From: Earliella scabrosa | Lineage: Eukaryota > Basidiomycota > Agaricomycetes > Polyporales > Polyporaceae | NCBI GenBank assembly: GCA_022605405.1 | Contig: JABYQQ010000010.1 | Coordinates: 1,178,001 to 1,242,000 of the forward strand | Direction of reading: 5' to 3' | DNA length: 64,000 bases | In this document: positions 1 to 64,000 of the stretch, piece by piece | How positions within the stretch are numbered: position 1 is the stretch's first letter | Layout: the number at the start of each line of letters is the position of its first letter | The notes under the pieces: model-generated | Database searches by the model: none | What the model saw: only the letters and a program-made list of their open reading frames with translations | Told to the model about the DNA's origin: nothing | Translations under genes and position numbers: made by a program

Positions 1-1
1 C

Positions 2-1141
2 GCGATGAAGCGCGACGGAACACGGTGCACGTCGTGGTGCGACAAGCGCGTCAGCGACGTGTGCGACTTCCACATCCAGATGGCCGTCGAGCGGCGGAGG
101 GCGGCACGGCCCGAGTTGGCAGTCGGGTACGTCCCTCATACGGACTGCGCTGTCTCACCCCGACCGTACTGCTCACATAGTGACGGACAGGACGACCGGT
201 ATGTCGGTCTCCGCGAAGAAGAAGCCAGCGTACGACCCCGCACGGCAGTGGGGGCTGAAGCCCGAGACGTCGGCAAGTAGCAGCTCGACGTACGTCGTCT
301 CGGGGCATGTTATTTCTGGATCCGGCGCGGACCTCGAGACGATGTACATCGGCGAGAACGTGGGTCGTGAGGCGCAGGCCAAGGCGGCGCGAAAACTCGC
401 GGCGGACTCGGACAAGGCGCTGCAGCGCCTTCTGGCGCGGGACAAGGAGGGCACGAAGGCTGTCCTGTCCGCACGGGAGTTTGCGAAGCGCAAGGCTGAG
501 GAGGTCAAGAAGGAGAAGGGGAAGGGAAAGGAGGGGAAGAAGGTCGGGAAGTCCAACGCCAGCGCGAGCACGAATGCGTCAAAGTCGGGCAAGGCAAAGG
601 AGAGCAAGCTGGAGCCGACCGCGAAACAAGAGGATGACTCAAGGATGAGGAAGAACGCGTACTCCGCTGAGCTGATCAAGCAGCTTGGGTTCGACCCGAC
701 AGCAAAGGATGGACGTGCGCCAAAGGATGCTGAGATCCAGAGCAAGGTGCGTGTCGCTATCGTTTGCTACTTGGTTTCGTTCGTTCCATTCAATGTCCCA
801 CACAGCTGGACACGCTCAAGGCGCTGCATGCTACACGGAAGATTGAGCTTGGGCCACGGCCAGGCAAGAAGAGCTCGTGCGTGCGCCAGCCACAGCCGCT
901 ACCGCAGTCGCTTTCGGAACCTCGAGGCAAGCCTGAAGGCTCTGAGAGAACGTCTTCTCCGGGTCCCGACACTCGTGACGATGACGAGCTGGAATACGCA
1001 GACGAGCCAGGTTCTCCATTGCAGTTTCCCGACAGCGATGACGACGACGACCTGGAGAAACAGGAGATCGAGGCGTTCGGCAGGCCGGTCGGGCTTGCAG
1101 AGCAAACAATGGTAGATCTGGATGATAGTGACGGGGATTAG
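2..1141 (+). CDS. MCM10: MCM10 replication factor homologue, C-terminal part (5' end outside window)
   Basis: Exons 2-126, 191-746 and 806-1141 join in phase and end at the stop at 1139-1141. The first exon encodes the MCM10-type zinc finger (GTRCTSWCDKRVSDVCDFH). Exon 2 has the family stretch KKPAYDPARQWGLKP, then a lysine- and alanine-rich charged region. Exon 3 has LDTLKALHATRKIELGPRPG and an acidic tail rich in Asp. MCM10 loads with the CMG helicase and DNA polymerase alpha at replication origins in the nucleus. The N-terminal OB-fold lies outside the window, so the protein start cannot be given. Introns: GT at 127 and 747, AG at 190 and 805. The family call rests on the finger and the motif after it. 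Confidence 0.85.
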
Positions 1142-1417
1142 GGAGGAGCGTAGCTAGGAATTTCTGGACAGTATAACATAGAAGCTCGGTGCGAGTAGGA
1201 CATGGAGATCACATCACTATCATCCCACGTATAGACGGAGCCTGTATGTGGGAGAGAGGTAATAGAGAGACAGTCCGTTGGAAACGCGCTGCCAACCCAA
1301 GTTCAGTCCGTACCAGTGCAAGTGATGGAATTGTGTACGCATGACCCTTCAAACGACATTCGAGATACTTTGACATAAACTGTGCATTGGGAGTAATAGT
1401 ACATCAGCTTTAGACCG

Positions 1418-2093
1418 TTACTTCGCTTCAGCAACATGGCCGCACTCGGAGCACTTGCGGATGGACTCGTTGTTCATCCAGTTCTGGATGACAGGTTTGA
1501 GCTGAGTACCGAGATCGGTGCAGTGGAAGGCATCTTCACGAATGATCGTGGGCTTCGAGTGCGCCCCGGACTTGCAGTACCAGCGCAGGCGATCTGCGGA
1601 CAACCATGGGTACATAGAATATACAGCGCTTACAGGAGAATGACGTACCGATAGAGCCCTCGGGCCGCACGCGCTCGACGACGATTCCGATGGTGTTTGC
1701 GAACCGCACGGGGTTATGGGGAGTGTTCGCTGCACTGCGGTGAGAACATGATGCGGCCGAACGGGGAGCTGCATACCAGGGAGGAGGAACATCTCGCCCT
1801 CCTCAATCCGAATGTCTCGGAACTCTTCGCCATCGACTACACGGAGAAGCATACCACCTTTGTGCTGGTAGAACCACTCCTACACGCTCTTGAGTGCAGC
1901 TCCGTAACCGTGAGACCTCCTTGCGCACCTCAGTCTCATTGACATGATAATCATTCCGCTCATTCGGACCTCCGACGACCATGATGGTGAAGTCCTTCCC
2001 GGAGTAGACACAGTAATTGTTCACGGGCGGTTTCAGCAGATGGCCATTTTCCGACAGCCATTTTGGAAAGTTGAGAGGAGCGGCGAGAGGCAT
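1418..2093 (-). CDS. BNA1: 3-hydroxyanthranilate 3,4-dioxygenase
   Basis: Four exons (1929-2093, 1777-1879, 1649-1729, 1418-1593) give 174 residues, the usual fungal length. The enzyme opens the ring of 3-hydroxyanthranilate in the kynurenine route to quinolinate and NAD, in the cytosol. Visible landmarks are [38 protein letters not shown] with iron ligands His and Glu, [17 protein letters not shown] with the third ligand His, and [16 protein letters not shown]. The acceptor that gives the LPANTPHNP reading lies at 1730-1731. A C-terminal zinc site is normally made by two CxxC pairs; here the second pair (KCSECG) is intact but the first reads RWYCKSG, so one Cys is absent. Divergent from the RAD17 homologue. 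Confidence 0.93.
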
Positions 2094-2510
2094 GGTGGTC
2101 GTGTGTAGTCAAGTTATCGCAAGAAGTTGTTGAGAACTGTCGAGCCATTACTCAGACTACCGGCAATTTCCGCCGAAGGATCGAAAGATCAGTTCCGTGT
2201 TTTCATGGTCGCGGCAGGACGCAAGGGGTTGAGTAAAAATGAACCATAAGACACTCTGGATATCGGCAGGAGAAAGGTGGACGCAACTGCAGTTGACGGG
2301 GTGAGGGCAGTAGGACAACGGGTGGAAGTCACACGCACGGCGGGACTTCCTCGTGACACACGCGCATGTGACCGTGACGTAGGTCACGCCGCGACGCGAC
2401 GCGCGACAGGCTTGAGCCTCGCGTGTAGCCACCCGCCCACCGTCACTCGTCCTCTCAGATCACCCTCAGTATCGCGCTACTGTTCCTTTGCTAACGTCGT
2501 CTGCATTAGC
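2094..2510. promoter_or_regulatory. Shared upstream region of BNA1 and RAD17 homologue
   Basis: These 417 bases separate two divergent start codons (2093 on minus, 2511 on plus), so they must carry both promoters and both 5' leaders. No clear TATA box or other motif stands out. Confidence 0.5.
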
Positions 2511-5163
2511 ATGCTCTCCCAAAAATCTTCCAAGTCCTCGAAGGGGGTCGGCGCATCCTCTCAACCTAGTGTTGGCATGAAAGCGCGAGGGGATGGCCCA
2601 CCTCCAACGAAGAAGATCAAGACCAAGCCGCTCATGTCTGTGAGTATCCTATTGTTTGGAACACACGCACTGGATCAAGCAGTGTTAAGTTTGCAAGGCC
2701 ACCGATGTTTGATCTCACAAGTCTTGAATCCACACAAGCACAAGACAAAGCTGTCAAACGAAAGGGCAAGGAAAAGGAGAGGAATGCACTTGGTGCTGAC
2801 GTTGCGCATGGGACTTGTGAGTGACTTCTTGTGCTATGAGGACGTACTCTTACTTGCATTGGCCATCTTAGCGGACTTCCTATGGGTAGACCAGTACGAA
2901 CCTGCTGATGAGGTATGTAGCTTCCGTTCAATCATTCCCATGTTCACTACCATGGCACCGCAAGCGGTCTGTAATCAATGATCGACATCTGACGGCTGGC
3001 TAGGAAGAGTTGGCTGTGCACAAGCGCAAGGTCCAGGATGTACGGCAATGGCTTATGGAGGCATTTGAAGGAGGTCCATCTGGGAAATTGAAGAAATATC
3101 GAGTACGCCCGAGTGACATGGAAGCTCATATAGTAGTCTGACTGGCTTTCGTGTAGCGCATACTCGTCCTCGCAGGACCAGCTGGAACTGCAAAGACGGC
3201 CACGATCCGCGTCCTCTCAAGAGAGCTCGGGTTCGAGATAATCGAATGGCGAAACACCATGGATGAACAGTTTTCGCGCTCTGAGGATGGTTGGGATGGC
3301 TCAGCATACGAAAGCTTGTCGGAGAAATTCCAGACATTCCTCACCAGGGCAGCATCCTGCCGTCCTCTATTTGCCCCGTCAAGCATGACTCTCCATGGTT
3401 CTCAGTCCACTCAGAGTTCCCGCACGTCTCAGGCTGCCAGCGCAAGCCAATCCTCCGGGCGTAGCATTATTCTACTTGAAGATCTCCCCAACATTCTACA
3501 CGCCCCCACTCAGACCTCTTTTCATGATGCATTGGAGGCATTCGTCGCCGTTCACGAGGCAAGTGTCGTCCCTCTTGTTCTGATCATCAGCGACGCTGGT
3601 CTTCGTGGCGAGGGTGCCGAAGGTGACGTGCCAAGATGGCGATCGCGGGGAAAGGAAGCGATGGATGTCCGCAACGTCCTCCCTCCAAGTCTACTCAACT
3701 CGCCATATGTCGTACAGATCACGTATGTCGCTCATCGATTGTCGAGGACCCTAGACCTCATGCATCTACCAGCTTCAATCCAATAGCCGTGACTTACATG
3801 CGTGCAGCGCTGAAAACCCTTGTGGACCGGCACTTTGCGTCCTCGTCAGCTCAGGTTGGCACACGTCCAACAAAGGAGATCCTCGATGTTATCGTCGAGT
3901 CGTCCAACGGAGACATTCGCAGCGCGATTATGGCACTCCAGTTTGCATGTACAGCGGATCGCGGAGCGAAGCAGGTTGCGAAAGGGACGAAGAGAGGTGC
4001 AAAATCTCGTGGTGGTATCTCTGCCTCTCTGTTGCTCGAGTCGGTGACACGGCGCGAACAGAGCCTCGCGCTCTTCCATCTGCTCGGTAAGATCATGTAC
4101 AACAAACGTGAGTACGTCTGCTGCAATACGGACTACCACGAACCGCGCTGAGTTGACTATGCATCGTCTAGGCAAAGGCGACCCGCCTCCTCAGTCTGCG
4201 TCTGCGAAGGACCTCCGGCGAGACAAGGAGATAGATGCAGGGCTCAAGGACCCCCCTCCCCTTCCTCCCCATTTCAAAGAGCATGAGCGGAGAGCAAGTC
4301 GAGTCGACGTTGAGGTGCGCCATTAGCGCTACATGCGAGTCAGTATGTACCACCAACAATCGACACCTCTTCCACAGACACTATACGCAGACACCCCCAT
4401 TGACGCGTCCCTTTTATCGCTCTACATCCATCAGAACTACACTCAGTATTGCAATACGCTGGAGGAGTGCGACGCGCTGATGGACTCGCTGAGCTGGATC
4501 GATGCGAGCGGGGGAGAGACGGTACGTGGTCAGACGTTGATGATTTGATTATGCATATTAACATCTCGCGTTGGACAGTGGTATCAGGCGAATCCACACC
4601 AGTTCCATCTGGTCACTCTCAGTACTCTGCACGCACTCCCAAGCCCCGTGGAACGGCGGAACCAGAAGCCTTTCAAACCTGCGTTCTTTGACTCTCTCCG
4701 GAGACAGCACGAGACCGAGGATGGGGTACGCGACATCCAACTGTGGCTCCACCAGGTCAGATACAACCAATGTGCTAGGATATTCGGATACTGATTTGCA
4801 TTGTGTGCAGCTTGGCTCTCTGCCGCTTTCTGGCTGGAGCCCCGATGATGTTGCGCTTGGAGTCGGGACGGTCCTACGAGTAGGAGAGAACACTCGTACG
4901 TACTCTCGTCGTGGACATACGTCGCGTTGCTGACTTTTTGTTCAGGGCGATTCGCGGAGCGAATTCCCCCGACGCATCGTCTGTTTTCTGTCTTTGACTT
5001 TGCACGAGACTCGGATGGCACGGCTGAGCTCGCGGAGGAAGGCGAGCCCGTTCCGGAGACGCAGGAGGAGGACCGAAACGAACGCGTAAGACTGCCCGCT
5101 GCTTCTCAAGACGACTTCCCCACAGGGGCTTATCTTTCCGACGATGACATCGAGGAGTGGTAG
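2511..5163 (+). CDS. RAD17: RAD17/RAD24-family checkpoint clamp loader
   Basis: Eleven exons (2511-2639, 2690-2816, 2872-2912, 3004-3102, 3157-3722, 3773-4107, 4172-4314, 4378-4521, 4579-4755, 4811-4895, 4946-5163) join in phase to 687 residues. RAD17 replaces the large RFC subunit and loads the 9-1-1 clamp on damaged DNA. Motifs: LWVDQYEPADEEELAVHKRK near the start of the AAA+ module, Walker A GPAGTAKT, a Walker B-like IILLEDLPN typical of the family, then FNPIAVTYMRAALKTL and SNGDIRSAI of the lid region. The N-terminus is basic and probably nuclear (KKIKTK). The C-terminus is acidic. The start ATG at 2511 is the first good one in frame. Acceptor 3772 was chosen because it restores the SFNP-like family reading. 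Confidence 0.9.
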
Positions 5164-5343
5164 TCTGAGGGCTTGGATGGTGTGTAGTCAGATTCTTCCA
5201 TACATGATCGTTGTCATTGAGCAGAAATACGTAGAGTACAGCACTAACGAAATGCATAACGCTCTGAGATAGAAACACAAGGGTGAAGCACGAGTCATAA
5301 GTTTGCTTTCGGCGACAAGCATGACCTCTTCCCTCGGCATCCA

Positions 5344-6978
5344 TCAGTGATCGCGGTGGTCGTACTTGCCGTGGCACGCCACGCAAGCCTCGCGCTCGAC
5401 GTGGACCCGTCCGCCACGGACGGCCACATACGCCACGAGCGAGCCAGCGAGGTGGAATGTGCCCGGGTTCAAAGGCATCTCCGGCACCTTCACAACCAGG
5501 CTCTCCAACGGCTTGCCTCCGTCCACTCGTCCCTTCAGCCACGCACCGAACGCCCGCGCGTCCATCCGGGTCCCCACATTCAAGCTGGCGACGAGGCACA
5601 CCGTGAGCTGCACGAGGTTGGGCAGGAGCTCCGTTCCGTGCGCGCGCATCGCCTCAATCACGTTCCTGAACGCCCGTCGGCCTCCGATGGTGAACCCGAC
5701 GACGTTCGGGAACTGCGCGAGGAGGCCCGCCCAATCCTCGTACTCGGGCATGTGCTGAGCGATGTGCAGCTGGAGGTAGACGATCTGTGCGGGGACGACC
5801 ATCTCGGGCAGGCCCTCGAGGACGTGATCGGCGTACTCGGGCAGGCGGTTCGTCCCGTTCGCGACGTCCTCGAGCGATGGCACGCTCACCGTCCAGTTCC
5901 CGCCCGAGATCTCGATGTCGGCGACGCAACAGCGCGCGCCGAGAAGGAGGGAGAGGTCCTGCGTCTGCGCGAGGGCGGGCATGTTCTCGAACTTGGTGGC
6001 GGGCAGGACGTCCATCGGCAGCACCGCGCTCTCGTCGTCCCACTCGGGCGGACACTCGTCGTACCGCGCTGTGATGGAGACGGACGCGCTCGGAGGAATG
6101 ATGATGTGCGCGAGGTTCTCGGGCAGGTCGCCCGCGAGCTCGCTCACCCAGAAACAGCGGAGCTTCGGGAACTCAAGGGTCGGGATCGACGCACTGTCGA
6201 GATGGTGCGCACCGGGGAGGGCGTTCGTCATGTCCAGGCCCTCAAGGTTGGGGCACGAGGAAAGGAGCTTGTAGAGGTACACCTCGAGCTTCTGGTCCAC
6301 GCTCGAGACACCCCAGAGGTTCTCGAGCGTGAGGTCGCGCACGCTCTCGAGCGTCGCCGTGGGCTGCACGAAGATGCTGTCGATGGTGAGTGCCCTGAGG
6401 TTGGGCACCGTCTGCGGATCAATGGTCAAGACCCCTTCAGTCGCGATCGAGGTGCAAAACAGTTGCAGCGTGTCGAGCTTCGGGCCCATGGTGAGGAGAA
6501 GAGCGTCAACCGTGCTTGCCTGCGACTCCTCCAGGTGGATGGTCAGGTGCGAAATCCGCTGCACGTGCGGCTGCACGAGTGCACACGCAGTCGGCATGTC
6601 CAACGCTGCCCCGTCGATGGAGACACTCAGGTCCTCATCCTTGGCGCGTTCGAACAGGGTGTTGATCGCATCGGCATCGCAGTGTCGCACGTTGATGTCG
6701 ATGGAAGACCACAGCTGCGGAGTGGCTAGAGCCACCTCCCTCCAGCGGCGGCAAACCCACGTCGCTGCGGGTACCCACGTCGCTTGGAAGCCGCGACCGC
6801 GCAGGCTTGTGCATGTCTCGCCCATGTGTAGCATCAGGAAGATGTTTCTGAGAACCCGAGGGGGGAGATCCGACGCGTAGGACGGCTTGGTGTATTCTAC
6901 ACGAGTAAAGCATCAGACTGTGGTTAGCGATCCTGTCGGTTGTGCCGGCTCACCGTTGTTCCGGATTTGCATGATCAT
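5344..6978 (-). CDS. F-box protein with leucine-rich repeat-like body
   Basis: Two exons (6954-6978 and 5344-6896) give 525 residues. The F-box is near the N-terminus (SDLPPRVLRNIFLMLHM, then WVCRRWREVALATPQLWSSI). The rest has regularly spaced hydrophobic segments (LRALTIDSIF, LEGLDMTN, LTIHLEE) like the divergent leucine-rich repeats of basidiomycete F-box proteins. Such proteins usually recruit a substrate to SCF ubiquitin ligases through SKP1; the substrate is unknown. The region upstream of ATG 6978 stays open for about 25 codons without a better ATG, so the start is the least certain part. Large open frames on the opposite strand (5347-6729) are shadows of its GC-rich codons. Confidence 0.75.
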
Positions 6979-8072
6979 ACTGAACGCCTTCGATGTGGTT
7001 TGGGGATGTTTGAAATAGAAGCGAGCTGTGAGGAAGTTGAGTCGCAGTGGCCTGGGATCTTATGTAGCAGTGAGGTTCAACGGTGATGGTGCTAGATGAA
7101 ATACGTTGTCTACGCAAAGGGCCAAGCGTTTACCGCATAGGACAGTGTAAAAGCTCTGCATCCCGCTTTGGCGGTGACCCTTCTAGCCGCCCTTTCAGAC
7201 CGCCCGCTCTTTGTTCCAATCGCCGCGGTTTGCAGCTGTCATAAGTATCCGCCCATATCCGTCCTCACATAGAGAAAACTTGAAGCCCATTGGAAGCAAA
7301 TAGACACAATCGATTGTGCCAGTTACAGACGGATTCTAGGTCAAGACTTGTCATTGTCATTGCGACAGTACGGAATGCGAGAGAATATGGAGGGTTGCCC
7401 AGGCCAGTCAGCGGCAGGGGGTTGTTATGTTGGAGACATCATGAGATCTGGGAGGCGGAAGGTGGGAAATAGAGCAGACTGTGGTATGTACTGTTCGACT
7501 CAGGAAAGCGGGGAAAGAGATAGGATGGAGGGTTGCTCAGGCCAGTCAACAGCGGAGTGGTATTGTATCGTGAATATCATGAAATCTGGGAGGCACGAGG
7601 CGGGGACTGCAGCAGACTGGGGTATGTACATGTACGACGCAGGAGAGCGGGGGAAAGCGATTGCTATGATAGACAGTGGGACGTGTCGTACGCGAGAGGG
7701 TTGCGGAGACTGAGGAAGAAGAGATGCTACTAGATACAGAGCTGACGACAACAAACAACAGGTGCAACCGAGCGATATGGATAGAATGTACGCCAGCATG
7801 GGTAGATGGAGATGTGGATGGGACGGAGACGGAGACGCGAGAAAGATCATGGCGATGGCGGTAAGATGGAGTCGTGGATATGATACAAGTTATGCTGTCG
7901 AACGAGGCTTGAGATGCGTGAGACGGTAGGATAGGGAATTCGTAGATGTCTAGACAGCAAAACAGATATTTAGATGATGGACGAAACACCAGCAAGGTCA
8001 AGAGGCTCACCATAGCGTTGGCAGGAGTTGGTCCTACTGAGGCAAACCAGCCTGTTCGTCGTCCTCCCGCGG
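6979..8072. other. Intergenic, no gene seen
   Basis: About 1.1 kb between the F-box gene start and the 3' end of the zinc-finger gene. It holds the degenerate tandem repeat at 7387-7662; nothing else could be supported. Confidence 0.5.
7387..7662. repeat. Degenerate two-copy 138-bp tandem repeat
   Basis: Unit 1 (7387-7524) and unit 2 (7525-7662) share atggagggttgc, caggccagtca, a block ending atctgggaggc, and gcagactg.ggtatgtac at the same offsets. A partial third match follows (gcaggagagcgggggaaag). The period is a multiple of three, so a single plus-strand frame stays open through both units, but no start signal or family match supports a gene. Confidence 0.6.
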
Positions 8073-9372
8073 CTAGGGCATCTCTCCCTTCAATGCAGCT
8101 TGGAGTATGGCTATATGTGCCTCATGGACTGCAATGAAATGGGAACGGACAAGATCCGACCTCTTCGTGTGGAACGCGCACTTATGTTCGGGGGCGTAGA
8201 GAGGAAGAAGACACTTGTATTCACAGTTCAGATGGTGTTGCCGGATGTGACGGGTTAGTTGGTTAGGGGCAATCTCCAAACTGCAACCCCGCATGCAGCA
8301 GAGAACCTTTGTGTCACTGTCGGTGAGCGATGTGTAATGCTTATGGAGGTGTTTGACGAGGTCCTCAGGATCGCTTCCCGCGAGTTGCTGGCCACATTCC
8401 TTGGCGGTCGTTCCGTCACAGACACTGCTGCCAGCTTCGACGCAGAGGAGAGCCATGATCGCGGCAGAGAGCCTCCCCTGTAACTGAACCTTGGGCTTCT
8501 TCGGCTTGGTCTTCGAGGGTTCGTTTTCTTTCTCCGCGCAAATACGCTTCGGTGCACGACTGGTGCGGACGCCATAGGTACCGCTACCATCATCGTTGTT
8601 GTCTTCGTCGCCCGACTGCGGCTCCTCATAGGATCGCTTCAACGTTCCGGACCGGCGGGGTCGCGCTGCGGCATATTCGGTGGGAGGACTGGGAGGAAGA
8701 CCCCTTCGTCCGCGAGCAGTTGTGCGGCGGGTTGTCGCCCTGTCTGGACTGGCTAGGACCGCCGCCGGCTTCTCCAACGAACGTTGTGGATCTGAAAATG
8801 CAAGGGGCCGGGCGATTCGATCAGATGAGTGCGGACTACTGAACGATGCCTCGCAAGGCTCACCCTTCTGTTCGTCTGACTTGGCGACTCCAACTTCATT
8901 CTCAACGCGCTCGTCTGGCACCGGGGAGCTCTCCTTCCCTTCACCAAACGCCAAGGTTACCGGACAGGAACGGCTCTCGGGAGCTGGGAGGTATGGGGGA
9001 AGATAACTGAGAAACAATCACATGAGTGTTGAATGGTCAGAACTCACCAGCTTCGGAGACAGCCACCTCCTCAGGAAACACCTCCATAGCCTCCTCCTCA
9101 TGACTAGGTTCAACCTCTTCGTCGCTCTCGGACATCTCCTCATCGCTTTCCGCGTACTCGTTATCGACATCCGAGGCGACATCTTGCACTTCATCGAGAA
9201 GGAGCGGTTCAGGGGACGGGTACCGCTCTGGGATTTGATCCCAGTCTATTTCCACTTCCGCCTCCTCATACACCCCTTGGCCATTGAAGCCCTGCATCGT
9301 ACCAATGAGCACTCACCAACGGAAGTATACAGTGAGCAGGCAACGTACCGATTCCAGGTCGTTGTGAGACAT
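8073..9372 (-). CDS. C2H2-like zinc-finger protein, unknown target
   Basis: Three exons (9349-9372, 9048-9291, 8073-8983) give 392 residues. Exon 1 encodes only eight residues (MSHNDLES). The next part is very acidic (SDEEMSESDEEVEPSHEEE). The middle is basic and Ser/Pro-rich with probable nuclear signals (KPKKPK). The C-terminal 110 residues have three Cys/His groups resembling irregular C2H2 fingers: CGQQ..HLHKHY, CCMRGC..HIRQHH and CLLPLYAPEHKCAFHTKRSDLVRSH. This suggests a nuclear DNA- or RNA-binding protein. The acceptor at 8984-8985 rather than the nearer one keeps the frame. No specific family is recognised. Confidence 0.7.
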
Positions 9373-12300
9373 AGCGGTGAGTGACGACTCGGTGCGATAA
9401 AGTGGGTGAAGACAGGGAAGAAAATGAATGGTGGGAGACCGGGGCCAGAGAACGATACGACCTTGCGCACGAAGGGATGGACGGATAGGGAGATTGGAAG
9501 AGGGTAATAGCGCCTACGAGAGCGGAAGTGTGTATGAGGGCGGAAATAGGAGAGGGGGGAAGTGGGAGGGGGAGAGGGAGAGGGAGAGGGGGCAAAGCGT
9601 TGGCTGCAAGGGAGGGAGAAGGGCGGTTGGATGAGAGTAAGGTGAAGGGCGACGCTCAAGGGCGCCTTTTAACACGAACGCGGACGCGTCAGTAACGTGA
9701 CCGGTTCTAGCTCCGCGACGCCTCTGTTTACGCTCTCCGCACGGCCTGGGGCTTCGTCAGCGAGCTCACTGGCAAGATAACACAAGCAATCATGGACATA
9801 CCGTCGAGAGCTGGTTGAACACCCTTTGTCTCTGGACGTCTGAGTCCAAGCGCCCATGCATCCACGGGTATGGGCCTTTGCCTGGATTGCGTGCCCGCTT
9901 TGCTTGATCTTCCTGCGCTCATGTTTTCCGTATCTTACGTCCCGTATTTGAGGAGCAGGAATACCTGGGATTGTCCCGCAAGTACGTATACGGGGATGAC
10001 AAGGGCAGGAGTGGTTAGGGACCAGGTATCACCCGCAACGATGTGTTCGATGTACATTCCAGCGCATCTAAGTGTCAATTATCTATAGTACTGCAGTAAG
10101 AAGCTACTCGCACAGAATGGGGCAAGTATATGCGTACATACCTGGCGGGCCACCCTCGACGCCGCTGCCACCCGGGCGCTTCCCTCCTCAGTACGGTCGT
10201 GGGCGCTTCCCTCCTTCCCGTCCACAGTACTCAGCCGTGCCTGCACCACTCGTACTCATGTGAGCAATACCCATGCACTACAGTCCAAAGTATTGTACTC
10301 ACCAGCCACCGCAGGACTGTTCAGCGAATGAGCCACGACTCGGACGGCGAGAAGCTCTCCAAATTCTTGTGACCGCCGAGTGGCCGAGCCTTGCTCCGCT
10401 TGTGTCCATGTCCGCGTGGTGAGAGGCTCAATAAGACTGCAATATCTGCGATGAGTAGAAGATGGGGGTAGGTTTGAAGAAAGGATGTGGGTGCAAGCGG
10501 GTGGGTGATGCAGTATTTACAGGGGCCACCATTCTACGCTTTGCTTACCTTGCTCCGACCAGGTCAGCCACAGCATTCAAAGCTCGCGCACTTGGACAAA
10601 GCTCGCAAGACGATACCGGCCCGTGGCAGATTCTCACTGCGCTGCTGTCAACACAGTTGTTGCTGTCTTGCTCCTGTCCGGCCGGTCAGTAGATGGGATA
10701 TATAGTATTTGTGTGGGGTGAGAGCTGTCACTCTCAGGGCCGCCAGTCAAAGCTGATAAGTGCCCGTATGAAGACGTGCCATGGCCCCAGTTGCAAAGAT
10801 AGTCGAGGATGGCGAATTCAAGTTGACTCCCATCGCGCAACCCACACTGATCGCCGAGCACTCCTTCGCAGGCTACACTCACGATGTGTCTGCGATACTA
10901 TTGGAGAGCTCGAGCTCGAGCTCGCGGCCTTCAGCCGCATTGCGGGATCCTGGATGCCTGAGCATCGATGTCACTTGTGGCGGTTAGATCTGCGCCTCCA
11001 CCAACTTCGTTCCAGAGTTGGGGCAGTGGCCCGTTGCACTCAGAATCAGCATCCTGCTGCAGCGCCCTTGTTTGTGGCTACCGCACAAAGTGTTCTGGAT
11101 GCTGAAGCTAGGAGGGTGTCAATTGAGGCGATGGTGAGTCATCACTCTCCAACTCTATGCCATGTTGCAGTACGCACGTCTCCTTCTCGTCGTTGACCTC
11201 GACGGTTCCTCGACTGGTGTTGCGTTCAGGATATGGAATCGCTCAACGGAATGGGACATCGGATGACTCTTGATCAGAATGGACATCATGTAGAAAAAAT
11301 GCGTGTGTCGTCGTTCTGATAGTCACAGTGTTCTGCGTATCGCAGGTACTTCCACTTGGTTGGTAGGGCGAATATCGATCGCTTCCACGAGTGAAGGGTT
11401 GGTGTGCTCGCGAAGTGTGCAATGGACGAGGACGTTGCAATCGGGAGACAATGACGAGCAGCAGTAACGCACTGTAGCCCCGGGCGCTTTGACTCTTGCT
11501 CTCCGCCACCATCTCAGAACATGCAAGGCTCATGGATCTCTATCTCTATCTCGTCAGCATATCCCGATATTGCTGAAAAACTCGGCTGCTGTGCGAAACA
11601 ACCAAGTTACGACAGGAGGAGGAGATCGAGAGCGGGAGCAAGGCGGGTGTCGAATCGCAATATCAAGGCTTGGTACGAGAACCTGCTCCGCTCAACCCCC
11701 CCTGTCACGACAACACAACGATACTGTAACCTCGCAAGCTCGTCACCTCGTTTTCATGCTACCTCTGCATGTTACCTCTGCATGTCGCAGGTAGCAAATC
11801 TTGATGACCTTCATCGTGACTCGCATATGCATCCCGTCATCGAGACTCCCGACGCTGTGTGTACATCACAGACAAGTCGCCGAAGTTTGTTCAGGATGTC
11901 ATCGCGTGTGCATGAACACAGACCATAATGGCCCTTCAGTACGTATACAGCTCCTCTCAGCACCACCGCCGTGGTAGCGCATTTCGTACACAGTGTCGCC
12001 ACGCCGTCAAGTTACATCATCTTTCCCAACCTCGCTCCATGGGTTGGATTCTTGTCGTTAGCAACGCAAATGGGTGGCGACGAGCGTGATGCAAGTCCGC
12101 GACCAGCCCAACATACAAATGTGCCACACCCTTCAGCAGTCCTCAGCAGAAACTGTCGTCACATGTACATACACCTCATCCTCTCCCGCACATCATTCAG
12201 TCTAACAACTTCGACAGCCCCGCCCAGGCTGACGGCCTCGAGAAGTGGCCCGCCAAAGGCATCTCTGCGGCCGGCGATAAGGTCGGTGTGAACATTATAT

Positions 12301-13766
12301 GCATCTTTCTTCATCAGTGCCGACGGCTGATTGACTCGGCACTTGCAGAGTGACAAGAACGCCGACCGTACGTGCCGGAGACCTCGCGAACAACGAGTTC
12401 TGCCTCCGTATTCTATGCGAGGAGGATCGGTCGCGTCCGCTGAGGCTAATCACCATGTTTTGCCAGTTCATGGTTCGCCAGGCGTCACGGTCCAGAGAAC
12501 CGCGCAACGTCCGCATGATCGTAACTAATCGGCCAGACCGCCTGTGGCCGTGAGTTGTAACGAACGGACAGTTATACTTCGACCTCAATAAAAGATGCGT
12601 GGAAAACGCGCTCGCTTCATGACACTTGACTATCATTGCGCTCATTCGAAGGGCCCAAACCGCAAGCAACAAGAGAGGTGTGCAGCGTGTGGCCGATCGT
12701 GCGGTTGCCTCGGTTCGTCGCAGCAACGGGTGCTGGAATGCGAGTATGCCCTCAATTCACACCCACAGCCGCAGTGCGGCATGCGTTTGTTGGCACCCAC
12801 CGTTGGTTCAAGCACGTTGTTCGTTCATATACATATGCTCTCTTCTCGAGGGATCTCGCTCCATCTGACGCCTATTTCGAGCCTAAATAGGTCCCTTCTG
12901 ACTCATTTCACTTCGCGAGGATCATAGACTACTCCGAGCTGCCCCGTAGTCCCTCCATTCACACTCCTGATCGTCCACAATCTCGGAGCTGGTTGTCATG
13001 ACAGGCACGCAACCGTCACTTGCCGCAACGCAACCGCGACGCACGCATACCTCTACAGCGAACAGGATCTCAGCTTCTGTAGCACACGCTACACATGTAC
13101 ATGCATGAGCGTTTTCGACGACGACGACGAGATTGCAAGTGTACGCGGTCTAAGAGTAGCTAGTAATCGTGAGTGCTTTACAGAAAACACATCGGCAACA
13201 ATACACGTGGGGTTCGTAGAGCAAGAGGACAGAACGGGGGACTAATGGGTGCAACAGCGGCGGATGTCCGTATAGCAGGCCATGTGTGTACATGTAGTTC
13301 GGAGCGGAGGGGGATGCGGAGTATTACGAGGTCGATCGGGGAGGGGGGGGGAGTATTCGGAAGCAGTATGGGACAGCGCGACAAGCAAGGAGGGGAGAGG
13401 GGGATGGGGAGGAGGCAACAAGCGGAGAGAGGTACACAGGACCGGTCCGCACACACACACGGGGGGCATGGTTCGTGCGCTATGAAAGTCTGCAGTCTGA
13501 GAGTCACTCGAGTGTACAGTGTACATGTTGCATGTAAGTGCACGGCAAAACATGTGCATGAACAGCAGCGTTCCGCCCCTGTCAAGGGAGGGGGCACCGA
13601 CGCAGGCCCAAAGCCACGCCGGAACGCGCGCCGCGCGCCACATGGTATGAAGAACGAGGGTGGGCGAAAGAGTCCGCGAGCAGCAATAAGTATCGTCCGT
13701 AGCCAGGTATCGCGGTGGTATCGTGGGCATGCAGGAAGAGGCGAAACGGACCCATCTCCGATGAGT
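9373..13766. other. Gene-poor stretch
   Basis: About 4.4 kb without a gene I can support. It contains purine-rich low-complexity DNA (9540-9600 and 13300-13420). Scattered short stretches look like coding (10781-10890, 11176-11260, 12195-12290, 12360-12560), but no joined model could be made. A decayed gene is possible. Confidence 0.4.
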
Positions 13767-16700
13767 TTAGTATGAGAAGATCATCAACCAGGGGTTGAGC
13801 ACGATCTGTCCGAACATTGTCAGTCTCATACTCTGACTCCTCAACACGGATCACGCACCGGGAAGAGAATATGACACCCCACCAGCAAAGCGAGGGGGAA
13901 GATGACAGCCCAGGCCGAGCCATCAATCTGCCACTCAAGCGGGACCAGCGGCGTGCTCAGGATAACCATGCCAGCGAGGATGATCCACGACAAGAGCCAC
14001 GAGAACCAGAAGCGCTTGAAGATCTTGGGCACCTCCTTGAAGAAGTTTGACCGCTCGACCTCCTTCTTCGTCGCGCCCCACGTCATATTGTACGAGAAGC
14101 AGTGCGCGAGAATCGCCTGTGAGACAGGGATAGACAGGCCACCAAAGAAGAAGAAGCTAGAGTAGTACAGGTCCCGATGTCAGAGTTTAAACGCCCACAG
14201 TAGAGGACGACAAAGTTACGCACAAGAAGGGGATCCACATGATGTTCTCCAGCAGCGCGCCCATCTGGGATCAAATCTGGTGAGACTTCCTCCATTCGTA
14301 CTGCAAGTGTAAGCGAAACACACGTACGATAGACTTCTCGCCCAAGCGATACTCGAGCAGAGTGAAGCCGACGTTTCCGGAGCCGTAGAACACCACAGTC
14401 GTCGCGAGCCAGACCTCGAAACTGCGCATGTAGAAGCCGTCGACGGGGAACTGGAAGCCCAGGATGACGTAGTTGATCAAACTGATCGTGATCGCGGCCG
14501 CAATGCCATCTGCAGTGGCGCCCAGTTCAGCATCATCATGAATGTTGGCAGCAGGGGAGGCGGTCATCACTCACAGTACGAGAACATGTACGCCATCATC
14601 GAGAACTTGTAGTGGAGCGGCGCGTTCGACCACAGGAACTTGTGAATCTGGTGCGCGATCGGGCCCTTCCTCCACCACTGGATGAAGGGGTTGAACAACA
14701 GCTCGTTACATCCTACCCAAACCATCCGTCGTCAGCGTCCCTTCCCTTCCCGCCAAACCTCAAGAACGTACCATACGCGTACTTCTGCCAGCGATTAAGC
14801 TCATCGTCGACCGTGAGCGAGACGCCCTCCTTGAAGCCGCCCTGGGAGTAGGTCGCCCAGCGGATGATGTACCCGCGCATCTGCAGCCGGAGCGCCATGT
14901 CGAAGTCCTCAGACACGTTCGACTCGGACCAGATCTTCTCCTGCCCGTCGGCAGGGTCGACAAAGGCCGCGTCCTGCAGCGCCTTCCAGCGCAGGAACGC
15001 GTTGTGTCCGACGAACGGCGCTACCTCGCCGTTCGCGCAGCCTGCATCCCAGAGGTTAGCATCACACCACCGCTCGAAGACTCGGAGAAGGCACAGAGCA
15101 GAGCGGGAACTCACTGAACGAGATGCACTTGTTGATCCTGCGAGTAAAGTACGCGATCCCATTCTCAAAGTAATGGTGCGCGACCTGCATCACGTCCGAC
15201 TCGTGCTGGATGATCGCCACCGTCGGGCACTCCGCCATCTCCCGCGCCGCGTCCCTCAAACAGTCTTCAGGCACGACCGTATCCGAGTCCACGATGAGCA
15301 CGATCTCTCCCAGGCGGCACGCGCGCCCGTTCGCCGCCCACGGCCGGAACCTGCGCCCGCTCGCCTCGTACACCTCGTCGATCGCCATCTGGAGCGCCCT
15401 CTCCTCGAGGTCCTCCCACTCATCGAGCGACTGGCTGCCCGCGTCGCTCGCCGCGCGCATCCGCTGCCCATATCCCTGGTTCAGCGCGCCCTGGTCCTCG
15501 CCGTCGTGGTTCTGGTACTGCATCCCGAACCGCATCTCCTCGTTCACGCCGTGCGGGCCCGCGATCATGCTCGTCCGCACGTCCGGCGACCGACTCTTCT
15601 CGCGCGCGAGCAGCTCCGCGAGGTGCTTCTCCGCCTTCAGCGAGAGCGCGAGGGCGTAGTTCATGTTCGACGCCTTCTTGAACCGCCCCGCGCGCTTGAA
15701 CCCGCTCGGGGAGGAGTCGTCGTGCTTCGGGCGCGCGACCCAGCCGATGCCGTGGTTGGCGTAGAACAGGATCCGCGCGTCGCGCTCTTCGACCGGGAGA
15801 AGGCGCAGACCGTCGTCATTGATGAAGATGGTGGAGGTGCCGCCCTGCCGAGCGTACGTCTGCATGGCCTTCTTCAGGGACTCGATAGAAGGCGCCCTGT
15901 TGCCGACGTCAGTTCCGCATGATCCTGGAGGCTTCCTCGGGGGACTCGGTTAGACGACGTACAAGACAGCTTCCAGGCTTTCCTTGTAGACTGGCATCTG
16001 GATGGTGATATGCGGCAGGCTGTTATCGACGAGCTTGTTCGGACGGGGCTTGACCGCGGAGTAGTACTTCGAATTCCGGTGGTACTGCGCAATCGGGCCT
16101 ATGCACATAGATACGTTCTGGACAATCTGTAGGGTGAAGAACTAGACGAAGGTCTGTAAGCGTTGAAGTGGATATCTGGGAAGAGAGGATGGCTTACCAG
16201 GGAGACACAGAAGAACAGGGGACAGGCTGCGACCAGCGCGAACCGGATGTAGTTACCATCGAGTACGACCTCGTCGAGCAAGATACTAACACCATTACCG
16301 ATGAAGACTATCCACGCAGAAATGCACTCCCTTAGCCCTAACTCACAAGGAGAGCGAATGGTACTCACAGATACTCAAGCCCGCAGCCAGTCCATTGTAG
16401 ATGGGGGCCAACAGCATCGGTATTCGCGGTTCCGGTCCGGCCTCAACATCCGCATACGAGTCTGCAACCGTGCTCGACGCTTCGCTCGCCACGGTCTTCT
16501 TCCCGCCCCACCATGTCCGCTTCGTCTTCGTCGTCCTCTCCGGAGCAGCCGATTTCTCAGCGGCGGCGGCGGCCGCCTCCTTCTCGTCGAGCGCGAGGTC
16601 CTCGACGCTCATGCCCAGCACGCCTCCCGAGCCGATGAAGAACCCTCGTGGAGTCCCTGGCACGTTCGGGGTGCCCAACCCGGGAGTACCAGGCGCCGCG

Positions 16701-18369
16701 TTCGAGTTGCGCAGCTGACTGCTCGACAGGCGGGCATTGATTTGCTGCAAGGAGTGTCCGGAGACCGAGCCTGCAAGAAAATGAAAATAGGACCATCAGT
16801 TATCCGACCCCCCATGATAGATCGAACACGCGAATTAGATGGAGAAGGCGAGTATGATCGCGCAGAAGCGACGGACGGCCCCATCGAGAAGTTCGAAAGG
16901 GTCACGGCAGAAAGGTGGGCGGGAGTAGGGTGGCGGATAGAAGGCAGCGCGATTCTGAACCTTCCCCGCGAGACTGGACGTCATCGGTAAATCACTTATC
17001 CACGAGCTCCACTGTGGGAGAACGCGAGAAGAGGCAGCGTCCAGACGGATATCGACGCCTTCGCCCGCTGCCCACAATCTAGAAGGGCGGACGCCTACCC
17101 ATTTGCCGAAATAATGAAAAGAAGGAGAAGTATACGAGGAGTAAATGGACGTGCGAGACTCACCAGCAGCACTCGCAGGATGGCTCGTCGAGCTGGTTGG
17201 ATGAGAGCCCGGGAAGGCTCCGGGGCGAGAGCGCCAAAGAAGCTTGATGAGGCGTTCCTCGAAGTCGTTGCAGGTTGGGATGATAGTGTCGATCGAGTCC
17301 GACCACACTACCAACACCCTCTCGTCGCGCTAAGCAGAACTTCTGTCAGTTATCAATCCACGTGTGCGGAATCACGAGCACGAAGAGAGAAAGCCGCGTA
17401 TGATAACGGTGAATGAACGGCTGAAATTGGAGGTCTCGCCGCTCGAGTTTGGTGGTTGAGCACCGCCGAGACGGCCTAGACAGCGCGGCACCGCCATCGT
17501 AGGCACGTAAGCGCAGCTCCAAGGGGTAACCACAATCGAGCGAACCGATACCGGGGTGGTTACAATGCGGCCCTTGTGTTTCCGATCATATCTCGAGCGG
17601 GAGCTTCGCGGCTGCGAGCAGCGAGACCGTCGAGCGGGCAAGTAGGAGGAGGCGCGGGAACACCAAAGAAGGCAAGGCACCGCCGCGCGGCGAATGCCGA
17701 GATCGACACGCAACGGCTCGCACAGCGAACTAGATCGGAGGCAATCGCATCCTTCTTCCACGACGGCGACTAGAACGAGCCCGCGCAACGTCGACACGGA
17801 CATGAACGAAACACGGCCATTCCAGACCGGCGCGGGGCCCATGTCATGTCGTGTCGGGTCGCACCCATGCCGCACGCCGCGGTGTTCAACGTTCAGGGGC
17901 GGGAACGTGCATCATGGTAGCGATCACAACGAGGAGAAGAACTCACGATGAACGCCGCGCTTTGCTCCTTGTCGGCGGTCGGGAGATCGACCATGGTGTC
18001 CAGAATCTGGATGCGGGTGTTTGCATCGATGTAGATGGACTTGTCCTCCGGTCCTCTGCGCGATGGGAAGCGTACATGGTGAGCCGCGTCTCACACATCG
18101 TTTGGGCTGATATGGACGTACACTTCAGAGAACGCAGCGTGCACCGCGGCGCTCCGGACCTTGACTGCGACGGCGGGGTTGAGAACGCGGACGGCGGCCT
18201 CGAAGGGCTCGAGACCGAGGTTCTCGTAGGGGAAGACGCGGTATTCGCCATTGTCGACGCGTAGAGCTACGCCGACGGCAATGTTGTCCTCGTTGGGGCG
18301 GAACCAGGCATCGCCCTGAGTTTGCTTGAAGATGTGGTGGAGAAAGGCGTCGTATCGGTCGTAATCCAT
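13767..18369 (-). CDS. Membrane family 2 glycosyltransferase (chitin/cellulose synthase-like)
   Basis: Thirteen exons join in phase to 987 residues: 18122-18369, 17947-18055, 17164-17329, 16369-16770, 16198-16307, 15963-16141, 15115-15896, 14772-15041, 14575-14712, 14328-14509, 14224-14264, 13859-14156, 13767-13805. The N-terminal 190 residues form a soluble head (MDYDRYDAFLHHIF...), then a Ser/Gly-rich linker and two membrane segments. The GT2 core has a first Asp pair near 608 (VDSDT), SEDFD near 709 and a Q/R-x-x-R-W-like ELNRWQK near 747-752. Several membrane segments follow (FWFSWLLSWIILAGMVIL). Enzymes of this layout extrude a polysaccharide at the plasma membrane; the product is unknown. 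Introns 2 (617 bases) and 3 (393 bases) are unusually long. Divergent from the KRE6-like gene. Confidence 0.88.
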
Positions 18370-19966
18370 CGTTGCGTCCAGGAAAGGAGGGACGTTGGCG
18401 GATTACGAACGAGAACCGCCTTGAAGCGAGTGCGGAGGACGGGGACGAGCAGGAGGAGGGACCGTATTGGACGGGGGGCGGGGCGGGAGAGAGGATGGAA
18501 GACAAGGGGGAAGAGAGGCGGCGACGGGGAGCCTGGAGGTCGGTCAAACGGGCAGCAGGCAGCATGGTATTTTCGTGCTCTTCTTGAGTGCGTTCGAATG
18601 CAGCAGTCGGCGCACTTCGCACGCAAATCGACAATATCCGGACAACCGCCGGCTGCTTATCGCCTGCGCTCCCTCTCTCTCTGTCAATGGGCGCCTCTCC
18701 TCCGTTTTACCCTTTCGATGCATGGCGTCTCTCCGGCCCTTCTTTTCGGGTCCTGTCTGTCACGCCTACGTCCTCGCAATGTCCCCGGCTGAAACACCCC
18801 GATAGGCCTCCCCGCTCAACTCTCCCGCCCAAGCCCCAGCGCGGCCGCGACACGCACGATATCGCGTCCTGCCCAAACATGCCTCGAAACACAGACACGA
18901 ATATTTATGTTCGTTGGCGAAGGTTGGCAGGACGTCATAGGCACGCGCGCCGCCACATCGGGAAGTTCTGATGCTCCAATCATTAAACACCAGGAGGACC
19001 CCGGGACCAGTTGCGACCGTTTGAGCAACAACGCCCCTCGTAAAGTCTGACGTCACATTTTCCCTCTCGCCCACACGCCACGGGCCAACTCACCTCCGTC
19101 CGCCCTGCGCCGCGCGCCGTCCGCATCTTCTGTGTCCAGCTCGCTCGTCGCCATCAGATGAAACACCCGCGCACACACAGCGACGAGAAGGCGCCTTGGA
19201 TGCAATGCCAACTCCGCCCTACGTCCATGCCGTGCCCGAGACCCAGCAGCGCGCCGTGCATATCATATATGTAATGTTGCCCGCTCGCGGGTACGCCTTG
19301 CCGTGCCAGCGAAGGGCTTCCCAGGCTGCAGCTTCATCTATGTTTGGCAGATGTCCCGGCAGCCTCCCGCCGTGCCTTCTCAATTTTCAGTGGCATGCAA
19401 TCCCGAGGTTCCATGAATGGCGGCCGTCGTCCCCACCTGATCTTGCATGCAACCACTCACGGCAAACATCGTGAGGCGGCCGCGCCGACTGGGCAGCACG
19501 CGGAGCAGCACGTCGAGGGTCGGTCCCGAGCACATCAAGGACGTCGGTGGATGCGTCGGTGGAGGATCGATTGGGATTCCAGACCCAGTTGTCACAGACT
19601 GACGTTGGGTGACTGGGCAACGGGAGAGGACGTGGAGCGCAGAGGCGCCCATGCCGAAATCAACATGCACTACGCCCAGGACCCCGAACACCGCCCGAGT
19701 TGTGGAACGCCGGTCGCTGCCAACTCTGTCCGTGGCTTATCTCGTCAACGAGGACATGGCCTGCAAAAAAGAACGCGAGAGGGTCTTCTCCTCGTGCTCG
19801 CCTTCCATTCTCCGTCGCCCACAAAACACCTCCCTCCTTCCCTCCCCCGAGCCCCACCCCTGCCGTCCCCGACGTCGACCGCCCCTCCCATCCTCCCGCC
19901 GCTGCCGACGCCGTCTCGCGCATCGACCACAGGTGAACGTAGGAGGTGAACGCGTACAAACCAGCC
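18370..19966. promoter_or_regulatory. Shared upstream region of two cell-wall genes
   Basis: This 1.6 kb interval lies between the start codons of the GT2 gene (18369, minus) and the KRE6/SKN1-like gene (19967, plus). It has pyrimidine-rich stretches just upstream of 19967. No coding sequence was supported. It probably holds both promoters. Confidence 0.45.
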
Positions 19967-22919
19967 ATGCATCGCAGAAAGGAATCCAATTCGGGCCGCA
20001 ACGCCTACTCCTCCGCCGACGCGTACCGCGGTCTCCATGCGCCTTCTCCTACCCCGAACCAAAACGATTCGAGCGAGGACGAGACCCAGCTCAAGCGGTC
20101 ATCTGCGACCACGCCTATCGCAGACCAATTCCGGCGCCGCTCGGTCGATACTACCCAAGGCACCCTCTCCCCTCCCCGCCCCTTGTTCCTCGGGGCAGAC
20201 GCGAGGTCATCCTGGAGCGCGTCTTCGGACGCGTCAGCGAACGGTGAGCAGAGCGATTCGGACGGCCCCGCACCCACCTCCGCGCGTGTAGTCAAGACGA
20301 ATGTCGAACCCGCGCGTCCCACCCCGCGCCCGGCCAGCCGGACTCGCTCTGGCAGCACGCCAGTCCAGCCAGCGCAACCCGCTCAGCCGACCTCACCCAC
20401 GAACCCGCGCATTCGTGCGCGCAATCATAGGCGACGGTCCTCCATCGCCAACGAGTATTCGCCCGACGAAGATCCCGTATCGCCACAGAGCGCCACGTCG
20501 AACCCCTTCGACACTCCGACGAGTTCGTTCTACGGGGCCATTCCCCCTGGCGCGGCTGCACCGGCCGTTGGAGGCGTGCGCCCTCCCCCGTCCTCGTTCC
20601 CGTTCCAATCTCACCCCGGCAACCCTGACCCGGGCACTCCCCTCCCCGGCATGGGTCGCCGTGCCTCCATCGAGAGCATCCGGGCACGCGAGGCCGCGCA
20701 CCAGCGTTCTCCCAGCACGCCCAACTACGGAACAGCTTATCCCATGGGCACGGGCGCTGCTGGATACGGCCTGATAGGCCATGGCGCCACGAGCAGTGGC
20801 GACCTCGCGGGAGGAGACCTCGGACGTCCGTACGCGCCTTTCATGGACGGCGGCGGTGTTCCCTCGCGCGAGGGAAGCGCCACCCCTCCGAGTCCGATGT
20901 CAAGCCAGAACCGGTTGTACATGAACAGCGCGGCTGCAGCCATGGCCGGAAGCCAGTACGCGCTCAACCAGGGATATGGTACGTCCCTGTCGGATCCCCT
21001 CTGCTAATTGTTTAATCCTTGACTGACGCGACCTTCCATGCTTCGGGTACTACAGGTGGCAACGAAGCGTTCATTCCACGCACGCAGTCGAGTCCCGCCA
21101 TCAACATGCGTGCACCATTCCTCTCGCCGGCGTCGCGCCCCACGTCGTCCGTCTGGTCGCCTCCGGCGTATCCGTTCCCCTACCCTCCCGCCGGGAGCGC
21201 GTCGCACACGACCCTCCCTCGGAAGGCGAAGCCGCCTATGCCGTCGTCGCGCCTCTCGCACAAGCTCTCCAAGGAAGAGAAGCCGTGGCTGAAGAAGCGT
21301 GACTGCCGTGATCGCGCATCGTGGTGGCTCACGTTCGTCATGATCGTCCTCGGAGTCGGAGGCGCGGGCGCCCTCTGCTTCTTCAGCTACCGGGACGTGA
21401 AGCTGCTGCGCGACTCGGACCTGTGCATGGTGCTCGACGAGAGCTTCGACACGCTCGACCTCGATAACACGTGGACGCGCGAGGTCGAGCTCGGCGGGTT
21501 TGGAAACGGCGAGTTCCAGATGGCGACGGACTCGAGCGACAATCTGTTCGTGCAGGACGGCCAGCTGTACATCCTGCCGACGCTCACGTCGGACTATATC
21601 GGCCGCGACGCGATCCTCGACGGCGGCGAGTACGAGCTTGACGGCTGCACAACTGACAACAAGGTCAAACAGCTCACTTTCGTTCTCCCGTCAGATTAGC
21701 TCAGGCGTGGCTGACCCTGCAACCGTTTTCACAGACTGCGTGCTCCGTGAAGTCGAACGGTGATACCGGCGACACGATTCAGCCGGTCATGTCCGCGCGG
21801 ATCAACACCAAGAACTCGGTGTCCATCGCGTTCGGGAAGGTCGAGGTGCGCGCAAAGATTCCACGCGGTGACTGGCTGTGGCCCGCTATCTGGATGCTGC
21901 CCAAGGACGACGTTTACGGCCAATGGCCTCTCAGTGGCGAGATCGACGTACGTCCCTCCCTCCCCATTCCATTCTCCGCTCGTATGCAGCAGAGAACTCA
22001 CTCATTCCCGCAGATCATGGAAGCCCGCGGGAACGCGCCCTCGTACCCCGGCCAGGGCGTGAACTACGTGCGCTCCTCGCTCAACTACGGCGTGCTCGAC
22101 TCTGTGCGGACGCACATCTTCGGGTGGTGGTCGCAGAAGCAGTCGTCGTACGACAGGGACTTCCACGTCTACGCGCTCGAGTGGACGCCGGACTGGATGC
22201 GCTTCTACGTCGACTCGCGCCTGCAGGCGATGATGAACCTCAAGATCACGGGGAAGGGCGGGAAGGACTTTTTCAAGAGGGGGGACTACCCCGCGACGGC
22301 GACGAACGGCTCGCAGGTCGCTGTTGTTATTGAGAATATTTGGGAGCAGCAGGGCGGGAGCACTGCGGCGCCGTTTGACCAGGGTGAGTCGCGGATTCTC
22401 TCACTGCGTGTGGATGGTGGCGTCCCCGCGCGGGCGTGCGCGCCAGGGGACGCGTCCCTTTGTCTTCCACGTTTCTGTTCTGTTCGCGCTCTTGTTCGGC
22501 CGGGTCCACGCTTCTCGTGTGGTCGTTTGGGGCCCGACGTTCGGTCTCGTTCGGTATGGGGCGATAGAGCTGACCAACGACTGGTTTCTGACAGAATTCT
22601 ACTTGATCCTGGACGTCGCTGCGGGCGGGACGAGCGGGTGGTTCCCGGACAACCTCGGGGGGAAGATGTGGTTCGACGGCTCGCGGACGGCGATGCGCGA
22701 CTTTGCGAGGGCGCAGGATACGTGGGCGCCCAGTTGGCCGGATAGTGCGGATGATCGCGCGCTTCGAGTGTGAGTTGTCTCTCTCTTCTTCTTTGCGTTC
22801 GGACGGTGCCCTCGGGGGGAGGGGGGTACGTGGGATTTTCTAGCGCGAGTGCTGACTGATTGGGGGCTCCTTCTTCTTTTAGCGACTACGTGAAGATGTG
22901 GCAGCTCGGGTCGTGCTGA
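19967..22919 (+). CDS. KRE6/SKN1-like beta-glucan synthesis protein, GH16 domain
   Basis: Six exons (19967-20978, 21056-21663, 21735-21947, 22014-22383, 22595-22769, 22883-22919) give 804 residues. It is a type II membrane protein: about 420 Ser/Pro-rich cytosolic residues with KR-rich patches, a membrane span near residues 425-449 (WWLTFVMIVLGVGGAG) and a lumenal GH16 domain. The GH16 ExDxxE signature is visible as GEIDIMEARG (E609, D611, E614), split by an intron after the Asp codon. WLWPAIWMLP, YALEWTPDWMRFYVD and AGGTSGWFPDN are other family landmarks. KRE6/SKN1 proteins act in the secretory pathway and at the plasma membrane in beta-1,6-glucan formation. Intron 4 (211 bases) is longer than its neighbours. 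Confidence 0.93.
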
Positions 22920-25900
22920 GTTGCCTGATGGTCGCCCTCCAAGTGACGCTGTACATTACGAGTATATTTCTCCCTCTCCCGCCATGCTCATGCCATATGC
23001 AACGCCTCGGACTCCTGCCCATCGGACGCTTGTTAGAATTTGTGCGCACACACGGTATATTGTTGCGGCTAGATTTTTGTGCCTCTGTTACCCCCCCCGT
23101 TCAGGCTGATCCTCTTCACCAACCGTTCATGATGATGATGTTGTTTTTGTTGTTGTTGCCCCTGCTCTCCTCTCTCACGTTGTCTTGATCTTGCTGCTCG
23201 TTGCCCACTATGGTTATGTTCTGCTTTATTGCCGCCGCTTTTGCATCCTTCAGGTCGTACCTTAATGATTGGTGCCGCGCACCGAACTGAACCGTGCGGT
23301 CGTGCCCGCGCGCCGTCCGTTCTTTGCATTCACGGCTTTATTGTTGCACTCACGCTTGACCATCATACATGCATTTCTCCACTTGCACTCATAGTCTCAT
23401 ACCACATTCACGTTCACGTTCACGTTCAATGATACACTTAGCACTTGTCTTGCATCCTTTCAGAGCTTCATCCAAGTCTGTAGTCCATATAGCGTACGTA
23501 TACCACCCCAATGAGAAGTACCCACTGCCATTCCGCAGAATACAACGCCCGTCTTATCACTTATCTGGACGCGGACGGGCCTTGTTGCGTATTCAGTGCG
23601 GTGAGTACACTGTACAGTCTGACAGACATGCCTCCCCTTGTTCTCTAGACTCTCGTCCCGGACCCCGACTCGTGGCAAGTTGCTGTCCAGGCCTGCCCTG
23701 CAGGGTGTTTCCCGCATACGCCGAGGTATCTCCTCCGAAGATCCCACCCTCGCATGTGTGACGCATCAGAGAAAACTCGAACTTCGCATGGGAAGGTTCA
23801 GCGGCAGCCTTGCGCGCGGAGGATCCAGACCGGAAGGGTTGGTTGGCCAGCACAGCAATGGGTCATCGCTGCGTCATCGGTCTATTCGCGTACGTGCTGT
23901 GAGGTGTGAGCGCATCGCGTGCGTCGGGTGCGATATGTTTGACGGAATTTCTGATTGTCGGATCAGCGTGAGCAGTGAGGACGGCGGGGTCTTTGGTTTC
24001 GCGTACCTTTTCGTGGCTATGGTGAGAGGCTTGAAATGACGTGAAAACACGTATGCGCATGTTCAGCGATTCGGTAGTACGCACTCTGATATGTTGGCTA
24101 TTCTAGTTGTCGTCAATGACGTCGGGGCCTCGCGTCGGCGACACTATTAGTAGGTTGATCCCAGCAGCGCTCTGAAACACATATGACAATGTTGGTGTTT
24201 GTTGAGTCGAGAGCCCGAGTACCTACATACATACCAGGATACAGAACCGGTACCAGTGGCCGTCGTATACGTAACCCTCCTCGTGCCCACCCCACCTCGT
24301 CCACCCAGCGCCGTACGTGAGGGCAGCGATGTCCATCATGCTTCAGACACCACCTGCTGGAATTTCCGCGCGCCCCTCCCTCCCATTCAATATTCAATGA
24401 GGACAGAGCTTCTGAAGTTGGAGCGCTGAGCGCTGAAGCTGAACATGGTCTAATGACGAACCCCATCCCCATGTGGGCCTTGGGATTCCCAGTGTCCGCA
24501 GAGCGTAACGGAGGTACCCACGATCGGGGGGAGGCTACGAGCGCCCGGTGCACGGTTCGAAATCGAAGCACGGCGGCGAGGGTTCACGATATGTTGGTAT
24601 TCGGTGCTCGGAGCGGCCGAGTATGCCGAACTGTGTCCCGGGACACTGTCTCCCCGGGCTTCCTGAGGAGTTGGCCAGGGGTCCTGACATCGTGGCACCG
24701 TGGCATCGTGGCAGGGAGGGAGTGGATCGGATTCGCAGTGGATGAAGCTAAGTTGGACACCGACGGGCACGGGAGCGATGTCCAGTGTCACCCTCCGCGT
24801 CAGCGCGCGCATGGAGGGCGCGAGGTTGATCTCGTGAGCGACGGACATGGGGCCGTTGATCAATTGATCGCTCTCTCGTTCAACGGAATACGCCTAATTC
24901 CTGTGTCAGTCCACCGTCCGTCAGACATGAGGATAGGCAGAAGCAGGACTATGATACGCACGTTGCGTCATTCTCGACGCCTGCAATCGCACATTCGCGC
25001 GACTCGAATAATCCGCGTTGTGCGCGTTCGTTCGAGTTGGAATGGGTGGGACCCGGCGCGCGGCCGTGTGGTAGCGTGATGAGAGGGGACGTCCACGGAT
25101 CGCGCGTCCGCGCCATATCCACTGCGTCTGCGTCGCCGCTCCCACTGGCACCTCGAGATGGAAGACCGGCTGTCGTGGGTGGATCATGGTGGATTAGGGT
25201 GGGCCAGCGGCATCTATCATGGGGCCCGCCCGGATCTGACCGACTTCCGGACAGCGAGCGAATCAGTGCAGGAAGCTGATGCAGAGCCGGGATGGCGTCC
25301 GAGCTCCCACCGGTGCGAGAGTGACGTGTGGTGCGCTGGGGTAAGGTATACGCGGGGCGTGCCTGCCCTCGGGCCCGAGTAATGCCAGCGGCCTGAGAAG
25401 CGTTGGCAAGGCGAGAATAATAGCTCGCGCTCTGGCTTGTTCTTGTTCTTTGTCCGGGCACGGATAATCGACGCGGATTCTTCGGACAACGGGCAGGGAC
25501 TCGACGTATGTAGCTTCAACGAAACAGTACTGCCGCTCCAGTGGCTCTGCCAGAAGACCGGGGGGTACCCACACTGGCAGCGACAGGAACGCAGCGGCGA
25601 ATGCGCCCGGCGTCGAGAATGTTTCGCCCAACTTAGGTCTCGAAAGCTTGACGCTGTGTGTAGAACTTGCCAGCCTCGGTACATAGCCGTACGTCCGGCG
25701 ACCATCGGGATATTGTACTGCGAGGACGCGAGGGGGAGAGGATCGAGTCGGTGAACTTGCAGTCCCGGGGCGTGATTGGGAAAGGCGGGGGCGGCGGGAT
25801 CAACAGTCCCCGGATCGTCGCACGTTTCTCAGCGCCGCCGCCTCATGAGGTGTCCGGGATGGAGGTCTCACATACCTTCCGATCCACGTCAACGTAACCC

Positions 25901-26980
25901 GATCTGTCCATTTCCATGATTCTCAGCTGCAGCTTTACTCGGAGGTCATCGAGATCATCTACCATGTACTATAAGTACAAGCGAGCGAAAACGTTGGGTG
26001 CAAGTTGTGTTACTTACTTGCGTTGGCTACAAAGTTCGACCTTTACTCCCCGGGCGTGTTTGGAGCGTACTTGGGAGCGCACAGGTGGCACCCGGCCGGT
26101 CGTGACAGGAAGTGACTGAGTAGTGAGTATCAACTTCACGGAGGCCCGCGTCTGCATACCATATTAGTGTGTCATCGCGCGTACTGACCGCGTACTGACC
26201 CATTGCTAGGGTCCACTTCAAGCTTCACAGTTTCACCACATTGACTCTACTCTTGACGGCACAGGCATGACGGCAGACACGACGGCAAACAGCGTCAAAG
26301 ACATTGCCTGGCCGCATCTGGCCAGCAGTCAATTGTTGAATGCGAGAAGGCGCGTTCCGATATTACGAGGACGTCGTAGGAGTTGGCCATCGACGGGAAG
26401 GGACAGGGAGCCTAGGCGCCTAGGCGTTACGTAAGTGGCACTTTCCCGCGTGCCCCGGGCAACGTCGCCGGCTTCGTGGGCTGTAACAACCTCCTCCGGG
26501 TGCACTATGATGCATGACCATCGCACTCTTCTTAGTACACTTGTGTGTCTGCATACAGGCTCAACAGCGGGGTCCGTCATACTGTCGAATCGTACATTCT
26601 CAAGTCGGGTCTCTCCAGACTGCCAGAGCCAGAGCCAAATGCCACGCGATCAGCTGCCAGTGAATTCCTGGACACGATGAGTGACCCAGGTCTGAATTCG
26701 AGTAATGTCGAATCCACTTGGGGTGGGAGAGCTGACTAAACCACGTGCGTTCGCGTTTCAGGTCTCTGCTTTGGGAGATGACTCGGGCGGAGGCCGCGAT
26801 GTGTCACTGTGATGTGTTCATGGTCGATCGGTGGTGATTCGGGATCAGTGGTATCATCACATGTGTGCGTCTCGGCCCGCTGGATGGTCTTGGGCGTATT
26901 GGAATGCCGGACCGGGGGCTGTCTGGTGTTCATGGGGCTATCTGGGTGGAAGATCTGCTGTGGGCGACGTCTGAGATCTG
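22920..26980. other. Gene-poor stretch
   Basis: About 4 kb with no supported gene. It has simple-sequence tracts, for example the hexamer (cacgtt)n near 23404-23431 and T/G-rich DNA at 23130-23170. Open frames here are short, mutually exclusive and without recognisable domains. Confidence 0.4.
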
Positions 26981-26984
26981 TTGT

Positions 26985-27121
26985 TTGTTGGGAACGAGGA
27001 TACGGAGATATATGTTTATATTGGAAATGAGGCTACGGGGACACATGCTTATTGGGTGCTTATTGGGAACGAAGATCTGGAATACATGGTTATTGGGAGC
27101 GAGGATGCGCAGATACACGAC
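26985..27121. repeat. Short degenerate tandem repeat, period about 33 bases
   Basis: Three to four imperfect units built on attgggaacgaggat followed by acacatg.ttat. The plus strand reads as a repeated (V/I)GNED-type peptide. It lies just past the 3' end of the F-box/NTase-like gene. Confidence 0.55.
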
Positions 27122-27184
27122 TCGTTGTCCTTTTTGAGACTAGCACGACATGGATGGAGCGTGTATTAGGAATGCGTTCAATAA

Positions 27185-29894
27185 TCAGTACTCCCAGGGG
27201 TGCATTAACATGGGGGGGTGTTTACGGGGCTGAGACCTGTCGAACACATTTTGTCCTGGCAGCGCGGGCAGTACAAGATTGTCCCCTCGGACGCAAGCAT
27301 GCATCGGTCGAATTTGTCCGCACATTGGATTGGCGGTGCACTTGTAGGAGCTGAACAGTTTCCACATGACGACGGTGCCGAGCGGGGGCATGCACGCTTC
27401 CTCGATCCGTGTTCTGTCGTCTCCGAGGGGGTCGATGAAGTCGATCAACGACACGGGGTCGCCGAAATAGCGGAGCTCATTCGGACAGATGTTCTCCAAC
27501 ACGAAGCACTCGCGGCTGGGACGGCTGAAGTGGCACATGCGACGTTCCCACGGGGGTGGAGGACCCCATGCAAGTCGGTATGGCTGTGAGGGCGTGGCGG
27601 GGTAATCGGTTGAGTCGGTGGATTGTTCCGTGTCCTCGCTCTCGGTGGTGGAGTGTTCAGAGTTGTCATCGTCGTGAGAGATTGACGCGTTGTCTTCGGC
27701 GGAGTCCGTTTGTTGAAGTTCTGAATGAAGCGAGCTGGAGTCGTAGTTGCTGGAAGGTTCCGGATGAAGTTGCGATTGGTCGTCGAACTGCGATCGGCCT
27801 AGATGGGATGGGGACTGAGACGTCGACGCGGCGACGGGGTCGAGACACGGGTGGCTGGGTTGGCAAACGGAGTCCGCGCTCGTCGGTGGTTGGATGTGGG
27901 TGGTAGGTGGAGGAGGGGATTGGGATATGACGCGTTGGTCCAGCATCGGTGGTGTGAGGGTAAGAGGAGAGGGCTCGTCGAGGTGGGATACGTGTGTGGA
28001 TGGCAATAGAAGCGGGGGTTTTGTATCGGTGGGACAAGGTGAGTTGACTGGGGAGTTGGAGGAGGAATGATTGAGTTGGGGGGCTGTATGCGTCGTAGCA
28101 GAGGTCGTAGTTGAATGGGAACGGGCATCGCTGGGTGACGTTAGCGCGATCACGGTATCCAGCATGTTCTGATCTGCGGTGTCTGACGTATATGGGAGAG
28201 ACGAAGCGGGCGAAGGACCTAAGGGAGTGGTTGACCTGCGGGGAAGGAATCTTGGGGGCGTAGGGGTGTCTTTGATCGGGATGGCAGGGAGCGGCAAGTT
28301 CAGTCGGTACGTGTCAACGGGTTTGGGTCGTTGGATGGAAGCTGGGTCGTCTATGCGGGGAAGTGCATCGTGTTCAAGATCGTCGAGGAAGGTCCCTTCG
28401 GTGACGAAAGCAGGCGTGGAAGTCACGGGGATCGGGCGAGGGCTCGTCGTCAATTCGGATCCGGTGGAAGAGGGAGGCGTGGACATCTCGTGTACGTCGG
28501 GGGGGGCGACACCGTCGTACATGTCGCAGTAATCTTCGGCGTCGGACATGGTCACGATCGAGCTGGCGTCGGATTCGGGTATGAGGTTGGGTAACGGGAC
28601 GGAGAAGGGATGGGGGATCCAGGAAATATGGAAGCCTTGGTCGGTTAGAGAGTTGAGGACTGCATATTTGATGATGCTTGCACAGGGAAGGGCCCAGTCG
28701 GCGAGGAGGCCCTGCCGGTTGAGAGTTAGGTGAGGGTAGGCGCAGCCGAACGAATACGTCGTCACGTAGTTGATCAACAGCGTACAGGGCTGCCGGCACA
28801 ATGATGTCATTGCACTGAAAGTGGGTGACTGGAACGTGGTGACGATGATGCCCGATTTGAGATTGAACTGAGTGCTCTCCGTCCAGTCATACGCGCCGAA
28901 CCGGGCTTTATTGAACGTTGTTTCCCGTGTTATGGAGTGGCGCAGAGCCGTTCTGAGGGCGTCGATAAGAAGTGGGTACCAGTCGAATGGTGCGTAGATC
29001 CAAAGGGTATTGTACTCGTAGGTGGAGTCGCGGAGGATGAAGTAAAGGGCTACTTCTCCTCCGATGACAGCTCGGTGGTCGTATAGCATCTTCAGAAGTT
29101 GGTCTGGCTCGTCCGTGATCGGCCGAAGTGCGCGCCTGAGAAAGCCTCGTAGAGATAACACGGTTCGTTGGTATGACGATCGGCAGGTGGCGCGCCACGC
29201 AAGGAGGTCGACGAGATTGAGCTCGGTCATCATGAGTTCGGTTATCTCTGCCGGGAGACTGCCGGGGTCTTAGTTAGTGCGGAGAACTGTAAATGTTGAT
29301 GGAATACGAACTTGGTGATGGTCGTGGTTGTCTGGCGACCGGTTTCCGGCCCATGACCCGGCGTTCTGAGGGCTTCGAAGGAAGCCATCGGGGATGGAGG
29401 GCTTCGTGCGGAGGCTGGCGGGTGAGCGGGAGGAGCGGGAGGAGTGAAGTTGAGTATTATAGTTGCCGCGTGGTGTCGTCCGGGGGGCAGGGGCTGGTTT
29501 GGACTGGGCGACAGGGTTTCTGACTCGTTGGATATAAGCCGTGGTCGGTCCGACTGTATGTAGATTAGGTTGTTTGATTTAGAGTGGGATGTGACGGGGT
29601 ACCTTGGAGTTACTGGATTGAGCGATGATCAGCTGTGGAGCATTGACTGGCTGGCGCGACTCGCTACATGGGGTAAGTGGCCAGTGTATTGATCGATCTA
29701 GGTGCCTGTGATCGTGACGTTCCTTGACGAAGCTGTGAAACGCACTGACCTCGTGGTGGTGGAGACTGCGATGATGACGGGGGCTGGTGCCGGTCCGGGA
29801 GGGGGTCATCGGTCCGGTTTGTGATCAGCCGCTCTTCGTCTGTCGCACGCCGGGCTTCGCGCGCCGTCCGGCGCTGGTCTGCGCGCCTCATCAT
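27185..29894 (-). CDS. F-box-like / nucleotidyltransferase-like family protein, member 1 (with long insertion)
   Basis: Four exons (29750-29894, 29603-29646, 29312-29553, 27185-29258) join in phase to 834 residues. A disordered Pro/Ser N-terminus leads to an F-box-like segment (LPAEITELMMTELNLVDLLAW, shown to its first part), then the family core HRAVIGGEVALYFILRDS and NYVTTYSFGCAYPHLTLNR. The C-terminal block is ICPNELRYFGDPVSLIDF and PPLGTVVMWKL. Between core and C-terminal block is an insertion of more than 300 Ser/Thr/Pro-rich residues, absent from the other three members at 46.5, 58.0 and 61.4 kb. The core resembles the G-G/S ... D-x-D start of nucleotidyltransferase folds, but the acidic pair is not kept. 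Function unknown. Confidence 0.75.
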
Positions 29895-30694
29895 TGTTTT
29901 TGACTGCACTCTGATGTCGGTATCTGTGTTGCGGTGGCAACAGCGTGGCTTGGCAGTGATGAGGCCGTGTCATTTGTCTTAGTTTTGCCTTGGCAGACTG
30001 GGAGACTGGGCTTGTGCTGATTTGTATTCATGTTGTTGAGAAGGATATAAGACGGAGAACATGACGAGCGATTCTCTCGTGCTCTTCCCTCTTTGCATGA
30101 AAGGTTCGTCAGTCGTGAATGCCTGTTTCACTGGTGGGTTGGTGATGGCAGTTGTGTCTGAGTGTACTCACGAGTATCTGATGTCTATGTAGGTCTATGT
30201 TATGGTAATGTTGGAAGTGCTCCTGTCGTTAAAAACATGCTTTATGCATATCGTGGTATGTTGAGTCTGAAGAACTTGTCTGTCATATTGATCTAATGAG
30301 TTTCAGATGATCGGTGCATGTTCAAAAGCTATGTTAAAGTAATCTATGTTCTTGCATATTGTTTCAGTAAGTGGACTAATAACTCTACACTGTCTGTGGT
30401 TTGTTGATGAGTTTTGTTGTTTGTATTATAGTTTAAAACAGTCACACAGTATGAGACATGAGTATGATATGTGATATGAGTTATGAAAATGACGTAGTGT
30501 ATGACGTAGTGTATGACGTATAGTATGACGTATGTTAATGATCTGTGTTCCTGAATGACTGGTGTATTGTTCTGAAAATTTTCAAGTAATGTAGCGCCAA
30601 GGTTTATAATGTGACGGGATGGAGTAGATAGAATCTTGACTTTTTGGATATATAATGAATTATGTGAATACATGAATCTAGTTGCTTGTGCACA
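29895..30694. other. Intergenic, AT-rich, with a 12-bp microsatellite
   Basis: No gene supported. Composition turns AT-rich here and stays so to about 32 kb. The repeat gacgtagtgtat occurs in three near-perfect copies plus remnants at 30489-30534. Confidence 0.5.
30489..30534. repeat. 12-bp microsatellite
   Basis: Near-perfect copies of gacgtagtgtat at 30491, 30503 and 30515, the last slightly changed. Confidence 0.7.
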
Positions 30695-31407
30695 ATGTCT
30701 CTCATCGTCCATCCGCGCACATGTCTGTATTGTGGATTTCTTGCCTATATGTGGTGCTCAAGATGTCACTCTGCATGGTACTGTAGTCAGATGCATATGA
30801 ATATGGTGAGCAACTTCTTGTCATCGATTCGTAATGAGATTGTTTGTTGAATTGTTATATTGGAGGACTGGACACAGCATCGTTTGTGGTGCATCCCTCA
30901 CAACATGTGTCATCCAACAGAAGGCACTGTTGCGATGGTTCCAGACAGGCATGAATGGGTGACTGGTTATGTCTTTTGGCCTACAGAGGGTGCGTGGTTC
31001 TGCTTTATTTTTTGGATTGGTTATTAAGGTCGTTTAAAGCAGAGAATCCAATAATCACGAGGATTCACTATATACCAGGTTTTACAACATCAAATCAATC
31101 AGCTCAGCCTGAACCGCAGCTGCAGTCAATTGTTACAGATAGTATTCCTACTGAGGCTTTGATTGAAGGAGGAATATCTGGATCACTTCTTCGATTCCCA
31201 TTAAGTATATGGTACTGTACAACGTCTTTTCAGCGTGGTGGGCCATTAAATCGTGCAGTCGAACGGCTCGTTGGACAATGTGTACATCGTGCATGGTATG
31301 GACCTGTTGTATTACTGAAATATGGTGGATCCAGACGTCGTCAGTTTGCAGGGGTGCATGGATATGACTTACCTGTTCTTGCTGCATACTTTAGAAGTCT
31401 TGTGTAG
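30695..31407 (+). CDS. Small MYND-type zinc-finger protein
   Basis: Three exons (30695-30805, 30866-30989, 31043-31407) give 199 residues. The N-terminus is a MYND finger at residues 9-46: CLYCGF...CSRCHSAWYCSQMH, an intron, then DWTQHRLWC, giving the C-x2-C...C-x2-C...YC-x3-H...H-x3-C pattern. MYND fingers bind proline-rich partners. The remaining 150 residues (for example IEGGISGSLLRFPLSIWYC, GYDLPVLAAYFRSLV) match no family I know. Acceptor 31042 is chosen over the nearer one at 31028 because it avoids a stop. The gene sits in AT-rich DNA unlike the GC-rich housekeeping genes. Confidence 0.75.
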
Positions 31408-32155
31408 TTACTAGGATTGCAATCTCTATGAAGTTGTATATTGCAATATCTCTATTGTTCTGAGTGGTTGGTTGCGTTCAATATCGTGATTGATTTATGA
31501 AGCAGATGACCGTGGGTCTAGTCTCTATGGTAAGATATATTGAACTTGGATGTCATTCTTCCATAGGTGTGCATCTTGCAAGGAGTCTTGAATTTTGGAT
31601 TAAAAGTTAAGTGTTGATGCTGATTTGGAAGCTTGTCAGTGATCATCTACTTGGTAGTTGTTCGTGTCTGTAGTCAAAAGTAAGTCTGCATTAAATTGTT
31701 CGATATCTGTTCGACCAGGAATCAGGTTCGTTCTATTTACTTCGGACATCAATTAGAAAATCTGCTTGCCTCTGTGACCTCTGTCTAGCACTTAATGGAG
31801 TCAGATATATGAGAAATATAGGGTTGTTGTACTGAAATCTAGATGTCTCTGCAGTCTAGACATGCAGAGATGGGTGTTGGAGTAATTGATATCCTTAAAT
31901 CAATGACTGGAGTCTTTATAAGAATACACAGATTTTAAGGTTTTATACTGAACTCATATAGCCAATCTGGGTTTTTGATGTCGGAGTTAGTGATGGCGGT
32001 CTTCATGGTTTGTAGCCTCTGTTCTGAGGCCGATGTATCTGTACAAGATTCAAGCCCGTTTTTTCATCAGTGCAGCCGTTAATCCTTAGGCACAGAGTGC
32101 ACTCATTAGGCACAAGTTGCGAGTAGTTACTATAGCAGTCGCGGAGACTATAGGA

Positions 32156-32240
32156 GTGCTCAATTCTCGCCGCACAACTCGTTTGCACGGCGCTTGCAGA
32201 GCGTCTCCCCAAACGGTTCAGACTCCGCCTCACAGCCACC
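32156..32240. repeat. Left arm of an inverted repeat
   Basis: On the minus strand this arm reads ggctgtgaggcggagtctga to gcggcgagaattgagcac and matches 32581-32663 on the plus strand with few changes. The arms enclose about 340 bases with no open frame of note. This is the arrangement of a small foldback or MITE-like element. Confidence 0.65.
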
Positions 32241-32580
32241 AACTGGGCAGAAGGAGCAGACGACCCATGGGGGCCTTCATGGCGACATGGTAAACGAGAG
32301 CAAGTTAAGATACGCGGGCATGATACTAGAGGCTGGAATGTAGCTACAAGCTGGAATGTCGATGCTTGTCCGACCGATGTGCTGACGGGTAGTTTGGCTC
32401 AGAGCGCCTGTTGCCATTGTGCCCCCTCCGGCGCCGGGTCCTGCTGTCATGAAAGTTATCCTCGAGACATACACACGACACTATCGCTGTGATTTACTGC
32501 TCTGCCTGCTAGTTAACCTGCGCTGGCGAAGCGCACCTCTCTCCGTGTCCTGAAGTTCTCTCTCGCGAGTCGCGGTCCTG

Positions 32581-32663
32581 TGGCTGTGAGACGGAGTCTG
32601 AACCGCTCGGAGAGACGCTCTGCAAGCGCCGTCCAGACGAGTTGTGCGGCGAGAATTGAGCAC
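32581..32663. repeat. Right arm of the inverted repeat
   Basis: Plus-strand copy starting tggctgtgagacggagtctg and ending gcgagaattgagcac, the inverted partner of 32156-32240. Confidence 0.65.
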
Positions 32664-34477
32664 CCCTTATGCAGCGGAGGTAGTCAAGGTAGTCGTCCCT
32701 GTGCTTCGATGAACAGTGGACTATCTGACTTTCTTCGTGGTCTTGATTCCAACTGTAAATATTATTAGGCGCGACAAGAACTCGAGGCCGAATCGAGCAC
32801 GAAGGGCAGACATTGACCGTGAGAACATTTGCGCTCAACGTGTCGTTGTTTGCTGATATTTGGCGCTGATATGTCAGCAGCCCGAAACTTTCCATTGGCA
32901 TGAGTCCGTCTCTTCCTCTATCTTTCGCCTCCAGGCTTGTCGCTCGGGTCTCAATCGCCAGAGCTCATTCTGTTCTGCTAGCCTTGCGCGGTGTTTGTTG
33001 TTCTTTCACTGTTTTCGCTCGTTGATTCTGCGTCAACTCGGTATTGGCCATGGCTCAACTAGAAAGTGTAGGGATCGAGGTCGAGCTGGATGAGGTGAGT
33101 AAGCTCCGTCCTCTTACCGTACGCGTAAGGTTTCTATCTCCTCGTGAGTATTGAGACTGCAACGTGAGAGGGTGGTGTCGTTTGTTCGTACCCGAACAAG
33201 CCATCGTGTCGTCTTACCTTGCACTTTCCCTAGCATCTGCGTCGTTGCGAACTTTCGAGGAGCTGCGAGCGCGAGGGAGGTTGTTGTCATGCATTCGATT
33301 CACGGATATGGGTATTGAGGTTCCTATTGTACTAGCACCCCCTCGGAATCTGTTATGGTGCTTCCAAGGGGCTATGCTCTTGTCATGCGTCGTCGCGCCA
33401 GGTTTGCTCCTCTGCGGCTATTTTCAAACTCTCGCGGACGCACCAAGGAGGATGTGCCGGACATCGTGCGAAGGCTGTTTGCGTAGTACGGGGGTCGTTG
33501 TACGGATCCTGCCTGTGCAGTACGTCGAACCCCGTGCGTCATGCGCACTTTCGTTGTCCAGTAAGCAGGCACGGAGCCCAGGTAGGTTCATTCATATGTT
33601 TCACCTTCGAGCATGTGCGTCGACCTCGTTCTTGTCCGCAACTCGCCACTGGCACTTGCATTGTCCGTCCCTGTCGGCGTTTCCAGCCGTCTGTGATGTC
33701 TGCCCGGGTAACGTTCGTGCGTGGGTACGGCGAGAAGTACGCTCATGAGTTTGATGAGACACTGAGCTACTTAATTGAGGGTTGTCTATTGTGCTACGAA
33801 ACTCTTGTAGCACTCCACAGACAAGCCGATTTCTCTTGCGAAGCGGAGAGATTTGCACTTGCATGTCATGCTGTCCGGTGTAACAACTGTCAGCGGTCTT
33901 AGCAGTGCTTCGTGCGTAGATCTAGAAAAGGTTCGCCGCGGCGAAAGCGTTGATCGGGAAACAGACATCGGCTGGGAAGTAGCCACCGCGAAGTAGGAAG
34001 GGGCTTTGGTTCAATCGGTTAGCAATGGGCGCCAGTAATGACGGGTCGCGATCATACTTCTTCGCCCCTTTCTTTCTTCGACAGGCAGGTCTTCCTACAT
34101 GTGCGGATTATCCACCTGGGAGCAGAAGGACGTATGACGCGCCTCGCTACTGCGTAGAAATGAGTGCTCGTACATAACCACGGCAACGATCCACTGTCAA
34201 TGATGAATGTGCAGCGCTGTAAATTACTATCAACGCTTGCGGTCGACAGTACTTGTGAAGAGGTGACAGGGTGTTCTTTCGGGAAGGTTCTCTCCGGCGC
34301 CCATTTTCCGTCCCTTAACAGGCTAGCTGTTAGAACGCTCCAGTCGTCCGGAACTCGATTACGACAACGCGCGGGGTTCGCTATGGGAAGGGCGTCCCTG
34401 CGTCCATTCGCAGAACTGCTGGACTATTTAACTCTCAAGCGGCGCCATTGTCGTCAATTTGAAGTGCAGCAATCCCC

Positions 34478-35143
34478 ATGCCCCACGCTCCAAGGACAAT
34501 CGCCTCTCACTACACCTCTGAGCCCTGTTGGCTCGACGATGGACGCGCGGTCGAGTTCGCGCTGCCGTGTCATGTCCACTACTGCGGCTTCACACTGAAG
34601 AGCGACGTGTTCGAACCCGTTCAGAAGCCTCACGAGCCGTTCTGTGTGGGGCAGAAGATCAACTTCTACTATACCGACCACAACTACAGGGAAGTCGAGG
34701 TCATCGCGACTCTCGGTCCACTCGCGACAGCGAACCTCCGAGAGGTGGAGTTCCTCGTCTACCGCCGCTCCACCACCGACGACGCGCATCCCTATGTCGA
34801 GTTTACGCTCCGTGTCCAGCGCGAATGGACTGGAATCACCGTCTTCGGAGTTATACGCGCCGTCTTCGCCGGCTGGCAGCGCGCCATTGTCGGACGATTC
34901 CGCGGGCCCGCCGAGACGGCCTCTTTACACGCATCCACGGTTGTATCCGACAGCCACTCCACATCGTCTCGTGCGGCGACCCCCGTGGATGGCCGGCGTG
35001 ACAGAGAGCTGCCTCATCAGCGATCATCTTCCACCGCAACTGCTATCAGGATCATCGTGACAGAGGCAACCACCGTTGTCTCCGTACGTTCGCCATCGCC
35101 TTCCTCGAGCGAAAGCTCCTATCCGTGCATCATGACTGCCTGA
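34478..35143 (+). CDS. Hypothetical protein, single exon
   Basis: An uninterrupted frame of 221 residues starting MPHAPRTIASHYTSEPCWLD. The first 150 residues look folded (VEFALPCHVHYCGFTLKSDV, PFCVGQKINFYYTDHNYREV, VEFTLRVQREWTGITVFGV); the rest is Ser/Thr-rich and low-complexity. No signal peptide, membrane span or known domain is seen. GC-rich, unlike the AT-rich DNA around it. It could be part of a larger spliced gene. Confidence 0.45.
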   Translation: MPHAPRTIASHYTSEPCWLDDGRAVEFALPCHVHYCGFTLKSDVFEPVQKPHEPFCVGQKINFYYTDHNYREVEVIATLGPLATANLREVEFLVYRRSTTDDAHPYVEFTLRVQREWTGITVFGVIRAVFAGWQRAIVGRFRGPAETASLHASTVVSDSHSTSSRAATPVDGRRDRELPHQRSSSTATAIRIIVTEATTVVSVRSPSPSSSESSYPCIMTA

Positions 35144-36520
35144 TTCATAGGCAAAACCTTGTCAAGGTTCGTAACACTGGTCCCCTATATCCTTGCAGAC
35201 TCGGGACTGACCATATGCACAGTTTCTTGTGATAGTGTTCGTACGACGGTCTTCGCACATATCAGTAACGACATTGGCGCTGTGTATGTCTTCTTCTTTC
35301 ACACTGCGTACCGTAACTTGATACGCCGTTGCACTTAGTGATGTCTAATCAGGGGGTGTAGAGCCACGGAGGTCATTAGCATTTGCTTCATTGTATCTAT
35401 TTCGTCAAGAGACTGACCTTGCTGTATAGAGGGCATATGTAATGTAATGAGCGTTTATTATTGCCCCGCTCCCCGTCGTGATCTCTCCCTTGTCACTATT
35501 ACGGGCTTCCCGGGCCTTGCTATGCGCTCTGTCGAGCTGCCAGTGTTCTGCTGCAAGTTGTACGGATGCTCGACCTAGAGATCCGGATCTGACAGTTGAC
35601 CTAGACGTGGGTCGCGGCGACCGTGAGGCTGGCAGAGGTGGAGTCTCCATCAACACTGCCCACAGCCTCGTTATTGTCATACGCCCTGACGAGTGGGTCT
35701 GTCTCATATGAGTCTTGGGACGTGAGAGCTGGTGAGGGCGCGGGGCGGAGCACCTCTGACGCTGGTCGTCGGAGTCACGAGCTCTTCCTCGTTGCTGCTC
35801 ACAACGGCAGGCTCTGCAAATGTTCTGAAGATATCGATGTAAGAGTTGGTGTAAACGTGGGGCCTCCTTCAGCTGCGGTCTTAGCACTAATTGGTTTGCT
35901 CTCGCAGGCTCGCGGACGGTCACCGGTCAGGAGCTCCCGGCCCGGTATGAGAAATTAGAATCGACTCGGGCGCGCGTCGGCGCAGTTCTGACTAAGTTCT
36001 GTCTCCAGAGCCGGTGTCTAACAGATTTCGGGAAGGGGCTTATTGTAATGGACAAATACGAGGTAGGGTTCGATTGTTTCACGGGTGTCCAGAAATATAA
36101 ATGCAGTGTTACAGTCGGGATTCGAACTGGCGACTCGGCGCTCGTTGGGAAAAAAAGCCATAGTTCGCCCGACAAGCGGCTGCGTCAACAGCGCCTGGCT
36201 GCAAAGTGTCCGGTTGTTGTCTGAGAGGGCATCAATCGTCTGCGATCGGTTTCTCTTGATGCTCCAGGTCGTACTTACAGGTGCGCCTCGATCTTGGCTG
36301 TGGCGTGGGTTCCTTCATTGCTATTTCAAATCCTGTCCTCTTTGTGCGCTGCAGGGAGTGGTTCGCTCTCACAGCCTTCATAAGGTCTTTGTTGGCCAGC
36401 GCTGTATATCAACGAAGTTATTGTGTGTGCTCTCTAGAATATCATGTAGCTCCTGGATTGCCTGAGCTCTGTGTTGAGATTATACATGAGATTGGAAATG
36501 CCCTGGGTCGTAGTAAATTA
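35144..36520. other. Intergenic, nothing supported
   Basis: Only short overlapping frames on both strands. A tRNA-like stretch near 36117-36130 was examined and rejected. Confidence 0.4.
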
Positions 36521-38337
36521 CTATGTCAATTGCCGGAAATGCCAGTTTGGAGACAAGGAACAGCATGTTTGTTTGTCATCGTTCCAACATGGTCTACAAC
36601 CATCGCAGTTAGCCGGAATTTCACATACGGTAGATTTAGAAATATGTTACCGGCAGACCCATCCACCAGGCGGAATTACAAGTACTCCATTCACAAATTC
36701 AACCTCAATAACGCAGAGTTTGTGGCGAGATGTACACTGTTGGCATTCAGGCTTGAGGCCATTCTCGAGTTCCCATTCTGTCATGCATGATAGCACTCCG
36801 ATGGGACCGCAGCTGTATATCATTTGTTAATACAACTCAGAAAACAATAATGTCATTTATATATGACATCCACTCACTAGCACTCAGCCAAATTGGCATT
36901 AACATCATGTAGATCCGCAGGGACACACATACTGCACGGTGGGGCACTGCGTGTTCGGGTGAGGTCGTACACATGAATATAGATGCAATCTATGTTTTTC
37001 AGAGTGCAATTTCTGAAAGTTAGATTGAAATAGTCAGACTTACTGGCAGATTGCAGAGTTAGACAAAGCAGAACGTACATGCATCGTGTGCTGTGAGGAA
37101 ATGGCGCATAGCATTCAGACATACCAGCCTCTGTACAGGTCTTGCATCGTCCGTTCAGACGAAGACGGATGAACAACAGTGGGGGAAAAAAGGGGAAACA
37201 GCGGCGATTTCGCATCCAGCACTGACTGAAGCCATACCCGCAGAGTATATATTAGCATGTTAATGTCTAGACAGATGAACACTCACATGCACTCTGCAGC
37301 TTTGTATGGATCGAATATTGTTCCTGTGGTCCGGTCTCTTCTAGAAAGCAAAGGTGAAGTTCGAGAGGCCCCGCACATTTCACAGAAAGTTGGTGGGATG
37401 GTGGTGGCTCTGCGATTGATCTCTGGGACTCTGACCATCCGTTGCTTTATATGGTTAGTCAACTGACTATGTAGCATCAAACAGTCGTTGACTTACTGAC
37501 ATGCAGGTCGGAATAAACCGTGACAGCAGTAAGGGTTCAGTGATCGTTGTTGATGCGCTTGTCACTGTAGGATCCATCGTTGAATAGTTGTTGTTAGAGG
37601 GTCTCTCAGCGGAGAGTGGAGTCATTGTGTCCGGTTTGGAACGTGCTACAGGGCCAGACTGCATGACAGTATTGAGTGTAGAGCTTGATAACTCTTGCAT
37701 ACGGTTGAGCCACCATTCGTCGGGATCGAGAATTGACTCTCCACGGGGTCGATTGTTCTGAATATCTGGGGAGAGCAGCATCTGCTGAACTGCAATGGCC
37801 AGTTCTTCCTCAGACATATGGATGCATGCATAGTTGAATGTCACTGGTGTTTCTGTATCAGTTGACTGTGTCTGTTTTGAAACAGGCATATAGAAGAGTT
37901 AAGCATCAATCAGCCAGCAGTCTGCATGACAACACATACAGGATTGTCGTGCCAGACTGGAAACACGCTGAAATCGCATGCCTCGTGTAGGTATAATTCA
38001 TGATCTGAGGTATTGACCACTGATGTATTATCTGCTGTCTCCTGCAATTATTTTTAATGTTATGTATAGATGCATTTAGATAACAATTACATACTGGAGT
38101 GCCTGCATGGTCGAACCCTATGGTCGTGTATTCTGACATTTCAGTTGTAATGCTGCATTCAAAGGCTGGCAGTGTTGTCATTGTTTGTGGACTGTCTGTA
38201 ATGTGTCATATAGAGTAATCAATAAAAAGGAGACAAAAGAAGAAATATGAAGGCAGATTGGCACCGTCGGCGTATGTAGCTTGAGCTTTAGGAATAAGCT
38301 GCTTCGGATGCAATTGTGCTTCATACTCAACTAACAT
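36521..38337 (-). CDS. Cysteine-rich protein of unknown family, paralogue A
   Basis: Nine exons from ATG 38337 (38265-38337, 38095-38195, 37940-38041, 37501-37871, 37287-37430, 37079-37225, 36878-37012, 36651-36812, 36521-36593) give 435 residues. The frame stays open upstream of this ATG, so a further 5' exon is likely. Middle: FNYACIHMSEEELAIAVQQM and a DPDEWW motif. The C-terminal 200 residues are zinc-binding-like, with repeated Cys pairs: FCEMCGASR, CFPFFPPLLFIRLRLNGRC, CTEAG, CSMCVPADLHDVNANLAEC, MTEWELENGLKPECQQCTS, GWVCRPCW. Paralogue B at 38767-40546 has the same order, and the 102-, 135- and 162-base exons have equal lengths in both. AT-rich DNA. Function unknown. Confidence 0.72.
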
Positions 38338-38766
38338 TCCCACGTACCGAGCCGCCGGCCCGACTGGACAAATCAACTGTACACTGACTGGGCCAGTTCT
38401 ATGATGGCTGAAGTAATCGATGATGTCAGACTCTGGGTACTTCTATTTCTCTGAAATCTGGCTTAGACCAGATCAGACATGGGCCTGGACTGGTATTGAT
38501 GTAATTAATATACAGTACTGTTTAGGCCATAGGAATGCATTCAATGTCATATATTTATGTATCATCACTGGTTTCAAGCTTTTCATAATTCAATTCTGTC
38601 GCTTCTGACTGGTTGATAATCATTTATGATGAGGGTGAGAATTAGGCTATAGTTTTGATAACTTCAAAATCTAGCAGAAGCATAATTATATTTGAACAGA
38701 ATCAATAAATGCTAGTGCGTATCAAAGTCAAAAATGAGGTAGACTAGGACACGTCAAGAAAATATA

Positions 38767-40546
38767 TCAGGTAGGCTTTTGCCGAAAGACTATTCCAGGT
38801 GACAAAGAGCAAGAAGTTTTTTTTTCATCTTTCCAACATGGGCTATATTATTCAATGAAACACAAATATTAGTATATGGATCATATAATTTGTGTGCTAT
38901 GGTCTTACCGACAGACCCATCCTGCAGCAGGTATAAAGAATTCTCCGTTGACGAATTCAAGTTCAATGGTACAACATCTTTCATGTGAAGCGCATTGTTC
39001 ACAGCGAGGCTTCAAGCCCCGATTAAGTTCCCAATCAGTCATTCGTGTTAGAAATCCACCTCGGGCACAACTATAAACAAGTAGTGATCAGTGATATGAG
39101 TAGAAAATGATAATATGCTCATGTACAATACTGGACTTACCTACACGGGCCAAGATTGATGTTTACATCGTTGAGATCTCTCGTCTTGCATATGTCGCAC
39201 ACTGGAGTTAGACGCAAGCGAGCAAGATCATACACGTGAATGAAGACACATTCAATGTTTGCATCAATGCAGTGTCTGTAAGTGTTGCGTTGATGTCAAA
39301 ATGTATCAATAATAGCATATGGCAAACTTACTTGCAACGCGCACTGTGGGGATTATCCAGAGGAGGGCAGCATCGTGACGGTGGTTCCCCATTGTCAGTA
39401 CATGCTCTGCATCGTTTATTCAAACGGACACGGTAGAAGAGTGCGGGTGGAAGTGAAGGAAAGCATCGCTGATTTTGTGACCAGCAATGTCTGGAACATA
39501 GATATAATTATGGATAGTTACTCAGACTGATGTCGCTGTCTGGCGAGTGCAACACTTACGGGCATTCAACGACTTTTCTGGGATCAAATATTGCACTTCT
39601 TTTCCGATCTCGTCTACCTGGTAGTCGAGCTGTTCGACAAGCAGAACAAGCAGAACAAAATGTTGGCTGAGAAGATGTTGCACTGCAGATGATTTCGGGG
39701 ATTCTGATGTTTCGCTGCTGTGGTATTGTCACTGAAAGCCATCAAAATAGAATCAAGAGATGCACTTACATCTTCCGGCGAAGGAATGATGCGCCGTCTC
39801 CATCGAACTGGTTCAACGTTGGCTTCTGAGGGATGGATATCTTTATCACAGAGTGCTTTGGTGTTGGTGTGATGCTTTGCAGTAACTGAAGTGTCTTTCA
39901 TCGGCTGAGAGAGGGTCACCGTGGTATGACATTTGATGTCGGTAGTGCTAGGGGCTGGCGATGTCCTCATCTGGCGAAACCACCATTCATCTGGATCAGA
40001 AATGGTGTATCCGTGAACCCGGTGTTGCTGGAACTCTGGGGATGCCAGCATGTCCTGGATCGCAGTGCCGAGATCCTGTTCTGACATGTGGATGCATGCA
40101 TAGTTGAAGGTCGGGTATGTGTTTGTCCTGTCTGACTGTATTCAAAGAGACGGTAAATACAGAAGATTGTTGAGCAATAATCAAGAGAGCGAACACATAT
40201 GAACACATACACAGTCATCGGGCCATATTGGAAATGAGCTGAAATCGCATGCTTCGTATATCTGCAGATCATGCTCCGACCCGATGTTCATCATTGCACG
40301 ATTGCCTGGTTCCTATAAATATGAACGTGTAGAACGTGAACTACAAATATCCACAGTACAAATGGATATACATACCATGTAGTCAAGACCTTGATTGTGA
40401 TGTGGACCGTCACTGCGATGACGCGGTGGTGAAAGAGTCAGATGTACTGCCTGGTCTCGTGGCGATGGCTGGTAACCGTGCTCGTCTTCTCTGTGCAGCA
40501 GGAGGGGGCTGAGCAACGGCGTGGAGAGAAGGGGAGTGAATAATGT
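38767..40546 (-). CDS. Cysteine-rich protein of unknown family, paralogue B (5' end unresolved)
   Basis: Eight exons (40376-40546, 40211-40312, 39770-40135, 39560-39717, 39332-39490, 39141-39275, 38909-39070, 38767-38842) encode 442 residues in phase. An upstream frame at 40640-40912 (MGWTDEKRKDGGRGLSKYSA...) is probably the first exon, but I could not join it. Landmarks shared with paralogue A: EACDFSSFPIW, FNYACIHMSEQDLGTAIQDM, DPDEWWF, FCSACSACR, RKVVEC, QRCFPSLPPALFYRVRLNKR, IECVFIHVYDLARLRL, MTDWELNRGLKPRCEQCAS, FFIPAAGWVCRPCW. About half of the residues in the 162-base exon agree with A. The cysteines suggest several zinc sites. Likely a tandem duplicate of A; function unknown. Confidence 0.72.
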
Positions 40547-40912
40547 CTGTTCGCGACTCCTCTAACAGACAAGTAAGTCATAGTGTCGGACTTTTCCGTC
40601 CAAGTCGCGGAGAACACCGTGACATACTGTTCCCACATTTCATGCCTGCCAAGTGAGCGCTGACTCAGTTCGATAGATGGGAACATGAAATGTAGTAAAA
40701 TGTAACTTCAGATCAGGGTTCGATATGAACGCGTCGTGCGTGGACCTCGAGGAAATGTCTGGGAAGGCTATGTGGTCGTGAGAGCCAGGAACCTGTTGCC
40801 CTGAGGTAACCGTTTGATATTCAGCGCTGCCGAGCGCGTAAGCGTCAGGCATTGCCGAATATTTCGACAGTCCTCGGCCTCCGTCCTTTCGTTTTTCATC
40901 TGTCCACCCCAT

Positions 40913-41722
40913 GTACGCGTCACGCCCAACTCGACTGTCGATTTATACTAGGTATACAGTATGGGCACTAGGATAGTATGCCTACGTCCACATTTACACC
41001 CGTGACCACGACCGCCGGCGAGTCGGCATCGACAGTTTCTGCAAACACACCTTCGGTGTCCTAGTCCTCGACCGCCATGCAGGACACAACCGAGGGCTCC
41101 AAGTCCATGTGAAGTTGCAAGCAAGCGGTCCCGACCGTGTTTCACTTGTCGTAGCGCCGGGAGGTGAGGGGCGGGGTAGGACATCGGAGGTACGCGCGCG
41201 CCATCGATGATTGGCTCCGTCTCAAGCACGCGGATCCGCCCATCGAGATGAGCAGCATTACAGCACGCTGGCTGACATTTTGTCGAGGGGACCTGCGCCA
41301 CGACGTCTGGTTCTGGATGCGGCGAGCGCGAGAATCCGGACGTAGATGTGATTGTCGGGGCACACCCGGTTCGTGGTCCTCTCGTTCCGGGAACTGATCT
41401 CGTGGAGCGAAGCAAGGCACATATCCTCCTTGCGGTGGTCGTAGTGGTTGTGGTAGGAGAGGCCGTTGCCGTCCACCGCGGACGCCTGGCAGCGGTCCCG
41501 ATGCTGACACCCTGCAAGCCGAGATGACGCTGTTATGCATGCTTCAGAAGGCGACGACACTGGTCCATCGTTCGCGCTTGGCACCCTCGTATGTGATCTT
41601 GTTGTCCTCTTTGAACTCGGGCGGCCAGTTAGAGATACCATGCGAGATGAGAGGAGGAATGCGAGATGAGAGGAGGAAAGCGAGAGGAGACCGAGGGGAA
41701 AGAGAAACCACGTCTAAGTTGT
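40913..41722. other. Intergenic, nothing supported
   Basis: Short frames only. The right end borders the broken EF-1alpha copy. Confidence 0.4.
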
Positions 41723-43280
41723 TTACTTCTTCTTGCCCGCCTTCTCCGCCGACTTGGTGACTGTACGAACGAACGCTCAACAACGATGAACCGGCAGTAT
41801 ACTTGAGCACACTTACCCTTGCCACCAGACTTGTCGGTCTTCTCAACGGACTTGATGATGCCGACGGCGACCGTCTGCCTCATGTCGCGGACAGCGAAAC
41901 GACCAATAGGGGGGTACTCGTTGTACGACTCCACACACGTGGGCTTGCTCGGCACAAACTTGGCAATGCAGGCATCGCCCGACTTGACGAACTTCGGGTT
42001 GGCCTCGATCGACTTACCCGTCCGACGGTCAATCTTCTCGATGAGCTCGGCGTACTTGCAAACGATGTGGGCGGTGTGGCAGTCGAGAACGGGTGCGTAA
42101 CCCGCGCCGATCTGACCAGGGTGGTTGAGGATGATGACCTGTGCGTTGAAGGATGCGGCCTCCTTGGCGGGGTCGTTCTTGGAGTCGGACGCGACGTTAC
42201 CACGACGGATATCCTTGACCGAGACGTTCGTGTACTACAGTCAGACTCTGATGGACGGATGAGCGCGAGCGGTACACACTTGACGTTGAAGCCAACGTTG
42301 TCACCGGGCACATCCTGCTCAAGCTGCTCGTGGTGCATCTCGACGGACTTGACCTCGGTGGTGACGTTGGTGGGAGCGAAGGTGACGACCATGCCGGCCT
42401 TGATGATACCGGTCTCGACACGACCGACGGGTACCGTACCGATACCATCGATCTTGTAGACATCCTGGAGGGGAAGACTGTACTACAGTCAGACTCTGAT
42501 GGACGGATGAGCGCAAGCGGTACACACTTGACGTTGAAGCCAACGTTGTCACCGGGCATACCCTGCTCAAGCTGCTCGTGGTGCATCTCGACGGACTTGA
42601 CCTCGGTGGTGACGTTGGTGGGAGCGAAGGTGACGACCATGCCGGCCTTGATGATACCGGTCTCGACACGACCGACGGGTACCGTACCGATACCATCGAT
42701 CTTGTAGACATCCTGGAGGGGAAGACGGAGGGGCTTGTCGGAGGGACGGACCGGAGGCTCGATGGCATCGATGGCATCGAGAAGGGTCTTGCCCTTGACG
42801 ACACCGGCCTTAGTCTCCTTGGTCCAGCCCTTGTACCACGGCATGCTGTGAAAGAGTAAGGACATGATGATCGCACAGATTTGGTGCATATACTCACTTG
42901 GTGGACTCCTCCAACATGTTGTCACCGTGCCAGCCGGAGATGGGGACGAACGCGACCGCCTTGGGGTTGTAACCGACCTTATTGATGAAGGTAGACGTCT
43001 CCTTGACGATTTCGTTGGAACGGTCCTCAGACCACTACAACGACATGAGCAACCCAATCGACCACGACGCCTAGGAAAGGGGCGAACCTTCGTGGTGTCC
43101 ATCTTGTTGACGGCGACGATGAGCTGCCTGACACCGAGGGTGAAGGCGAGGAGAGCGTGCTCGCGAGTCTGACCGTCCTTGGAGATACCAGCCTCGAACT
43201 CACCGGTACCACCGGCGATGATGAGGATGGCACAGTCAGCCTGCGCGGTACCGTGTTCTTGATGAAGGGACGGCGGTGGT
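41723..43280 (-). pseudogene. TEF1: 5'-truncated, rearranged copy of translation elongation factor EF-1alpha
   Basis: The minus strand carries EF-1alpha exons with their introns: [26 protein letters not shown] then [46 protein letters not shown], ending [10 protein letters not shown] and a stop at 41723-41725. Homology begins abruptly at the DFIKN region near 43280. The first 90 or so residues, with the GTP-binding P-loop, are missing. A short deletion removes the MITGT region and breaks the frame. A 248-bp tandem duplication repeats the exon from LQDVYK to FNVK with its intron, and the acceptor before NVSVKD has lost its AG. Since introns are kept, this is a DNA-level copy, not a retrocopy. 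The functional gene must lie elsewhere. Confidence 0.88.
42231..42726. repeat. 248-bp tandem duplication inside the EF-1alpha pseudogene
   Basis: Units 42231-42478 and 42479-42726 differ at only a handful of bases (for example gagcgcgagcgg versus gagcgcaagcgg, and cacatcctgctc versus cataccctgctc). The junction is at gaagac|tgtactacag. The near identity indicates a recent event or an assembly error. Confidence 0.9.
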
Positions 43281-44334
43281 GTGACTATGACAACATTTGG
43301 ACGGGAGGTTTAATTCGCGAGCTTGCGTACGTGCTCTGTCTGGACGAACACGTAGCTATTCGAGCGCGTGAGGTCGTGGGACGTGGGACGTGTAAGTGGA
43401 CGCTGCAACTTGTATGTTCAGTGGTCTTGTACGTGACTCTCTCGGGAAATGACCGACCTATGGCGTCGGCAACCTTAAGATGGACGTACATCCGTAGTCG
43501 GGACGATGACATGGAAGATCGCGCCGAGCTGCGGAGTCAGACAGGACACAGAGAACAAGATGCTGGAGAGGACATACGAAGGACGTCGCGGGCGAGGTTG
43601 CGAGGTTGAACGGGTCGACGCACAATGCCAGATGTGGATGTAGGCGGTTTGAATCAACGTTCGCTCGCGGGCAGGACGCTCCTGGGCAGATCGTTGATTG
43701 GAAGAGCATAATTAACCTGCCCTTCTGAGAGCCAGCTCTAACTGGGATGAAAGAGCATCTAGGTTGAAGAACGGAGACGAATGAGAACGAACGGGGACAA
43801 GGAACGCAAGGGACGAGGTGACGAGTGTCGGAGTATCGAGGAGCATTCGGGCGGAGTTTGAAGATCCGGAAAAGCCCGTGACTACGCCTTGAGGTCTCGG
43901 ACGGAACGTTGGAGGGAACCTGCAAGAGGCACTGGTGCGGGAAGATGAGAGGTGAGCTTTGCATATACTCTCGTTTAATCTGTTTGACATCGTCATCTAG
44001 GTGGGACTCGCCGCCGAGTGCATCGAATTCTGAGACCCAACCTTGACGTGTCTCTGTCCGGGACGAGTCCCCCGCCCCCTTTCATCCACTCAACGAGTAA
44101 CCTCTTCCTTCCACGCCGTATCTCTCACGTCGCCGATGTGTATTCGCGTTTCGCTGTACGTCTCCTCTCTATGCGTACATTGTTGAGTTTTCATGCGTCT
44201 CTGTTCAGCTCAAGATGTTCACGCACCTCTCCACGGATCTTTGCGCTCTTCGACATGTGATTCGGCCTAATGTATGCGTCGTCGTTCTGTATGGTGCGTC
44301 TTTCTCCTCCTGGACGTGTCTTCGCCCTCATGTA
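43281..44334. other. Intergenic, nothing supported
   Basis: Replaces the expected 5' part of EF-1alpha. No gene or repeat family recognised. Confidence 0.4.
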
Positions 44335-45803
44335 CCTCGTCCATGCACACCTGTACCCTCCTCTACCCGTCTTCGTCTTTCGGCGTGCACTCTCGCCCTC
44401 CGCAACGCGACTTCGCCCTCGTACATGCGTCTCCGACGCTTGTGGGCACGTTTCCGCCGTCCGGCGTGGGTCTCCGTCCTTCCAACTGCACCTTCGCCCT
44501 CGAAGACGCGTCCCCCCGCCTCCATGAGGCACCCTGGACGGCACGCCTTCGACCTCAACGAAGGGTTTCTCGCCTCAACAACGCGAATTGCATGTCTACG
44601 ACGTATGCTGTCCCTCGGCTCGACCCCCGATGCATGCTAGCAGGACATGGATGAACGTCCTCGCGGCGTCCTGGACGCGTTGAACGACGGTCCATCCTCT
44701 CCGGCCAGCCTCCAGACTTCGCGGCCTCTATGGCGGGTGCTAGACCTCGCCTTCGGCCTCCACGACGAGCCAGATGGGCCAATCACTGCACTCATCAAAC
44801 CTTCCACACGGGGCTGAAGCGTGCGGACGCGTCTCTTCGTCTACAGGCCCTCTCTTCCTCGTCCACGTACATCTGCACTTTCCTCTACCCGTCCTCGTCT
44901 TTCGGCGTGCGTTCTCACCTCCGCAACGCGACTTCGCCCTCGTGCATGCGTCTCCGACGCTTATGGACACGTTGTCGCCGTCCGGCGTGGGTCTCCGTCC
45001 TTCCAACTGCACCCTCGCCCTCGAAGACGCGTCTTCCGCCTCCATGAAGCATCCTCCGCGGCACGTCTTCGACCTCAACGAAGGGTCTTCCGCCTCAACA
45101 AGCGTTGACGACGTATGCTGTCCCTCGGCTCGACCCCCAATGCATGCTAACAGGACACGGGTAAACGTCCTCGTGGCGTCCTGAACGCGCTGAACGGCGG
45201 TCCATCCTCTCCGGCCGGCCTCCAGACTTTGCGGCCTTTATGGCGGGTGCTGGGCCAATCACTGCAGGCCCTCTCTTCCTCGTCCGTGCACACCTGCACC
45301 CTCCTCTACTCGTCTTCGTCTTTCGGCGTGCACCCTCACCCTCCGCAACGCGACTTCGCCCTCGTACATGCGTCTCCGACGCTTGTGGGCACGTTCTCGC
45401 TGTCCGGCGTGGGTCTCCGTCCTTCCAACTGCACCCTCGCGCTCGAAGACGCGTCTTCCGCCTCCATGAGGCATCCTCCACGGCACGCCTTCGACCTCAA
45501 CGAAGGATTTCTCGCCTCAACAACGCGAATTGCATGTCTACGACGTATGCTGTCCCTCGGCTCGACCCCCGATGCATGCTAGCAGGACATGGATGAACGT
45601 CCTCGCGGCGTCCTGGACGCGTTGAACGACGGTCCATCCTCCCCGGCCAGCCTCCAGACTTCGCGGCCTCTGTGGTGGGTGCTAGACCTCGCCTTCGGCC
45701 TCCACAGTGAGCTAGATGGGCCAGTCATTGCCTGCACCGAACCGCCTACATGGGGTTGAAGTGTGCGGACGCGTCTCTTCGTCTACAGTCCCTCTCTTCC
45801 TTC
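44335..45803. repeat. Three-copy tandem repeat, units of about 0.42-0.52 kb
   Basis: A block starting cctcgtcca/cctcgtccgtgcacacctg recurs at 44335, 44857 and 45278, and a second landmark, tgcatgctagcaggaca, recurs near 44630, 45143 and 45571. The middle unit lacks roughly 100 bases present in the other two. Inside each unit a shorter motif, cttcgNcctc, recurs many times (gacttcgccctcgt, ccttcgccctcgaag, cttcgacctcaacgaag). Frames are open on both strands because of the base composition, and I do not call a protein. Confidence 0.8.
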
Positions 45804-46517
45804 CGTCCTCTCTCTTGTGCGACTTGTTCACCATCTTCCCTGCCCGGAAGATGAATGCCGGCCCTGGACCTCCAACACATCCTTCGCCGACCCAATGCTT
45901 ATGCCGCGTTCGTGGCAGGTCTTCGGACTTTGCGCACGTCTTGCAACGCTGGGCATGCATCGAGTTCTGCCGGCTAGATCGAGGTAGTGGAATCGGATAT
46001 CTCAGGTACTTGATGAGAGGACGGTCGACGTTAGCAGGAAATAGTAGGACCGAGACGTAGTAGACGACTATTCGACAATTGTAGGACGGTGCTGTTGGTG
46101 TGGTGCTGAATAGATGGTGGTATACCAACGGTTGATCACCACCGAATTTCAACGGCGTCGGCCGGGAGCCATAGGACCGTATAGTGCGCCACTGTACCTG
46201 GAAGAATGATATAGGTCGCTGCACAGCGCGCGGTTCGCGGCGCGGGTTCATTCGAGAGATATGGTAGAATCGTTTGGCGTGCTGTACACGCGTATAACTG
46301 CCTAATATACATGGTCTGGACGAAGACATCATACTACACCGCTATGTGCACGTTCGGCGATGACATTAGGCGACGACAATGGCAGCTCGGGGGGGCATGA
46401 AGCAGTCAAGAATGAAGAACACGTCAGGAATGCAGCAGGATCGTTACGTAGAATGTCGTAAGTCAACGACGAGCGAGGGGACTTGACTGGGGCGTTCTGT
46501 GAGTACGGGCCCCGCGA
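45804..46517. other. Intergenic, nothing supported
   Basis: Only short frames; no repeat or domain recognised. Confidence 0.4.
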
Positions 46518-47712
46518 TCAGCGGGTCAGGGACCGAGAACGACGGAGTATCGCTGTGTTAACATGGTTCTTGACCTTGCGAGTAGCGGTTTGTGTTGTTC
46601 GTGCAGGGTACGGATTTGGTAAGACGAGAATGGGGGTCGAAACCAGCCATTCGTGGAGGACGCGGTCCGTGATGTCGCAAGAAGCTGCGCAGTCGAACGT
46701 CGTCAACAACCGCCAGGCAACCATCGCGCCGAATGGGGGTACGTGGAGTGCACGGAGGTGCGGTATCATCGGGCTGAGTGGATCAAAGAATCCGACCAAG
46801 GATCCACGGTCACCGAAGTATCTCCCTTGTACAGGGCAAAGGTACAAGTCACGGAGGCAAGCGTAGGACATCGGGGGAATACCACCGTGGATAGGGATGT
46901 TGTACTCCGGCCACCGTCTGGGATCCACGTCAAACTCAAAACCGGCACGAGTCAGAGCGCTGTTGACAGCGGCATCCGTCTCGCACTTCGTTTCAAGCCG
47001 CATGTCGGACAGTATTGCTCGACGGGCGAGGGTGAGAGCCGGGTACGCGCACGCGAACGTGTGCTGGGTGAAGAACGTCATGTGGGCAGTCGACGGGGAT
47101 CGACTGAGAGTGGAGCATGCGCTGATGACCCCGGATTTGTAAACCACGAAGAATTTGCCGGTCTTCAGGACGAAGGTGGTAGCTGCAGCGATGTCGCGTT
47201 CGACTGAGATTTGAGAAGGGACCTCCGTCGCCTCGCGTACCACGATTTGACGAGAGAGTACAGACGAGCTTGACAGCTTCTCGATAAGGTATCGGTACAT
47301 GTAGCACCCGGCGTACATCTGCAGTACGTCGCACGTCACGCTGGGGTCACGGAGTACCAGGGACAGCGCCGCGACACCGCCGACGACCGCTCGATGTTCG
47401 GTCATGAGGTCGAGAAGTGGTTCGAAATCCGGAAAGAACGGTCGTAGAATCCGGCCGATGTCCCGGTCGATGGATGCCTTGCACTCAGTGTAGGTCGTGC
47501 GACACGTTGCTCGCCATCGCATGAGGGTGGGCATGTCCATGGCATCAACCAACATCGACTGTATGTCCGCATTGATTCTGCGGGGATTGGTCTGGTGAGG
47601 TGGGTGTCGGCGGGGAGGAATGATAGCGTACGTACTGCAATATGTTGTCAACCTTATCCTCCGTCTGCACGACGGTGTTCGTGGAAGCACTGGGACTGAG
47701 TGGTGATCCCGT
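46518..47712 (-). CDS. F-box-like / nucleotidyltransferase-like family protein, member 2 (5' end unresolved)
   Basis: Two exons are clear: 47636-47712 (TGSPLSPSASTNTVVQTEDK then VDNILQ) and 46518-47577; the initiating exon was not found. F-box-like start: INADIQSMLVDAMDMPTLMR followed by WRATCRTTY. Core: HRAVVGGVAALSLVLRDPS, then CDVLQMYAGCY. Middle: HMTFFTQHTFACAYPALTLA. C-terminal block: CPVQGRYFGDRGSLVGFFDP and PPFGAMVAWRLLTTFDC. It lacks the long insertion of member 1. The same layout recurs at 57971-59125 and 61411-62586, all on the minus strand. Function unknown. Confidence 0.72.
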
Positions 47713-48445
47713 CTGTGTTCGAGTGAGTACTACTGCCCCTCATCGTATGTTTGTCCTCGCACCATCCTGTGTGAGTTGACACGAGTCTTCGTACAGTCGA
47801 TGCGAGTGGTGGGAGGTGCTGGCAGAGTGCGTGGGAATGTGGTTGTGGATCTGACGTGCGCGCGGGCGGGTGGTAGAGGGCCGAGAAGGGATGGTTGGTC
47901 GTCGTGACCGTTCTTATGGGACCTTGCGTGTCGCGCCAAGCACTCCGGTCCAGGCAGTACTGCGGGAGTGCGTCGCGATGTGTGGCGTTTCGAGCGTCGC
48001 CTGCGGTGTGCGCTGGATTAAGCTGGTTCATATGCGCGTCCTTGGAAAGAGGATAGCACTGAGTTTCCATCTTCGAGAACTCTGGCATTCTCGGAGGGAC
48101 TCTTCATGTGAAGGATGAATGGATAGCCCAGTGAGGAAGTGATGTGAAGACGAAGAGCTGCGGTCCCTGATGAGTCATGGTGCTCGTGGATATTTCTGTT
48201 TTGGGTGATAAGACGGATGTGCCAACGGAAAAGACTCGTTTACCTAAAGAGGTATTGAGATCTGGTCTACGGTGGAAGACTGGGAGTGTCTGGTCCGTCA
48301 TTCTATTGCTGTAGTGGTAGTTCGGAGCAATCCAAGTCAAGGTTTCTAATGACCAATCTATGTCGGCGTAGCGGCGCTTCAAGCAGACGCAGTGATTTCA
48401 GACTAGCTATCTAAGAACGGCAATTTCAGGCAAGCTGTCTAGTAA
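47713..48445. other. Intergenic, with probable 5' end of the member-2 gene
   Basis: Should contain the missing first exon of the gene ending at 46518 and the 3' flank of the ribonucleotide reductase-like gene. Nothing else seen. Confidence 0.35.
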
Positions 48446-51398
48446 CTAGTTTGGTATCTGGTATACCCCTGACTTCATGCCCGAGTCCCACGCGCGAGCT
48501 TGCAGCACGTACTGCGTCAGCTGTGTCAGTGTATCTTAGTGCGCTCGATCAGTTGTTGACTCACGAGAGTTCGGATTGTGGATGCATGGATGTCGACCTC
48601 AAGGGCCTCTGCTTGTTCGACGTACGGGGCACGGTCAGCCGCCATGTCGAGGGCGGTGACTAGGTTAATCTCTTCGGCCGTTTGGTATATCTCTAAGACC
48701 TCGGCAGGAATCCCGACGATATGTTGCACCGACCCTATCATGGATGTTTAGATGGGTCATGGTCAGAAGAGGAGAGCCGTTACTTGCCGTTCGTCCACTC
48801 GATTGACGTTCGAGTCGCTGCATTCCACAAGCCGAGGTCTCGCAGATCGCGAACCAGAGCCGGCCGTACTTCCTTGTAGTACTTCTCTCCGTCGTGATGC
48901 GTGATGATGTTGCTGCTCTTTGTTTAGCGTTGAATGGTGCGATGATTAGGACGCTTACCTATACTGGGGGCCCGCCCCACCCCATCGAGCAGTGGGCTGA
49001 GCAAAAGACGTTCCTGGGAGCTGTGCAGTGATCACCGAGTTGCGCAAGCCGTAATGAGCGATGCGGATCCTCAGAGCGTCGAAATCGAACCGCAGTTCGG
49101 GGAATGCGGGCCACATGTCGATATGCAGAACCCCCCGCGAGGCGGCGGAGCCTTCCCACAACGGATACGGACCATGGGCCTGGGCTAGGGCGCAACTGGC
49201 GTCGAGGGCGGCGTGATATATTGTATCGAAAATGTCGACATTTAGGATACGGGAATTGGGGTCTCCGTATCGGTGTCTGAGGGCCATGAAGGTCTCCCCG
49301 AGACCATGCGTGCTGACGGCCAGGCTTCGCGTTCTGATGACAGCCAGGGCGGACGTCTCGGAGGGATAGGTCACTCGGTCGATGAGACGGTCGCAGTTCA
49401 AGACGACAAGCTTGGTGAGCTCGTGTAGAGAAGCGAAGTCGTAGGTGCCATCTGGGAGGACGAAGTGATGTAATGCGATCGATGCTGGAATTGCAGCTGG
49501 TGTCTCCGTCGGAGAAGACACTTGGACGAGACTTGCGCTTTCGTTTGAGGCGCGGACGACTCCGAGGTGGGCTTGATTGTTTTTCTCTGTCATTTGGTAT
49601 TAGGCATGAAGAGGGGAACATAAGGTTGGTCCCTACGGTTCAGTGCGCAGTGAAAGACGCAGAACGGGAATCCGGACTCAGTTTGCGCTTCGCATATCAG
49701 GCGCCAGAGGTCTTGGGCCTGGACAATCGACGTCTCGCAGCCGGTGGACTCGTATACCTCGTACATTGAGGAGAATTGAGCCCCATACGTCGATTGCAGA
49801 CCAGGGACATCGGCCGGATCAAATAGAGACCAGCTCCCGTGCGAGTCCACCCTCTCCATGCTACCCGCGATCCTAAGCACTCCGTCACTCGAGGGTTGGG
49901 GAGTACACTCACAAAATGTCCGGAATCCAGAGAGCGGGCGCAATATGGGTGAGGCGATTGTCGTCATCGACACGCTGGCGTCTGCACTCTACGAAGGCTC
50001 GTACGTCGGCATGCCATATTGGGAGGTACGCTGTGGCGAGGGGCCTCTCTTGTGTAGAAGTACAGGCATGATATGCTGCATGCGCGTCGTACAGTCGTAG
50101 CAGAGCCATAACACCAGGTTCACCGTGAGTTGATCTGGATGTACAAGTTAGCATGAAGGGTTAGAATGTAATGTCACTACTCGCCTTGTTGCTGGGACGC
50201 GTCCTAACGAGATGCCAACTACCGCGTCGAGGCACCAGATATCGTCGAGGTCGTCCGCGGTGTCTGCGAGACTGAACATGAAGTCCGATGGTTCATACAC
50301 AAACGTGGTAGGGTAGATTGGGCGGCTAGTAGCCGCGTTGCGGAAGAACTGTGGAGGATGGATGTAATGCTGTCGAGATAGTGCTTCGTATGTTTGCTGT
50401 ATCTTCGAGAGGTCGTCTCGATGGATAGCGAGCGCGGCGCGCATGTACGTGTGCTGCGGGAGCTCCATCACTCGCCCCCCTGCTTGAATCATGGATGTAC
50501 TGGCGAACTTCCGAAGAGCGGGGCTACTTCCTTGGTGAGAGTATGACTAGCGCAAGAAGGAAGTGGTACTTACTACGTAGCGTCCATATCTCTTGTGTGG
50601 TCGAGCATTGAGTCGATGATATCAGCATTCCGCTGTACGAAGTCAGCGATGCCGTCGTCGAACACCAGCGGGATTCCTAATATGGCGGCGAGAATGAGCA
50701 TGTATTCGTCGGTGATACGGGCGGGAAGCGTACGCTCTCCGACTGTGGCCATCCAGACACTGAATCGGTTCTCGACTGATCTGTGAAGGTGCGTCGCGTA
50801 GATGCGACCAGACAAGATGAAGTACTCGTGATGATAATATCCGAGCTCTGCGATTACAGACGCTGCCTTCTCCTGTGTGCGATGTTGGTTTTATAGTTGT
50901 CGAAGAAGGGCATGAAGTTAAGGAGGCGCACCAATAATTCGGCGGACTTCGTCTCTGAACCAAGTGAGTCGAACACGGTCTTCGTAAGTCTACGTGATCG
51001 AGAAATTGCTTAGATATGCGCGAGGTTTTGGGCACCATGTACTTACACGTCGGCGGTTTCTATTCCCCTCTGCAAGTCGTTCGATATCTGATGTTCGTTT
51101 GAGTGGCAGTGTTACACCGGAAGACCAATCCGAAGGATGGCTTAGGCTGACCTCTATGACGAAGTTCTCAAACTGCGATGGTGTGTGAGCGGATGTAAGT
51201 GGTACGCTTGTGCTCGGCATACCCGGGTACAGTCGAACAGCTCTTCTCGTCTGGAGATGCATGAGCCTCGGTGGCAGGGACCTATAGTCACGCTCTCACC
51301 CATCTAGTATGTCAGAGTTAGTATCGGAAGGGTAGGACGTTGCACATAAGATACTCGCCGTTCTTCACAATCAACTTGATGACTGGGTTTGTGGACAT
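48446..51398 (-). CDS. Ribonucleotide reductase large-subunit-like protein, catalytic residues lost
   Basis: Twelve exons (51355-51398, 51223-51292, 51047-51172, 50948-50989, 50574-50872, 50185-50499, 49913-50134, 49637-49860, 48959-49586, 48788-48912, 48565-48734, 48446-48520) give 779 residues without a stop. Homology to class I R1 runs from about residue 95: GRVMELPQHTYMRAAL, IWHADVRAF, ALWIPDIFMERV, NGSWSLF-like HGSWSLFDPADVPGL, LNVDIFDTIYHAALDASCAL, HGPYPLWEGSAASRGVLHID, YGLRNSVITAQLPGTS, SVQHIVGIP, MAADRAPYVEQAEALEV. The redox Cys of PQLSSCF is Thr259; the NLCTE site is NESAS (464 Ser for Cys, 466 Ser for Glu); the partner Cys of VCNLAS is Ile480; the radical-transfer YY is YQ (775-776); the C-terminal CxxC tail is absent. 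The first 94 residues do not read as an ATP cone. It cannot reduce ribonucleotides by the known mechanism. Two introns appear to be GC-AG. Confidence 0.85.
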
Positions 51399-52358
51399 GG
51401 AGGGCTTCGTCTGAGTGTTAGTGGTGGTCTCCGGACCAGTGCGTGATGAGGTCGACGAGACTTGGGGATGAGGCCTGGTACTTTCGAGATTTTATTGCAT
51501 TGAGGCGATGCGGTCGGTCGGCCGCATTTGGATACGATCGTCTGGATGGGTATTTTCGTGTTGGTAGGCGCCTACGTGCTTCGGAACCACTAGTAGGTAC
51601 TAATCAGGTGAGCAAGGACGATCAGGTGCGATGAGGTACGCGATCAACAACTGTGTCGGATTGTGTCTGCATATGCATATCAGTCAATAGAAGATCACGT
51701 TCGACACCTCTCCGCTCATCACTTACCCAGTTCGCTAGGGCGGGGGACGGACGATTGCCTATCATAGACAGCTCTCAGCTTGGTCTACTGCCCTGCTTTC
51801 ACTGGCACGGTAGTGGTCACGGCTGTGAAGCGATGAGTCTCCGTGAGCAAGGAAGCTCGCGTAATCCGTGTCCCCGAGAGTCTGAATCTATCCCGTGTAG
51901 GTTGGAGAGGCCGAGGTTCCGACAACGACCGATGTCGGCTACTCTTACGCGAGTCTGCACCGCTTCGAGTGCAGGCACGTCTGTACGTAGGATTGCATCG
52001 ATGTAGGTCTCACAACGGTGGTGGTGTCTTCGGCCGGGATCAGTCATACGTTCGTTCTCTCGGCAGTATTGTCCAAGCTGGAGAGTGAGCCAAATGTGGC
52101 AGGTGGGGCGAGTGAAAGCCGGACACAGCGCCGGGGTTCAGCCAGCGCGAGGGCACTGGTCAGGGAACCCATGGCTGAGACGTCGTTGGATCCGAGGAAC
52201 GATGAAATGGAGCAACCGTCCCAGAGCCGCAACTGCGGCGGACGAGTCAGCCGATAGGGTGCGGCATGACAATATCAATGGGACGGATGAGGGGGCGTGG
52301 TTCCACGATCATGTGGTCCGCGAGTCTAATCACAAATTTATTCAGAGCTGGGCTTGAG
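51399..52358. other. Intergenic, unresolved
   Basis: A minus-strand stretch at 51817-52170 (MGSLTSALALAEPRRC... and ETYIDAILRTDVPALEAVQT) has a coding look, but no consistent exon model was found. Confidence 0.3.
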
Positions 52359-53108
52359 TTAGGCGAGGAGGCTGACTCGGGGCCTCATACAGAGTATGTA
52401 GATGGTGCGGATGGCGAATGCGACAGACTTTGTCGCGTTACTGACGACGTCGCACTCGACAAGGACTAGATCGCCGAGTCGGAGACTGGAGAACGCCATG
52501 CTGTTTCGCCCTGGTCGTACGAGAGCCGTCCCGTCATAAACGATGTGCTTTATCTATATGAAGCCCTGCTGTCACTACGTGGTGCGTCGAGGTACACACT
52601 TTGACTTACCTGCCCAGCATGGCGAAGCTTCTTCGAGCATGTGAATTGGTCCCCGGATAGATAGGAGTCGTCCTCCTTGTCGCCGTCCATGGCGAATGCA
52701 CGGATGGCGTTAAGGGAGTGAACGTCTGCTGGTCGGATGAACTCAAGCTCCAAGTAGAATGTGGGCATGATAGCGTTGTTCAGGAGGAAGGATGCGGTAG
52801 AGATTGTGCCGATTGCCCGGACTATGACCCTCTTGCCGTCCCTAGTTAACTTTCGTTCGCCCGAGTGACCTATGCTGGACCACTGAACGTCGTCCAAAGG
52901 TAACGTTCCGACTGTGTACGTGTTGTCGGAGGGAGAAGCGTAGGTTACGTGGCGTGCGAGTCGGCTGTAAGCGTAGGTGGGATGAGTGGCTCAGACCACG
53001 AACCTAAGTTAGTGCTCACCGATGCCTCGCCTCGCGCACCCAGGTCGGGAGGACTAGGCACTCGCTTTCCTCGGTTGGTGCTTCGAGATGTTCTGCTGCC
53101 TCTGTCAT
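52359..53108 (-). CDS. Hypothetical protein, three exons
   Basis: Exons 53020-53108, 52610-52964 and 52359-52553 give 212 residues in phase with good splice sites. It starts MTEAAEHLEAPTEESECLVL. The body alternates beta-strand-like segments: KRVIVRAIGTISTASFLLNN, MPTFYLELEFIRPADV, and LRLGDLVLVECDVVSNATKS followed by VAFAIRTIYIL. The strand pattern with a GDLVLVE turn recalls small OB-like or beta-barrel nucleic-acid-binding proteins, but this is only an impression. No signal peptide or membrane span. It lies upstream of the reductase-like gene on the same strand. No family is recognised. Confidence 0.65.
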
Positions 53109-53577
53109 CACGATTCCAGGACAGACTGAGCGCGATGGCGATCTGGTGTGCGAGTTTCCGCCTTTTGTGGTGGTCTGTTCCTAGATGCTCCGCCCGGCGT
53201 CTGGTGAGGTGCGCGGCTCGGGGCTCCGAGGGACTCCGCGGGCGATGTGTGCTGTCTTGATGTGGAAGACAATGGAGCGTGTAACTGTGATGATCGGGTG
53301 TGTACCGTCAATGTGACTGCCCAGGTGTGTGTTTATGAATGTTTACGCATTTCCATAGAGGGCGACGGCGCTCAGTCATTCAACTGCGGATCTCTGGGGT
53401 CCCACTCCAGAGCGACCACTGGCGATGCACGCAGTGCTGTCCTTTCTTGGATCGCATAACTAGATGAGATGTGAAGAAGCTCGACGGAACTGGAAAATCG
53501 ACCATGGCTTCAAGTGTTCTGTATGAGAGGCGTGGCACTGGGGCTGTGCCTGATTACGCTAGAGATAGAACATGAGA

Positions 53578-54357
53578 TCAGGGACGACCGCGTTTGGGGC
53601 AAAGGGCGGTGAAATCGTACCATCTTGCGATGTGATCCATGAGAACCCGCTCGTCGGACCGGATATTCGAGATTCTCTGTGACGGACGAACAGCATGTCG
53701 AAGGAAGACGACGTTCCCCATTGTGTGAACCTGCAGATGCCGTTCGCAGCAAAGGTTCGGGGCAGACCGTAGGTAGTCCACTGTTGTGAATACAGTATAC
53801 TGAATTCCCGACTCTGACCGGGCAGTCTGGGCGCGGCAGATCTGACTTTGATACCCGAAGGGGAACCAGGCGCTGACGTCGGCATCCTCGACCCAATATG
53901 CCGCCAAGGGATCGTCGTCGGGGTCGGAGTCCATCGGGAATAACACGACACGCGGCCGGGAACTTCCCACTGCGTATATCAATCCTTTGACTAATCTTGT
54001 CGCGCGGCTCTGTGGCGTTTACAGTCGGGGCGCTACGGTCAGCGATCGCCGCAATAAGTCGGACAGAAGATGTCCATGGGTCACATACCTCTCTCAGACG
54101 TTCCCGCATGCGACGATTGTGCTCCGTGATCGCTGAGGGTTGTGTGCTTGTGATCTGAAGAGGGACGGAGGCCTTGACAGATGGATTAGACCTGTTCCTC
54201 GCGATGCGTATTGACACGAGCGTACCGGGGATGCCATGGGTGCGTTGGCGTGCGAAGAGTGACGGTAGAACTTGAAGATGTGGACAGTGGTGGACGCCAG
54301 TTGGTGTTCTAAGTATGCGTGGGAGCCCATTGTGTCCGAGCGCTCCGAGGTCTCCGA
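53578..54357 (-). CDS. Hypothetical protein, 5' end unresolved
   Basis: Two exons are clear: 54089-54357 and 53578-54009, joined in phase, encoding about 232 residues and ending at the stop at 53578-53580. Readable parts are GDLGALGHNGLPRILRTPTG, AITEHNRRMRERLRE, SRATRLVKGLIYAVGSSRPR, VVLFPMDSDPDDDPLAAYWV, SAWFPFGYQSQ and MGNVVFLRHAV. An acceptor at 54358-54359 shows that at least one more exon lies upstream, probably in 54400-54700, where hydrophobic frames occur. No domain recognised. Part of the same-strand series with the reductase-like gene. Confidence 0.55.
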
Positions 54358-54790
54358 CTGTAGGTCAGCTTGTTGAGTGTTCGAATCCGGCTCATAGCAA
54401 TGTTTCGCTCGTCTACAAAAAAACAGTCTGCGTTGTTTTCACGGCCTAGTACGGTCATTCGGGGGTAAGCAAGATATCTTACATTATAGAAGACAGTTAG
54501 CTGAAGGCAACGGTACTCGATGATCAACGCAGCAGCATAGCATACAGGACGAAGAGAGCACAACGACGGCGGAAGCGGCTATCAACAGTGGTATCTTACA
54601 TGGAGGGACAGGGACTGTGCACCAGGACAAGAAATGAGATACTGATACTAGGAACAACAGAGGCCGGACCATTCGCACAGGTGAACAAGAAGATGGGACT
54701 TATACGGTACACAGGAGTTCGCAGGATGGCCGTCAACTTGCCTGTCTGCGCGCTGCAGCGGTTCTGCACGTACGACGAGCGTACGTAGTT

Positions 54791-55322
54791 CTACAGATGT
54801 GGAGACCACGGATGAGGCGAGGGTGATGGAGACCGGGAAGCGTCGGGCGACGAGACAGACAGAGACCCGCTGCCGGATGTGGATGCGATCGGAGCAGCAG
54901 GAGCCGACGGAGGGTCACCGAGGGCGTTCGCGATCGACGAGATGGATGATATGACCATTGGGCGAGTGTTGTGCATGGAAACCATCGTCGAGATGAACGA
55001 CGATCTCGCGGGAAGTGAGCCGGATGGTGGTTCTGAGAGCGATGACAACGTCGAGTCTGCGAATGTATGAGGGTCCCCTCTAGGGGGGTGCGCGAGTTCG
55101 GGGGATGCTGCGCGAGCGTTGGGTAAATCAGAATGATAGAGGATAATCAGCACGCATGAATGTACGACCATGTTCCGCATGGCTTACACGTAGTTCGGCG
55201 AGAGCTTCGCTGTGTAATTGAGGACTGTGTTGTTTGGCGACGAGAGCGACGATGAGGACCAGACAGAATACGAGGGGTCGAATCGATGAACTTGATACTA
55301 GGACCACTGCTTGATGGGGCAT
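54791..55322 (-). CDS. Small single-span membrane protein, Ser/Pro-rich
   Basis: Exons 55190-55322 and 54791-55107 give 149 residues. A short N-terminus (MPHQAVVLVSSSS) precedes one hydrophobic segment (RPLVFCLVLIVALVAKQHS), a signal anchor or signal peptide. The rest is Ser/Pro-rich and probably disordered (SSISSIANALGDPPSAPAAP, SPSPSPHPWSPHL). The ATG lies only 16 bases past the stop of the Zn2Cys6 gene on the same strand, so the two may share a transcript or be parts of one mis-split gene. Confidence 0.5.
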
Positions 55323-55338
55323 GCCGCGAGCCCTGCCG

Positions 55339-56395
55339 TCACATGCGCTCAGCGCCGCTCGAGGACGATGCCTCGGTGCTTCCCCGTACCTCGGACGTGG
55401 GCCCTTCTGCGCGTGCAATGGATGGAAAGGGGACCTGGTGTCGCGCCGGGGTCGGAGACTGGTCGCGGGTCCAGGAGGAAATGAGTGGACGCGCCTGGGG
55501 GTCGCGAAATCGAGGAGTCGGAAAGTTGTTCGTGTCAGTGGGTGTGCGAGACCCGTAAAGCTCGCGCCTGCGCCTGGACGGCGTTCTGTCTTCAGCGGCG
55601 GTGGGAGATCGACCGCGAGACCCAGGGCTGTGCTGCCTCCCGGCCGCTGTCCTCAGGTCGCGGAACGGGATAGGTGCAGGTAGATCCTCGTTGCGATGAG
55701 CGATCTGCTGTTATCTATCTCAGTGGTCGTCACGACTACGACGAGGGCTGGACTTACGACGGTGGCCGCGTGTGTGTAGTCCGCAGAAGCGTACTCATTG
55801 TTGACAACGCCCTGCGTTCCAATTGGGTTCGTCATTCCCGACTGCGAGTGGGTCTCCGTAGGAGGGACGCAGTAGGCGTCTGCGCCAAGCTGGAACGAGG
55901 TCGGCGTGCGTGGAGAGTACCCCTGCGTATGTACGAGTCATGTCAACGAGGTCACGCGCGCGTCGTTGAGAGGCGTACCATGACGGAGTTGTTGTTCAGG
56001 TAAGGATGCGGCCCATGGATGTTGGCGAAGGGGACAGCAGTCGTACGAACCCGAGCGCGAGTGGTCGGGAGCCTGCTGCGATGATTCTCTTCCTGCTGAG
56101 AAACTTCCACAAAGCAGAAGGTCCCGGCGTCGCGGCATCTTGTACAGACAGGCCTACCCTCGCACTTGATGCGATGGCGGGGTGTTCGGGGCAAGGATAG
56201 ATCAAGAAAGTCGACTAGACGTACCTCGTACCCGCCCTTCTCACATAGCGAGCATTTCCTACGCGCTTGCTCGGTGTGGCGTTGTTCGTCGCTGGGCTCC
56301 TGTTGATCGGAGTACTGGCGGTCGAGAGACGGTGGATGCGGTGAGACAGAGACATGCCCTGCTTCGGCGGGGCCACGCACGAGGTTGTAGTTCAT
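55339..56395 (-). CDS. Zn2Cys6 fungal-type DNA-binding protein
   Basis: Four exons (56225-56395, 55979-56164, 55758-55922, 55339-55707) give 296 residues. Splicing out the intron 56165-56224 creates a perfect binuclear zinc cluster, C-S-L-C-EKGGYE-C-EGRPV-C-TR-C-RDAGTF-C, spacing C-x2-C-x6-C-x5-C-x2-C-x6-C, at about residues 48-70. This fold is the DNA-binding domain of fungal transcription factors. The rest is Ser/Pro/Arg-rich (GRQHSPGSRGRSP, EDRTPSRRRRELYGSRTPTD), with no fungal-TF middle homology domain, so it is shorter than typical regulators. The start at 56395 is the first ATG in frame; upstream exons cannot be excluded. Confidence 0.75.
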
Positions 56396-57970
56396 CTTGG
56401 ATGGAGTTGCGGTCGTTGTCGACGTTCAATAGCCACGGGGTAGCTCTTAATGAGCGCAGTGATGTGTATTTTGATTGGCGGTGACGTCGGAGGGATGATC
56501 GGTGCGGGAGGGGAGCGGTTGGGCCGAGGCTGATGGTGGTGGTAAGCGGGGACCGAGAATGCGACCTCCGAGGAGGGTAGGCGCCCTTTTGTACGAGATT
56601 GATGGTGCCCTCGACTCCGTTTCCCACCCAAGCGCGCGGGACTTACTTCTCCGACGGCGGACGTTGATCAGTCTTCTGAACTTTGAATATAGCTCGTGTT
56701 TGATGGCTTACGTGTAAGGCTCCTCGATATCAGGCCGTCTAGACGAGCTGTTGAGTGTTCAAGACTGGGATGCCAGCGTTAGACTTGAAGGGCTTGTGCG
56801 AGACCTAGAGCTTGCCGCAGCCACCTTCTGTCGCAAAGCAGCACTCTTCAGATGACTCATGCTTGGAGATCCTCTATGCGGAATTGGAGGCATTCCTCTT
56901 GCTGAACTGGGTGTAGTCTGCGAACCATATTATGCTGACTTCTTCGACCGAACCAGACCTTCCCCAAACCCTAGTACAGACGTCGGCCGAGCCTTGATGT
57001 CGTCTATGATTGGGCGCGGCGGATGCCGCGCTCGCTGGAAAGCGACGATGATAGTCTTCTCAACGGCGTTTACAGCATTCGCACTCTTCACAGTGTTGGG
57101 GGACAGGACACTTCTTCTGAGACCCCGGGCCTGTTTTTGGATGATGATTAGTGCGCATCGGGTCAGTGGTCCAAACACAGCCGTCGGGAAGGTCATGCCT
57201 GACTCCCCTCCATCGTCAGACATGCCTATGCCTACCTGATATCGCGAAAAATATTCAAAGGGTTTGAGTCCTTGGGACGTTGCCCTGATCACATTTGCGC
57301 CGAGACTACCGGTCATTTGACGCAGTCCATGAGTCTCCTTCTAGGCCGATGTCTGATCGGGGATGACTCCATCGACACACATGGCTGGTGGGGGGCATAG
57401 GTACGTTGCTAGACACATGTAGTATCTTCAGCCACGTCACGCGTCCTCTACGCTGATAACTGTCTTTTCCTTGCGTATCTAGACCGGGGATTTAGTATGG
57501 CTCGCAGAACAGCTGTATATCGAGGATCACCATACCTGTCCATAGTCTAAGCCTTGAGAGCTGAAGAGCGACGTGCCCGGATAAAACTATCCCGGATGCC
57601 ACTCCGGGCCCGCGAGACGCTGGACATACATAGCTTTGTTTGTTGACTTTCGCGCGTCCCCTACCTGATCGTGGGACATTTCCGATAACCTTATCTCAGA
57701 TCCAATCCCCGGTACTTGATCTGCGACGGACCGGTAGTGCTCGGCGGCGATCCCGGTCGAGTGACGTCACGACACTGGTTTAAGTTGCAGCGTTCAACAT
57801 CGTTCGGTTGTGAGGCACAACACGCGCATATGAGAGGATCGTACATAGATTGGTACAGATGATATCGCGTGCTAGGACAACATATGAGCTCACGAGGGCA
57901 ACGGACTACATGAAGGATTCGATGACACGGCGCGATGATCATGGAACGAGCGTAGGAATTGAGACTGGAG
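56396..57970. other. Intergenic, nothing firmly supported
   Basis: A 128-residue minus frame (56930-57316) overlaps a plus frame of the same length. Neither has a recognisable feature. Confidence 0.35.
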
Positions 57971-59125
57971 TTAGACGGTAGCTGCGCGCCGACGACCTGG
58001 GAGACGGACTGACAGAGTAGTGATGGCGGGCGGATGGTCTGGACCTATGGGGTCCGGTGGGAAGGCGGCCGTCAAAGGATCGTCGACGAGGATCGAGAGG
58101 ATCGAGACGACCCCTGCCTCGAGAAGGGGATCGTGAAGTGCGCAGCCTGCGTTGCAGGCTCGCGTGCTCCACAGACGCCATGTCGCCATGTGCCCGTAGG
58201 GCGCGAGTCCACGGTCTTGGGTGAAGGCTGCTCCGTGTGTTACAGGGTCGAAGAAGTCGACGAGGGAGCCTGTGTCACCGAAGTAACGGCCTTGGTCGGG
58301 GCATATGAAGAGAGGTCGCCTGCAAGGGAACACGCCCGCCATCAAAGCTCTGGGCGGGTGGTCTTGGTACGATGGCCATCTCGAAGGGTCCACCGCGAAG
58401 GAAAATCCGTGCGAGACCATCTGGGACAAGGTCCAGACCTCGTGGCTCATGATGTTGTCGAGGGTCATGTCCGAGACGAGAGCACGCCTTGCTGAGGTCA
58501 GTGGCGGATAAGCGCATCCAAAGGAATGCGCCGTCACGTAGTTCATGAGCCCCGTGTTCCAGGTACGGCTGATGGGAGAGCACGCGCTCATCGTGATGGA
58601 TTCGTATACGAAGATGGCTCCTCGGTCTGCAGTGCGGAACGTGGCGTACCGAGCAACCTCTCGCTGGGTGATGTATATCGGAGACGGGGATGTGATGTCC
58701 TCGAGGCTCACAGCATGGCATATGGAGGGGGAGAGGGAGAAGAAGTCGATCAGAGTATGAAAGCCAGTGTCGGAGGTGAAAATCTCCACGTGTGAGATAG
58801 GGAATGTAGGGTCCCGCAGGAAGAATGCGAGGGCAACTTCGCCTCCGATGAGAGCCTGACAGTCAGTCAGGACCTGGAGGAACTCGGCCGAGCAAGGGAT
58901 GAAAGGGTGAAGCAGGTCCTTCAGAGTACTCCTCAGTTCTTCGGCGACGACTCTGTATGTGACCCTAGACGCGTTCCTCCAGTTCAGAAGGGACCCAACG
59001 TCCAGCGACTGCGATACCAAGGCGAGCAGATCCTCGCGCTGCCTGTGGAGTCCGGAATGAACAATCGGTGAGCACGGAGAGCGCTTTCAGACTCACCACA
59101 AGATGGAGCTTTCCTCGACAGACAT
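57971..59125 (-). CDS. F-box-like / nucleotidyltransferase-like family protein, member 3
   Basis: Exons 59097-59125 and 57971-59042 join in phase to 366 residues starting MSVEESSILWQREDLLALVS. F-box-like segment: LDVGSLLNWRNASRVTYR. Core: CQALIGGEVALAFFLRDPTF, then SHVEIFTSDTGFHTLIDF. Middle: NYVTAHSFGCAYPPLTSARR. C-terminal block: ICPDQGRYFGDTGSLVDFFD and APYGHMATWRLWSTRAC. In a true nucleotidyltransferase a D-x-D/E pair follows the G-G; here the aligned stretch is HVEIF, with only Glu left. Compact version without the insertion of member 1. Function unknown. Confidence 0.78.
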
Positions 59126-61410
59126 CTGGAGAGAGGGAGGGAGTACCGCAGTTCAAACTAAAGTGCAAGAGGCCTTCACGTTCGTCAGTAGAGCTGGCGC
59201 GTGGATCAACAAACGAACGTACTGGGAAGAACGATGGCTGGGGTGCCCTTGGCTAGACGTCCTTGACTGAATCTTTGTGTTAAAACAGGACGGCTGCGGG
59301 ACGAGTCACTTTCCGTTGGACTTCGCGGGGACTCGTTCCAATCGAACCACTCACTTGAGCCAACTATGATGACCAGAAGCGGGTTGGTCTGCTCTCTATG
59401 CTCGGAGCGAGGGCTGCGGATGTTGACAGTAGTAACTGCGTCGGAGTTCGTGAGACACTTCTGAACTATGTCCACTTCTGGTGTGACGTGGTCGACGGCA
59501 CGATGCTCGCAGATACCTTTAGAGGTAATCCATGTGATATGCAGTGTGCGTGCGAGGCTTCCACCCGTTCGGGAGACCAAGGGTCCATGAGGGTAGCCTG
59601 TACGGGTCGTCTCCAATGTCGTGTTCACAGTGATATTCGCGAACAGCTGTGACGGGGTAGGCTTGGTCTTTCCTTAAAAGGCTAACGTGGCAAATGTCCG
59701 CGTTGATCTTCCGCAATCTCGCGCAACGAAGCTGTGGAGATCAATATCCGGTCCGAGGTCGACAACACATGAAAATCGCCGGAGTTTCATGATGACCTGT
59801 TGATTCACTGATGAGGGGCTTAGCTTATTATAGCGAACTGTCGCGAAGTAGCAGTGCGTACCAAGACGGAGTGGTGCTGTGTGAATAACGTCGCTCTACG
59901 CCCTCTACGGTGTTCTCAAAGAGCGTCGGCGTACGTTGTCGCTGCGAGTCAGACAGCTGACATTGATGGCGTGCGGGTGAGACGCTAGGGATGCAACCTC
60001 TCGCCTCGTTGGGCGCTTGAGTGATGAGTCAGCTATCAACTGATCACGTTCTTCTCACGCCACACAAAGAGGCCCAGCCCCTCGCGTGCATTGAACGGAC
60101 TTCTTGAAACACATTCACTTCGGACTCGTCTCTAACCTACAAGCTACAAGCTTCACGCTGCAGACTACGAGCTTCAAGGTATAAGCTTTGAGTTCGGAGC
60201 TTCAAGTCTCCCTAACCTGATCCGTGTGTCTTCTAGTTCAATAACTAACTCCTCGAAGCGTGCCAATCTTAGTGGACCTCAACGAATTTGCGCATCGACC
60301 TCGATATCAGTCTTTCAAACAAGGTCCTCCGTATGACAGGATGCAGTACCAACCCTTCTGCACAGAGTATCTTTGGCAGCGCGTTCTGCGGCGAGAACAA
60401 TCTCGTCACATCGGTCGGCCACGTCGCGTCTGCAGGTATGCGTCAACCAGGGACGTGGACGATGCTCAACCTTCTCTGTGCGTTCCTATCTGCCTCGTCT
60501 AGTGCCCGTACTCGGACTGACTGCCCAGCAAGATTGTAGACTGGATCATCATGTATACTCGCATCATACGAATGCAACTTACTTCGTCTGCCCTCTGACT
60601 ACTTCTACTTCATCAACATTGTCTGCAACAGGCCCGATGAACAAAGTGCAGCACCCGGGGTCCTGTCTCACCCACTGCGGCCCTTCCCTTTTTCGAAGAA
60701 CGGATTAATGGCCTTCATAGCGTTCGTCTACACCAATAACCGTATTGGTTGGACTATCTCAACCATTCCCAGCTGTCGATCGCCTTTCATCGTCGACGAT
60801 GCCGCTGCTCCACGCACTTCCAACACGTCACGCCTTATCTACTCAACATCTTGGCGTGTACCACATGAACGCTTCCTTGGCGACTGTCGGACCCGTGAGG
60901 ACGTAAGTGAACTTCGGTTCCGTGCATTGCTCTCCGGTTTGCGGCCCACTCCGTTAGTTTCTGACCGATGATCTTCCCTAGATCCTTGTACCTCCCGAGT
61001 CAGACTCTGCTGCTGGTCCGCATACTTGTCACAAGTTCCTGGCGCGTGAAAGGAGCCTTCTTGGTCAAACGGCACTCGGCCTCTTCGTTCCTCTGTCTTC
61101 CGAAGAACAGCGTACTCGCACGCATGCCCGTTGTCAGGTTTGCTTGTGAGTGGATGTACGCTCGATCCTTATCGATGCGGCGAAAATGAACTTCATTTTC
61201 AGTGCAGGTCTGAATACATAAGATGCGACAGATGGAGGCCAGCGATCTGCAGACCATATCTCTCCCTTGCCTCCCAGGCTCTCTGCACCTTGTTCTCATG
61301 CACTCAACGCGCAGTCATCGTCCATAGCCATTCGTCTGTTCCCTGCAGTCCTGCGTGAGTTAGATCCCCGGAACGTTCCAGTGATCAGCGCACCGATGCA
61401 GGTCAGGCGT
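59126..61410. other. Gene-poor stretch
   Basis: About 2.3 kb with no supported gene. A run rich in agctt words lies at 60138-60209 (acaagctacaagcttcac, cgagcttcaag, ataagcttt, ggagcttcaag). Confidence 0.4.
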
Positions 61411-62586
61411 CTACACTGACGATGCTCTGGAAACCCTCTTGCTGTTCGTGCTCGCCTGCACGGGAAGGCGGTGCTGAGCTCTTCCTCGCTGAGGCCGAAA
61501 TCGGTTGGGGAGGAAAAGTGTGGCCGTCGACACGAGCCACTCGTTCAGCAGGGGGTCCGATCGATCGCATCGTTCAGGACACTCGAAGGACGTGGACAGC
61601 CTCCAAAGGACCATGGGGCCAAATGGCGGCACCCCGCTAGCTGCAATGCTCGACGAAGAAGTGTGGAGAGGGTCGATGTACCCGACACATGAGCCACGAT
61701 CCCCGAAGTATCTTGCCTGCTGTGGACAGAGAAATCGCCGACGAAGACACTTGTCACCGATAACTTTCGTGTTCTCCTCCGCTCCTCGCGCGGCGCGGTC
61801 CCATGCGTTCGGATCCAGAGCGAACGTGAACCCGGCCTTGTCCAGGGCGCCAAACGTCACTTGGTCGAGCTCCGTGACGTTGTAGGACCTCAGGTCGGAC
61901 AACAATGCCCGATGATTGAAGGTTAGACTGGGGTAAGCGCAGCCGAAGGTGTGTTCAGTCACGAATGCCATGAGAGGGGTGGAAGGCATTCGACTGATGG
62001 CAGAGCAGGCACTGGCAAACGCCGTCTGGTAAATGACCGCGGCCCGACCGTTCCGGAGGTGAAGGACAGTCTGAGCCTTGATATCTCGTTCGGCCGCGTA
62101 TCGAGAAGAGAGCTCCGGGTTTGACACTGCGACGACGTTGGGACCTGTCTCTCCACCATGGATGAGCTGGTCCAGCAAGCGCTCGTACCAAAACCCGGTG
62201 GTGAAGATTTCCAGGGTGTCGTACGAGAAGGAGCATTCCCGGAGGATGAACTCCAAGGCCCCCATCCCTCCAACGACCGCGCGCGTTTCCGTCAGACATG
62301 GAAGCATGTTCTTCGAGTAGGGGAAGAAACGCAGGACGACTCGCAACAGTGTCCGGCGAAGAGAGCCGGTGGCCTGCGCGTAGTTCGTCTTGCAGGTTCT
62401 ACGCCATCGAACCAGGGATCGGAGGTCCATTTCATCCGCAATGAGTCCTTGTATCTCGGTGTGTAGTCTGGTCCGTCCGTCAGTCGTGCGTTCCACAGGC
62501 TAATCGGGACGTACGAGGTGATGTGCAACGTCTGCGCCAACACAGCGTTCCACGACGAAGTCGCCTGCCGAAGGTCTGTGTTCCAT
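61411..62586 (-). CDS. F-box-like / nucleotidyltransferase-like family protein, member 4
   Basis: Exon 2 (61411-62499) is certain; a likely first exon 62554-62586 (MEHRPSAGDFV) joins in phase, giving 373 residues. F-box-like segment: LHTEIQGLIADEMDLRSLVR followed by WRRTCKTNY. Core: TRAVVGGMGALEFILRECSF, then YDTLEIFTTGFWYERLLDQL. Middle: AFVTEHTFGCAYPSLTFNHR. C-terminal block: CPQQARYFGDRGSCVGYIDP and PPFGPMVLWRLSTSFECPER. The closest relative in the window seems to be member 2. Same strand as, and just downstream of, the Helitron-type helicase. Confidence 0.75.
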
Positions 62587-63011
62587 CACGTCGTGAGTCT
62601 CTATTGTATCATCATATGAAGATGTTAGTTCGCTTACTGTCTCTCCTAGATGCAGTCAATGCCATGGGCGTCGTCCACGAAACGCGACGTTGAGGCGTTC
62701 ACAGAGGCGACCGGCCAGTTCCAACAGTCCCCATATATCGGACCGACACCGTCACCACTCCTTTGGCTCTCGTCAACTCTCACGGGTGCCGAAACTCGCT
62801 CGGCTGCGATCTAGAAGATCGTTGACTGCTTAACGAGGAAAGAGTGGTGCGTGATGACAGAAAAGGGACGATGTGATAACGCTAATAAAAATTATTCGGA
62901 AACTCGATACCGTCCTCGGTGACAAGCCATAGACTCGTCATATGCGGAACTGAGCATGATCTTCTGGAACTGTGCGCTATGCATCCACTATTCTTCTTAC
63001 GCTCATAGAAC
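62587..63011. other. Intergenic flank of the Helitron-type helicase
   Basis: If the helicase belongs to a Helitron, its 3' end could lie here or further left. A small perfect palindrome, cgatctagaagatcg, sits near 62811-62825, but no convincing hairpin-CTRR end was identified. Confidence 0.3.
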
Positions 63012-63998
63012 TCAGGGCCCCTCGTACTCCGTTCTAGTACGCAAATTCAGCGCATTCAGTCTTCCGAACTCGTCCCGGAGTTCCCCCGTCAGCTGCCGGT
63101 GGATCTTGTTCTGGAAAAATGGTCGCAAAATCCCCAGTCCTCGCACATTCCGTACACGCGAAAGCATCACATACGCCCCCTGCAGACTCCGAGCGCTGGC
63201 CAGATCGACAATGGCAAATTCAAGAGACCGTCCCTGTGCTTTGTAGTCCGTGAAACAGTATGCAGGGAGTAGGGGAAGATGGATTCGTGTCACGTTGACG
63301 ATCTCTGGCGAACGGTCAGCCGTTCCAGAGCTTCGAGTCCACTCGAAGTAAGACCTCTCTGGAAAGATAGGGATCACATCGTCCTCGCCGTGACCACACA
63401 CTCGGCCTGCGCCAGGAATCTCGACGTAGACGACAGCAGGGTATCTTTTGCCGCCCTCCTCATCGAACCGTATGTCCCGTATTGTCCCCACTGCTCCATT
63501 GACGACATGATTCGTGAACGCTAGGTTCTCCTGCACCATAACTTTCATCCCGGGGAACATGTCAATGTATGGTGGGCAATCCGTGGTCTTTCTCGTTCGC
63601 AGCTTCAATAGTTCTCGGTAGTCACTTGGCCCCGGCGGAGCCCCGCTTATCACGTCTCTGGCGTAGTATCTCCCGACGCGGGCGCCGATCCTAGCAGCGT
63701 GATGTCTTAGCAGGCGGCCGTTCAGATCATCCCGCAAGTCCTTCGTGCCAACTATAACAGGTGCGTCTCGAAATCTCCGCAATTCCTGTGCACCTCTTCT
63801 TCGTCTTATCTGCTGGATTGTTCTCCCTTGTAACATGGCGAAGTCGTCCTGGGCTACTCGGTCTCGCCCCTTGGTGCGCGAACCGAGTCTGATTCTACCG
63901 AGGACCTCTGCGTACTCCGAATCGTCTTTTTGTCGTTGATTCTTAGTCAGCAGTACTACCTTATTGACCCGTCTCCATAGGTACACGCCCTTCAATTT
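63012..63998 (-). CDS. Helitron-type Pif1-like helicase, C-terminal part (5' end outside window)
   Basis: An open frame entering from the right edge and ending at the stop at 63012-63014, about 328 residues. Pif1 family landmarks: RQKDDSEYAEVLGRIRLGSR, VIVGTKDLRDDLNGRLLRHH, PGMKVMVQENLAFTNHVVNG (motif V), LPLLPAYCFTDYKAQGRSLE (motif VI) and AYVMLSRVRNVRGLGILRPF. The Walker A and B motifs, and any Rep domain, would lie beyond the window. This C-terminal form, with the spaced PP.IDMFPGMKV stretch, is that of basidiomycete Helitron helicases rather than the cellular PIF1. Whether the whole element is intact cannot be seen. Confidence 0.82.
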   Translation of the reverse strand, partial: KLKGVYLWRRVNKVVLLTKNQRQKDDSEYAEVLGRIRLGSRTKGRDRVAQDDFAMLQGRTIQQIRRRRGAQELRRFRDAPVIVGTKDLRDDLNGRLLRHHAARIGARVGRYYARDVISGAPPGPSDYRELLKLRTRKTTDCPPYIDMFPGMKVMVQENLAFTNHVVNGAVGTIRDIRFDEEGGKRYPAVVYVEIPGAGRVCGHGEDDVIPIFPERSYFEWTRSSGTADRSPEIVNVTRIHLPLLPAYCFTDYKAQGRSLEFAIVDLASARSLQGAYVMLSRVRNVRGLGILRPFFQNKIHRQLTGELRDEFGRLNALNLRTRTEYEGP

Positions 63999-64000
63999 AC

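What the first reader, a model, noticed from the sequence alone, without database searches (positions are those of the whole stretch)
48446..51398. A full-length ribonucleotide reductase R1 homologue with every catalytic residue replaced
The spliced frame is 780 codons with no stop and keeps many R1 core motifs (IWHADV, ALWIPDIFMERV, DTIYHAALDASCAL, YGLRNS). Yet the redox Cys (Thr259), thiyl-radical Cys (Ser464), catalytic Glu (Ser466), second redox Cys (Ile480), one of the tyrosine pair (Gln776) and the C-terminal CxxC are all gone; the substrate-site Asn462 stays. Loss of only the active site with retention of the fold suggests a repurposed pseudoenzyme, for example a nucleotide sensor or a decoy R1 subunit. 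Catalytically dead R1 homologues are known in betaherpesviruses, where they took on other roles. I know of none described in fungi.
Basis: partly seen in the sequence, partly recalled or inferred. Interest (0 to 1): 0.88.

Follow-up and report, generated by a model that had tools for sequence, protein, structure and literature searches.

The report
Dead RNR subunit inside giant transposon
A wood-decay fungus carries, in many copies of a large jumping-gene-like element, its own set of genes for making DNA building blocks plus an extra, catalytically dead copy of the key enzyme subunit that evolution has kept largely intact, which suggests the dead copy does a job of its own.

Summary
Window 48446-51398 (-), Earliella scabrosa, encodes a full-length ribonucleotide reductase (RNR) R1 homologue with an open spliced frame; both redox Cys, the thiyl Cys, the catalytic Glu, the second Tyr and the Cys tail are gone, and no frame restores them. 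It is not alone: I assign 14 places to this type ("R1-B"); the 7 whose letters I could read are all dead and form one clade. R1-B arose by duplication of an intron-bearing catalytic R1 ("R1-A") and was inherited with it (mirror tree r 0.87; 7 of 720 permutations as good). It evolves about twice as fast as R1-A, under purifying selection. Both sit in a dispersed unit of at least 41 kb with R2, F-box-like genes and a ~2,000-aa Helitron-type Rep protein (26 of 28 extra R2 genes have one nearby). One conserved terminus was found, with unrelated flanks beyond. So this looks like a giant Helitron-like element carrying a private RNR plus an RNR pseudoenzyme. Best guess, inferred: R1-B is a non-catalytic scaffold, decoy or regulator of that RNR. 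Nine literature searches found no precedent.

The parts
48446..51398 (-). R1-B: catalytically dead R1 gene. Exons of my model: 50866-50574, 50523-50185, 50134-49913, 49860-49637, 49586-48959, 48912-48788, 48734-48565, 48511-48455; N-terminal exons between 51398 and 50867 as in NCBI P0001
   Evidence: spliced alignment, motif tables, NCBI protein P0001, Pfam
46521..47729 (-). F-box-like gene (name by eye, no Pfam match) directly downstream of R1-B; a homologue lies within 9 kb of all 14 places assigned to R1-B, same strand in 13 of 14
53581..54018 (-). conserved ORF of unknown function, matched in 10 of 23 element loci, near both R1-B and R1-A
   Evidence: no Pfam match for two relatives
57974..59086 (-). 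F-box-like family member of the element
61414..62499 (-). F-box-like family member of the element
63015..63998 (-). C-terminal, helicase-like part of a 2041-aa open frame that runs off the window; PF14214 (Helitron_like_N) lies in the same frame at C10:1244594-1245253
   Evidence: helicase type recognised by eye, no Pfam match
27188..29269 (-). more distant F-box-like family member; may mark the left part of the element or an older insertion (left end not found)
30668..31404 (+). two ORFs (30668-30847 and 30955-31404) matched next to the R1-B of L029; zinc-finger (MYND-like, recalled) motif; may belong to the element

Best explanation
Shown: R1-B is a pseudoenzyme paralogue of RNR R1, made by duplication of an intron-bearing catalytic R1-A within a dispersed unit of the Earliella genome that also carries R1-A, R2, F-box-like genes and a ~2,000-aa Rep protein with a Helitron_like_N domain; copies of the unit share a terminus. 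R1-B lost the whole active site and the C-terminal tail but kept the R1 fold and has been maintained by purifying selection alongside R1-A. Inferred: the unit is a giant Helitron-like transposon, and R1-A with R2 gives it a private RNR with loosened allosteric control that supplies dNTPs for its own replication. Inferred with less certainty: R1-B works as a non-catalytic R1-like scaffold within that system, pairing with R1-A or occupying the R2 docking groove, and so regulates, stabilises or buffers the element's RNR.
Against: No protein-protein or expression data. Of the 17 residues that contact the R2 tail in yeast Rnr1, the 7 R1-A shown keep few (W389 is constant) and R1-B only some of the R1-A versions, so retained R2 docking rests on helix-level conservation. 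Dimer helix 1 is conserved below average. R2 genes of the element could not be read, so R2 function is assumed from Pfam scores. R1-B evolves 2.26 times as fast as R1-A; L030 has an internal stop and my reading of L029 one frameshift, which may be a missed intron. Five of 20 R1-A readings also have one frameshift and L032 has five. Clusters of other R1-A clades do without R1-B. The terminus is known on one side only and is not the TC/CTRR of textbook Helitrons; in L028 a second motif copy lies about 0.6 kb beyond the first.
Confidence: 0.45

Rival explanations
1. R1-B left RNR biology altogether: the R1 scaffold was repurposed to bind a host or rival-element factor, as the inactive R1 homologues of betaherpesviruses bind RIP1 and other partners. 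The element uses it against a host genome-defence or checkpoint protein.
For: Same pattern as UL45/M45, described as inactive through absence of most catalytic residues and as RIP1 binders (PMC5469499 passages); faster evolution than R1-A; active-site loops drifted to different residues in each copy.
Against: Where R1-A is readable, R1-B is found with R1-A of its sister clade and tracks that R1-A, which fits a partner at least as well; no extra Pfam domain in the four R1-B proteins scanned.
Confidence: 0.3
2. R1-B is a passenger: a duplicate under relaxed selection that has not yet decayed.
For: Of four DNA-read copies L030 has a stop and L029 one frameshift in my reading; R1-B evolves 2.26 times faster than R1-A; window vs L030 pos2/pos3 ratio 0.51-0.64.
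Against: L029 vs L031 pos2/pos3 ratio 0.33-0.45 with third positions near saturation, and no stop in 678 and 650 codons; window copy 0 stops in 686 codons with 23.7 expected; 59 columns invariant across R1-A and R1-B.
Confidence: 0.12
3. R1-B is a decoy that soaks up a small host RNR inhibitor of the Sml1/Spd1 kind (recalled), raising dNTP supply for the element.
For: Retained R1 core and surface helices without catalysis.
Against: No such inhibitor was looked for here; dimer-helix conservation is not special and the C-terminal tail is absent.
Confidence: 0.08
4. Nucleotide sensor.
For: N426 is kept in the window copy and P0002.
Against: Phosphate loop and loop 2 are lost; N426 is lost in 5 of 7 R1-B; no ATP-cone match in P0001, the only scanned R1-B model with an N-terminus from the start.
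Confidence: 0.03

Closest known systems
Betaherpesvirus inactive R1 homologues (HCMV UL45, MCMV M45; PMC5469499, passages read)
   Same: R1 homologue with most catalytic residues absent, kept by a genetic parasite
   Different: Here a dead R1 coexists with a catalytic R1 and an R2 in the same unit, in a fungal genome, with introns; no RHIM or other partner motif was searched for
Class Ia eukaryotic R1 (NrdA/Rnr1; PF02867 + PF00317)
   Same: Fold over nearly the full length, many invariant core residues
   Different: All catalytic residues but N426 and one Tyr replaced in the window copy, C-terminal Cys tail missing, no ATP-cone match
Fungal Helitrons such as HELPO of Pleurotus ostreatus (PMC4289320, PMC6431247, passages read)
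   Same: Large Rep frame with Helitron_like_N, extra genes carried, copies with abrupt ends
   Different: Those are put at about 6-14 kb, and capture of full-length genes is called exceptionally rare; this unit is at least 41 kb with full-length R1, R2 and R1-B, and the one end found is not the TC or CTRR that I recall
R1 pair of Ganoderma sinense (GSI_12239 / GSI_12238 = P0012 / P0024) and P0061 of Psilocybe cf. subviscida
   Same: R1 paralogues with catalytic residues lost (P0024: C218 to S, N426 to S, Y742 to C; P0061: all of the seven positions but Y741)
   Different: They group outside the R1-B clade (P0061 on a very long branch), so they look like separate losses; their genomic context was not available

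Membership tests
Active class Ia R1 (NrdA/Rnr1) | R1 barrel and all-alpha domains | tested here: met
Active class Ia R1 (NrdA/Rnr1) | Redox Cys pair, thiyl Cys, catalytic Glu | tested here: not met
   T, A, S, S at C218, C443, C428, E430; no frame restores them
Active class Ia R1 (NrdA/Rnr1) | Tyr pair and C-terminal Cys tail | tested here: not met
   YQ, then end of protein; of 11 R1-A-type proteins whose ends were printed, 8 end in CC or CxxC (P0004, P0005, P0008, P0009, P0011, P0012, P0014, P0015), P0006 has a lone Cys, P0007 none, P0010 is cut short
Active class Ia R1 (NrdA/Rnr1) | NCBIfam TIGR02506 cut-off 341.05 bits | tested here: not met
   P0001 239.7, P0002 322.9, P0003 298.1, P0013 273.4; R1-A P0004 541.2 and P0005 548.1. 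All four R1-B models are incomplete or partly mis-spliced, which lowers their scores
R1 pseudoenzyme kept by selection | Open frame and purifying selection across relatives after loss of catalysis | tested here: met
   exceptions: one stop in L030, one frameshift in my reading of L029
Helitron | HUH-type Rep domain (Helitron_like_N, PF14214) in a large ORF | tested here: met
   C10:1244594-1245253, 124.1 bits, 2041-aa open frame
Helitron | PIF1-type helicase in the same ORF | tested here: inconclusive
   window 63015-63998 is the C-terminus of that frame, helicase-like by eye; no Pfam match at 0.1, weak PF02689 on a relative
Helitron | TC and CTRR ends, 3' hairpin, insertion at AT | tested here: inconclusive
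   one end found: GC-rich motif then YTAT, 16 occurrences in 15 of 20 R1-A loci; fold of one 40-base end -9.5 kcal/mol, no shuffle control; other end not found
Endogenous large DNA virus | B-family DNA polymerase and capsid genes repeated with the clusters | tested here: inconclusive
   PF00136 hits lie at five places, one of them C8:1700115-1701642, 7.7 kb from one R1-B; they do not recur with the clusters. PF03175 and PF04451 none, but no control rang
Starship | DUF3435 (PF11917) captain | tested here: inconclusive
   none found, but no control rang

The most novel reading that the evidence does not exclude
A family of giant Helitron-like transposons in mushrooms carries a complete private ribonucleotide reductase with loosened allosteric control (R1-A with a degenerate ATP cone and altered loop 2 and S-site, plus R2) together with a dedicated R1 pseudoenzyme that acts as its regulatory or decoy subunit. 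Rolling-circle transposons would then manage their own dNTP supply, as large DNA viruses do.
Probability: 0.35. Interest if true: 0.95.

Novelty: new variant of a known kind. Interest (0 to 1): 0.86.

Why it matters
RNR sets the dNTP supply for DNA replication, and parasites that carry their own RNR are typical of large DNA viruses (general knowledge). A transposon that keeps full-length R1 and R2 in over two dozen diverged copies, and a dead R1 beside the live one in about half of them, would be a new strategy for a mobile element. It would be a second, non-viral origin of R1 pseudoenzymes and a natural experiment on which R1 surfaces matter without catalysis. It would also revise the view that Helitrons rarely carry whole genes. 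The claims can be tested directly with public Polyporales genomes and simple biochemistry.

Tried and rejected
Decaying pseudogene: rejected for the family, kept as a low rival for single copies such as L030. Alternative splicing that restores the cysteines: rejected. Endogenous giant virus or mirusvirus: my first guess from the R1/R2 repeats (note). PolB does not recur with the clusters; PF03175, PF04451 and PF11917 gave nothing, but no control rang, so these are weak. Element R1-A did not group with IMG/VR R1s (13 of the 80 loci were put in the tree; all 13 form one group). On that tree, drawn from its midpoint, L019, L025 and the Trametes proteins fall on the side of the cellular and viral R1s, so R1-A is not one clade there and its origin is unsettled. 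dUTPase is not amplified. Left end of the element: no shared motif found. dS could not be computed for many pairs (saturated), so codon-position ratios were used.

The ATP cone: I first took R1-A to lack it. No R1-A-type Earliella protein scanned (P0004, P0005, P0010) matches PF03477, against 46.6 bits for cellular P0022 and 20.5, below the cut-off, for the two Trametes proteins. But the readings of L011, L021, L023, L027 and L028 reach into the cone region, so I now call it degenerate.

Literature: nine searches for a precedent found no fungal R1 pseudoenzyme and no RNR-carrying Helitron among the titles and abstracts listed; a tenth was for the R2 site. The library lacks most subscription papers and all preprints. 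PMC3483043 was seen as one section and passages; PMC5469499, PMC6431247, PMC10799480 and PMC4289320 as passages; all others as search listings.

Full report
What was checked. The window is contig C10:1178001-1242000 of a 51.7-Mb assembly; a database protein on a contig of the same length names it Earliella scabrosa, a species of Polyporales (title of PMC10754928, search listing). The gene at 48446-51398 on the minus strand was aligned with a spliced aligner of my own to the cellular R1 of the same genome. It yields 686 residues without stop or frameshift from window 50866 to 48455. No reading frame contains motifs that splicing could use to restore the active site; the same scan finds them in a catalytic copy. 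The N-terminal exons upstream of 50866 rest on the NCBI model.

The gene is one of a family. A genome search with PF02867 gave 99 exon matches, which I group into 45 places: one cellular RNR1, 30 R1-A (two of them short fragments) and 14 R1-B. DNA was read for 20 R1-A and 4 R1-B. Three further R1-B were read as NCBI proteins, linked to their places by contig and order. Seven R1-B were not read and are assigned by weak R1 score, place and a neighbouring F-box-like gene. Of 20 R1-A, 19 keep both redox Cys, the thiyl Cys, Glu and both Tyr; L017 has Ser for C218. Fourteen of the 20 read without frameshift, five with one (perhaps missed introns) and L032 with five. Of 7 read R1-B, all lack C428, E430 and C443, and all 6 with C218 covered lack it; the replacements differ from copy to copy. 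Six of the seven can be read to the C-terminal region, and all six stop at or just after the Tyr position.

Origin. In a tree of 61 R1 proteins the seven R1-B form one clade (SH-aLRT 99), which joins 12 Earliella R1-A at 97, the 12 holding together at 94. The quick method gives no bootstraps and several branches are long. The intron-phase run 2,1,2,1,0 is shared by 4 of 4 R1-B and 17 of 20 R1-A and is absent from the cellular gene, so the duplicate arose from DNA, not from mRNA. Within R1-B the order by contig repeats that of R1-A; the correlation of distances on six pairs is 0.872 and 7 of 720 permutations reach it. The pair P0002/L015 was chosen by contig and score. Clusters with an R1-A of another clade (L011, L012, L014, L019, L020, L025, L027, L028) have no R1-B of their own; L011 lies 83 kb from the R1-B of another cluster. 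In the sister clade L021 and L032 also lack one.

Selection. L029 and L031 differ at 33, 24 and 61% of first, second and third codon positions; window and L030 at 45, 37 and 65%. The second-to-third ratio is 0.33-0.45 and 0.51-0.64 (95% bootstrap), against 0.15-0.24 and 0.28-0.38 for R1-A pairs. R1-B is thus constrained, less than R1-A. A plain pseudogene would tend to equal rates and about 24-28 stops per copy; 0, 0, 0 and 1 are seen for window, L029, L031 and L030, plus one frameshift in my reading of L029.

What R1-B keeps. The AlphaFold2 model of P0002 has pLDDT 84.8 and pTM 0.88 and matches human and yeast R1 over nearly its whole length. Among 595 core columns 195 are invariant in ten R1-A; 59 are also invariant in R1-B and 28 absent from all R1-B, including C218, C428, E430, C443 and the second Tyr. 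The finger loop drops from the 89th percentile of conservation in R1-A to the 13th in R1-B, the phosphate loop from the 93rd to the 1st, loop 2 from the 72nd to the 4th. The alpha-D and alpha-I helices rise from the 86th and 73rd to the 94th. In yeast Rnr1 these helices border the site for the R2 tail (PMC3483043). Against over-reading this: at the 17 contact residues R1-A already differs from cellular R1, and R1-B matches R1-A only in part (which shows 7 of the 20 R1-A).

The carrier. R1-A is accompanied by an R2 within 60 kb in 27 of 30 cases and by an unknown gene Z within 12 kb in 25 of 30; an F-box-like gene lies within 9 kb of all 14 R1-B. The last ORF of the window, 63015-63998, is the C-terminus of a 2041-residue frame in which PF14214, Helitron_like_N, scores 124.1 bits. 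Of the 65 helicase matches I took the 33 loci at 44% identity or more (two short pieces of the same loci were folded in). All 33 have PF14214 within 12 kb; 26 have an R2 within 35 kb and all 26 are divergent from it; 26 of the 28 R2 left after setting aside the best-scoring C5 pair, taken as cellular, have such a Rep gene; 6 of the 7 Rep loci without R2 have gene Z within 60 kb. A reasonable history is Rep plus gene Z first, RNR genes gained in one branch, R1-B added in a sub-branch.

The end. L027 and L028 are 99.4-99.8% identical up to a point downstream of R1-A, apart from a 0.5-kb insert, and unrelated after it; L014 ends at the same point. A GC-rich motif followed by YTAT, the latter read by eye, marks this end 0.3 to 4.2 kb downstream of R1-A in 15 of 20 R1-A loci. 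It is missing at this cut-off from L012, L015, L018, L019 and L025; L028 has a second copy about 0.6 kb further on; the window, which should not hold this end, has no match with fewer than 6 mismatches. If the motif in L013 ends the window's copy, that copy runs from at most C10:1224590 to about C10:1265834, at least 41 kb. The other end, the target site and mobility in nature were not shown.

How it most likely works. Shown: a dispersed unit with a Helitron-type Rep gene carries R1-A, R2 and R1-B, and R1-B is a conserved pseudoenzyme. Inferred from known biochemistry: R1-A with R2 reduces ribonucleotides. The ATP cone of R1-A is below Pfam recognition in the three Earliella proteins scanned although remnants align in five copies, and loop 2 and the recalled S-site residues are mostly altered, which suggests weak feedback control. 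Inferred: R1-B acts as a silent R1, pairing with R1-A or holding R2, to set the activity of this private RNR; or it has been turned to another partner, as in betaherpesviruses. I put the first at about 0.45 and the second at 0.3.

Novelty. Nine literature searches in an open-access library listed no fungal R1 pseudoenzyme and no RNR-bearing Helitron. Of 229 R1 homologues returned by two protein searches (capped lists), seven have a substitution at a catalytic position: four are Earliella R1-B, one is a partly degenerate Ganoderma sinense protein, one is a dead Psilocybe protein, and one (Lasiodiplodia P0053) may be a poor gene model. A dead R1 kept by a parasite is known from herpesviruses; the setting and the pairing with a live RNR are new as far as I could find.

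Noticed in passing
window 42200-43309 (-): Elongation factor EF-1alpha-like fragment (PF03144, PF00009) with a 248-bp tandem duplication, 99% identical (42231-42726): pseudogene or recent duplication.
   Followed up: partly
window 44319-45757: Diverged direct repeats in two or three copies, 421-522 bp or 942 bp apart, 72-98% identical.
   Followed up: no
C1:2419015, 2434203, 2449393: R1-B and its F-box-like neighbour are tandemly triplicated at about 15.19-kb spacing, with one identical score for the F-box-like gene in all three.
   Followed up: partly
L017 (C25:327649-329764): A tandem second R1-A, 91% identical to L018 in protein, has lost only redox Cys218 (Ser) among the catalytic residues: possibly an early step of another loss of catalysis.
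   Followed up: partly
protein P0061, Psilocybe cf. subviscida D9619_013762: Another R1 with Cys, Glu and second Tyr replaced, on a very long branch outside the R1-B clade: probably an independent dead R1.
   Followed up: partly
proteins P0012 and P0024, Ganoderma sinense GSI_12239 and GSI_12238: Consecutively numbered R1 pair with one contig length: one catalytic, one with C218, N426 and second Tyr replaced but C428, E430 and C443 kept.
   Followed up: partly
C3:1600527, C6:1183924, C23:149872, C8:1849980, C2:360247, C4:772445: Gene Z copies that lie within 60 kb of Rep genes but without R2 nearby: likely the same kind of element without RNR cargo.
   Followed up: partly
C5:1027600 (-) and C5:1029632 (+): Two strong R2 genes head to head, the best R2 matches of the genome and probably the cellular R2 pair.
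   Followed up: no
C3:1674-3070 and C7:2595586-2596982: R1-A copies with identical scores at the start of one contig and the end of another: probably a subtelomeric duplication.
   Followed up: no
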